This document shows positions 1-37,687 of a DNA stretch of 37,687 bases, in pieces; position 1 is the stretch's first letter, and each line of letters starts with the position of its first letter. The stretch is from a virus. The position numbers and the translations under genes are program-made. The DNA is taken from positions 1 through 37,687 of the IMG/VR virus record IMGVR_UViG_3300028384_000699; one strand, 5' to 3'. The notes under the pieces are model-generated. The model ran no database searches. It saw only the letters and a program-made list of their open reading frames with translations, and was not told the DNA's origin.

Positions 1-125
1 TTTTTAAATTGCTCAAGATACTCTTCATCTTCTTCAAAAAGATGTACTAAAGCGTAATCGTAATCTGTAAATCTCTGTACTTCTTCAAAAATACTTTTAG
101 GACTCTCGTGTGCTATTTTTATCAT
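1..125 (-). CDS. Partial ORF cut by left edge; possible 7-deazaguanine transglycosylase-like protein
   Basis: An open frame starts at ATG 125-123 and runs off the left edge, giving about 41 residues that begin MIKIAHESPKSIFEEV and continue with a DYDYALVHLFEEDEEYL segment. It overlaps the end of the upstream 70-aa gene by 29 nt in another frame, as is usual in this packed operon. From memory, similar N-termini (IAHE.P then DYDYALVHLFE) occur in phage proteins annotated as queuine/DpdA-like transglycosylases. That recollection is unverified, and the catalytic part lies outside the window. Such a job would fit the queC, queD, queE and folE genes just upstream in the same operon. The ORF itself is well supported; the function is a guess. 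Confidence 0.5.
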   Translation of the reverse strand, partial: MIKIAHESPKSIFEEVQRFTDYDYALVHLFEEDEEYLEQFK

Positions 126-309
126 CTAATAAACTTAAATCAGGTTTTAAACTTGTTAATTCTTCTGAAAGAGTTTTAATTGCTGCATCTAATTGTTTGA
201 TTTGAGCTGCTTCTTTCATATCCTCTACAGCTTGTTTAGCTATAGATAATGGAACCATATCCATTTTATGTATATCTATGTAAATCTTATGATCATCTAA
301 ATTAATCAT
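97..309 (-). CDS. Small hypothetical protein, 70 aa
   Basis: I do not recognise this protein. It has 70 residues, is charged and largely helical, with a predicted amphipathic or coiled-coil stretch over roughly residues 22-56 (AKQAVEDMKEAAQIKQLDAA). It has no signal peptide, membrane segment or cysteine. Its start overlaps the stop of the MazG-like gene by 8 nt, and its end overlaps the start of the next ORF by 29 nt, so it looks like a translationally coupled member of the nucleotide-metabolism operon. It is real by position and coding context rather than by homology. Confidence 0.6.
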   Translation of the reverse strand: MINLDDHKIYIDIHKMDMVPLSIAKQAVEDMKEAAQIKQLDAAIKTLSEELTSLKPDLSLLDDKNSTRES

Positions 310-826
310 TGAAAAACTTTTTAAGGTTAGGTCTAAAGTAATTAATACTTTTCATTACTTTTCTATCTCTAGATCTGTAAACGATGAATCTGTCATTAAC
401 TTTTTCATAATGACACGGCTCACCCTGCTCTTCAGCTCGTACGGAGACAGTGCGTACGGCTTCTTCCTCAGTTTCACAAGACTTTGACATATTGCTTGCT
501 TGTACTTCTTGATATGCTGGCCATATCTTATCCTTAAGGCCGTGTAGCATAACACCGTTCCCAAGGGAAACATAAGTAATATCACACAAAGCATCCAAAA
601 CTTCCACGATGTCTCCGTTTTCGCAAGCTTGTCGATATTCCTCCAGTTCTTCGAGTATAAAGTCATATACGAACTTCCACTCTTTCTGTTCGATAGGTAT
701 TGTCGGTTCATAATTATTAGGTTTACCGAATGTTTCGTTAAATATTTCTACTTCTGATACAAACGGTACATAAGAATCTACCGTTTGACTATCTAATTCT
801 GGAAATAATGATAATTGTTTACTCAT
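302..826 (-). CDS. MazG-like nucleotide pyrophosphohydrolase
   Basis: This 174-aa protein looks like an all-alpha NTP pyrophosphohydrolase of the MazG/PRA-PH type. These enzymes hydrolyse (d)NTPs or alarmone-like nucleotides to monophosphates plus PPi. The metal-binding pattern is visible as EELEEYRQA around residues 59-67, followed by VLDALCDITYV with D78 and D82 one helix later, which is the ExxE...DxxxD arrangement of the fold. The C-terminal 60 residues form a basic extension ending in RPNLKKFF, which I have seen in phage members. The start ATG overlaps the cupin gene by 8 nt. In phages such genes are thought to tune the host nucleotide or ppGpp pool. The fold is fairly sure; the substrate is unknown. 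Confidence 0.75.
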   Translation of the reverse strand: MSKQLSLFPELDSQTVDSYVPFVSEVEIFNETFGKPNNYEPTIPIEQKEWKFVYDFILEELEEYRQACENGDIVEVLDALCDITYVSLGNGVMLHGLKDKIWPAYQEVQASNMSKSCETEEEAVRTVSVRAEEQGEPCHYEKVNDRFIVYRSRDRKVMKSINYFRPNLKKFFND

Positions 827-1262
827 TGTCTTTCATTCTTTGCCACCAATCTGTTTTATTGATGAGTTGTTTTTCTTTTCTATCTACCCAATCGTCTAGG
901 TGATCATGTATACCTCGATCCCAATCATCTTGATATCTGACGATATCATCTTCACCGAAGTACTCCCCAGTTTGTACTTCTACAAATTGTACTGGTTTAT
1001 CAGTTTTATTCCAAGCTCTATGCTTGCTACAACAAGGTATGGTTATAGATTCACCAGGTTTATCTAGAGTGTATTCATCACCATCTCTAATGACAGTTAA
1101 CTCTCCTTTTACTAGAGTCCATTGCTCTTGTCTCTTTTCATGAGACTGGTATGATAATCTTTTACCTGGAGCTACAGTTATAAGTTTAACCTTAGTAAAG
1201 TCAGTATCTAATAATACGTCATAACAACCCCAAGGTCTTTCATCATGCTCTAATGCTTGCAT
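819..1262 (-). CDS. Cupin, mannose-6-phosphate isomerase type II-like
   Basis: This 147-aa single-domain cupin resembles the C-terminal isomerase domain of type II mannose-6-phosphate isomerases (ManC/AlgA), which interconvert fructose-6-P and mannose-6-P. The opening ERPWGCYDVL, the APGKRLSYQSHEKRQEQW block (metal ligands from Q, H and E), then GELTV and ITIPCCSKHRAWN (the late His) follow that family closely. The usual nucleotidyltransferase half is absent. The C-terminal 40 residues (DDIVRYQDDWDRG onward) are acidic and typical of the family end. The start overlaps the end of folE by 13 nt. It could feed sugar nucleotides to the glycosyltransferases encoded 30 kb upstream, but that link is an inference. 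Confidence 0.8.
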   Translation of the reverse strand: MQALEHDERPWGCYDVLLDTDFTKVKLITVAPGKRLSYQSHEKRQEQWTLVKGELTVIRDGDEYTLDKPGESITIPCCSKHRAWNKTDKPVQFVEVQTGEYFGEDDIVRYQDDWDRGIHDHLDDWVDRKEKQLINKTDWWQRMKDNE

Positions 1263-1963
1263 ATACTTGCTAATTCTATATTTTTGTAAAACTCTGCTTT
1301 AGCGGAATCTTCATTTAAGAAAGCTCCTGATAATTTAGCTGTTTGCATTGAAGCACCGTGATGCTTAACACCTCTACAACTAACACAGTTATGAGTAGCA
1401 GATATACAGACGGCAACTCCTAAATTACCTTCACATATCTTATCTACTGCATTATGAATAGCAACAGTTAACTGCTCTTGAATAGCTCCTCTTCTTCCAA
1501 ACTGTTCTACTATTCGATTAAGTTTAGATAAACCTACTACTTTACCAGATTCTGAAGCAATATAAGCAATACTTACTTTCCCTCCAATAGTCTGGTGGTG
1601 ATGTGAACACATCGATTGAACAGGTATATTAGACTCTTGAACGATACCGTCATACCCGTCAGAAGGAAATGCAGTAATCTTATCTAAAGGATTATATCTA
1701 CCTGCCCATAAATCGTTTACATAAGCTTTTGCTACTCTGAAAGGAGTATCAGAAGAATTAGGGTCATTTTTATAATCACACCCTAACGCAGTTAAAAAGT
1801 CAGCATACGCTGAAGCTGCTCTTTCTATGATAACTTGCTTCTCATGATCAGTAAGTCTAGCTTCTGGTCCTTCTAATTTTTGCTTTTCTGCTAATTGAGT
1901 TGAAATACCGTTAGCAAACCCGGCTTGAACTAATTCTGTTCCTTCTATAAACTTTTTAGGCAT
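1250..1963 (-). CDS. folE: GTP cyclohydrolase I
   Basis: This 237-aa GTP cyclohydrolase I converts GTP to 7,8-dihydroneopterin triphosphate, the first committed step of both folate and 7-deazaguanine synthesis. The active-site zinc motifs are present: SMCSHHHQ mid-protein and HNCVSCRGVKHHG near residues 193-205, with the conserved GLSKLNRIVEQFGRR block between them. The length matches bacterial FolE plus a short N-terminal tail. It is cytosolic and normally a decamer. With queD, queE and queC a little upstream it completes the route to preQ0, so a deazapurine role is likelier than folate here. A 15-nt element shared with another gene's leader lies 20 nt before the ATG, so this may begin a transcription unit. 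Confidence 0.95.
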   Translation of the reverse strand: MPKKFIEGTELVQAGFANGISTQLAEKQKLEGPEARLTDHEKQVIIERAASAYADFLTALGCDYKNDPNSSDTPFRVAKAYVNDLWAGRYNPLDKITAFPSDGYDGIVQESNIPVQSMCSHHHQTIGGKVSIAYIASESGKVVGLSKLNRIVEQFGRRGAIQEQLTVAIHNAVDKICEGNLGVAVCISATHNCVSCRGVKHHGASMQTAKLSGAFLNEDSAKAEFYKNIELASICKH

Positions 1964-1983
1964 AATCTATTTTTGTTTTTATT

Positions 1984-2017
1984 GTGGTTCTACGACACAT
2001 TTATTATAATATAAGAA
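1984..2017 (-). promoter_or_regulatory. Putative promoter/regulatory block upstream of folE
   Basis: On the coding strand this block holds TTCTTATATTATAATA (2017-2002), which contains a TATAAT-like hexamer, followed by GTGTCGTAGAACCAC (1998-1984). Nearly the same pair, in the same order, sits upstream of the 85-aa gene at 3976-4233, where 14 of 15 bases of the second element match. The distance to the folE ATG is 20 nt. The shared layout suggests a promoter plus an operator or leader element, perhaps for early or middle expression. This rests on sequence recurrence only. Confidence 0.4.
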
Positions 2018-2024
2018 ATTCTAA

Positions 2025-2468
2025 TCAATTATCCAAATAATCTTGAATAGTTTTTGAATCTATTCTTTCCCAAGGGTAAACTACCCAATCGGTCGATTCA
2101 AGCCAGTTGCAGAAAAGGTCTGGTGTAGTTATTGTTGTATTTCTAACATCTAATGTAGCAACTGTGTAACCGTCTTTTTTGTAGCGTTTTAATGTTTGAC
2201 CAGAATCAGAGATATCGTCTACAATTAGAATTCTTCTTTTATTTTCTATTTTGTCTTCTTCTTCTAACTTCTCTAAATGATCTATAGTCATATGTTTAAC
2301 ACTAGCTCTATGAGAAATCATTACTGCTAATACTAAACCTCCTCTGGGTATACCTACTACATAATCTATACCTACTAGTTTAGATGTAATAATATTAGCC
2401 CCTCTTTCTACATCCTTCCAAGATGTATAAATTTTCTTTATTTCTCCCATGTATGATTTAATGTCCAA
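2025..2468 (-). CDS. Phosphoribosyltransferase, Gpt-like
   Basis: This 147-aa type I phosphoribosyltransferase transfers the PRPP ribose-phosphate to a purine-type base. The PRPP-binding signature RILIVDDISDSGQTL lies at about residues 79-93, the PPi-loop region GIPRGGLVLAVMIS at about 39-52, and the WVVYPWERID ending matches xanthine/guanine phosphoribosyltransferases (Gpt). The flexible-loop region is short. An alternative start six codons in (MGEIKKIYTSW) is possible, and both starts overlap the small gene before it. Beside the preQ0 genes it may salvage guanine or xanthine for GTP, or possibly act on a deazapurine. The second idea is speculation. The family assignment is secure. Confidence 0.85.
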   Translation of the reverse strand: MDIKSYMGEIKKIYTSWKDVERGANIITSKLVGIDYVVGIPRGGLVLAVMISHRASVKHMTIDHLEKLEEEDKIENKRRILIVDDISDSGQTLKRYKKDGYTVATLDVRNTTITTPDLFCNWLESTDWVVYPWERIDSKTIQDYLDN

Positions 2469-2614
2469 TTGCCAATAGAGTAATCTGCTTTATTAGAGGT
2501 TCCTACTGATTCTAGAACTTCTTTTAGGTAGTCCCATTGCGCTGGTGTTATGTTGTAGTGGTGTACTCCGGAAACAAATCCTCTAAGCCAATCCACAAAT
2601 TCTTTTTCATTCAT
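2438..2614 (-). CDS. Small conserved phage protein, 58 aa
   Basis: This 58-residue ORF starts at ATG 2614-2612 (MNEKEFVDWLRGFVSGVHHY) and ends at TAA 2440-2438. The pattern EF..WL.GF followed by ITPAQWDYLKEVLESV resembles short acidic proteins found in many tailed phages, in which a WL.GF helix precedes a QW...K..L helix. The function is unknown. The start overlaps the preceding small ORF by 8 nt and the end overlaps the phosphoribosyltransferase start, so it fills an otherwise empty gap with the operon's usual coupling. It was found by reading the gap. Confidence 0.6.
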   Translation of the reverse strand: MNEKEFVDWLRGFVSGVHHYNITPAQWDYLKEVLESVGTSNKADYSIGNWTLNHTWEK

Positions 2615-2741
2615 TTTCTAAATAATCTTTTAATTTATCAATTAATACTAGAACCTCTTCAGGTTCCATAGTAATGGCACAGCAGGTATTAACATTCTCT
2701 GCAATCTCTTCTAAAACCTCAATTGCTTCCTCTCTAGACAC
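2607..2741 (-). CDS. Small acidic hypothetical protein, about 44 aa
   Basis: An open frame ends at 2607 just inside the next small gene. Two starts are possible. An ATG at 2807 would lie deep inside queE. A GTG at 2741 overlaps the queE stop (the bases GTGTCTAG are shared) and gives a 44-aa acidic helical peptide, VSREEAIEVLEEIAEN followed by TMEPEEVLVLIDKLKDYLENE. I prefer the GTG because it gives a normal overlap length. Two cysteines are adjacent (NTCCAI). There is no recognisable domain. It may be a small phage accessory protein; that it is translated is likely but not certain. Confidence 0.45.
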   Translation of the reverse strand: MSREEAIEVLEEIAENVNTCCAITMEPEEVLVLIDKLKDYLENE

Positions 2742-3519
2742 AACGCTCAGTATCAAATGCCATAATATGAGATCGACCTGTAAATCTCCATCCTCTATCT
2801 CTGACAAAATTCATTACTATAGGGTAAGATTCCATTAGAGCTTCTCTAGTATCACCTGCAGGCATTGCCCATACTTTATTGTCTGGTATGTTACATTCTT
2901 TTAAAAAATCTTCTACTTCGGGCACCATGGATAATTCTTTATCCAGAACAGGTTTAATATGAAAGTCATCATGATATTCGATTGACTGTTTAATAGCGTC
3001 TACGTTAACTCTATACTTATTATGTCTATCGATCATTTTTTGATCTGTTACAGCTCCTTGAGGTGTTAGAACTCCAAGAGCAGGTACACTGTTGCTAAAT
3101 TTAGGACTAATACTAAGAAGATTGATAGGGTAATCAGTAGCAAGAAAGTGTGACCCTTCTGTTTCAATAGTAATAAAAATACCTCTTTCGTTAGCTAAAT
3201 GTGTTAACTCATTCACTAAAGCAGGATGCATAGTAGGAGAACCTCCCGTTAACATCATTTCTTTAATATGAGGATTAGCATCGTACATATCAATAATATC
3301 TTGGAAACAGTAAGTTCCTTTTTCAGGATGAATACTTGTATACCAGGAATCACACCATCCTCCTTCTCCAAACCAACATCTATGTGTACATCCTGATGTT
3401 CTAACTACGATAGTAGGGTATCCAGCTCTACTACCTTCTGATTGTACTGCAGTATATAGTTCTAAAACTCCTAGAGTTTTTTGATAATCTTCAATTCTTT
3501 TTAATTTCTTAAGGGACAT
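2734..3519 (-). CDS. queE: 7-carboxy-7-deazaguanine synthase, radical SAM QueE-like
   Basis: This 261-aa radical SAM enzyme is expected to convert 6-carboxytetrahydropterin to 7-carboxy-7-deazaguanine. The start of the protein follows QueE (EIYTAVQSEGSRAG-type substrate loop at about 20-33). The iron-sulfur cluster cysteines are C44, C48 and C56 in TSGCTHRCWFGEGGWCDSWY, a CX3CX7C spacing rather than CX3CX2C. EMMLTGGSPTMHP at about 90-101 is the glycine-rich SAM-binding strand, and FITIETEGSHF follows the family. The ATG overlaps the queD stop by 11 nt. It sits between queD and folE-side genes, which supports a preQ0 role. The odd cysteine spacing is described as a finding. Confidence 0.88.
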   Translation of the reverse strand: MSLKKLKRIEDYQKTLGVLELYTAVQSEGSRAGYPTIVVRTSGCTHRCWFGEGGWCDSWYTSIHPEKGTYCFQDIIDMYDANPHIKEMMLTGGSPTMHPALVNELTHLANERGIFITIETEGSHFLATDYPINLLSISPKFSNSVPALGVLTPQGAVTDQKMIDRHNKYRVNVDAIKQSIEYHDDFHIKPVLDKELSMVPEVEDFLKECNIPDNKVWAMPAGDTREALMESYPIVMNFVRDRGWRFTGRSHIMAFDTERCV

Positions 3520-3973
3520 ATATTGCGTTATTTTTATCGTGTTCTCTAAATTCTACTTTAACGATAGATACTCTACCGTCAGTTTCTTCCTGTATAAAAG
3601 GATTAACTTTATCGTAAACAAATTGAGCAAATCTTTCTGCACCTACTGCAGGTATTACTCTTACTTGAGCTACTCCAGCTTCGTTCATTTTTAAGAATGA
3701 CTCTTTGTATGGATCATCCTCTGCAACTACAAAGGTATGATCAAACATATAATCAAACCAAGCTTTTGGAGACATACCGTCAATTGTACCTTTAGCTCTT
3801 TTCATACCGCCAAAGTCCCATACCCAGTTTCTCTCGTCTAATTCTCCTTGAAAATAAAGTTTAAATGATACTCCATACCCATGTAAGTATTTACAATGAG
3901 TAGTTTCTGCTTTCCATTGACGGAAAACTGTGGAGTATCCGTCAAATACTTTTGTTGAAATAAATCTTCCCAT
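3509..3973 (-). CDS. queD: 6-carboxytetrahydropterin synthase, QueD/PTPS-like
   Basis: This 154-aa protein of the PTPS/QueD fold should convert dihydroneopterin triphosphate to 6-carboxy-5,6,7,8-tetrahydropterin. Matches include the catalytic cysteine C27 in THCKYLHGYG, VWDFGGMK (D53), the FDHTFVV pair D78-H79, and VEFREHDKNNAIY near the C-terminus with the substrate-binding acid. The zinc site differs from the textbook one: only H31 of the HGH pair remains (H33 is Y33), and the FSAAH histidine region reads YSTVFRQW. It lies between the 85-aa membrane protein and queE, overlapping queE by 11 nt. The fold is sure; the altered metal site leaves the exact activity open. Confidence 0.85.
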   Translation of the reverse strand: MGRFISTKVFDGYSTVFRQWKAETTHCKYLHGYGVSFKLYFQGELDERNWVWDFGGMKRAKGTIDGMSPKAWFDYMFDHTFVVAEDDPYKESFLKMNEAGVAQVRVIPAVGAERFAQFVYDKVNPFIQEETDGRVSIVKVEFREHDKNNAIYVP

Positions 3974-3975
3974 AA

Positions 3976-4233
3976 CTATACTAATTCTTCAATTATACCT
4001 ACTACCTCTGATGCTACAAGTACACCTGCAGCCCAAAATAAATCAAAAGGAATAAGTACATATCCTAATATACGAATTCCTGATTTAATAAACGACACAG
4101 TTTGATGTTTTTTTGCGTCGGGGTATTTTTTCTCTAAAGTGATTGGCTTAAAAGAGTAGTCTTGGCTAACTTCTCTTGACTCACGATTCATTAAGAAATC
4201 GTTAATTTCCTTTTCGGTTGTATTATTTGTCAT
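3976..4233 (-). CDS. Small membrane protein, 85 aa
   Basis: I do not recognise this protein. The first 50 residues are polar and charged (EKEINDFLMNRESREV and later DAKKHQT). Residues about 52-80 are hydrophobic (ILGYVLIPFDLFWAAGVLVA), enough for one long or two short membrane passes, so an inner-membrane location with a cytoplasmic N-terminus is likely. It ends 3 nt before queD and begins a possible transcription unit: its leader shares the two-part element found before folE. It has no cysteine and no lysis-type motif I can name. Its place in the preQ0 operon gives no clear clue to function. Confidence 0.6.
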   Translation of the reverse strand: MTNNTTEKEINDFLMNRESREVSQDYSFKPITLEKKYPDAKKHQTVSFIKSGIRILGYVLIPFDLFWAAGVLVASEVVGIIEELV

Positions 4234-4248
4234 ATTCGTGTTTTTAAA

Positions 4249-4290
4249 GTGGTGCTACGACACTATTGTCTATAAATATTAATATAAGAA
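4249..4290 (-). promoter_or_regulatory. Putative promoter/regulatory block upstream of the 85-aa gene
   Basis: The coding strand carries TTCTTATATTAATATTTATA (4290-4271), then GTGTCGTAGCACCAC (4263-4249), ending 15 nt before the ATG at 4233. The second element differs from the one before folE at a single base. The block lies between the tRNA-like gene and the queD operon, where a new transcript could begin. A short palindrome, TATAAGA-T5-TCTTATA, overlaps its upstream end. Function is inferred from recurrence alone. Confidence 0.4.
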
Positions 4291-4318
4291 AAAATCTTAT
4301 AATAAGCAACTTTTTAGA

Positions 4319-4460
4319 TGACCGAGACAGGACTCGAACCTGCGACCTCTCTACCCCTTTTGCTTTTCACGATCGTATATATTACAAGTCTCACTTCACG
4401 TTAAAGCTCAACTCCGCGCCAGGTTAAGGTAGAGTGTTCTTCCTACTGAACTACTCGGCA
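4319..4460 (-). tRNA. tRNA-like gene with 69-nt insertion in the anticodon loop
   Basis: Read on the minus strand, all parts of a class I tRNA are present in order. The acceptor strand is TGCCGAG (4460-4454) with CTCGGTC (4326-4320), six pairs including one G-U and a T/C mismatch at the end. The D arm is GTTC/GAAC with loop AGTAGGAA. The anticodon stem CTCTA/TAGAG is perfect. The variable loop is AGGTC. The T arm is GCAGG-TTCGAGT-CCTGT, and the discriminator is A. Without the excess the RNA is exactly 73 nt. The anticodon loop, however, is 76 nt (4429-4354) instead of 7. No CCA is encoded. Because the loop starts CCTTAA and ends AAAAGGGG, U33 and the anticodon cannot be placed. It begins 7 nt after the queC stop. 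It could be an intron-bearing tRNA, a tRNA-like regulatory RNA, or a disrupted gene. Confidence 0.6.
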
Positions 4461-4467
4461 TGGTGGG

Positions 4468-5262
4468 TTAGGCTGCGTATTCAGCCAACAACTTCTCTAC
4501 ATGAGCTTTTGCAACTTCATAATCCACTGGTCCAGTTTCGTCCTCGTATTGAACGGGATCTTTTCTGCCAAGATTAATAAAAGCCTCAATCCTCTCCACA
4601 CTAGAAGCAGACTTATAATCAGAATTTCCAGAAGGATATGGCTTGTAAGAAGTATTAGTTCTCTTGTATACCTCGTCAAACTCAATACCCAACTCACTAA
4701 CCAATTTTTCTCCATCTTTCAAAATTCCTAATTTATCTGTCTCTAGATAAGGTGTAAAGTAGCCTACTTTGTCTGCTTCCCAGTTACCCATTCTGAAAGC
4801 AGCATCATCTGCATCTCTAAATTCTTGTCTACAGTCTGGGTAGATTGCATGATCACCAGCGTGAATACCTAAAGCAATATCAGTATCATTTCCATTAGCG
4901 TTAGCAGCAGAGAGAGCAACTGCTTGAACTAAAGAAGCAAATATCTTATTTCTATTCGGTACTACGGTAGCTTTCATATTATCTTCCTCATAATGTCCTT
5001 CAGGTACATCTTCACCGCCTTGAACAAGATTAGAATTTAACAGATTAACTAAACCATCTAATTTAATAACTTGATATGTGATACTCTGACCATTAGCGTT
5101 TAAGTAATCAACTAATGCTTGAGCTCTTTCAAGTTCCACTCTATGCTTTTGACCGTAATCAAAAGATAAAGCTGTTACATTATCGTACTCTGATAAACAT
5201 CTGAGCAGTAAGGTAGAGGAGTCCATCCCTCCAGATAAAGACACTACGACATTTTTTGCCAT
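4468..5262 (-). CDS. queC: 7-cyano-7-deazaguanine synthase-like, QueC
   Basis: This 264-aa PP-loop ATPase is expected to turn 7-carboxy-7-deazaguanine plus ammonia and ATP into preQ0. The ATP pyrophosphatase loop SLSGGMDSSTLLL lies at residues 8-20 (SGGMDS 10-15). DYGQKHRVELERAQAL, VVPNRNKIFASLVQAVA, IHAGDHAIYPDCRQEF and the ETDKLGILK block all follow QueC. The C-terminal zinc site does not: where QueC has four cysteines before the final ER.AF motif, this protein has S205, D215, S218 and S221. Only two cysteines remain elsewhere. The protein is some 30 residues longer than usual, with an extra helical tail (VAKAHVEKLLAEYAA). The tRNA-like gene follows 7 nt downstream. QueC-family membership is sure; full activity is less so. 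Confidence 0.88.
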   Translation of the reverse strand: MAKNVVVSLSGGMDSSTLLLRCLSEYDNVTALSFDYGQKHRVELERAQALVDYLNANGQSITYQVIKLDGLVNLLNSNLVQGGEDVPEGHYEEDNMKATVVPNRNKIFASLVQAVALSAANANGNDTDIALGIHAGDHAIYPDCRQEFRDADDAAFRMGNWEADKVGYFTPYLETDKLGILKDGEKLVSELGIEFDEVYKRTNTSYKPYPSGNSDYKSASSVERIEAFINLGRKDPVQYEDETGPVDYEVAKAHVEKLLAEYAA

Positions 5263-5314
5263 GATAAATATAATTATTAAATTTGCCAGGTATTATTAAG
5301 CGTATAGGCTAACG

Positions 5315-5614
5315 CTATACTTCCGTAATTGAAAGTAATTCATTTTTAATATCGCTATATCTCTGTATATACGATTTAGCTGAAGGAAAAGTTTTATCTT
5401 GATTTAACAATTCTTCTGCTATAACTCTTAAAGCACTACCAAATCTACTTGGATAACAAATAGTCTTGATATACTTAGTTTTGTTTTCTCCTTTGACTAC
5501 GTTTTCATATACTGTGTATCCTCCTGTAGAAGAACGAGTAATAAAAAACGGACCAAAAGCATCATCTGTGATAACTGTATCACTGTTTGGAATTGAATCT
5601 GGTTTACGTAACAT
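5315..5614 (-). CDS. Hypothetical protein, 99 aa
   Basis: I do not recognise this with confidence. The N-terminal half looks like a small beta-sheet (DAFGPFFITRSSTGGYTVYE), followed by TKYIKTICYPSRFGSALRVI, where a YI.T..YP..F..AL..I pattern recalls small phage DUF5405-type proteins, and a C-terminal helix with several charged residues. It has no membrane segment. It lies between thioredoxin and queC, ends 52 nt before queC, and the gap holds a weak GTATAG/CTATAC hairpin. It is probably an accessory protein of the nucleotide operon. Confidence 0.55.
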   Translation of the reverse strand: MLRKPDSIPNSDTVITDDAFGPFFITRSSTGGYTVYENVVKGENKTKYIKTICYPSRFGSALRVIAEELLNQDKTFPSAKSYIQRYSDIKNELLSITEV

Positions 5615-5626
5615 TTATATAACTAT

Positions 5627-5884
5627 TTAATTTAAAATTAATTCTTTTAAGGTATTTTCCTGTAATAGTCCTGTCTTTTTAACTTCTTCGTTGTCCTTAA
5701 TCACAACTGTCATAGGAATGGACCTTACTTTATATTCAGCAGCTAATCCTGATGTATCTTTATCTACATCTATTTCTACGAACTCTACCTCTTCTTTTAA
5801 TTCATCAGCAACTTTATCCCATATCTTGCTGTACATCTTACAGGGACCGCACCATTCTGCGTAAAATTTTATAGCTTTAACCAT
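5627..5884 (-). CDS. Thioredoxin
   Basis: This 85-aa compact thioredoxin has the redox motif WCGPC at residues 11-15 and the cis-proline in RSIPMTVV near residue 57. It is shorter than bacterial TrxA (about 105 aa), as many phage thioredoxins are. The fold elements are in order: KAIKFYAEW strand, active-site helix, VEFVEIDVDKD strand, cis-Pro loop, and the final helix ENTLKELIL. It is cytosolic and is expected to re-reduce the phage ribonucleotide reductase, whose large subunit ends in the CLSC cysteine pair and is encoded just upstream. The start is the only ATG that preserves the first strand. Confidence 0.92.
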   Translation of the reverse strand: MVKAIKFYAEWCGPCKMYSKIWDKVADELKEEVEFVEIDVDKDTSGLAAEYKVRSIPMTVVIKDNEEVKKTGLLQENTLKELILN

Positions 5885-5920
5885 AATATAATATAATAAA
5901 AATTATTCAAAAATGCAACT

Positions 5921-6325
5921 TTACTTTACTGTATTTCCATCGACTGCGATTTCATGCCAGTATACTCTTCCTTCCTCTATTGCTTTCTTAATATTCTTTT
6001 GTTTAGACATTAAAAAAGAAGAACCGCTTTTAACCTCAATTATGTGTACTGCACATTTAGTTTTACTTTTAGTATCTGTAAAAGCTACATAATCTATAGG
6101 CATTCCTAAAAAAGTACAGTCTTCTGCAGGTACTGGGAAATCGGTCATAAAGGGAACGAAATGTTCTATAGTTTTACCCCATTGGACTGCTCCAGATCTT
6201 CTCTTTGCATCAATTTTAATTAATCCTTTCTCTACTTCAAAGTCTTCTTTTAGTTTTTTTATTTTTAGAGTATAAAAGATAACTACTCCTACTAGGATTA
6301 ATCCTAAAACAATTGATAATACCAT
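5921..6325 (-). CDS. Membrane-anchored nuclease-like protein, Holliday-junction-resolvase-related (PF10107-like)
   Basis: This 134-aa protein has one N-terminal membrane segment (about 3-20, IVLGLILVGVVIFYTL), a basic linker, and a domain resembling the predicted endonuclease family related to archaeal Holliday junction resolvases. The core signature is visible: GKTIEHFVPF (E54), CTFLGMPIDYVAF (D78), and HIIEVKSGSS (E97 and K99 of the E.K motif), followed by a K..I..AIEEGRVYWHEI ending. This is the PD-(D/E)XK-like arrangement. It lies between nrdA and thioredoxin. A membrane-tethered nuclease in this position could process recombination intermediates or host DNA. The family match is good by motif; activity is unproven. 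Confidence 0.75.
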   Translation of the reverse strand: MVLSIVLGLILVGVVIFYTLKIKKLKEDFEVEKGLIKIDAKRRSGAVQWGKTIEHFVPFMTDFPVPAEDCTFLGMPIDYVAFTDTKSKTKCAVHIIEVKSGSSFLMSKQKNIKKAIEEGRVYWHEIAVDGNTVK

Positions 6326-6334
6326 AATTTAATT

Positions 6335-8050
6335 TTAACCGTCGCAGCTCAAACAGTCAGTAGACGTTCTACTTCCTATATCACCATTAATAACTGAATC
6401 TGTTCTTAAATAATATAAAGTTTTAACACCAAGTCTCCATGCAGTCATATGCACTTCATTAATAAACTTAGGACTGTCTGTTGGATCGAAAGCTAAGTTA
6501 AGTGACTGAGTTTGGTCTATATACTTTTGTCTAGCAGCAGCCTGTTCGACTAACTGTAGTTGGTTAATCTCTGCGAAAGTTAAGAAAATAGGTTTATCTT
6601 CTGCAGGCATAATATCTTCAGGTAGATTAGCAATAGATCCTCTATCTCTCATAATCTGATCCCACACTTCTTCTGTGTTTGCTCCCTTTTCTTCTAAATA
6701 AGCTTCTAAAGCACCATTTTTTCTAATAAATGTACCTTTAGCTGAATTAAAAGTGTAGATATTAGCAGGTATAGGTTCAATACCGGCAGATACACCACCA
6801 GCAATCGTACTATTTGAAACAGTAGGAGCGACTGCCATAACATGTGTGTTTCTCATACCTGTCCCTCTACACCATACCGGTTCTCCATATTCGTCTGCTA
6901 ATTTTCTTGAAGCATTTTCAGCTTTTTGTCTAATATCTGAGAATATTTGATGAGTTAACGAAGTAGCAGCTATGGAAGCGAATGGGATTCTTTCATTTTG
7001 CAGGAAAGTATGCCATCCCAATACCCCTAAACCAATAGCTCTACCTTTTTTAGCACTTCTATGAGCTCTTACTAAAGACTCTCTTCCGGAAGTCTTAGCT
7101 AAAAACTCTTCTAAAACTCCATCTAAGAAGTAAATTGCAGTTTCTACTAAATCAGTATTTTTCCATTCGTGCCACTTAGTTAAATTTACTGAAGATAGGC
7201 AACAAATAAAACTGTGTTCTTCATCTGTGTGTAGAGTAATTTCACTACAGATATTCGTCATAGAAACATCTAAATTATTCTTCTTATAAGCAGGTGGATT
7301 TGCATTATTTACATTATCATGATACATGATATAAGGCTCTCCAGTTTCTACTCTAGATTTAAGTATTTTAACCCAAATTCTCATTGCCTCAGCGTCTCTA
7401 TGCTCTAATCTTTGCATGAATGTATCATCCACTACAACACATTGATGAAGGTTTAGACACTGTCTATTTGGATCGCCTTTCGGTCTTCTAATCTCTAAAT
7501 ATTCTTCAATATCTGGGTGATTTATGTCAAGGTTAACAGAAGCTGCTCCTCTTCTCACTGCTCCTTGGTTAGTGGCAATGATAGTAGAATCATAAATCTT
7601 AGCCCAAGGTACAACACCTTCAGACTGCCCCATATTCCCATTACCGATCTTAGCTCCTCTTCCTCTAATCTTTGATAAACCTATACCAACTCCTCCACCT
7701 AAGGAAGTAAGCCTCATTAACTCAGCGTTAGTAAGGCCTATTCCTCTAATAGAATCCGGTGTGTCTATACCAAAACACGAAATCGGTAATCCTCTATCGG
7801 TACCTGTATTTGATAAGACAGGAGAGGCTAAGTTCAACCAACCTTTCCACATATAACGAAAAAATTTATTCGCTAAGTCAGGTCGGTCTAATCTTTGTGC
7901 TACTCTGTTAGCTACTCTTCTATATGCTAATTTTGGTGTTTCGTTTTCTAATAAGTACCCTTTAGAAATGGTTGCTAAAGAGACTTCGTTCATCCACTCA
8001 GGATAATCTTTCCCTGCCTCCCACTGGGAGTAATCTACTTGTAAGCTCAT
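6335..8050 (-). CDS. nrdA: Ribonucleotide reductase class I, large (alpha) subunit
   Basis: This 571-aa catalytic subunit reduces ribonucleotides to deoxyribonucleotides. Visible motifs are NLASPVLSNTG...LPISCFG (active-site cysteine), SLGGGVGIGLSKIRGRG, the NICSE radical-site triad (Asn, Cys, Glu), CCLSSVNL (partner cysteine), APTVSNSTIAGG, KTLYYLRT (the tyrosine pair of the radical path), and the C-terminal CLSCDG tail that thioredoxin reduces. It starts directly at the N-terminal R1 fold and has no ATP-cone, so it should lack the usual dATP off-switch. It is about 180 residues shorter than T4 or E. coli NrdA. It follows nrdB by 9 nt and precedes the nuclease and thioredoxin genes. Confidence 0.95.
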   Translation of the reverse strand: MSLQVDYSQWEAGKDYPEWMNEVSLATISKGYLLENETPKLAYRRVANRVAQRLDRPDLANKFFRYMWKGWLNLASPVLSNTGTDRGLPISCFGIDTPDSIRGIGLTNAELMRLTSLGGGVGIGLSKIRGRGAKIGNGNMGQSEGVVPWAKIYDSTIIATNQGAVRRGAASVNLDINHPDIEEYLEIRRPKGDPNRQCLNLHQCVVVDDTFMQRLEHRDAEAMRIWVKILKSRVETGEPYIMYHDNVNNANPPAYKKNNLDVSMTNICSEITLHTDEEHSFICCLSSVNLTKWHEWKNTDLVETAIYFLDGVLEEFLAKTSGRESLVRAHRSAKKGRAIGLGVLGWHTFLQNERIPFASIAATSLTHQIFSDIRQKAENASRKLADEYGEPVWCRGTGMRNTHVMAVAPTVSNSTIAGGVSAGIEPIPANIYTFNSAKGTFIRKNGALEAYLEEKGANTEEVWDQIMRDRGSIANLPEDIMPAEDKPIFLTFAEINQLQLVEQAAARQKYIDQTQSLNLAFDPTDSPKFINEVHMTAWRLGVKTLYYLRTDSVINGDIGSRTSTDCLSCDG

Positions 8051-8059
8051 AACTATAAA

Positions 8060-9048
8060 TTAAAACATTGCGTTAGCGTCCCACTCCATATGGCCTTTAG
8101 AGTAATTGGTTACCCTATTAGCAAAGAAATCTGTTTGTTGCTTACCGGCAATTACTGCATCAAACCATTTCATAGTTTTTAATGCACCTTTATCGATTTC
8201 TTCTGCAGGGATGATAGGCTTTAAACCTAAGTCTGCCATTTTTGTGTTAACTCTATGCTTTATAAAATTCTTTAATTCTTCTTTTGTAAGATTTTCTAAA
8301 TCTCCTAATTCAAATACCTTATCAATAAAATCAAACTCTAACTTTAATGCTAGTTTTGCTGCTTCTTCAATTTCACTAACCAATTTATCAGTTTTAAACT
8401 CAGGGTGTTCCTTCATTAAAGTTCTGAATAACCAACATCCTGCTTCAGAATGTAGTGATTCATCTCTTACTGACCATTCAACTATCTGTCCTACACCTTT
8501 TAGCTTATTTCTCATTTTAAATGATAAAAGAACTGCAAAGGAAGAAAACAGATTTACACCTTCTGTAAAAGCTGAAAATATAGCTAATGATTTAGCTCTT
8601 TCATGCCAGTTAGGACTACCGTCGTGATTGTCTCGTCTCTTACATTCATTAACGCTTCAATTTTTGCCATAGTAGTTTCATCTTCCAAAAACTCGGCAAA
8701 ATCATCTAAACCTAATTGTTCGTTTAGTAAAGAATATGCTTCTGCGTGAATAGTTTCGCTTGAACCCAAAGTAGTCCCCATCATAATAACTTCTGGTTTT
8801 CTAAACCATTTTGTTACTAAAGTTGACCAATAGTCGTTTACTATAGTTTCTGTTTGAGCAAAGCCCTTTAGAATCTGCCCAACTACATTTTTTTCGTGGT
8901 CTTTTAAATTACTTTTCCAGTCAGTTACGTCTTGTGACATTGGCACTTCAGTATGTAACCAGTGTGCTTGTTGTTGCTTTAGCCAGTAATCAAATGCTTT
9001 TGGGTATTCGAATGGTTTGTACACCACTCTTTCTTTAAGTAAACTCAT
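8060..9048 (-). CDS. nrdB: Ribonucleotide reductase class I, small (beta) subunit, with one-base frameshift
   Basis: The di-iron radical subunit is split between two frames. The first part (9048 down to about 8633) runs from MSLLKERVVYKPFEYP through HEKNVVGQILKGFAQTE, GSSETIHAEAYSLL and KIEALMNVRDE, then reads into a wrong-frame tail ending at 8584. The second part, in the -1 frame, continues DNHDGSPNWHERAKSLAIFS, then FTEGVNLFSSFAVLLSF, GVGQIVEWSVRDESLHSEAG and the C-terminal FFANRVTNYSKGH. Both halves carry the iron-ligand E/H motifs. Adding one G near 8632 gives an uninterrupted 329-aa protein of normal length. No slippery heptamer is evident, so an indel or sequencing error is more likely than recoding. 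A stem-loop lies in the leader. Confidence 0.9.
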
Positions 9049-9086
9049 ATATCTTTATATATTAATAGGTTAATAAGACAGTAAAT

Positions 9087-9116
9087 CCCCAAGAGGTAAG
9101 TCAATTTCTCTTGAGG
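9087..9116 (-). promoter_or_regulatory. Stem-loop in the helicase-nrdB gap
   Basis: CCTCAAGAG (9116-9108) pairs with CTCTTGGGG (9095-9087) over nine pairs including one G-U, around a 12-nt loop. No T-run follows, so it is not a standard terminator. It sits 38 nt upstream of the nrdB ATG in the only sizeable gap of this region and may stabilise or regulate the nrdB-nrdA message. Confidence 0.4.
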
Positions 9117-9138
9117 ACATCTTTAATAAATATTAGCA

Positions 9139-10500
9139 TTATCCGTTATCTAAACGTTCAACACTAAAAAATTTCTTCGCCAATTCTTGGTGGGTAGAAT
9201 TCACTCCGTTCTCATTCGGTAAATCTAAACTATCTAAGTCAGCCTTACCTTCGAATTCAATATGACCGTTGTTGGTATCCATTTTAACATTATATGTCAT
9301 ACCGTCTTGACCATATCGGTTTTTCATTACGTGAACTCTACCGGTTCCTAGGACTTTGTCCTCTTTCTGTCGCGAAAGAGACAGGCATATATCTGCAACC
9401 ATCATTTTATCATAACTTCCTGCGGCCTTGTCTCCTTCAATGACAGAATCTTTAGCACCCATCCTATTTACCTGAGACGGTGTAAGAATAGGTATCTTAA
9501 GTTCTTTTGCTAAACCTTTAGTAGCAATAAATACATCATCTATCTCATCTTTTCTTTCTGAGAATTTACCTTTGGAAGGTGCTCTAAGATAATCTACATA
9601 ATCTATAATTACTAAATCAGGTTTATGTTCCATATCTATACATTTCTGTATATGTGATTTTACTGTATTGACTGTAGCACTTTTAGGTGCGTATTCTTTT
9701 ACAATCAACTTACCTTTAAGGTTATCTACATATTTTTGGACGTCTTTTCGGTGTTTATTAACTTCATCAATAGAGTATCCTGTAAAATAGCAGTCAAATC
9801 TTTTACCAACATAATCTTCCCCGAGTTCCAAAGTGTAATAATTGACCTTATACCCAAGCTTAACAGCATGAGCAGCAATAGCAACCATAGTCCACGACTT
9901 ACCGCCACCAGGGTTACCAAATACAATAGCCAGGTCCCCAGGCCCAAATCCTCCTTGAATACCATCATTAAGGATAGGCCAAGGAGAAGGAATAGTAGGA
10001 CGGTAGTCAGTTCTATAACGACTTTCCACATCTTTATTATATTCATGTCCTATATTTTTATCCATACCAGCTTTCATAGCTTTTTCTACTAGATTTCTTA
10101 TTCCGTCAAAATCTCCCTGTTTAAGCAAATCCGCAGAATCTAAAATAGCTGATTTCATTTCTTGATTTTTACAGAAATTAGTAAACTCTTCCTGTACGTA
10201 TTCTAAATCTTCTTGAGAAGCTTGATAAGAGTTTCTTAACTCCTCTTTCAATGCTACCTGAAGTACCTCATTCTCTACTTTTTGTAGTTCTACCTTAAGA
10301 ACATCCATGGTAACAGTAGTATGGTACTTGTCAAAATACGAAGTAATTTGATTGATAATCCATTTATGTGAATCTGCATCAAAGTATCCATCTGTGAGTA
10401 CATCTCTTACATTCAATAAGAATTTTTTATCTGTAAGTAATGAACCTAAAACTTTGAGTTGAAAACCTTTTCCGTACTGTTGTAAACTTTTTAATGTCAT
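9139..10500 (-). CDS. Replicative DNA helicase, DnaB/gp41-like
   Basis: This 453-aa hexameric 5'-3' helicase of the RecA-like DnaB family should unwind the replication fork. An N-terminal helical domain (about 1-150) includes VRDVLTDGYFDADSHKWI. The C-terminal ATPase has Walker A GNPGGGKS at 195-202, Walker B PDLVIIDYVDYLR near 295-307, LTPSQVNRMGAKDS with the sensor glutamine, and the DnaB-type KNRYGQDG arginine-finger block near 400. The length and domain order match T4 gp41 and DnaB. The start overlaps the exonuclease stop by 4 nt (ATGA). It belongs to the replication operon with the SSB, recombinase and polymerase genes. No primase is visible in the window. Confidence 0.9.
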   Translation of the reverse strand: MTLKSLQQYGKGFQLKVLGSLLTDKKFLLNVRDVLTDGYFDADSHKWIINQITSYFDKYHTTVTMDVLKVELQKVENEVLQVALKEELRNSYQASQEDLEYVQEEFTNFCKNQEMKSAILDSADLLKQGDFDGIRNLVEKAMKAGMDKNIGHEYNKDVESRYRTDYRPTIPSPWPILNDGIQGGFGPGDLAIVFGNPGGGKSWTMVAIAAHAVKLGYKVNYYTLELGEDYVGKRFDCYFTGYSIDEVNKHRKDVQKYVDNLKGKLIVKEYAPKSATVNTVKSHIQKCIDMEHKPDLVIIDYVDYLRAPSKGKFSERKDEIDDVFIATKGLAKELKIPILTPSQVNRMGAKDSVIEGDKAAGSYDKMMVADICLSLSRQKEDKVLGTGRVHVMKNRYGQDGMTYNVKMDTNNGHIEFEGKADLDSLDLPNENGVNSTHQELAKKFFSVERLDNG

Positions 10501-11525
10501 TTTATAACCGTTGTTAGACCCCTGAAATTTTCTAGCCAGCCTTCTGTATTTTTAGTAACACCTTCAATCTTATCTTGATCTAATAATCTTAAAAAGGCGC
10601 CTGTCTGTAAATCAGGTACTGGGCTCTTTATAATATCTAATATAGTATTTTTTTCGCTATTATCCAACACAGAATTGTGTAAATCCATTAATTGGTAATT
10701 TGTTAATACTCTATCCCAGTTGTGAATAATTTTAGCAAATATTTTCTTCGGTTTTTCACCGTCCATTTGAGTTTCACAATGATCCCATACATCGTTTATA
10801 GATGCTAACGGGTCGTAAGTAAAACTTTTCCATTCAGAAAGAATGGTTTTTATTCCTAATCCTTTAACTCCCGGTAAGTTATCAGAATTATCCCCAAGTA
10901 GAGCTTTTACTATGTTGTAGTTTTGAGGCAGTACTTTTATCTCCTCTAAAGCATTCTCATAATTAAAGGTCTTCTTTTTTACTGGGGCATAAATCTGAAT
11001 ATTCTTATCAATAAGTTGAAAGAAATCTTTGTCTGAAGAAACTATTGTTACTTTTTTGTTTGCCGACGATGCGTTTTTCGCTAAATATGCTATTATATCG
11101 TCTGCTTCTAGTTTCTCCATCCCTAATTGGTGTATAGGTAAGCATTCTAAATAATCTTTTGTTCTAAATAATTGTCCTATTAGAGCTTCTTGCTCTTCTT
11201 CTCTTGTATCGTATAAACCCCAATGAGTAATTCTTGCTGTAGCTCTTTGAGCTTTGTAATTAGGGTCTACATTCTGTCTGTTTCCGGAACCTCCTTTCCC
11301 ATCCCAGACTACTATCACCCGAGTCGGGTCGAAGATCCTAGTTACATACCCTAACGAGCGAAGAAATCCCACCAGGCCTCCGATATGCGTGCCTGATGGG
11401 TTCATCGCCTTGAGCAATGAGAAGCTACGAATTAACATATTCATAGCATCAATGATCAGAATATGATCATTTAGCTCTCGGGGTGGGGTCTGCTTTAAGT
11501 TTTTTAGGATATCTTCGTACGCCAT
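10497..11525 (-). CDS. 5'-3' exonuclease / RNase H-like flap nuclease
   Basis: This 342-aa nuclease of the FEN/PIN superfamily is the counterpart of T4 RNase H (rnh) and the 5' nuclease domain of Pol I, which removes RNA primers and flaps. The acidic metal ligands are visible in order: LIIDAMNMLIRSF (D26 region), VIVVWDGKGG, the EKLEADDIIAYLA cluster, VSSDKDFFQL, and GDNSDNLPGVKGLGIKT, the helix-hairpin-helix DNA-binding loop. The basic arch between VWDG and EADD is present (NYKAQRATARI). Because the family A polymerase here lacks its own 5' nuclease domain, this separate protein should supply that activity. It shares one base with the recombinase stop (TAATG). Confidence 0.9.
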   Translation of the reverse strand: MAYEDILKNLKQTPPRELNDHILIIDAMNMLIRSFSLLKAMNPSGTHIGGLVGFLRSLGYVTRIFDPTRVIVVWDGKGGSGNRQNVDPNYKAQRATARITHWGLYDTREEEQEALIGQLFRTKDYLECLPIHQLGMEKLEADDIIAYLAKNASSANKKVTIVSSDKDFFQLIDKNIQIYAPVKKKTFNYENALEEIKVLPQNYNIVKALLGDNSDNLPGVKGLGIKTILSEWKSFTYDPLASINDVWDHCETQMDGEKPKKIFAKIIHNWDRVLTNYQLMDLHNSVLDNSEKNTILDIIKSPVPDLQTGAFLRLLDQDKIEGVTKNTEGWLENFRGLTTVIK

Positions 11526-12598
11526 TAATCTAATAAATTAGGTGAAATTGGAGTTTCTTCTAAGTCACCTTCTTCGATTAGATCAAAATCTATAGAACCT
11601 ACCAACTTTAACCAGTGATCTTTATGAGCATCTTTATACTTATCGATAGCTCTTTTATCATCCTCTATAAAACCGTGTTGAGTCATTACAATTCTACCTC
11701 TAGATTGTACTCCTCCGATATGGTTCTTCTCTACTTGAACGTTAGTACGTTTAGCAAATTCGACCTGCATACCGTTTTTAATAGCTTTAATTTTAGATGT
11801 ACCTGGGTTGGTAATATTACCGAATGTAATGACTAAAGTTGCATCATACCACATAGACATACCTCCTTTATTCTGAAGTTTAGGCATACCCATTGGAGAT
11901 TCTGGTTTCATGGTCCAGACTTTATTAATAGCAACTAACGTATTAGTATAAGGTGAGTTCTCTTTCCTAGATAATAGAATCTTTTGATTAAGATTATTAC
12001 CGAATTGAGTAGACATTGCACCTGCATTCCATTCGTTATTGTTCTTATTAGATCTTACAGATAAATCACAAGGCACAGAACCAATACTATCCCAGAAGAA
12101 ACACATATCAAAAGGTAAGTTACCTTTAGCTTGTTCATCCATAAGATCTGCAATATAGACTGCTACATCTTCAATAGTATTCAGAGTACCTCTATCGGCA
12201 TATAAGAAATGCCCTTCGTAATCTGTAATGTTGCCATTTTCATCTTTAACCTCCTCAATTTGCAATCCCATCTCTTTTGCATGTTCCCAAGACCATTTCA
12301 TCTCAGTAATAATAAAAACAGGCAGAATGCCCAATTTCTGGGCATTGACTGCTGCTTCTATAAGGGCTGTTGTTTTGCCCGTATCACTATGTCCACGCAA
12401 TAGAGTGATATGTCCGGTAGGAATACCGGGTAAGGAAGTTATGTCTTGAAAGGCTTTAGATAATGGTATCCATCCTTGTTCCTTAAACTTTACGGAAGCG
12501 TTGGAAAAACCTTTCTTCTTTTTAAAATTTCCTAGATTAAACGACTTACGAACTGATTCGGTCGCTCTAGCTTTTACTTCTGCTTTCTTTTTTGCCAT
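11525..12598 (-). CDS. RecA/UvsX-like recombinase
   Basis: This 357-aa RecA-family ATPase is the likely strand-exchange protein for recombination-dependent replication, as UvsX is in T4. After a basic N-terminus (KKKAEVKARATESVRKSF), Walker A GHSDTGKT lies at residues 69-76. A second strand VFIITEMKWSWE carries the likely catalytic glutamate region, Walker B is MCFFWDSIGS near 166-175, and a stretch NKGGMSMWYDATLVI resembles loop L2. The C-terminus is acidic (EEGDLEETPISPNLLD), as in UvsX. It sits between the SSB gene and the flap nuclease, which is the expected recombination-replication context. Family membership is sure; UvsX rather than RecA is argued from context. Confidence 0.88.
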   Translation of the reverse strand: MAKKKAEVKARATESVRKSFNLGNFKKKKGFSNASVKFKEQGWIPLSKAFQDITSLPGIPTGHITLLRGHSDTGKTTALIEAAVNAQKLGILPVFIITEMKWSWEHAKEMGLQIEEVKDENGNITDYEGHFLYADRGTLNTIEDVAVYIADLMDEQAKGNLPFDMCFFWDSIGSVPCDLSVRSNKNNNEWNAGAMSTQFGNNLNQKILLSRKENSPYTNTLVAINKVWTMKPESPMGMPKLQNKGGMSMWYDATLVITFGNITNPGTSKIKAIKNGMQVEFAKRTNVQVEKNHIGGVQSRGRIVMTQHGFIEDDKRAIDKYKDAHKDHWLKLVGSIDFDLIEEGDLEETPISPNLLD

Positions 12599-12600
12599 TT

Positions 12601-13398
12601 TTACTCATTAAATAGATCATCAAATTTACTAACTGTATCTTTATTGCCAGCAGTAGCTGTTTCTAAAGTAAAGTCAGTTTTTTGAGGACTAGAGCTTTCT
12701 GGCGTAGTTTCAGCACCTGCTGCCGGAGCATTCTCTTCTGCAGATCCTGGGTTTAAGTAATTCTGAAGTTGTTTCTTAATAAAATCGTAGTCGTACTCAT
12801 TATGTACTTCTACAGGATTAGGTTGTTCTTTTAACCACTTATCAACTAAATCATTATTATCTGACAAAGGAGTTTGTTTAGGTTTGATTCTAACAGTAGT
12901 TTCCGGATAAGGGTTACCTTGTCTTTGTTCTACTACCATATCCCAACCGTTGATTACGTCTGTGAAGTCACCTACATCTTCGTCTTCTGCTAAAGCAAGT
13001 AAAGATTTATAAATAGTTACTCCAAATCCCCATAATCTTACACCTTTATCTTCTTCTCCTCTTACAATTACAGGAGCAAAGATTCTAGTTTTAGGGCTAA
13101 TTTTACCAGATAGAGACCAGTTGTCTTTATCATTTGTCTTTCTAAGTTCTTTTACGAACTCTTCAATCGGGTCTTGCTTACCAAAGTTAGATAAAGCAAC
13201 CATCGGGTATTTACCAATACCGTAGTGAAACTTTAACTCCTTAAAAGGAAAAGCAGGATCGAAAGCAGAAGGTACAATACGTACTGTTTGCTTTCCTAGT
13301 TCAGGTTTCCAAAAAATAGTGGAATAGTCAGTTTTTTCTCTTTGCTGACCGTTGTTGTTTAACGCGTCAAGTTTTGCGCGGATAGCATTTAAATCCAT
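12601..13398 (-). CDS. Single-stranded DNA-binding protein, gp32-like
   Basis: This 265-aa protein resembles T4 gp32. It has a basic N-terminal cooperativity segment (MDLNAIRAKLDALNNNGQQR), a central OB-fold region with TIFWKPELGKQTVRIVPS, LKFHYGIGKYPMVALSNFG and RGEEDKGVRLWGFGVTIYKSL, and a low-complexity acidic tail ending DTVSKFDDLFNE for protein contacts. The zinc-finger cysteines of T4 gp32 are absent; the protein has no cysteine at all. It precedes the recombinase gene, and its leader carries a TTCTTATATTA-type promoter candidate. It should coat ssDNA at the fork and recruit the recombinase and polymerase. Confidence 0.85.
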   Translation of the reverse strand: MDLNAIRAKLDALNNNGQQREKTDYSTIFWKPELGKQTVRIVPSAFDPAFPFKELKFHYGIGKYPMVALSNFGKQDPIEEFVKELRKTNDKDNWSLSGKISPKTRIFAPVIVRGEEDKGVRLWGFGVTIYKSLLALAEDEDVGDFTDVINGWDMVVEQRQGNPYPETTVRIKPKQTPLSDNNDLVDKWLKEQPNPVEVHNEYDYDFIKKQLQNYLNPGSAEENAPAAGAETTPESSSPQKTDFTLETATAGNKDTVSKFDDLFNE

Positions 13399-13421
13399 AT
13401 AACTAATTTAAAAATTTATAA

Positions 13422-13442
13422 CTTATTATACTAATATAAGAA
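13422..13442 (-). promoter_or_regulatory. Putative promoter upstream of the SSB gene
   Basis: The coding strand reads TTCTTATATTAGTATAATAA, sharing TTCTTATATTA with the leaders of folE and the 85-aa gene and adding a perfect TATAAT. It ends 23 nt before the SSB ATG at 13398, in the 51-nt gap after the 151-aa gene. The GTGTCGTAG element of the other two leaders is absent. High demand for SSB makes a separate promoter plausible. Confidence 0.35.
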
Positions 13443-13449
13443 CTTATTT

Positions 13450-13905
13450 TCAGTTCTCCAACTCTATTATACGATAAAGTTTAGTATTTACTCTTTTTAA
13501 TTCTGGGCCTTTAGTTAGGAGTATACAGTTTCTGTAGTCCTGCCAGTTCACTCTATAAGAAGTATCAAGAACTCCTCCGTTTATTTCCTTTATTAAGGTA
13601 TTAAGAGCGTTTATAGTATAGAGGGTATTAGTTTCTTTTTTTCGGTGTACAAGAATGGTGTTCTCTAAAAATGTTGAGACATTGCCAAAATCAACATTGT
13701 AAGTACAGATGTATTCATTCTGACTTTTTGAATAAAGTACAAATATCTTATTATAAATTATCTTGTACCTTTCTTGTATTGAGTTTAGTACGTCTTCTAG
13801 ACCTTCTTCGGTAGAAAACGTACAGAACAGTTTATTACTCATATCTTCGTTTAAATGTACTTCGTCGAAATCGTATTCGACTGAAAAATCTGTAACTGAT
13901 TGCAT
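13450..13905 (-). CDS. Hypothetical protein, 151 aa, between polymerase and SSB genes
   Basis: I do not recognise a domain. The N-terminus is acidic (SVEYDFDEVHLNEDMSNKL). The middle has alternating strands (YKIIYNKIFVLYSKSQNEYI). The C-terminal half contains NTILVHRKKETNTLYTINAL, a helix, GGVLDTSYRVNWQDYRNCIL and a basic end RVNTKLYRIIELEN. The HRK...NTLYTINALN..I segment resembles a motif in phage proteins next to polymerases, but I cannot name the family. Its position 23 nt after the polymerase gene suggests a replication accessory. The 11-mer motif ends 2 nt before this ATG, so a start at Met22 (MSNKLF) should also be considered. Confidence 0.6.
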   Translation of the reverse strand: MQSVTDFSVEYDFDEVHLNEDMSNKLFCTFSTEEGLEDVLNSIQERYKIIYNKIFVLYSKSQNEYICTYNVDFGNVSTFLENTILVHRKKETNTLYTINALNTLIKEINGGVLDTSYRVNWQDYRNCILLTKGPELKRVNTKLYRIIELEN

Positions 13906-13907
13906 TC

Positions 13908-13918
13908 TATTATAAATA
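13908..13918 (-). promoter_or_regulatory. 11-mer TATTTATAATA motif before the 151-aa gene
   Basis: An exact copy of the recurrent 11-mer on the coding strand, only 2 nt before the ATG. Such closeness is awkward for a promoter and may point to a translation-initiation element or to a later start codon. See the finding on this motif. Confidence 0.35.
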
Positions 13919-13928
13919 TGAAACTGTT

Positions 13929-15254
13929 CTACAAAACTAAATTTTTACTATACTTAAATTTAACTGGGTATTTCCCATCCTTTTCCAAGATTTCTTGAAT
14001 CTCTTCTAAAGTATTTCTGCCATCCTCTTTGCTAAAATCAAATAAAATGGCATCGTATGTGTATAAAGCTACTTTAGTCTTTTTATCTTTAAGGTAGCGT
14101 AATACATCTTTTAATATAAGAATATTATTTGAGGTTTCCAACGATTGCATCATATAATTCATCAATTTCGCTGGATGCATGTCTTTTAACTCTTTGGTAA
14201 ACTGTTTACCGGACTGTGGATTCCAAACAGATCCATCGTTGTTAAAGGTATTCCACATAGCATCAATATATTCCTGTATTTCCTTGAATATCTTTAAATC
14301 TTTATGCTCTTCAGGTATTTTACCGTAAATTGCTTGAAAGTTAATCTGCTTTGCTTTAGTATATTCTTCATCTGTTATTTCATCTTTACCAAAGTAAAGT
14401 TTTGCTAATTGCTTATGAGCTGATTCAGAGGTAAGTTCATAATCAATCTGCTCAGAAAGTAAACGCAAGTGATACCCGTCAAAATCAAACTCAACAAAGT
14501 AGTCGTTTTGAGGTCTGAAGGCTTTGCGATGCCTCTCCGTGTGAGGAATAGCAGCGAAATTAATACTATTATAAGAATTAGTGGGTCTAGATGTAGCATT
14601 ATATAAATTGTATGAAGTTAGTGCTGTATTGTTATTAATGTTGTATAGTGGATCCCTTGGAGAGAACGCCTCTACAAAAGGTTCGTAATAAACTCCTAAT
14701 CCATACTGCTCTACTAAGTAGAATACGTTAGTTGCAGTTTTATTATAAAAGTCAAATCCGTCTGGTATCTCTAATGATATTGTATCTTTAATAGAATCGT
14801 AAACTTTTTCACAGACTTCGTATAATTTAGATATAGGAATTAACTTATTTACGTGGGGAATATCTCTAAATCTGTTATAATAGTAATTTAAAGCTGAGTT
14901 GTTACGGTTTATCTCTAACTTATCAAACTTAACCATGCTATATAATAATGAAACATCTATAGCTTCCTGTAAATTAAAGTAGTATAACAGCTTCTTTTTA
15001 TCTAATGTATACAGTTTACTACTCTTCAGTAATATGTCGTAGATACGTTTTTTATCTACATTTATACCTTCTTCATGATCTATAGGAATAATATAACCAT
15101 GATCAGATTTTAGTAATCTAATATATACTGCTATAGGGGAGGTAAGTTTAGGATGATATAAGTCATGAGTAGGAATAACCTCTACATAACACCCTAATCT
15201 AATAAGATTTTCTAGATTAACTAACTTAGATTCTTCTTCTACTATATAAAACAC
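13929..15254 (-). CDS. DNA polymerase, divergent family A, polymerase domain only
   Basis: This 441-aa protein keeps the three family A polymerase motifs in order. Before motif A, SRPTNSYNSINFAAIP matches the TGRLSS.PNLQNIP region. Motif A is FVEFDFDGYHLRLL with catalytic D257, and H262 replaces the usual Glu. Motif B is AKQINFQAIYG with K302, F306 and Y310. Motif C is VALYTYDAILFD with catalytic D401, reading YDA where the family has HDE. The first ~190 residues show no intact DEDD exonuclease motifs. The translation start is GTG at 15254. It heads the replication block, immediately downstream of the tail genes. A polymerase with exonuclease on another protein is known in Rhodothermus phage RM378, as I recall. 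The family is clear; biochemical activity is inferred. Confidence 0.82.
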   Translation of the reverse strand: MFYIVEEESKLVNLENLIRLGCYVEVIPTHDLYHPKLTSPIAVYIRLLKSDHGYIIPIDHEEGINVDKKRIYDILLKSSKLYTLDKKKLLYYFNLQEAIDVSLLYSMVKFDKLEINRNNSALNYYYNRFRDIPHVNKLIPISKLYEVCEKVYDSIKDTISLEIPDGFDFYNKTATNVFYLVEQYGLGVYYEPFVEAFSPRDPLYNINNNTALTSYNLYNATSRPTNSYNSINFAAIPHTERHRKAFRPQNDYFVEFDFDGYHLRLLSEQIDYELTSESAHKQLAKLYFGKDEITDEEYTKAKQINFQAIYGKIPEEHKDLKIFKEIQEYIDAMWNTFNNDGSVWNPQSGKQFTKELKDMHPAKLMNYMMQSLETSNNILILKDVLRYLKDKKTKVALYTYDAILFDFSKEDGRNTLEEIQEILEKDGKYPVKFKYSKNLVL

Positions 15255-15302
15255 TTACAAAACCTTTTTATTTAATATAGTAAAAAGGATTCAGAAAGGC
15301 AA

Positions 15303-16130
15303 CTAGTAGTAGTTATTTTGTGAAATATCATTTGTTCCGAAGCCGCCGAACTGTTCGTTTTCATCAAATAAACCTTCGGTAGTCGTTCCGCCGCCGAATC
15401 CGCCTCCACCACCGCCGCCGGATCTTCTAGGTAAGTTTTGTGATGGTTGTCTATCTCTTGCAGCATCAGGAATACGCTTTGGTTTTTTCTTAAACCTCGG
15501 TTTTACTTTTTTAGTAGGAGTTTTTTGAATACTAGAAATCTTTCTAATTATCCTTACTCTTTCTTCTCTAGGTAATTCTTCAAACTTATAACCTTCAACG
15601 TCTGATTCTATATTGACGAACTTATCGTATTCAGTTATGTATAACTCTATACCTTTAAGCTCTAAAGATGCTTTCAGAGTATTTTCTTTATTTCTTGAAG
15701 CAGCTCCTTTATATAAAAATCCTTGATTAAAGATATCTTTCACTGGTTTTTCTAGTATCCATTTTATAGAAGTTCCTTTTAAGTACTTTTCTTTTAATTT
15801 TTTCTTAGACGTATCTTTTTTAACTTCTATAATTTTACCGTTTCTGGTATCCTTGATAAAATACCTTATAAAAAACCCTCTATCGTAATCTTCTGGATCT
15901 GGGTGTACTTGTTCAGATACTAATTTATCTTCATAAGTAGGAAGGGTTAGGTGAGGTTCTGAATCGTCTTCAAAAATTCTTATGGAATCAGGACTTGGAA
16001 CATCCCCTGTAAATGTTTCACCATTATATAACTTATGGTAAGAGCCTTCATAAGGTTCACCATTAGGGAGGAGAAATTCTCCTCTCTGTGCCATAAGTCC
16101 TTTAATATATTTAAATGCTGGTAGCCACAT
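15303..16130 (-). CDS. Structural-type protein with glycine-rich C-terminus, 275 aa
   Basis: I cannot assign a family. The N-terminus contains GEFLLPNGEPYEGSYHKLYN followed by GETFTGDVPSPDS, a pattern of short beta turns seen in virion proteins of tailed phages. The middle is lysine-rich and mixed alpha/beta. The C-terminal ~60 residues are disordered, with a basic KPRFKKKPKRIPDAARDR stretch, a run of seven glycines, and an asparagine/tyrosine end (DISQNNYY). It begins 3 nt after the baseplate hub gene and so is probably the last gene of the virion operon. It may be a baseplate or tail accessory protein. No catalytic motif or membrane segment is visible. Confidence 0.65.
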   Translation of the reverse strand: MWLPAFKYIKGLMAQRGEFLLPNGEPYEGSYHKLYNGETFTGDVPSPDSIRIFEDDSEPHLTLPTYEDKLVSEQVHPDPEDYDRGFFIRYFIKDTRNGKIIEVKKDTSKKKLKEKYLKGTSIKWILEKPVKDIFNQGFLYKGAASRNKENTLKASLELKGIELYITEYDKFVNIESDVEGYKFEELPREERVRIIRKISSIQKTPTKKVKPRFKKKPKRIPDAARDRQPSQNLPRRSGGGGGGGFGGGTTTEGLFDENEQFGGFGTNDISQNNYY

Positions 16131-16133
16131 ATC

Positions 16134-18911
16134 TTATTCTTTTTGATTTGGATCCCATGCCTGGAAGTGCATCCAGTCGTAATTTTTAGCTCTTCCTAAA
16201 CTATACCATCCGTTCTGTTCAAATATATCAATCATATCTTTATACTCTTTCTTAGAAAATAAAGCATTAGGAGATTTTGTTTTAAGGGCATTTTTAGAAG
16301 CGTATAAATCTATAGCAATACCCCATGAGTGCAGACTCCAAGTAGTTCCTCCTCTTTTAGCTCTTTTATTGTACACCCCACTATAAATATTTATACCTAA
16401 TTTATTTATCCTTTCTGAGCCGTATTTTGCTAATATACCATCAAATGCTCCTCTCAAACTTTGCGCTACATTTCTATGAACCCCGTTGATAGTTGTAACA
16501 GGTTTACCGTCGTACTTTAAATTAAACCCTTTAGGAACAGCTACTTTTGCAAAATTAGCTTTATCTCCTGGTTTTCCGTATTTAGCTCTTACGTTTGGTT
16601 GAGTGGTACTATCGTCGGCTTCTTGTTCTGCTTCTTTTCTTCTTTTTTCTTTTTGCTGTTTAAGTTTTTCTTGTGCAGCTAAGAAAGAAGGATCAGGTGT
16701 TTCAGAAGCAGGTAAATTAAACATTTTTGTGGTAACTTCAGTTGTCCATCTATTATCAGCATTTATCTGATCTGTTAATCCTGTTATAATGAACCCTACC
16801 TTATTATGGTATCTTGAAGGAAGAATATTATTCTGTATTCTAAAGGCTTCACCTACTTTTAATCCGCTTATACCATCCATTGTAAAAGAGAGATTTAAAG
16901 GAATGATACCACTGTAAGAAGCTTTTTTACCTGTTTGTCTTTTAGTTCTTTGAGAATGTTTATATGCAAGTTTAGTATATTCTCTATGATCAGCAGTAGC
17001 GTTTCTAAACGCTTCTCTATCCCACTTCTTTTTAACCGTATATAAGTTATACACATCGATTACCCTTTGTCCGTAATCAATAGCTTTTTCGTTTAATTTC
17101 TCTTGATCTGATGCTTCATCATCACTAGCTTTATTTTCTGCAGGTCCTGTGGTTAATTTCTTTTTAAATCTATCTGTAACACCGTCGTTATATCTAGCTA
17201 TACCGTCTAAGCTCTTATCATCACCAGAAACTGCTGCAGAGATTGCTAACATATTAGTAAGTTCTCCTGATATTTTGGATTCTAATTGGAAGTTAGTTAC
17301 TAAACTTCCTAAACCAACTAAATCTAAAACACTAAATTTATCCCCACTAGTCTTTTCTGGATCGTAGTAATTTCTGTCTACGACTCTCCATTCATTAACT
17401 CTTTTGTCTAAATCTAAATCAAATTTATTTATTCCTCCTAAATTAGAATTAACATCACTAAGTACTTTTTTTACAAATGTAAATACATTAGCGTTAGCAT
17501 CTGAATTGTCTATTTCAGCATTTGCAAATCCTTCTACTATACTAATTAAATGGTCTACATTTAATAAAATACTATAGGTATTATCAACTTCTCCGTCAGG
17601 TCCTCTAGTTTCTCGAGGAGAACTAGTTGCGCCACTGTACATTTCAGAATCTGTAAAATATGCACCTTGTTCTTTTTTTAACTTTAACATACAGATGCCT
17701 GGGTTTAGACCTACATGGCCAGGAAATGTAATAAACGTACTTGAAAGTTTTTGTTCGTATCTATCTACTCTAAACGATGTTTCTTTTTCGCCGTCTTCGT
17801 TTTCAGGAATAAGTAATCCATTACATAACCCCAACAGTCCACCTAAATTCAAAAATACAAAAGTATTATTATAACTCTCTCCAGGAGTATACTTTGCATC
17901 ATCTCCTTCAGCAGTTTCTTCTAAACCTACTACATTAAACCCATTACTGCGCATTAAAGTAAATTCCGAATCTTTTATTTCTGCTCCGTTAGGTCCTTTT
18001 GCAAATTTATTCATAAACCTAACATTATCTCCTTTTTTCTTAAGTACCTTTAAAGCTTGTAGAAAAGTAATATCTTTCTCTTTACCTGCTTCAGCTTTAA
18101 CGAATTCTTCGATATTGCTTTTTTTAGAGTTAGGTAGTAATAGATTTAAAGATTCTACGATTTCCCCTTTGGCTTGTATTGATATCGAACAATCAAAGCC
18201 ACCATCTGAGTTGTATGACCAGCTAAAGTTAATAATCCTACCTAAGAATGCACTATAGTTGTAACTAGTTTGTTTTTCTAAATCTAAAATTTCTGCTTCT
18301 AACTCAGATAATTTATTAGATTTCTTTAAATATTTTTCTGCAATAGAATTTTGGAATGTTGATATAGTTCCTTCTTTAGAATCGTAGTATGCTGATGCTC
18401 CGTATTCTACTAATACGTTAAAACCAGGTCTAAAGTATAATTTTTCAGCAGCATCAAGCTGTTCTAATGTCCATACTGTAAAGCCTATTTCGGCTTTTTT
18501 TAAAGTTCCGTATGCACCTTGTGATTGTACAGTAAAACTGTCAATACCCATCATAGGTCTAAACCCACTTTGAATATCATACGTATAAGCACTATCGTTT
18601 TCTAGGAAATTACCTAGAAGTTTTAAACCTTCTCTATTTTTAAACTGTAAGTTACCCTGGTCGTCTTTTCCTTTTTTTAGTACACCACCTTGAAGAATAA
18701 AATTAGCTGCTAGCTCTTCTGTTAATTCTTCATCTGCTTGATCTAGTTTTGTATTAACTGAAGATACAACTCTTACCCATGCTCCTTTATTATTTAAGAG
18801 CATAGAGTTTTCTATTAACTTATCATTACCTTTTAAGAGTGCTTTTCTAGCTTCTAATTGATTATAAACGCCAGAACTAATCGGTATTCCAAATGCTTTT
18901 CCTCCTGACAT
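16134..18911 (-). CDS. Baseplate hub/tail protein with C-terminal M15 peptidase domain
   Basis: This 925-aa protein is one of the two largest ORFs in the window. The N-terminal ~750 residues resemble large baseplate-hub or tail-lysin scaffolds, with a segment near 690-745 (GLKVGEAFRIQNNILP, then KVGFIITGLTDQI) typical of hub proteins. A lysine/glutamate linker (KLKQQKEKRRKEAEQEADD) follows. The last ~130 residues form a VanY/M15 D,D-carboxypeptidase-like domain with zinc motif SLHSWGIAIDLYA (H and D) and DWMHFQAW (second His). It probably cleaves peptidoglycan crosslinks as the tail tube penetrates, the role of gp5 lysozyme in T4. It lies directly after the LysM wedge gene. The peptidase domain is confident; the hub role comes from position and size. 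Confidence 0.8.
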   Translation of the reverse strand: MSGGKAFGIPISSGVYNQLEARKALLKGNDKLIENSMLLNNKGAWVRVVSSVNTKLDQADEELTEELAANFILQGGVLKKGKDDQGNLQFKNREGLKLLGNFLENDSAYTYDIQSGFRPMMGIDSFTVQSQGAYGTLKKAEIGFTVWTLEQLDAAEKLYFRPGFNVLVEYGASAYYDSKEGTISTFQNSIAEKYLKKSNKLSELEAEILDLEKQTSYNYSAFLGRIINFSWSYNSDGGFDCSISIQAKGEIVESLNLLLPNSKKSNIEEFVKAEAGKEKDITFLQALKVLKKKGDNVRFMNKFAKGPNGAEIKDSEFTLMRSNGFNVVGLEETAEGDDAKYTPGESYNNTFVFLNLGGLLGLCNGLLIPENEDGEKETSFRVDRYEQKLSSTFITFPGHVGLNPGICMLKLKKEQGAYFTDSEMYSGATSSPRETRGPDGEVDNTYSILLNVDHLISIVEGFANAEIDNSDANANVFTFVKKVLSDVNSNLGGINKFDLDLDKRVNEWRVVDRNYYDPEKTSGDKFSVLDLVGLGSLVTNFQLESKISGELTNMLAISAAVSGDDKSLDGIARYNDGVTDRFKKKLTTGPAENKASDDEASDQEKLNEKAIDYGQRVIDVYNLYTVKKKWDREAFRNATADHREYTKLAYKHSQRTKRQTGKKASYSGIIPLNLSFTMDGISGLKVGEAFRIQNNILPSRYHNKVGFIITGLTDQINADNRWTTEVTTKMFNLPASETPDPSFLAAQEKLKQQKEKRRKEAEQEADDSTTQPNVRAKYGKPGDKANFAKVAVPKGFNLKYDGKPVTTINGVHRNVAQSLRGAFDGILAKYGSERINKLGINIYSGVYNKRAKRGGTTWSLHSWGIAIDLYASKNALKTKSPNALFSKKEYKDMIDIFEQNGWYSLGRAKNYDWMHFQAWDPNQKE

Positions 18912-19213
18912 TATCTTTCATTGTTTAGTTTGTTATATAAGTTGATAACATTAGAAGGGTCTGCTGGTATTCTTATTTGAACACCTGGTTTAACAACTAA
19001 AGAGTCTTTTTTAAAATTATTAGCACCTGCTATAATCCACCATAAAGACGCATTATTATAAAACTGTAAAGCTAATGTATCGTACCTATCACCGGCTGTG
19101 GTAATAGCGTAAATGTCATCAGAACTTAAAGGGATTTCAGGAAATATAATATTTCTATAATATCTTACTCCTTCAGAGTCTTTTTTTACTTGTATATTTT
19201 TATACCTATTCAT
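18911..19213 (-). CDS. Baseplate wedge protein with LysM-like domain, gp53-like
   Basis: This 100-aa protein has a LysM-type fold. DDIYAITTAGDRYDTLALQF is the start of the repeat, NNASLWWIIAGANNF is the middle helix, and VVKPGVQIRIPADPSNVIN is the closing strand. Small LysM proteins of this kind (gp53 of T4, gpX of P2, Gp53-like in injection systems) clamp wedge components in contractile baseplates rather than bind cell wall. It has a short basic N-terminal extension with YRNIIFPEIPLSSDD. It overlaps both neighbours by one base, between the 458-aa baseplate/tube-end protein and the hub. Confidence 0.82.
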   Translation of the reverse strand: MNRYKNIQVKKDSEGVRYYRNIIFPEIPLSSDDIYAITTAGDRYDTLALQFYNNASLWWIIAGANNFKKDSLVVKPGVQIRIPADPSNVINLYNKLNNER

Positions 19214-20589
19214 TATAGTAACGTATTACCTACATTATAAATATACTTCTTATCAAACGTTGTGTTGAAATTGTGTATTGGTTGGAAAGAACACTGAACG
19301 TCTAATATATGAGGAAGTTCGGAATCTTCATTCTGTCCACCGAAACTATAATCTGTGTTCCAGCTTAGATTTACGCTTTGGAAAAATCCTGTTTGGTTAA
19401 TTAAGTAATCTCCTATTGTAACTGTAGCAAAATTACCTCTCATAAAGCTGCTTCCAACATAGGTTGGAGCCATCTGACCTACTAGTAAATTTAATTTATT
19501 GTATAAAGGGTCTACCTCTGATCTAGATAAAGCAGCTACTTTAAATCCGAATTGAATAGATCTAGTAAAACCTGAGTATGTGTAGAAATCTTCTGCTCTA
19601 CCAATATACTTAAATCCATTCCAATCTGCTCCATAATCATCACTAAAAGAATCTAGGAATGCTCTAAAATTTAAATGAGTAACAGTAGGTTCTCCACCTT
19701 CACTAGTTTGAGGTGATATAATTTTAAACCTAAATTTAATTAAATCTTGAAATTCCTTTTCTGTTTGTTCATCGATAGAGGTACTATCTTCAATAGAACT
19801 AGTTACAGGAGCTTTCGCTGTAATTATATCAAATGCAGATGAAGGATCTGAATAGTTAAATCCTGCATCTTTATTAATAAAGTTTTCATTATTAGAATTA
19901 GTAAATGAACCTGTACCGAAATATTCTGATTGGTCAAGTTTTTCGAATGTTCCTAATTCTTGTTTTATATTTTTATTAAGAGCTTCTTTAGTAGTAGTAG
20001 CTCTTGAAGGTTCGTTACTAGCAGAAGCAAAATACTCTAAAACTATAGGGCTTCTGTTTTGTTCGAAATCACCAGAAGTCTCTATTTTACCTCTAGTTTC
20101 AATAATACCATCTAAAGAGCCAGATACATTTCTCCTAGGTATATTTTTATACTCTATATGTCCTTGTACCCCCGGTAGGTATCCTAATTTACCTGCAAAC
20201 CCTTTAACTAAATGTGTTCCTGTACCGTTTACTGGTATTTGAGCTAATGTTGAAGCTAATACTTTAGCTGTATTAGCAACACCCCTAATTACATCCCCTG
20301 CAAGAGTACCGCCAGTCTGTTGATTACCTTTTAAATCGTACCGATATGACTTTACTCTCTGTTCTACAGTATTTAAAGAAGCTTGATTTGCTGCAAATTT
20401 TAAAGCAGCAGGAGTGGATGTAAGTAATTTAGTGATTCTTTTTAAGTCGTCTACTCTTTTGACACCTTCCAATTCGATACCGGACGAACTTGCGCTACCA
20501 TCTATTGGTTTAGTAACCAAAGGATCTTCAGCTCCAAATTCACCATAAGTCAAAGACTTAAGATTTGTCTGTATATCAATTAACGGCAT
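19213..20589 (-). CDS. Baseplate/tail-tube-end protein, 458 aa
   Basis: This is a structural protein of the baseplate region, though I cannot map it to one T4 gene. Residues up to ~260 are low-complexity and helical. From about 275 a folded domain begins (FRFKIISPQTSEGG), continuing with THLNFRAFLDSFSDDYGADW, RAEDFYTYSGFTRSIQFGFK, VGQMAPTYVGSSFMRG and TIGDYLINQTGFFQSVNL, and ending HILDVQCSFQPIHNFNTTF. This resembles the tube-like fold of tail-tube initiator and cap proteins (gp48/gp54 of T4 and their relatives). It is one base from the LysM wedge gene, and its place between tape measure and wedge supports a baseplate-tube junction role. Confidence 0.7.
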   Translation of the reverse strand: MPLIDIQTNLKSLTYGEFGAEDPLVTKPIDGSASSSGIELEGVKRVDDLKRITKLLTSTPAALKFAANQASLNTVEQRVKSYRYDLKGNQQTGGTLAGDVIRGVANTAKVLASTLAQIPVNGTGTHLVKGFAGKLGYLPGVQGHIEYKNIPRRNVSGSLDGIIETRGKIETSGDFEQNRSPIVLEYFASASNEPSRATTTKEALNKNIKQELGTFEKLDQSEYFGTGSFTNSNNENFINKDAGFNYSDPSSAFDIITAKAPVTSSIEDSTSIDEQTEKEFQDLIKFRFKIISPQTSEGGEPTVTHLNFRAFLDSFSDDYGADWNGFKYIGRAEDFYTYSGFTRSIQFGFKVAALSRSEVDPLYNKLNLLVGQMAPTYVGSSFMRGNFATVTIGDYLINQTGFFQSVNLSWNTDYSFGGQNEDSELPHILDVQCSFQPIHNFNTTFDKKYIYNVGNTLL

Positions 20590-20608
20590 GGCTAGATATT
20601 AGTTTTAA

Positions 20609-20848
20609 TTAACCTGTAATATCTCTAGCTCTATCTTTGATTCCTTTTTCCGGAAGATTGTCCAAATAGTTATTATCAGGTTTTTTACCTTTTAAACTCA
20701 ATTGAGACTCACGAGCCAGAATATCTGGTTTGTCAGTAATAGAAGAGTTGTAATGTAGAGTGGAAGTATTTTTAGCTCCATCTCTAATAGAAGGTGTTAC
20801 ACCTTTCAATCCTAATACAGAATCTTTTAATTTAGTAAATAATGACAT
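20609..20848 (-). CDS. Small structural-region protein, 79 aa
   Basis: I do not recognise this protein. It is 79 residues long, basic, hydrophilic and probably mostly unstructured (SVLGLKGVTPSIRDGAKNTS, later GIKDRARDITG), with no cysteine or membrane segment. It lies between the tape measure and the 458-aa baseplate protein, and its start follows an exact TATTTATAATA 11-mer by 12 nt. The 19-nt spacing to the next gene is normal here. It may be a small baseplate or tail-completion protein, judged by position only. Confidence 0.6.
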   Translation of the reverse strand: MSLFTKLKDSVLGLKGVTPSIRDGAKNTSTLHYNSSITDKPDILARESQLSLKGKKPDNNYLDNLPEKGIKDRARDITG

Positions 20849-20860
20849 GTTATTAATTTT

Positions 20861-20871
20861 TATTATAAATA
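20861..20871 (-). promoter_or_regulatory. 11-mer TATTTATAATA motif before the 79-aa gene
   Basis: Exact copy of the recurrent 11-mer, 12 nt before the ATG at 20848 and just after the tape-measure stop codon. It contains TATAAT on the coding strand. See the finding on this motif. Confidence 0.4.
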
Positions 20872-20875
20872 GTTA

Positions 20876-23193
20876 TTAATTGCTTAGTTTAGAGTTAAGT
20901 ACTAATGTTTCACCTACTTTACTTCCATCTAAGTAAACATCCCCTCCTGCTCTAACTAATCCTATCAATTCCTGTAGTAATGCTTCTACATTACCTCCTA
21001 GCTTAGTACCGCCGGCCATAGTAATAGTATCTTTAGCTAAAGGCTTAATAGTAAAATCAGAGACTGGCATTTCTGTTGATCTAGATTTAGATTGTGAAAT
21101 ATCTCTTGCTGCTAAACCTGCATCTATTGCTACAGATGCTGCAGTACCTAATCCTGGTATAGTGCTTGCTGCACCTGATGCTAATTCTAAAGCTGCTCCG
21201 GCGTAATCTCCTTTTGCGGCTCTACTTATTGCGAATCCAACCCCAGCTAAAGCCCCAATCAAAGGTATTTTCTTGAGTAGAGACTTCCCAACTGCTTTTG
21301 TAGCAGTTTTTCCTACGGTCTTCGCAACATTTTTCCCGGTTGTTTTAGCTACTTGTTTTCCTACATTTTTTGCAGTTTCTTTTCCTCCTAATTTTAAAAC
21401 ACTCTTTAAATTTTTAGCTCCTTTTACTAGGCTACTAAAAGTTTTAACCATGCCTCTCATTTGTTTGAAAAAACTTAAACTACCTAAGGCAGTCATAGCT
21501 ATCATAATTTTACCAGAATGATCTGATAAGAATGAAAAAACCTTGGCTATTTTATTTAGAGGGTCTCCTAAAGCCTTCACAGATTCTGTCATCTGTTTTT
21601 GAAGTTCAGCTTGTGCTTCTGCGGCGGTTTTAGTTTCTAATTGATCTAATAACTCTTGAGCTCCTGCTGTTTGTCTAATTTTAGCTAAAGCGGCTTCCCG
21701 TTTCTCTTCGTCTTTAATTAGCATAGCTTTTTCGTACTGTGTACGTACAGCTTCATCTAAAGACTTACTTTGATCGCCACCTAGTTTAGTTATAGCTTCT
21801 TGCTTAATTAATGTTTCCGCTAATTCATCTCTAGACATACCCATAGATTTAGCTAGGGCGTTTTGCTGTAGGACGTTTAGTTTGGAAAAATCTGCAGATG
21901 TTCCTATATTTTTTGCTAACTCTTGAGCCAATGTTGCTTGATCTCCGGTAAGAGCTGCCATTCTAGCTTTATCTAGATTTAAATCTCTACCTAAGAGTAA
22001 TTCTGCTTCCATTTCATTAGCAATAGAAGATTCAAAATCTAGTAACGCATCTCCTGAAGCGTTTAACTGTGCAAAGGAAAGTCCTAATTTTCTAGCCTGG
22101 AAAGCTGCTTTTCCTATACCTCCAGAGAATTTAGAAGTGGTTAATTGAGTAGCAGCACTTGCTGAAGCCACATCTTTCATTATATCTTGATAAAAGATTT
22201 TAGGTCGGTTCCGGTTGCTGCGGTAAATTGAGCAAGGTTAGCAGCTTGTTCAGCCGATACTCCCAGCTTTTTTGTCATAGTAGCAAATGAAACTAATGTA
22301 TCGTTTGATAGGTCTGCTGTAGTTCCCATAGCGTCAGACATCGCATGTTGAACTTTCAACATATCTTCCCCCACTAGACTTTTAGTAGCGGCGCCTAAAG
22401 CTATGAAACGGTCATCAAGAGCATCTGCTTCGGATGCAGATAAGTTTAAGTTACGTTGCATATCAACCATAACTTCATTAGTCCTTACTAGACCTTTACT
22501 TATCTTACCTATAGCAAAGGTAGCAGCAAATTTAGCTACTACTCCTCCTAATTGCTTACCGCCTGCAAGCATTGCGTTTCCACCTTCAGCAGCGGCTGAA
22601 CGAGCAGCGTCGGCAGCTTTTTCAAATTCTCCGAAAACTTTACTCATACCGGGTATGTCTTTGACAAACCCTGCCATTTTGTCGAAGAAGTTAGTCTTAC
22701 TATTTATTTCATCAGCAGCTTCTGCTACTTCTTGAAAATTTTGTGCTAATCTACCTGCTTCATCTCTGGCGTTTGATAGTTCAGTTAAAGTCTTATTTAA
22801 TGCCCTTCTTTCTTTCTCTGTTGCAGTTACCCTTGCTTCTGCTAATACTTTAATTTGGGAATCAAGCTCTGCAATTTTTCCTTTTAACCTTTCTTGAGCT
22901 CTTGATGCAGTAGATAAAGCTTTTTCGGATTTAAGTTTATCTTTATCTAATCTAGCGATTATTTTAGCTTCTTGCTGTATACCTTTGACTGCGCTGGCAG
23001 AATTTTTCATTGCTGAAGCAAAATCATCTCCGCTTTTTGCTGCATCAGAAATATTAGCCACCATACTAGTGAAAGCAGCTTGTGACTGTATAGCATCTTC
23101 TCGTAATTCTGCTAATCTTTCACCTGCTTTTTCTAAATTAGCAGCTAACTCTTTTGCTGTTTCGGGATTTGGTATGTTTTTTTCCTCTGCCAT
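20876..23193 (-). CDS. Tail tape measure-like protein, with one-base frameshift
   Basis: Two adjacent frames together form one tail tape measure-like protein of 772 aa. The first (23193 down to about 22193) is alanine/lysine-rich coiled coil (ELAANLEKAGERLAELREDA) and ends TAATGTDLKSF before an out-of-frame stop. The second continues YQDIMKDVASASAATQ from a one-base-shifted frame. It goes on through ELLLGRDLNLDKARMAAL, a lysine/alanine region of imperfect GK.VAKT repeats, and a hydrophobic segment IPLIGALAGVGFAISRAA. Adding one T to the T4 run at 22192-22195 restores a single frame. It follows the gp26/gp51-like genes, the normal place for a tape measure, and would set tail length inside the tube. 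Confidence 0.78.
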
Positions 23194-23207
23194 TAACTAT
23201 AGGTATA

Positions 23208-23218
23208 TACTATAAATA
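23208..23218 (-). promoter_or_regulatory. 11-mer motif variant before the tape measure
   Basis: TATTTATAGTA on the coding strand, one base from the recurrent 11-mer, 14 nt before the ATG at 23193 and directly after a 9-bp hairpin (23221-23247). See the finding on this motif. Confidence 0.35.
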
Positions 23219-23231
23219 GCAAAGGCCTCTT

Positions 23232-23498
23232 TTATTTAGAAGCCTTTGTAGAGTATGTTGGTTTAATATTTGGTCTTGCTATTTTAGACTTATTAGATGT
23301 AGTCGGTTGATTTGCTACTTCGGCATTGGCTAATAAAGTATCCTTAATTTTGTTAAAGGTAAATTTTCTAAGCCATATAGGCATATTGTAAACCTCAGTC
23401 CAACTGTACCCTCCGTTACCGTAATATACTATATCGTGTATATTATTAAATACGCTTAATCTATATTCAGGCGTCAGGCCAAAAAAAGTTAAGCCCAA
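23232..23498 (-). CDS. Tail/baseplate assembly protein, gp51-like, overlapping the gp26-like gene
   Basis: This 88-aa frame begins inside the end of the gp26-like gene. From a TTG at 23498 it reads GLTFFGLTPEYRLSVFNNIH, then YYGNGGYSWTEVYNMPIWLR and KFTFNKIKDTLLANAEV. The YNMPIWLRKFTFNKI segment is typical of T4-like gp51-type assembly proteins. There is no ATG before Met39. Translation could begin at TTG, with AGGAGG 12-13 nt upstream, or could arise by frameshifting on the TTTTTTT run near 23481-23487 as an extended gp26 product. The C-terminus is basic and disordered. The gene ends 38 nt before the tape measure, the spot where many phages keep frameshifted tail assembly chaperones. Confidence 0.7.
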   Translation of the reverse strand: MGLTFFGLTPEYRLSVFNNIHDIVYYGNGGYSWTEVYNMPIWLRKFTFNKIKDTLLANAEVANQPTTSNKSKIARPNIKPTYSTKASK

Positions 23499-24207
23499 TG
23501 GGCAAATCTACCTCCTCTCCGCCTTCTTCTTCATTAAGGCTAAATTTCATGTTAACGTCTGGGTTTATTTTGGTATATTCAGCTCTTAGAGCCCTAGCGT
23601 CTTTAGCTAATAAGAAATTGTCAACAAAATTTCTAATATCTTTTTGCTCTCTACTGCCATTAACTGATGTGATAATTCTCTTAAGTCTTGTTGTAACTTC
23701 AGGAGAAGAATTCTTATTAATTTTCTTAAGTCCTTCTAGCTCTCTTTCAATACTTTTCTCATCACTATGTGTTAGGAGTTTGAAAGTAACTGAGTTGTCA
23801 GTGTGTGGAAGATTGAAAGTAAATTCGTTAGTTCCTTCTTTTATTAGTTCAGTATCTAAATACTTTAAATCTAGCTTAGATAAATCTACTGTTTGATTTT
23901 CACCTCCATACGTAAATGAATAATCTTTACCGTAAGATAGTACTCTTGCAGCAAACATTATTGCATTCTTATCTCCTACGAGTAGTGAATTATAATCGAC
24001 GCCTTCTGTTGTAATCAATGATTTTAATAGTCTATCGATTACTGTACCATTTCTGATATAGTTTTGATTAGTTAAGATATCTTCCTCTTTTGCGGTCATA
24101 TACTTCATTTCTATTTTACCGCTTGCTAGTGGAGAATCTTTTGGGTATAGTAAACCTTTTGAAGGTAATTCTACTGTTTCAGTAGGCAGGTTAAATTTTG
24201 ATTCCAT
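23467..24207 (-). CDS. Baseplate hub/tail assembly protein, gp26-like
   Basis: This 246-aa protein resembles T4-like gp26-type baseplate hub or tail-assembly proteins. It opens with PTETVELPSKGLLYPKDSPL, continues KIEMKYMTAKEEDILTNQNY, with a helical middle (RELEGLKKINKNSSPEVTTR), and ends VDLPIGLNFFWPDA, an FFWP ending common in this family. It has no membrane segment or cysteine. Its last 32 nt overlap the gp51-like frame across a T7 run. It starts a unit: a strong terminator lies 85 nt upstream (24292-24318) and a TATTTATA-type motif at 24235-24245. It should act in the cytoplasm during tail assembly. Confidence 0.75.
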   Translation of the reverse strand: MESKFNLPTETVELPSKGLLYPKDSPLASGKIEMKYMTAKEEDILTNQNYIRNGTVIDRLLKSLITTEGVDYNSLLVGDKNAIMFAARVLSYGKDYSFTYGGENQTVDLSKLDLKYLDTELIKEGTNEFTFNLPHTDNSVTFKLLTHSDEKSIERELEGLKKINKNSSPEVTTRLKRIITSVNGSREQKDIRNFVDNFLLAKDARALRAEYTKINPDVNMKFSLNEEEGGEEVDLPIGLNFFWPDA

Positions 24208-24291
24208 AAATTTTATTCAGTTATAACTAGTTCTATATATAAATATACGAAGAATCTTTTTTGCAAACAACTATATTATTTAAAAAAATAT

Positions 24292-24318
24292 AAAAAAAGC
24301 CTGGCCGAAGCCAAGCTC
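24292..24318 (-). terminator. Rho-independent terminator after the holin-like gene
   Basis: The coding strand forms AGCTTGGC-TTCG-GCCAGGCT, an 8-bp stem with one G-U pair and a stable UUCG tetraloop, followed by seven T. An A-run on the other side means it could also stop antisense transcripts. It separates the holin-like gene from the gp26-like gene. Confidence 0.85.
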
Positions 24319-24330
24319 AAAAAAAATAAA

Positions 24331-24555
24331 CTATTCGATTGGTTTATCTTCTCCCACAAATCTATCCTTGTTCTGAAAGAAACCAATAACCGTAGTAAAT
24401 ACCCCTGCTACTACTAAAATAGCATCCCACAGAGGATCTAGCTGCATTAATAATTCATTAGCTACGTTTGATGCATCGGTTAAACCTAAAGCGGCTAATA
24501 GAACACCTAAAGCAGTTAATGTGTGTCTAATTAAAGACTTAGTTTGATTAGTCAT
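24331..24555 (-). CDS. Holin-like small membrane protein, 74 aa
   Basis: This 74-aa protein has two predicted membrane segments, about 12-25 (TLTALGVLLAALGL) and 43-60 (WDAILVVAGVFTTVIGFF), separated by a polar turn, with a basic N-terminus and a charged C-terminus (KDRFVGEDKPIE). This is the layout of class II/III phage holins or related lysis proteins. It lies alone between two strong terminators (24618-24641 upstream and 24292-24318 downstream), so its transcription is probably set apart from its structural neighbours, which would suit a timing protein. No endolysin gene is next to it; the nearest wall-cutting domain is the M15 peptidase of the hub. Confidence 0.6.
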   Translation of the reverse strand: MTNQTKSLIRHTLTALGVLLAALGLTDASNVANELLMQLDPLWDAILVVAGVFTTVIGFFQNKDRFVGEDKPIE

Positions 24556-24617
24556 GACTAAAAATTTACAAACAAAATTAAATAATATAATTACAAAAAA
24601 TATAAGTCTCGTATAAC

Positions 24618-24641
24618 AAAAAACCCGGTAAAAACCGGGCC
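24618..24641 (-). terminator. Rho-independent terminator after the tail tube gene
   Basis: CCCGGT-TTTT-ACCGGG (six perfect pairs, three of them G-C rich ends) followed by TTTTTT on the coding strand, 26 nt after the tail tube stop. It marks the end of the sheath-tube unit. Confidence 0.88.
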
Positions 24642-24666
24642 TTAAGTCTTGGTAGGTAATAAAATA

Positions 24667-25152
24667 TTAGTAATTTAGTACGCAGTAGTCCATTGCAACA
24701 GTAATTGAGATTTCAACTGCTTCGTCAGAAGTCCAGTCATACTGACCAAAATCACCGTTTGTTAAGATAGCTCCTTTGATGATCCATTCTCCTACGATAT
24801 CACCAACAGGTCCTAAAATATTTAATGTTAAATCCTTTTTATAAAAATCTGAGTATCCAGCTCTTCCAGTTACTGATTCGTATCCTTGTCTCGCCCATTC
24901 CATTACTGCTTGAGCTCCTGAAGGAGTTACTGGATCGTAAAGAGTCATGGTCATATCATCCCATTCTCTTTTTCCTCTGATTTTTCTATATGAATTGATG
25001 TGGTCTAGTTTGATAACGTTATCAGTAAAGGTAGGAGCTTTCACATTCTTCACCATGAATGAAGGAATGTTATCGATATACATTACAAACCTGTTCTGTA
25101 CCTTTGGTTCAAAGGCTTTAAACATTATTTCGTTAGGATCTAATACTGCCAT
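24667..25152 (-). CDS. Tail tube protein, gp19-like
   Basis: This 161-aa inner tail tube subunit stacks in rings inside the sheath. The beginning MFKAFEPKVQNRFVMYIDNI and PSFMVKNVKAPTF, then YRKIRGKREWDDMTMTLYDP and GAQAVMEWARQGYESVTGRA, follow the gp19/Hcp-like tube family closely. KKDLTLNILGPVGDIVGEWI and ISITVAMDYCVLNY close the beta-barrel. The length is typical of T4-like gp19 (about 160-165 aa). The gene comes after the sheath, is preceded by an exact 11-mer motif and followed by a strong terminator, which is expected for a high-copy structural protein. Most of the fold lacks cysteine; the single one is near the C-terminus. Confidence 0.92.
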   Translation of the reverse strand: MAVLDPNEIMFKAFEPKVQNRFVMYIDNIPSFMVKNVKAPTFTDNVIKLDHINSYRKIRGKREWDDMTMTLYDPVTPSGAQAVMEWARQGYESVTGRAGYSDFYKKDLTLNILGPVGDIVGEWIIKGAILTNGDFGQYDWTSDEAVEISITVAMDYCVLNY

Positions 25153-25166
25153 TTTTATTTATGCTT

Positions 25167-25177
25167 TATTATAAATA
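25167..25177 (-). promoter_or_regulatory. 11-mer TATTTATAATA motif before the tail tube gene
   Basis: Exact copy of the recurrent 11-mer on the coding strand, 14 nt before the tail tube ATG. It is the only notable element in this short gap. See the finding on this motif. Confidence 0.45.
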
Positions 25178-25191
25178 TCTTGTTTTTAAAT

Positions 25192-26949
25192 TTATCCTGC
25201 AAATGTTGCACCAGTTGGTTCAACTGTAAAGTCAAGTACTATAAATTCTGCTGTCTTAGCTGGCTGAATAAAGATTTGACCTACTAATTGATTTCTATCT
25301 ACAACGTCTGCTGTGTTATTAGTGTCGTCCATTACAACTCTGTAAGCGTAAAGACCTTGTCTTTGTACTACTGATTCTAAGTAAGGATTTACCACTGATA
25401 AGAATCTATTTCTAGTTGCTACAGTATTTTGTTCGAATACTAAGTTTCTAGCTTGATCCCCTAAGAATTTCTTAAGTTGAATTAATAATCTTCTTACGTT
25501 TACTCTATCTAAAGCTGATGCTTTAGTTTGTAAAGTTTTCTGACCAAATACTGCAATACCTTGTCCAGGGAAAGTAGCGATTGGGTTAACTTTACCGTCA
25601 TATAGAGAATCTCTTTGAGTTCTTGTTAGCTTTTGTTCTGCTTGAATAACTCCTACAATTCCACCTCTTACTAAACCTGCAGGTGCGAACCAAGGAGCAG
25701 TACTGTTATCAGTGAAAGCGTATATTCCAGGAATTACTACTGAAGCTGGAGCCCATACGTTTCTACCAGTTGCAGATACTACTTGTACCCAAGGCCAGTA
25801 AGAAGCTGCGTAAGAGCTATTTAATGATGTAGCTGTAGAAGTAATATTGTTTACTGTTGATCCGTAGTTATCTAAATCTACTACTGCGATACAATCTCCT
25901 CTTGATTCAGCTAAAGTTACTACACTATTAAGTACTCCTGCTTGATCAGCATTTTCATAAATTAAACCTGGAGCTGATAAGACGTTAAAGATATACTCAT
26001 CTTTATTGTCTAAGATTGCAATTGCATCTGTGTAGTTACCAGAAGTTAAACCTTGAGAGTTAGTATTTGAAATACTTCCAAAGTAGTTAGCGTTTGCTGG
26101 TGCATTATCTCCTGTTGCGTTGTAGAATGAACCAGACTCTACGATTGGAAGAGAAGCTGAGTAAGAAGTACCAGCTGCATCTTCATTTACAGTAGTTCCG
26201 TCATTCTGTAAATAGTTAACAGTTGGTAAGTTTACTGCCGATACGTAAATGTAGTTTGATTTGTTTACATAATCACCTACAGTCTTAACGTAAGTCTTGC
26301 TTCCGTCAGTAGCTTTTGTTTTATATTGAGTACCGATTACTTTCTCAATGTAGTTACTAGAATTAGGATCTAGAGATAAGTTATTGAAAGTTTCTAATAC
26401 TACTTTATTATTATGGCTATCGTCCCCTCTTCTAACCAATAATGAAAATGTTCCTTTCGCGTTATCTTTATTAGCGATTTCCCATCTGATATTGTCTGCA
26501 GATCCAGAAACTAATGCTCCGTTGCTTCCTGCGATTTCGGCACCGGCATTAGTAAGTGAAGTTGAGTTGTTAAAAATAGCTCCTTTACCTAATGTCTTAA
26601 GAACGAAAGGCTGTGTACTGTCTTGCACAGAAGCTGATACGTGAGTTGATGTAGCTTGTGTAAATGATCCTGTTACTACTCTAGTTACTAATACTGAACT
26701 ACCTCCTTGTTGGAAGTAATTTTTAACAGCAATAGAAGTTAAGAATTCCTGTTTTGTAGATGCTGATACGAAAGTTTCACCAAAGTTACGTACATACTGA
26801 TTATAAGATGTGACGATTGTTGGTTCTTCTACTGGTCCTTTGACGGTAGGGCCAATAATTGCAGCACCAGCTTCAACTGGAGCAGGTTGGATAAAAGAAA
26901 TGTCGTTTTCTCTTGCAAATACACCTGGGGAGATGATTGTTTCTGCCAT
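25192..26949 (-). CDS. Contractile tail sheath protein, gp18-like
   Basis: This 585-aa sheath subunit polymerises around the tube and contracts on infection. The N-terminus SPGVFARENDISFIQPAPVE and GAAIIGPTVKGPVEEPTIVT are hallmark sheath sequences that form the inter-subunit mesh arm. The C-terminal domain holds RRLLIQLKKFLGDQARNLVF, NRFLSVVNPYLESVVQRQGL and a final strand KTAEFIVLDFTVEPTGATFA. The variable middle (about 90-330) is the surface-exposed insertion. The length is close to T4 gp18 (659 aa) and typical for marine T4-like phages. The start codon has no Shine-Dalgarno; an exact 11-mer lies 23 nt upstream. Confidence 0.95.
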   Translation of the reverse strand: MAETIISPGVFARENDISFIQPAPVEAGAAIIGPTVKGPVEEPTIVTSYNQYVRNFGETFVSASTKQEFLTSIAVKNYFQQGGSSVLVTRVVTGSFTQATSTHVSASVQDSTQPFVLKTLGKGAIFNNSTSLTNAGAEIAGSNGALVSGSADNIRWEIANKDNAKGTFSLLVRRGDDSHNNKVVLETFNNLSLDPNSSNYIEKVIGTQYKTKATDGSKTYVKTVGDYVNKSNYIYVSAVNLPTVNYLQNDGTTVNEDAAGTSYSASLPIVESGSFYNATGDNAPANANYFGSISNTNSQGLTSGNYTDAIAILDNKDEYIFNVLSAPGLIYENADQAGVLNSVVTLAESRGDCIAVVDLDNYGSTVNNITSTATSLNSSYAASYWPWVQVVSATGRNVWAPASVVIPGIYAFTDNSTAPWFAPAGLVRGGIVGVIQAEQKLTRTQRDSLYDGKVNPIATFPGQGIAVFGQKTLQTKASALDRVNVRRLLIQLKKFLGDQARNLVFEQNTVATRNRFLSVVNPYLESVVQRQGLYAYRVVMDDTNNTADVVDRNQLVGQIFIQPAKTAEFIVLDFTVEPTGATFAG

Positions 26950-26972
26950 GTTTGGTCTATTTTATTTTAATT

Positions 26973-26983
26973 TATTATAAATA
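26973..26983 (-). promoter_or_regulatory. 11-mer TATTTATAATA motif before the tail sheath gene
   Basis: Exact copy of the recurrent 11-mer, 23 nt before the sheath ATG. A variant, TATTTATTATA, lies at 27030-27040 in the same gap. See the finding on this motif. Confidence 0.45.
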
Positions 26984-27040
26984 TCAATCAGGAATGTAAA
27001 ACAGAGTTAATGTTTTTACAATATCTGTCTATAATAAATA

Positions 27041-27069
27041 GGAAAGGAGGATGTAAAACCCTCCTTCCT
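27041..27069 (-). terminator. Possible terminator-like hairpin after the coiled-coil gene
   Basis: AAGGAGG-type arms (27044-27050 and 27060-27066) form seven pairs with further pairing across a one-base bulge. It lies 22 nt after the stop of the 104-aa gene. No T-run follows (TTTCCTATTTATTATA), so termination would be weak; it might instead be a processing site or mRNA-stabilising hairpin. Confidence 0.35.
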
Positions 27070-27090
27070 TAAAAGTTTGTAGAAGTTTAA

Positions 27091-27405
27091 TTATTTTTCC
27101 TCTACAACGGCCTCTTCTGTAGCTGTTTCTGCTACTTCTTCAGACACTGGAGCTTCTGGTGCAGGGATAAATTCTCCCTTCTGTAAGTCAATTGAACCGG
27201 CTCCGTAAGATTCTTCTAAACTTTTTACTAAGTCTTGCTCTGCATCTCTTAGTTCGTCTAGGAAAGTGTCAGCTGCTTCTTTTCTCTTCTTAAGATTAAT
27301 CTCAATTAATGAGATGTTTCCTAATTCGTTAATCAAAGCAGAATTCTTCTGTGAGAGTTCCTGTAACTTGTCAAGCTCTTCTTGAGTTAACTTTTGATTT
27401 GCCAT
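27091..27405 (-). CDS. Coiled-coil protein with acidic tail, 104 aa
   Basis: The first ~70 residues form a heptad-like helix (LTQEELDKLQELSQKNSALI, later KKRKEAADTFLDELRDAEQD). A short GAGSIDLQKGEF strand and a proline/glutamate-rich acidic tail (PEAPVSEEVAETATEEAVVE) follow. Similar small coiled-coil proteins sit next to structural genes in many marine tailed phages, but I cannot name a function. It has no cysteine. It lies just upstream of the sheath gene with a hairpin and motif between them. It could be a scaffold or chaperone for tail or capsid parts; that is inference from position. Confidence 0.65.
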   Translation of the reverse strand: MANQKLTQEELDKLQELSQKNSALINELGNISLIEINLKKRKEAADTFLDELRDAEQDLVKSLEESYGAGSIDLQKGEFIPAPEAPVSEEVAETATEEAVVEEK

Positions 27406-27471
27406 AATTACTTTTTAAAATTAATCGATTAATAACTATAATATACGTATAAATATTTTATTAGGCAACTT

Positions 27472-27822
27472 TTAGCTCAAATATTTTACAACCGAAGTTG
27501 GATTTATCTGTTCTGCTAAAGATGCTGAGGCTGCTGTTTCGTATTCTGTTGAAGTACCTTCCATCATAGCTTCCATAGATGCTGTTACCCATCCTACTAC
27601 TGTATCATTATCTAACGAATCAAAATCTACGAAAGTACCTAAATCCTCTGTTGAGATAATTGTAGTACCGTAAACTGAATTAGAATGGCTTCCAGTAGAA
27701 GCAGTACAAGACCAATGAGCGTTATGAATTACGTCATTTTGAGTGTTTACCGGGTCTTGTGCATCTGAATGTGTTGGGTATGTATCCAGAGCGGTAATTG
27801 TCCAATTGATAGATATTGCCAT
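27472..27822 (-). CDS. Conserved phage structural-region protein, 116 aa (DUF7936-like)
   Basis: This small acidic beta-rich protein opens ISINWTITALDTYPTHSDAQ, then VIHNAHWSCTASTGSHSNSV and YGTTIISTEDLGTFVDFDSL, closing with a helix VVGWVTASMEAMMEGTSTEY. The I.W.I..LD..P....V...HW pattern matches, from memory, a small conserved family of tailed-phage proteins of unknown function (DUF7936-type). It has no signal peptide. An exact 11-mer lies 20 nt before the ATG, as at the sheath and tube genes, hinting at late expression with virion genes. The family match is moderate; the function is unknown. Confidence 0.65.
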   Translation of the reverse strand: MAISINWTITALDTYPTHSDAQDPVNTQNDVIHNAHWSCTASTGSHSNSVYGTTIISTEDLGTFVDFDSLDNDTVVGWVTASMEAMMEGTSTEYETAASASLAEQINPTSVVKYLS

Positions 27823-27842
27823 GTTTTTCTATTTTGTTATTA

Positions 27843-27853
27843 TATTATAAATA
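27843..27853 (-). promoter_or_regulatory. 11-mer TATTTATAATA motif before the 116-aa gene
   Basis: Exact copy of the recurrent 11-mer, 20 nt before the ATG at 27822 and 4 nt after the stop of the 2OG oxygenase gene. It marks the boundary between the glycan-type cluster and the virion genes. Confidence 0.4.
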
Positions 27854-27857
27854 TAGG

Positions 27858-28580
27858 TTAAAATTGATTACTTTCCAACTGAATGTTAAAATTTATTACG
27901 GCTCTATGGGTTTTCCCATAAAAAGGTTCTACAGAATGCACTATGTCATAAGGCCATATAAGCAACATTCCTTTTTTAGGTCTTATATAGTGTTTCATTC
28001 CTCTTATGTGAAAAGCAAATACTCCACTGTAGGGGTGATCTTTAATAGGTTCACCATCTGATAAATAATACCCTCCTGCAAACATTATAGGTTGAGCTTC
28101 GCTGTGGTGCCATCTGCAGTGGTTATGAGCATTATGTCCTCTTCCGGAAGTTGGTTCGTAATACTGTAACCAGCTTTCTGTGATTTCAGGAGTTGAGTTG
28201 CACTCTATATTTAAATGCTCTAATAGTTGCTTGAATCCAGCCACAATACGTCTTTTAATTATACTAACGTTTTCATCTTTATAATTTAAAAAATCGTTTG
28301 GTGGGGTAAAAAACCTACTCCCTATTGGAGGTAGTTCGTGATTTTCAACCCATTCATCTTGCCTATGATAGTTTATTTCATAAGACTGCTGCCTTTCTGT
28401 ATCATATACACCTGGGAGTTCTTGTCCCATCCTCTTTTGAGTATCATCTAATACTTCCATTCCTAAGTCGAATACATTATCTGAGATTATATCGTTGTAG
28501 ATTCTCTTATAAACTGGAATCGGTGCTAGTTGAAATATATTTTCGCTTTCAGTTGATATTAATGGCTTGTTGAAATTCAT
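27858..28580 (-). CDS. 2-oxoglutarate/Fe(II)-dependent oxygenase
   Basis: This 240-aa enzyme is of the prolyl-4-hydroxylase-like 2OG oxygenase type (TIGR02466-like). The core double-stranded beta-helix runs from ITESWLQYYEPTSGRGHNAH. The likely metal histidine lies in HNHCRWHHSE, followed by AGGYYLSDGE and the distal His in YDIVHSVEPFYG with the 2OG-binding arginine in KTHRAVINFNIQ. The N-terminal ~80 residues form a helical cap. It oxidises an unknown substrate using O2 and 2OG, releasing succinate and CO2. The 4-nt ATGA overlap with the radical SAM gene argues for a joint pathway, probably decoration of a virion or cell-surface glycan or protein. Confidence 0.82.
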   Translation of the reverse strand: MNFNKPLISTESENIFQLAPIPVYKRIYNDIISDNVFDLGMEVLDDTQKRMGQELPGVYDTERQQSYEINYHRQDEWVENHELPPIGSRFFTPPNDFLNYKDENVSIIKRRIVAGFKQLLEHLNIECNSTPEITESWLQYYEPTSGRGHNAHNHCRWHHSEAQPIMFAGGYYLSDGEPIKDHPYSGVFAFHIRGMKHYIRPKKGMLLIWPYDIVHSVEPFYGKTHRAVINFNIQLESNQF

Positions 28581-29608
28581 TGCTTTAAAAATCCTCCATG
28601 AAATGGAACATAAAATTCTATTCTTTGTTTTAACTCTTTAGCTAACTGCTCTAGTCTTTGCTGTTTTTCCCAAAACTGCTGCCAATTATCTTCATTACAT
28701 AAATATTCTTTACCTAATGCTATTCCTTCTACTGGAAGGTACGTTAGTGTAAACTGTACCTTGTCTGCTCCCACGTTATTACCAAATCTTAACATATCTT
28801 CTACTTCATGTAAATTTAGTAAATTAATATTATAAGTAACATATGACCAGTCTCTCTTATTTTCAAAGTTATTGACTTTATTAAAATATTTTTCTAAGTT
28901 TCGTACTACAGTCTTATAATAGTCAAGTCTTCGTATTTTAATATAAGTTTCAGGAGTAGCAGCATCAATAGAAAATCCCATACATGTTTTAGATGTATAT
29001 TCGTTTAAGAATAAATCTTGATATTTCTCTCCAAATAAAGTAGCATTACAAAAAGACCAGAAAAAGATTCTATCTTTATGTGTCTTAAAATCTAATTTAT
29101 CAAATATATCAAATAATCTTCCTTTATAGAATGGTTCTGCAACTCCTAAAATTGATAAAGTATGCAGATGCGGAATGGCTGGTTTGATTAGTTCTAATAA
29201 TTTATCTGTATTGTCCTTACTATGAGGACCCTCCATGAATGTTGCACTAGAACGAGGGCACATTATGCATGCTGTTTCTGCTGTTGGGTCTAATCCTCCT
29301 ATATTACACCAGTTACCTGGTAAAGCTAATTCAATATCTCTAGGATACGGATGAAGCTCTACATCTACATTTTTATCTTTATTCGTATGAAACACTGGAC
29401 ATTGTTTACAATTACATGCATCATGTAACCAGTTATTCAATGTAGCTTTACGTACTTCTCTCAACATAGTGCTTTTCATAGCCTCTTCGATGGTAATTCC
29501 TTCTGTAAGAAAATTACCGTAGTATGTATTTTGGTGACAGCAGGATTGATATGATCCATCTGCATCAACTTTTAATCTAGTCCAAGGGTATGCACAATAT
29601 GATTTCAT
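28577..29608 (-). CDS. Radical SAM protein with N-terminal SPASM/twitch-like cysteine cluster
   Basis: This 343-aa protein opens with CAYPWTRLKVDADGSYQSCC (C5, C23, C24) and CNCKQC (C65, C67, C70), the pattern of a SPASM/twitch auxiliary iron-sulfur site. A candidate radical SAM cluster follows, with C101, C114 and C117 in WCNIGGLDPTAETACIMC, an unusual CX12CX2C. Later, SILGVAEPFYKGRLFDIFDK and MGFSIDAATPETYIKIRRLD carry the typical barrel strands. Substrate unknown; it would modify a peptide, sugar or nucleotide by radical chemistry. It overlaps the glycosyltransferase before it and the oxygenase after it by 4 nt each (ATGA), so the three are probably co-translated. Confidence 0.82.
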   Translation of the reverse strand: MKSYCAYPWTRLKVDADGSYQSCCHQNTYYGNFLTEGITIEEAMKSTMLREVRKATLNNWLHDACNCKQCPVFHTNKDKNVDVELHPYPRDIELALPGNWCNIGGLDPTAETACIMCPRSSATFMEGPHSKDNTDKLLELIKPAIPHLHTLSILGVAEPFYKGRLFDIFDKLDFKTHKDRIFFWSFCNATLFGEKYQDLFLNEYTSKTCMGFSIDAATPETYIKIRRLDYYKTVVRNLEKYFNKVNNFENKRDWSYVTYNINLLNLHEVEDMLRFGNNVGADKVQFTLTYLPVEGIALGKEYLCNEDNWQQFWEKQQRLEQLAKELKQRIEFYVPFHGGFLKQ

Positions 29609-30339
29609 ACGTCGTGTCTTAAGTATAAATCTTTAGTTTGTCTTTTATCTATATAGTTTTTTAACACCTTCGGTATACGTTCGTTTCCATATAAAACAAC
29701 AGGTGAATGCTTGTTTATATACGATTCTAGACTACAATTCATATACTTGTATAAAGCAAACTCTTCTACGTTAGTAGAGATGTTATTTTCTTTACAAATT
29801 TTCATCAATTTCTTTCCAATATTAGCATTTCGAGAATAAAAAAAGCCGAAATTTGGTAATACGAAGTATTTAGAAAACACCCAGCTATAATCTACTAAAT
29901 GTTTATCTATAGCATTTACATACTCATCTAATTTCTTTTCATTTATTCCATTTTTCCTCATCTTTCTAATAGCTTGTTTAGCATAGTTGATTGGGTAGTC
30001 ACTGTATACAGGACATTGAACTTTATTACCTTTTCTCAAATAGCTTATAAATGTATCATCAATCGGCCTGTCGACAACTATATCCCAATCAAGGAATATG
30101 TATTCCTGAAATATTTTATCAGCTAATATAAGAACTTCTAGCTTATGATAAAACTGTAAGTTAAAATCAGTGTATTCATCTGCTGAGTTTACTTTAATAG
30201 TTTTATAGTTTAATTCATTAAGAAGTTTAAAATTATTCTCACCCCAGACAAATACCACTTCATCTTCAAATAAAGGTACTCTAGGTATTTCAGCCAATAC
30301 TTTTTCACTATTCCCCCAAAGTGCTCTAACTATCTTCAT
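29605..30339 (-). CDS. Glycosyltransferase-like protein, paralogue of next gene
   Basis: This 244-aa GT-A-like protein begins MKIVRALWGNSEKVLAEIP and has a DxD-type metal site in EYIFLDWDIVVDRP near residues 100-112. It is a paralogue of the gene just upstream: both share the RALWG start, VVFVWGE/VYVWGE, FLDWD, FISYLR/FYSYLR, QCPVY/QCPIY, PNFGFFYSRN/PNFGCFYTRN and a final CSLE.YI.K segment. It has no membrane span and is cytosolic. The donor and acceptor are unknown. It is likely to add a sugar to a virion protein, modified base or host glycan. The start overlaps the paralogue's stop by one base. Confidence 0.75.
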   Translation of the reverse strand: MKIVRALWGNSEKVLAEIPRVPLFEDEVVFVWGENNFKLLNELNYKTIKVNSADEYTDFNLQFYHKLEVLILADKIFQEYIFLDWDIVVDRPIDDTFISYLRKGNKVQCPVYSDYPINYAKQAIRKMRKNGINEKKLDEYVNAIDKHLVDYSWVFSKYFVLPNFGFFYSRNANIGKKLMKICKENNISTNVEEFALYKYMNCSLESYINKHSPVVLYGNERIPKVLKNYIDKRQTKDLYLRHDV

Positions 30340-31076
30340 TACATGTGTTCTAAGTATTCGTCAATCTCAATTTGAGTTTCAAGATATTCATTAAATTCTT
30401 TCTGAAGTCTTGATATTAGCATCTTTTCATTGTACATCTTTTTAGATACCCCTAACATAAACTTTGGAGTATATTTTTGTATATACTCCTCTAATGTACA
30501 GTTAGCATATACAAACATAGCATATTCATCCCCACACCCTCTCATACCATGTTCTAATGCTATATCTACCATTTCTCTTCCTATTGTTTTGTTACGGGTA
30601 TAAAAACAGCCAAAATTAGGACAGATCAACATATTATCTCTTTTCCAAGAGTATTTTCTAAACCCTTCATCACAGGCTATATCTATCTCTGATATGTGAG
30701 GTACAAACTCTTTATAACTTTCTAAAGGATCTAGCGCTTGAGCATAAATCGGACACTGTGTTTCTTTTTCTCTGAGATATGAATAAAAAGTACCGTCTAG
30801 TGGTCTTAATATTTGACAATCCCAATCTAAGAAGAATATTTCATTATGTTCTTTTAGAGCATAATCAAGCATGAAAATCTTTCTAAGTAATGAATTTGCA
30901 GGAACAATTTCTACAGGATCAGGTTCAGTAACAAGTCTAGTCCTATAACCTCTATCTTTTAAAAACTGTTCATTAGCTTCCCCCCATACGTACACTATTT
31001 CATTATAAAGAGATACCGGAGGTATTTCAGTATGAGCTTTAACATTATCTCCCCAAAGTGCTCTAATTATCTCCAT
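30339..31076 (-). CDS. Glycosyltransferase-like protein, tandem paralogue
   Basis: I take the start at 31076, not the ATG at 31124, because MEIIRALWGDNVKAHTEIPP aligns with the start of its paralogue and is preceded by GGAGG at normal spacing. The protein is 245 aa. The metal motif is EIFFLDWDCQILRP, with QCPIYAQALDPLES and NFGCFYTRNKTIGREMVDIA downstream. Extra cysteines (in ACDEGF and GMRGCGDEY) are absent from the sister gene. The 14-nt overlap with the previous gene suggests coupled translation. It is part of the glycan-type cluster between tail fibre and sheath genes. Confidence 0.75.
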   Translation of the reverse strand: MEIIRALWGDNVKAHTEIPPVSLYNEIVYVWGEANEQFLKDRGYRTRLVTEPDPVEIVPANSLLRKIFMLDYALKEHNEIFFLDWDCQILRPLDGTFYSYLREKETQCPIYAQALDPLESYKEFVPHISEIDIACDEGFRKYSWKRDNMLICPNFGCFYTRNKTIGREMVDIALEHGMRGCGDEYAMFVYANCTLEEYIQKYTPKFMLGVSKKMYNEKMLISRLQKEFNEYLETQIEIDEYLEHM

Positions 31077-32058
31077 ACTCCCTCCAGTATTTATGAAATC
31101 TAGGATGCTGTAGGTATTTTTCAAATCCCATAGCTATGATTTCTTCAAAAAATCCTCTAATTTGAGCTTTCTTATATTCAGGATTAAATTTAAAATGTAT
31201 CTTATCGATCCATACGTGATACCAATCTAAACCCTCTTTATCTTCGTTTATAAAGTCTTTATACTCTACAGCAGGGTAGTACCAAGATTCACTAATACCT
31301 TTATATCTAGTTTCCGGTGTACCGTAATTAAGACCAGCTAAAAATACTTTATCCGTTAATGTTTGTACTTTATAATCATTCTGACGTATTACATGTCCGA
31401 GAATACCTTGATCAGTTAAAAGCCAAAACCATTCTGGAACTTCTTCTCCGTTTGTAGTGACTAGTTTTTTGTGTAAGTCGTGGTATTCTTTTATTACCCT
31501 AGGGTCTTTAAAATAAAGAAAGGAAGTATTAGGAGAAAGGTCATCTACATGATAATCTTCTATCCAGTCAACATGTTTTATATCTCTATCCCATCTTTCT
31601 TTATCAAAATAATAGTATCCTCTAGGAATTTCCCAATGAGTAATAGTTATATCTCTATCAAAAATATATTCTGGTAGTTTTGTTCTTATAATCATGTCTT
31701 GATCTAAGAAAACAAAGGGATCTAATTGATTAGCCAATACTTTAATTTTACCGCTAGTCCAAAAATAAGCAGGATCTACATTAGACCTAGAATATCCATT
31801 GAGAAATTTAATATTTACCTCATCGTATATATCTAATATACCTAACTGTTGGTAGAATGCTGCTCCTATTGAATCAGTATACAGTGATATTGGACCGTTC
31901 TTTTTCCAATGCAAAGCTGATAAGATAGTGTAAAGCACCTGATAGTCAGGTTGCTCGTAAGTTTTAGAAGCTAACTGTCTAGTACTTTCAAAACCATACC
32001 CTCTTAAACGGTGCTTATGAAAATAAGGTTTTGTCCAATTTACATGAATACCTTTCAT
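31063..32058 (-). CDS. Glycosyltransferase-like protein (DUF6734-like)
   Basis: I place the start at 32058, where TAATG joins it to the previous stop; an upstream ATG at 32082 would overlap by 25 nt. The 331-aa protein begins MKGIHVNWTKPYFHKHRLRG. YEQPDYQVLYTILSALHWKK and GPISLYTDSIGAAFYQQLGI form the nucleotide-sugar half, and DPFVFLDQDMIIRTKLPEYI holds a DxD motif. EVPEWFWLLTDQGILGHVIR and WYHVWIDKIHFKF follow in the acceptor half. This matches, from memory, a family of predicted glycosyltransferases (DUF6734). It has no membrane span. It works in the same cluster as the GT25-like enzyme and the paralogue pair. Confidence 0.75.
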   Translation of the reverse strand: MKGIHVNWTKPYFHKHRLRGYGFESTRQLASKTYEQPDYQVLYTILSALHWKKNGPISLYTDSIGAAFYQQLGILDIYDEVNIKFLNGYSRSNVDPAYFWTSGKIKVLANQLDPFVFLDQDMIIRTKLPEYIFDRDITITHWEIPRGYYYFDKERWDRDIKHVDWIEDYHVDDLSPNTSFLYFKDPRVIKEYHDLHKKLVTTNGEEVPEWFWLLTDQGILGHVIRQNDYKVQTLTDKVFLAGLNYGTPETRYKGISESWYYPAVEYKDFINEDKEGLDWYHVWIDKIHFKFNPEYKKAQIRGFFEEIIAMGFEKYLQHPRFHKYWREYGDN

Positions 32059-32915
32059 TAAGTTACTTTTATATAAACCCAATCTTTTAATTCAGTACCG
32101 TGCTTACTTATTAAATTAACAAACTTTATCCATTTAATATCTAAACCTTTTTCTATGCATGGGTTATGCCTAGTTTCTGCGTACTTTATTTTATCACGAG
32201 TTCGTGTGGCAAATTCTTTTTTTTCATTATTTTCCCAAACCTGTTGAAGTACGCTACCTAACATCATTTGATCTAATCTGCCTCTGTTTTGAATAATTAA
32301 ATTAGACTTAGGAGAAAGTACCTTTAACCCTGACAGCTCTATGGCAACATCTGCTGCATATTTAATCGGGTGTATAAATTCTAAAAGTTTTTGAGCTGAT
32401 TCTCTATGAACTTGATATGCATGAGCTGAATAATGAGGTGTAAGGAGATTAGGTCTATAGATATGTTTCCATTCTGTCTTATTACTACCTAAGTTATTAT
32501 CATCTTGTCGCCCCCAGAAAAAAACATCATAATTACTCTTTTTAATATTATTAGTTAGTTCATCTAAATTATCTATTGCACAAAATCTATAAAAGTCTTC
32601 TGTAAACGTAATATCATCTTCAACTATTAGACACGTCTCATATTTAGAAGCTAAAAAAGTCTCTAATGCTTGTTTATGAGATAGAGCACATGCATAGATA
32701 TTTTTTGTCAAACCTCCATAAGGATCAATAAAAGATGTATGGATAATCTTAGCATTAGCTAAAGATGCTAAACTGGGGAGATCTTTTCCATCGACTGCTG
32801 TTAGGAATTCATAATTAGCAATTCCGTGTCGATCAAATAATTCTTCTAATGCCTGTTTGCGAGTATCATCACTCTCTAAATTAATGATGTATATTACATC
32901 AACTCCTAAGTCCAT
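32058..32915 (-). CDS. Glycosyltransferase family 25-like
   Basis: This 285-aa protein has the GT25 (LPS galactosyltransferase/collagen-type) layout. It starts with DVIYIINLESDDTRKQALEE, then YEFLTAVDGKDL, then NIYACALSHKQALETFLASK. The metal-binding acid motif follows in YETCLIVEDDITFTEDFYRF, and PHYSAHAYQVHRESAQKLLE completes the acceptor region. GT25 enzymes usually add galactose or glucose to LPS core sugars or to hydroxylysine. A 2OG oxygenase is present in the same cluster, so hydroxylation followed by glycosylation of a virion protein is conceivable, but this is speculation. It is cytosolic. It shares its stop with the next start (TAATG). Confidence 0.82.
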   Translation of the reverse strand: MDLGVDVIYIINLESDDTRKQALEELFDRHGIANYEFLTAVDGKDLPSLASLANAKIIHTSFIDPYGGLTKNIYACALSHKQALETFLASKYETCLIVEDDITFTEDFYRFCAIDNLDELTNNIKKSNYDVFFWGRQDDNNLGSNKTEWKHIYRPNLLTPHYSAHAYQVHRESAQKLLEFIHPIKYAADVAIELSGLKVLSPKSNLIIQNRGRLDQMMLGSVLQQVWENNEKKEFATRTRDKIKYAETRHNPCIEKGLDIKWIKFVNLISKHGTELKDWVYIKVT

Positions 32916-32929
32916 AACTATATTTTTAT

Positions 32930-33399
32930 TTAAACGTCTAAAAGACTGGAACTCGGTATGTAATCACTTAACATACCTTTTAAATGTACATAGCAGTCTG
33001 AGTAAATATCTGATATAGAATCTAATTGTATTGGGTTACCGGTATAGGTAGAGGAACTAAGATGGGTCCATTCAGAACTTGATATCCAACGTGTTTCTAC
33101 TACTTCATTACCATCTTCATCAAAATCAACTATTTCTTGACTAGATGATACCCAGACATTCCCCCAATGTTCTCGAACATAAGAACCTGTTGTTGAGCTA
33201 GTAAGAGGAAATTGAATAAACTCTGCTAATTCAACAGAACCTGTTATTGACCCAGATTCATATTCCATATCTCTTAAAGGAATTGTATAGGGTTGAGCAA
33301 ATTCATCTTGATATAAATACTTTCTAGATTTAAGTGCATCAGAAGAATTTAAATAAATAACAGGTCAGTTTTTAAAGTTCCTTCAATTTGTATAGCCAT
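32930..33399 (-). CDS. Hypothetical virion-region protein, 156 aa, with one-base frameshift
   Basis: Two frames join into one gene. From ATG 33399 it reads MAIQIEGTLKTD and then hits a stop. One base later, the other frame continues PVIYLNSSDALKSRKYLYQD, EFAQPYTIPLRD and MEYESGSITGSVELAEF to 32930. Adding one C to the CC at 33363-33364 gives an uninterrupted 156-aa protein. The last part is serine/threonine-rich and acidic (SSSEWTHLSSSTYTG), like a small virion or tail-tip protein, but I recognise no domain. An exact 11-mer lies 10 nt before the ATG. It sits between the LamG array and the glycosyltransferase cluster. Confidence 0.6.
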
Positions 33400-33409
33400 T
33401 TTAGTATTT

Positions 33410-33420
33410 TATTATAAATA
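33410..33420 (-). promoter_or_regulatory. 11-mer TATTTATAATA motif before the frameshifted 156-aa gene
   Basis: Exact copy of the recurrent 11-mer, 10 nt before ATG 33399 and 6 nt after the stop of the first LamG gene. It supports 33399 as the true start. See the finding on this motif. Confidence 0.4.
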
Positions 33421-33426
33421 TAAGAA

Positions 33427-34719
33427 TTATAAATTAAATCTCCTACTATAAGAACGGTAATTGATACTCACCTCATTAGCAGATAGATCTGAAGAGTATA
33501 TTTTGACCACAGGATATGTACCTTCTCCATATCCTCCATTACTTCCGCCGAATGCAATATTACCTCCAATCTTTATATTACCCGTGTTATCAACTGTAGT
33601 TCCTACATTAGTGTTTGTTTCTTGACTTACCTGTTCACCGTTTATATACATTATGGCTTGGCTAGTACCGTCCCATGTACCGACTAAATGGTAATGTTTA
33701 TCTCTAGTGATATAGCCCCCTGGGTTAAATGTATTACCTCCTGATCTAATCCAGAAATACACACTATTATTAGCGCCACCTCTCATTAATCCCCATGATC
33801 CTGCATAGCTTCCTCTTCCTACAATACCTAACCCTGAGCCTTGGTTATACCATGTAGCACCGGAGGGTATGTATACTATTGCTTCAACAGAAAATGGTTG
33901 TGCCCAAGAAGAAGGAAAGGTCCCTGGGTTTACATTTATTACATCATCAGTTCCGTCAAAAGTTGGTAATCCAGAGGAATTAAAAGATATAGTAGAAGTC
34001 TGTATATCTGTTCTCCTGGTAAGGTCTATTAAGCTTTTAGTAGTAGACCTAGTTGTACCTGTTTGTACGTAAGGTACCGGTCTATCCCCGATCACTACTT
34101 GCGGTGCTGCCCACATGAAGAACCCAGAAAATGATCCATCTGTTACTCCGTTTCGTCTAGGATATATTAAAAATCTTACATTATCGTCTGCTGTTGCTTT
34201 TTTGGCAATTCTCTGCCAGGTACCTTTTTTAGTTAAATCATATTCAGCATTAAATCCACTTACAGTTGATTCTCCTCCTGCTTCTTGTTCAATCACAGCA
34301 GGTATTGCAGTAACATTACAATCTGGTGATGCATAAGTCCAAAATGATACGGTATGAGTAGAACCATTTGTAGTAGCAATGTCTCTTAACATATAACCAT
34401 AAGAATTGCCACTCCAACTACTACTCAACGCTCCAGAAGTAAATTTGAAAACTTTACCCAAATACTTTCCTCTAGGGCCTTTGACGCCGGGATGAGTGTA
34501 TGTAGAATTTACTACCCACCTACGTCCATTCCAAAAGTGTGCAGTTCTGTTTCCTCTTAAGGATTGAGTATTATCCATACTATCCCATAGATTAGCTTTA
34601 GGTTCTCCTCTATAAAACCTTCTACGTGTAGATCTAGTTTCTTCTTTAGGGTTAACCTGTTGGCCGGAATCATATCCAAAAAAAAGATCTGATTTTTTAT
34701 TATGCGGTCCTGAATACAT
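33427..34719 (-). CDS. Tail adhesin-like protein with LamG-type domain, 430 aa
   Basis: Two beta-sandwich parts are visible. Residues ~45-215 look like a carbohydrate-binding-type jelly roll (THTVSFWTYASPDCNVTAIP, GTWQRIAKKATADDNVRFLI, FSGFFMWAAPQVVIGDRPVP). From ~230 a LamG/concanavalin-like domain follows (GLPTFDGTDDVINVNPGTFP, AQPFSVEAIVYIPSGATWYN, KHYHLVGTWDGTSQAIMYIN), ending YPVVKIYSSDLSANEVSINY with the RRFNL tail shared with its neighbours. Such proteins are usually receptor- or glycan-binding parts of virions. It is the last of three tandem LamG genes, overlapping the previous one by one base. Confidence 0.75.
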   Translation of the reverse strand: MYSGPHNKKSDLFFGYDSGQQVNPKEETRSTRRRFYRGEPKANLWDSMDNTQSLRGNRTAHFWNGRRWVVNSTYTHPGVKGPRGKYLGKVFKFTSGALSSSWSGNSYGYMLRDIATTNGSTHTVSFWTYASPDCNVTAIPAVIEQEAGGESTVSGFNAEYDLTKKGTWQRIAKKATADDNVRFLIYPRRNGVTDGSFSGFFMWAAPQVVIGDRPVPYVQTGTTRSTTKSLIDLTRRTDIQTSTISFNSSGLPTFDGTDDVINVNPGTFPSSWAQPFSVEAIVYIPSGATWYNQGSGLGIVGRGSYAGSWGLMRGGANNSVYFWIRSGGNTFNPGGYITRDKHYHLVGTWDGTSQAIMYINGEQVSQETNTNVGTTVDNTGNIKIGGNIAFGGSNGGYGEGTYPVVKIYSSDLSANEVSINYRSYSRRFNL

Positions 34720-36116
34720 TATATATCGAATCTTTGTTTATATGTTAAATAATTCTCTTTAATCTGTTCTGGGGTTAGTGGAGTGTTGTATATTCTTACT
34801 ACCGGTACAGTAATATCGGTATACCTGTCGTTAGAGTATGCCCTTCCTACTGTCAACCTAGGAGAACTACCTAAGTTAAAAGCAGGCACAGATGTTTTAG
34901 TTTGTTTTAGGTCTCCGTTTATATACATCTTAAGATTACCATTACCATCATACGTTCCTACACAATGGTAATATTGATTGTTAGTTAACGTCTCTGCAGA
35001 TGTAATATAATCAGAAGAATCAAAATAGTCTAAAGCTATATTTGTCACTGCACCGGTACTTCTAAATTCAAAAAAAGGTGTATTAGCTCCTGAAGGTTTT
35101 ATATTAAAAAATGTTCTCCAAGCACCGGGAGTACTCTCTCTTCTCAAGACTCCTTCAATGGTGCACCCTCCATCTAAATCAACACCTGTTAAAGAAGTTA
35201 AAATATAATCATCTGTACCATCGAATGTAATACCGTCTGAGTTGTATGAAGTATTATTAGTGTTTATAGAAGCATTTTTAGATAAATCTAGTAAATTTTC
35301 AGTAGTAAGTCTTACACCGTGGTTACCGGATCTATTTTGAAGTAACGGAACGTAGGCTGAAGGGTAGTCGGTAATTAATTCTATCTGTACGTCCGAAATT
35401 TTAATTGTAGTAGGAGCTCCGTTAGGTCCTAAAGAATGACCGTACATGTATATAGTTTCGTAATCTCTGGTTAGATCATGGTTTGACGATACAGTATAAA
35501 CATGGTAAACTCTTTGCCAAGTACCTGGTTCAGTATTCTTACTGGTAGCTGACCCACCTGATAAACCATCCCAAAAGTTATTGCTTCCTGAAGAATTTTT
35601 ACAGTATACACCAACATGTACTGCCTTATTGATATTATTAGTCCATTGGTCCCAAGAAATTACATACTTATCCCCGGTCGATACTCCATGGGTAGACCAA
35701 GCAGCGGTATCTATAGAAAAAGATTTAGCTTTCCAATTACTATCAAAAGCTTCCATCACAACAACAGGTTTTTTTAGTATATCGTCGTACTGCCAATGAG
35801 CATGGTACGTATTTGCGTAGTCTGTTACCCCTGTGTTGACATATCCGGTAATTTCATTACCTGCGGCATTATAAGCTCGTATAGCGTTAGGGTGTTTTTG
35901 TTGCCAAGTTCCGCTAGTAGTTTGAACATAGGGAGTATAACTTGGCTGAGCAACTGCGTTATAGTATGCTGCTCTATTTTCTACACTTGCTCCTCCTCTA
36001 CCTTTTGAAAATCTAGCATTATTAGAAAGTACTATGTAGTTCCCTTCTACATATCCTGTATCAAAGCCAAAAACTAATCCTTCATTTACATTATTTGGTC
36101 CTGCTGCTACTCCCAT
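34719..36116 (-). CDS. Tail adhesin-like protein with LamG-type domain, 465 aa
   Basis: This is the second LamG protein. The N-terminus MGVAAGPNNVNEGLVFGFD matches the opening of the 239-aa gene. Residues ~150-265 form a carbohydrate-binding-type jelly roll (KYVISWDQWTNNINKAVHVG, PGTWQRVYHVYTVSSNHDLT, IKISDVQIELITDYPSAYVP). From ~285 the LamG domain runs through ITFDGTDDYILTSLTGVDLD, GGCTIEGVLRRESTPGAWRT and QYYHCVGTYDGNGNLKMYIN to VPVVRIYNTPLTPEQIKENY and a final QRFDI. It overlaps both neighbours by one base. No signal peptide, as expected for a virion protein assembled in the cytoplasm. Confidence 0.75.
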   Translation of the reverse strand: MGVAAGPNNVNEGLVFGFDTGYVEGNYIVLSNNARFSKGRGGASVENRAAYYNAVAQPSYTPYVQTTSGTWQQKHPNAIRAYNAAGNEITGYVNTGVTDYANTYHAHWQYDDILKKPVVVMEAFDSNWKAKSFSIDTAAWSTHGVSTGDKYVISWDQWTNNINKAVHVGVYCKNSSGSNNFWDGLSGGSATSKNTEPGTWQRVYHVYTVSSNHDLTRDYETIYMYGHSLGPNGAPTTIKISDVQIELITDYPSAYVPLLQNRSGNHGVRLTTENLLDLSKNASINTNNTSYNSDGITFDGTDDYILTSLTGVDLDGGCTIEGVLRRESTPGAWRTFFNIKPSGANTPFFEFRSTGAVTNIALDYFDSSDYITSAETLTNNQYYHCVGTYDGNGNLKMYINGDLKQTKTSVPAFNLGSSPRLTVGRAYSNDRYTDITVPVVRIYNTPLTPEQIKENYLTYKQRFDI

Positions 36117-36835
36117 TATAATCCGAATCTTGATTTAGTTGCGTTAAAATTTTGTAAAGCTTCTGCTGCTGATAAAACTTTGCTATACTTTCTAAAAATA
36201 CCTACATCTCCATCAATAGCATGTCCTGTGTTACCGCTCCAACCTGAACCGTAAAAATATAAGGTCATTATACCTAGAGGAAGTTGACTATTTCCTGATG
36301 AAATTACTGATGAGGTAATGTTATGAGAAATTGAATTTGTTGATGTACCGTCAAAATAGTACCCCATAGTAGCTGAATTAGCCCAAACTATCAATTGATG
36401 CCAGTTTCCATCATTAACTGTTGGTAATCCAATAGAAGCTGACGATCCGGCTAGAAGAGCAAATGTGTTAGGGTAGACGGATATGTTATACTGCCCACTT
36501 CCATTCCAAGGTTTTGATATTATTCTTCCGCTTCCATCTGTTGTTTTAACCCATATTTCTAAACACAGTATACTACTACCTACGGAACCATCATGTGTCC
36601 AGGCATGGTCATTGTTTGGACCTGCTATAGTTACATAATCATTAGATCCATCAAAAACCATAATACCGTTATCAATACTGGAGTATGTTACACCGTTAGT
36701 AAGAGTGCCGTTGGTACTGCTCTCACTTAAATCATACCAAGTGGTTCCAGTACCGGGATAAGATCTAGAAGATGCAGGATCTAGAGCTAAGACAAGCCCA
36801 TCTGTTACTATGTTCGGTCCTCTTAATATTCCCAT
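36116..36835 (-). CDS. Tail adhesin-like protein, single LamG-type domain, 239 aa
   Basis: This is the shortest of the array: one LamG/concanavalin-like domain without the preceding carbohydrate-binding-type part. It begins MGILRGPNIVTDGLVLALDP, shows IMVFDGSNDYVTIAGPNNDH, SSILCLEIWVKTTDGSGRII and GNWHQLIVWANSATMGYYFD, and ends GDVGIFRKYSKVLSAAEALQ with NATKSRFGL. The final SRFGL matches the RRFNL and QRFDI ends of its two neighbours, showing shared origin by duplication. It follows the S74 fibre gene by one-base overlap. It probably contributes to receptor recognition. Confidence 0.78.
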   Translation of the reverse strand: MGILRGPNIVTDGLVLALDPASSRSYPGTGTTWYDLSESSTNGTLTNGVTYSSIDNGIMVFDGSNDYVTIAGPNNDHAWTHDGSVGSSILCLEIWVKTTDGSGRIISKPWNGSGQYNISVYPNTFALLAGSSASIGLPTVNDGNWHQLIVWANSATMGYYFDGTSTNSISHNITSSVISSGNSQLPLGIMTLYFYGSGWSGNTGHAIDGDVGIFRKYSKVLSAAEALQNFNATKSRFGL

Positions 36836-37687
36836 TACTTCTCATTTTGTAACTTATTAACAATAGCTTTGAGTTCATTTATACCTTCGATGAGTAAAGC
36901 TGTTAATTTTTCATATTTTACTGCTTTAGTCCCATCATCTCTAGTATTTACTATGTTCGGTAGTACCTGTTCTACTTCTTGAGCGACAACTCCAACATCT
37001 TTAGTACCCTCTTGATAAGTAGTTTGTTTATCATTCCATACAAATTCATATCCAGATAATTGTTTAATTTTTTCTACAGGATTACCTATACGAATTAAAT
37101 TATTTTTAAATTTCTTATCTGAGGAAGAATATGCAATAACATCTGCTTTTGCTCTTATATTACCACTAGCATCAATACCTGCAACTTCAGTTGTACTATT
37201 CTGGAATACAAAACCTCTGTTTGTACCTCCTGACATTCTGAAATACATATTATAATCTGAGGTGGTTTCTCCAGGTACTCTACCGCCCCAAGTACTATGA
37301 GTAGCTGAGGACATCCATATTTTATAGTTATTACTATCCCAAAATCTTAATCCTCTTCCGTCTGAAGAGTCTATCCTGATGTCTACATTATTACCATCAT
37401 TTCTACGTAAATATCTAGTGTTAGATTCACTTTCAGTATAGTATCTACCATCGTGGGTATGACTATCATTAGCTACAGCAGCTGTTAAAGTAACATTTGC
37501 AGAACCATCAATACTTACATTACCTGATAGATCACCTCCTAAAGTAATTGTTCTAGCTGTTGTCCATTTATCTGCATTTGGATGATAATTATCTGCAAAT
37601 ACTCTTTGACCAGTACCCCATGTAGTGCTATTCCAACCTGCTTTCCAAATATACATTTTAGGATCTCCTTCTCCAGAATCTTTATGA
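36835..37687 (-). CDS. Tail fibre with C-terminal S74 intramolecular chaperone, partial at right edge
   Basis: The frame is open to the window edge, ten codons above an ATG at 37656, so the N-terminus is probably missing. That ATG has a GGAG eight nt upstream and could also be a true start. Visible fibre repeats include DKWTTARTITLGGDLSGNVS and DGSANVTLTAAV, then THDGRYYTESESNTRYLRRN. The last ~100 residues are a Peptidase_S74 chaperone of the endosialidase type: AYSSSDKKFKNNLIRIGNPV, KIKQLSGYEFVWND, DVGVVAQEVEQVLPNIV and VKYEKLTALLIEGINELKA. The serine at the usual SD cleavage site (SSSDKKFK) and the downstream lysine are present. It trimerises the fibre and then cleaves itself off. Confidence 0.88.
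   Translation of the reverse strand, partial: HKDSGEGDPKMYIWKAGWNSTTWGTGQRVFADNYHPNADKWTTARTITLGGDLSGNVSIDGSANVTLTAAVANDSHTHDGRYYTESESNTRYLRRNDGNNVDIRIDSSDGRGLRFWDSNNYKIWMSSATHSTWGGRVPGETTSDYNMYFRMSGGTNRGFVFQNSTTEVAGIDASGNIRAKADVIAYSSSDKKFKNNLIRIGNPVEKIKQLSGYEFVWNDKQTTYQEGTKDVGVVAQEVEQVLPNIVNTRDDGTKAVKYEKLTALLIEGINELKAIVNKLQNEK

Follow-up and report, generated by a model that had tools for sequence, protein, structure and literature searches.

A family of phage tRNA-like genes carrying one of three structured inserts at a single position of the anticodon loop

The stretch of viral DNA analyzed here (37,687 nucleotides, IMG/VR record IMGVR_UViG_3300028384_000699, hereafter the window) carries a tRNA-like gene belonging to a family of 31 distinct sequences, the window included, found on about 40 IMG/VR contigs. 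In this family the tRNA body is kept and its stems are compensated, and the anticodon arm continues beyond its stem into a bulge (UUAA), a helix that covaries, and a domain of one of three structured kinds. In all 31 sequences the body is that of a class-I tRNA, and the anticodon stem, 6 bp long, is followed by C-UUAA, an insert of 36-69 nt, and GG. As encoded, none of the 31 has the 7-nt anticodon loop with U33 of a decoding tRNA, the loop being replaced by C-UUAA-insert-GG. The reading favored here, held with roughly even confidence, is that the phages encode a tRNA-shaped RNA that functions intact and does not decode. The described RNA families that were tested do not fit, and the RNA therefore probably represents a new type of viral tRNA-like RNA.

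The preliminary description had placed a tRNA-like gene at positions 4319-4460, and a cmscan search against Rfam recovered exactly this span on the minus strand as a match to RF00005 (38.8 bits, gathering score 29), in whose alignment the acceptor, D, anticodon, and T arms are all visible; the acceptor, D, and T arms are accompanied by conserved D and T loops. Default ARAGORN made no call for this gene, and with introns allowed it reported a tRNA-Leu(tag) with a 67-nt intron. The covariance model R1, of which the window gene is a training member, scored it at 159.7 bits. Read along the minus strand, the 142-nt gene opens with the 5' strand of the acceptor stem (4454-4460, positions 1-7), in which U1 lies unpaired opposite C72, followed by the D arm (4436-4451), with a 4-bp stem and the loop AGUAGGAA, and by the 5' strand of the 6-bp anticodon stem (CUCUAC, 4429-4434). 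The C-UUAA that follows (4424-4428) contributes C33, which pairs with the second exon G and leaves UUAA as a 4-nt bulge; were the RNA spliced, the same nucleotides would instead supply C32, U33, and the anticodon UAA. The insert, of the long type-A form, spans 67 nt (4357-4423) and starts with CCU, which pairs with its terminal AG and the first exon G. Within it lie an extra hairpin present in long type-A inserts only (4386-4414) and the core CGAUCGUGAAAAGC (4362-4375), kept in 26/26 type-A members together with its palindrome CGAUCG. The insert is closed by GG (4355-4356), after which come the 3' strand of the anticodon stem (GUAGAG, 4349-4354), the T arm (GCAGG UUCGAGU CCUGU, 4327-4343), and, read from the sequence, the 3' strand of the acceptor stem with discriminator A73 (4319-4326), CCA not being encoded. 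The 76-nt anticodon loop noticed earlier, and the lack of a U33 in it, hold if a canonical 5-bp anticodon stem is assumed. The insertion itself stands, but its size changes from 69 to 67 nt, as the homologues display a 6-bp stem and an invariant C-G pair.

The first interrupted relatives came from IMG/VR loci neighboring queC, and more were added by a core pattern; all members lie on metagenomic contigs, many of them incomplete. CGAUCG formed part of one search pattern for some type-A members, and CTTAA or CTTAAC was contained in the patterns for most later members, so that its invariance there is partly by construction. CTTAAC is also invariant in the first alignment, A1, whose 15 members were gathered via the QueC neighborhood and core patterns, and the closing GG, present in 31/31, was never in a search pattern. 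When the pattern consisted only of the 5' tRNA half and CTTAAC, 36 contigs were returned and 36/36 were interrupted tRNAs. L358 and L342 came from a broader pattern, a further match of which, L371, was not a tRNA. Of the two kinds of relative that the preliminary description had in view, with and without the insert, only the first was found, as no insert-free allele (loop CTTAAGG) occurred among 447 loci (4.0 Mb). Cultured phages and plasmids contained no copy by blastn, only partial matches to tRNA 3' halves, and a match to a tRNA-Asn of S-CAM7 belonged to an ordinary tRNA cluster. A window-like 5' exon pattern gave zero viral matches because the D loop of the window gene is itself unusual. 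No bacterial homologue was found at the sensitivity used: in 84,980 bacterial and archaeal genomes the core pattern gave 33 chance matches, none scored as tRNA by ARAGORN, and in 395 Bacteroidota genomes the insert model R2 gave three weak chance matches that are not tRNAs and the exon pattern gave no match. Such a family is not described in the open-access literature searched, and a study of the Theta ribozyme and phage tRNAs (PMC10879173) mentions neither introns nor anticodon-loop inserts.

Several other odd phage tRNAs were met and set aside. The 141-nt R1 match in Cellulophaga phage phi38:1 (L444 678-818, minus strand; NC_021796.1 20677-20817) is a different odd tRNA lacking CUUAA/GG, with an apparent 9-nt loop containing GUA, an apparent giant variable arm, and an RtcB RNA-ligase gene immediately downstream. 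The matches in MW202828 and Cellulophaga phage phi13:2 are likewise other odd tRNAs: in the former (L443 224-332) the tRNA is class-II-like, its anticodon region is enlarged, and another tRNA-like match, of 62 nt, comes after it, and the latter (L447 550-631) is an unannotated tRNA-like RNA with a T arm, an acceptor, and a displaced D-like arm.

The D and T arms are paired with covariation in 31/31 sequences; in the anticodon stem positions 28-32 are paired in all and position 27 in 30/31, matched by 0/5000 shuffles. Beyond the stem, C33 faces G, UUAA is unpaired, and the first C of the insert faces the first exon G in every sequence. The basal helix of the insert (B1-B3) is also paired throughout, B2 being C-G in 14 sequences and U-A in 17, and B3 being U-A in 11, C-G in 16, A-U in three, and G-C in one; the extra-helix pairing across the 31 sequences was equaled in none of 5000 shuffles. 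Whole-structure covariation, computed for the first 15 members, was 0.402 versus 0.164 in shuffles and 0.05-0.16 in slid versions, and such counts are inflated by kinship among the sequences, but the changes are compensatory and distributed across most helices. The long type-A hairpin (A1 columns 47-50/74-77 and 56-58/67-69) is 91.7 and 96% paired, with both-side changes at three pairs. In the window its outer part is GAGT/ACTT (columns 47-50/74-77), roughly the AAGT/ACTT hairpin reported earlier; the other hairpin reported with it, GTTGA/TTAAC, is not conserved, being missing from L073, L089, and all short inserts. Since single-sequence folding energies are ordinary (z -0.1 to -3.05), the support for the fold comes from covariation and not from stability. 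The structure in the window is far beyond chance.

These comparisons bear on three possibilities raised in the preliminary description: a tRNA-like RNA, an unusual intron, and a disrupted tRNA. The first two stand, the first being favored. A disrupted tRNA or an assembly artefact agrees with the rejection of the gene by default ARAGORN, but 31 distinct sequences, recovered from many independent metagenomes, have the same insert position and the same helices, a conservation that excludes disruption and assembly error for practical purposes.

Three unrelated insert cores (A, B, and C) occupy exactly one shared position in at least two phage lineages. Type A (26 sequences, core CGAUCGUNAAAAGC) has a short form of 36-38 nt and a long form of 65-69 nt, the latter consisting of the flanks of the short form with one extra hairpin between them; the GC/GC at the base of the distal insert is well kept, and the invariant palindrome CGAUCG has no conserved partner within the molecule. 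In type B (L011, L303, L305, and L307; 62 nt) the basal helix is longer, and UAAUUAACU...RUGCAYAUACCA is conserved. Type C is represented only by L342, in which an elongator-like body carries a 65-nt insert, and the sequence folds alone into the same bulge-and-helix plan. In types B and C, seven consecutive pairs follow the UUAA bulge. Self-complementary hexamers, namely CGAUCG in type A (4370-4375 in the window) and AUGCAU or GUGCAC in type B, could, to judge from their symmetry, be dimer contacts or protein sites. The conservation of the insert equals or exceeds that of the exons: long type-A inserts show 85.5% identity versus 80.5% for the whole exon and 72.3% for the exon stems, and short type-A inserts 83.7% versus 75.9% for the exons.

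Such a distribution might also be produced by a selfish or drifting structured insertion, in which case the tRNA would be dispensable and the insert a mini-element that moves without benefiting the phage. Several unrelated inserts at one site and the lack of an ORF in the insert are in line with this. However, the compensatory changes in both the exon and insert helices, the conservation of the insert above that of the exons, and the lack of any insert copy outside a tRNA context (in the collected loci, 395 Bacteroidota genomes, and a type-B core scan) make it improbable. The near-universal CGGGUUAAG, complementary to CUUAACCCG, could alternatively make the insert an antisense arm to 16S rRNA. 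Several type-A members offer a 13-nt pairing, G-U included, that was matched in 0/80 shuffles for the three inserts tested, the 16S site not always being the same; related members are not independent tests here, and one Bacteroidota 16S was used. The bases past CUUAAC vary freely and covary with the 3' end of the insert itself, and in types B and C as well as in several type-A members the pairing extends no further than expected by chance, which leaves the antisense reading very unlikely. A tmRNA-like RNA with a short tag (GUG AAA AGC ...) encoded in its insert is less credible still and close to negligible. In many type-A members a frame that opens at GUG does extend across the 3' half and ends at a UAA beyond the gene, but UAA appears three codons past GUG in L030 and L094, GUG is missing in L031 and L318, the frame is missing in types B and C, and the D stem is present in 31/31, unlike in tmRNA.

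The main rival to an intact RNA is a spliced tRNA. Excision of the 36-69 nt insert from between A36 and G37 would give the loop CUUAAGG, with U33 and the anticodon UAA, and would be carried out by a nuclease and a host ligase or by a small ribozyme of an undescribed kind. The insert has CUUAA before it and GG after it in 31/31, which would yield a canonical-looking 7-nt loop with U33, and ARAGORN in intron mode picks the CUUAA|GG product in many members; unrelated inserts at one identical site behave like introns, and the insert ends pair with each other. However, no sign of a known route of removal was found in the contigs searched. The archaeal bulge-helix-bulge, which requires a 3-nt bulge, a 4-bp helix, and a 3-nt bulge, is absent, only one 4-nt bulge (UUAA) being present. 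EndA (PF01974) was found in none of 15 carrier contigs including the window, with positive controls, and neither RtcB nor an Rnl2-type RNA_ligase (PF09414) was found in the carrier contigs searched, where controls worked; T4 Rnl1 (PF09511) had no match there in a search run without a positive control. As stated earlier for the window, the insert is too short for a group I intron: at 36-69 nt across the family it cannot hold the group I core (~200 nt or more) and is likewise far too short for the group II six-domain core including domain V, and neither intron type gave an Rfam match. The lack of an insert-free allele at the 447 loci and the conservation of the insert core above that of the exon stems also speak against splicing. 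The product itself, with a Watson-Crick C32-G38 pair, an anticodon stem of 6 bp, and a class-I body, would be ill-suited as a decoding tRNA-Leu; its codon is one that class-II tRNA-Leu reads, and an ordinary class-II tRNA-Leu(UAA) is present in the related L059. Splicing is thus regarded as possible but clearly less probable than the intact, non-decoding RNA.

The body of most members, not of all, is initiator-like. Position 1:72 is unpaired in 23/31 and A11:U24 occurs in 22/31; most of the 16 sequences compared have an initiator-like tRNA-Met of phages as their closest ordinary tRNA, and L027 and L024 are the best ordinary-tRNA matches of model R1. In L305, an initiator-like tRNA-Met with A.A at 1:72 is located immediately upstream of the interrupted gene. 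The window gene has the non-Watson-Crick 1:72 typical of initiators (U1/C72), and two other initiator traits are absent from it, as it has no CAU loop and its stem CUCUAC/GUAGAG is not G-C-rich. Initiator mimicry is not universal, because L342, of type C, has a G-U at 1:72 in a body resembling that of elongators.

In the window, the RNA gene follows the stop codon of queC (phrog_1550, QueC-like, E 1.4e-46; 4468-5262, minus strand) at a distance of 7 nt, and the two genes are co-directional and therefore probably co-transcribed. A preQ0-type set encoding GTP cyclohydrolase I and QueE-like, QueD-like, and QueC-like proteins surrounds the RNA gene (1250-5262, minus strand) and resembles that of phages that modify DNA with 7-deazaguanines. 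The link to preQ0 genes suggested earlier does not extend to the family: copies in L092 and L093 lie away from queC, the type-B and type-C carriers G418 and G417 are podovirus-like, and many copies are adjacent to queC because queC was the search bait. Some type-A carriers are relatives of Flavobacterium phage immuto (queC with 78.5% DNA identity). G417 and G418 have structural proteins in common, and the G417 portal is related to those of podoviruses of Flavobacterium, Cellulophaga, Maribacter, and Tenacibaculum; the plan therefore crosses phage lineages. We infer that the hosts of the carriers are marine Flavobacteriia. By ARAGORN, the interrupted gene is the sole tRNA-type gene on several long contigs, among them G002 (119 kb), G422 (89 kb), G424 (73 kb), G004 (72 kb), and G417 (69 kb), a status read, as is the absence of ligases, on metagenomic contigs of which many are incomplete and not on whole genomes. 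Two further features of the carriers were noted. A GroEL-type chaperonin-like protein of ~540 residues was recognized by eye in G417 (L393), with homologues in G001-G006, G418, G421, and G422. In the window, the small-subunit ribonucleotide reductase gene (8060-9048, minus strand) is in two ORFs separated by a single frame change, with hardly any residues missing relative to a relative, and this split is probably a sequencing or assembly frameshift.

An intact RNA is favored because the insert is conserved like the exons or more, because no insert-free allele occurs at the 447 loci, and because the splicing enzymes searched for were not found in the carrier contigs. Three unrelated cores at one position, one of them in a different tRNA body (L342), look like the swapping of functional domains, and as the only tRNA-type gene on several long contigs the RNA gene appears to be kept for itself. 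Phage tRNAs are usually interpreted as a means of codon supply or of resisting anticodon nucleases, VapC being among those that they are proposed to counter (PMC10264068). From the shape of the RNA and this proposed countering of anticodon nucleases, the likeliest guess as to its role, a tentative one, would be a decoy or inhibitor of a tRNA-binding host factor. Normal tRNA-processing enzymes would cut the RNA out of a polycistronic transcript, and its tRNA-like, usually initiator-like, fold would keep it stable. The tRNA shape might then engage the host factor, possibly the initiation machinery or a nuclease directed at the anticodon, for instance a toxin of the VapC type attacking initiator tRNA, and the anticodon-arm domain may block or redirect this factor. 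Somewhat short of an even chance is given to the wider claim that RNA-level insertions of this kind in tRNA genes form a new class, as either a mini-intron that is neither group I/II nor bulge-helix-bulge or a viral tRNA mimic that attacks or shields host initiation via a swappable domain. In any case, phages have repeatedly kept a tRNA gene that is unable to decode as encoded, and it represents either a phage tRNA-shaped RNA tool overlooked by default gene finders or a bacterial-virus tRNA intron without a known removal route.

Among known systems, T4 species 1 RNA (rnaC, 139 nt) is a stable phage RNA of similar size, located in the T4 tRNA cluster; its T arm is clear and its 3' end tRNA-like, and the record states no function for it. 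However, it has no recognizable D arm or cloverleaf, and model R1 matches its 3' part only (11.7 bits); with introns allowed, ARAGORN places a tRNA call on a portion of this RNA (L327 1909-2047, minus strand). In tmRNA, a tRNA-like end is likewise combined with an extra domain in place of the anticodon arm, but tmRNA lacks a D stem and has a tag frame and pseudoknots, whereas in the present RNAs the D arm is complete and a frame is not conserved. Group I introns of tRNA anticodon loops, such as that of cyanobacterial tRNA-Leu(UAA), are also inserted beside CUUAA, but the inserts described here, of 36-69 nt, have no group I core, and the body is of class I, not that of tRNA-Leu. The protein-spliced tRNA introns of archaea and eukaryotes are similar in size and in their position 3' of the anticodon; here, in contrast, a 4-nt bulge occurs on the 5' strand only, followed by a helix of 3-7 bp, and no EndA was detected. 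Phage initiator tRNA-Met (L027, L024, L305) shares the D stem, the T arm, and the unpaired 1:72, but its CAU loop is replaced here by C-UUAA-[domain]-GG on a longer stem.
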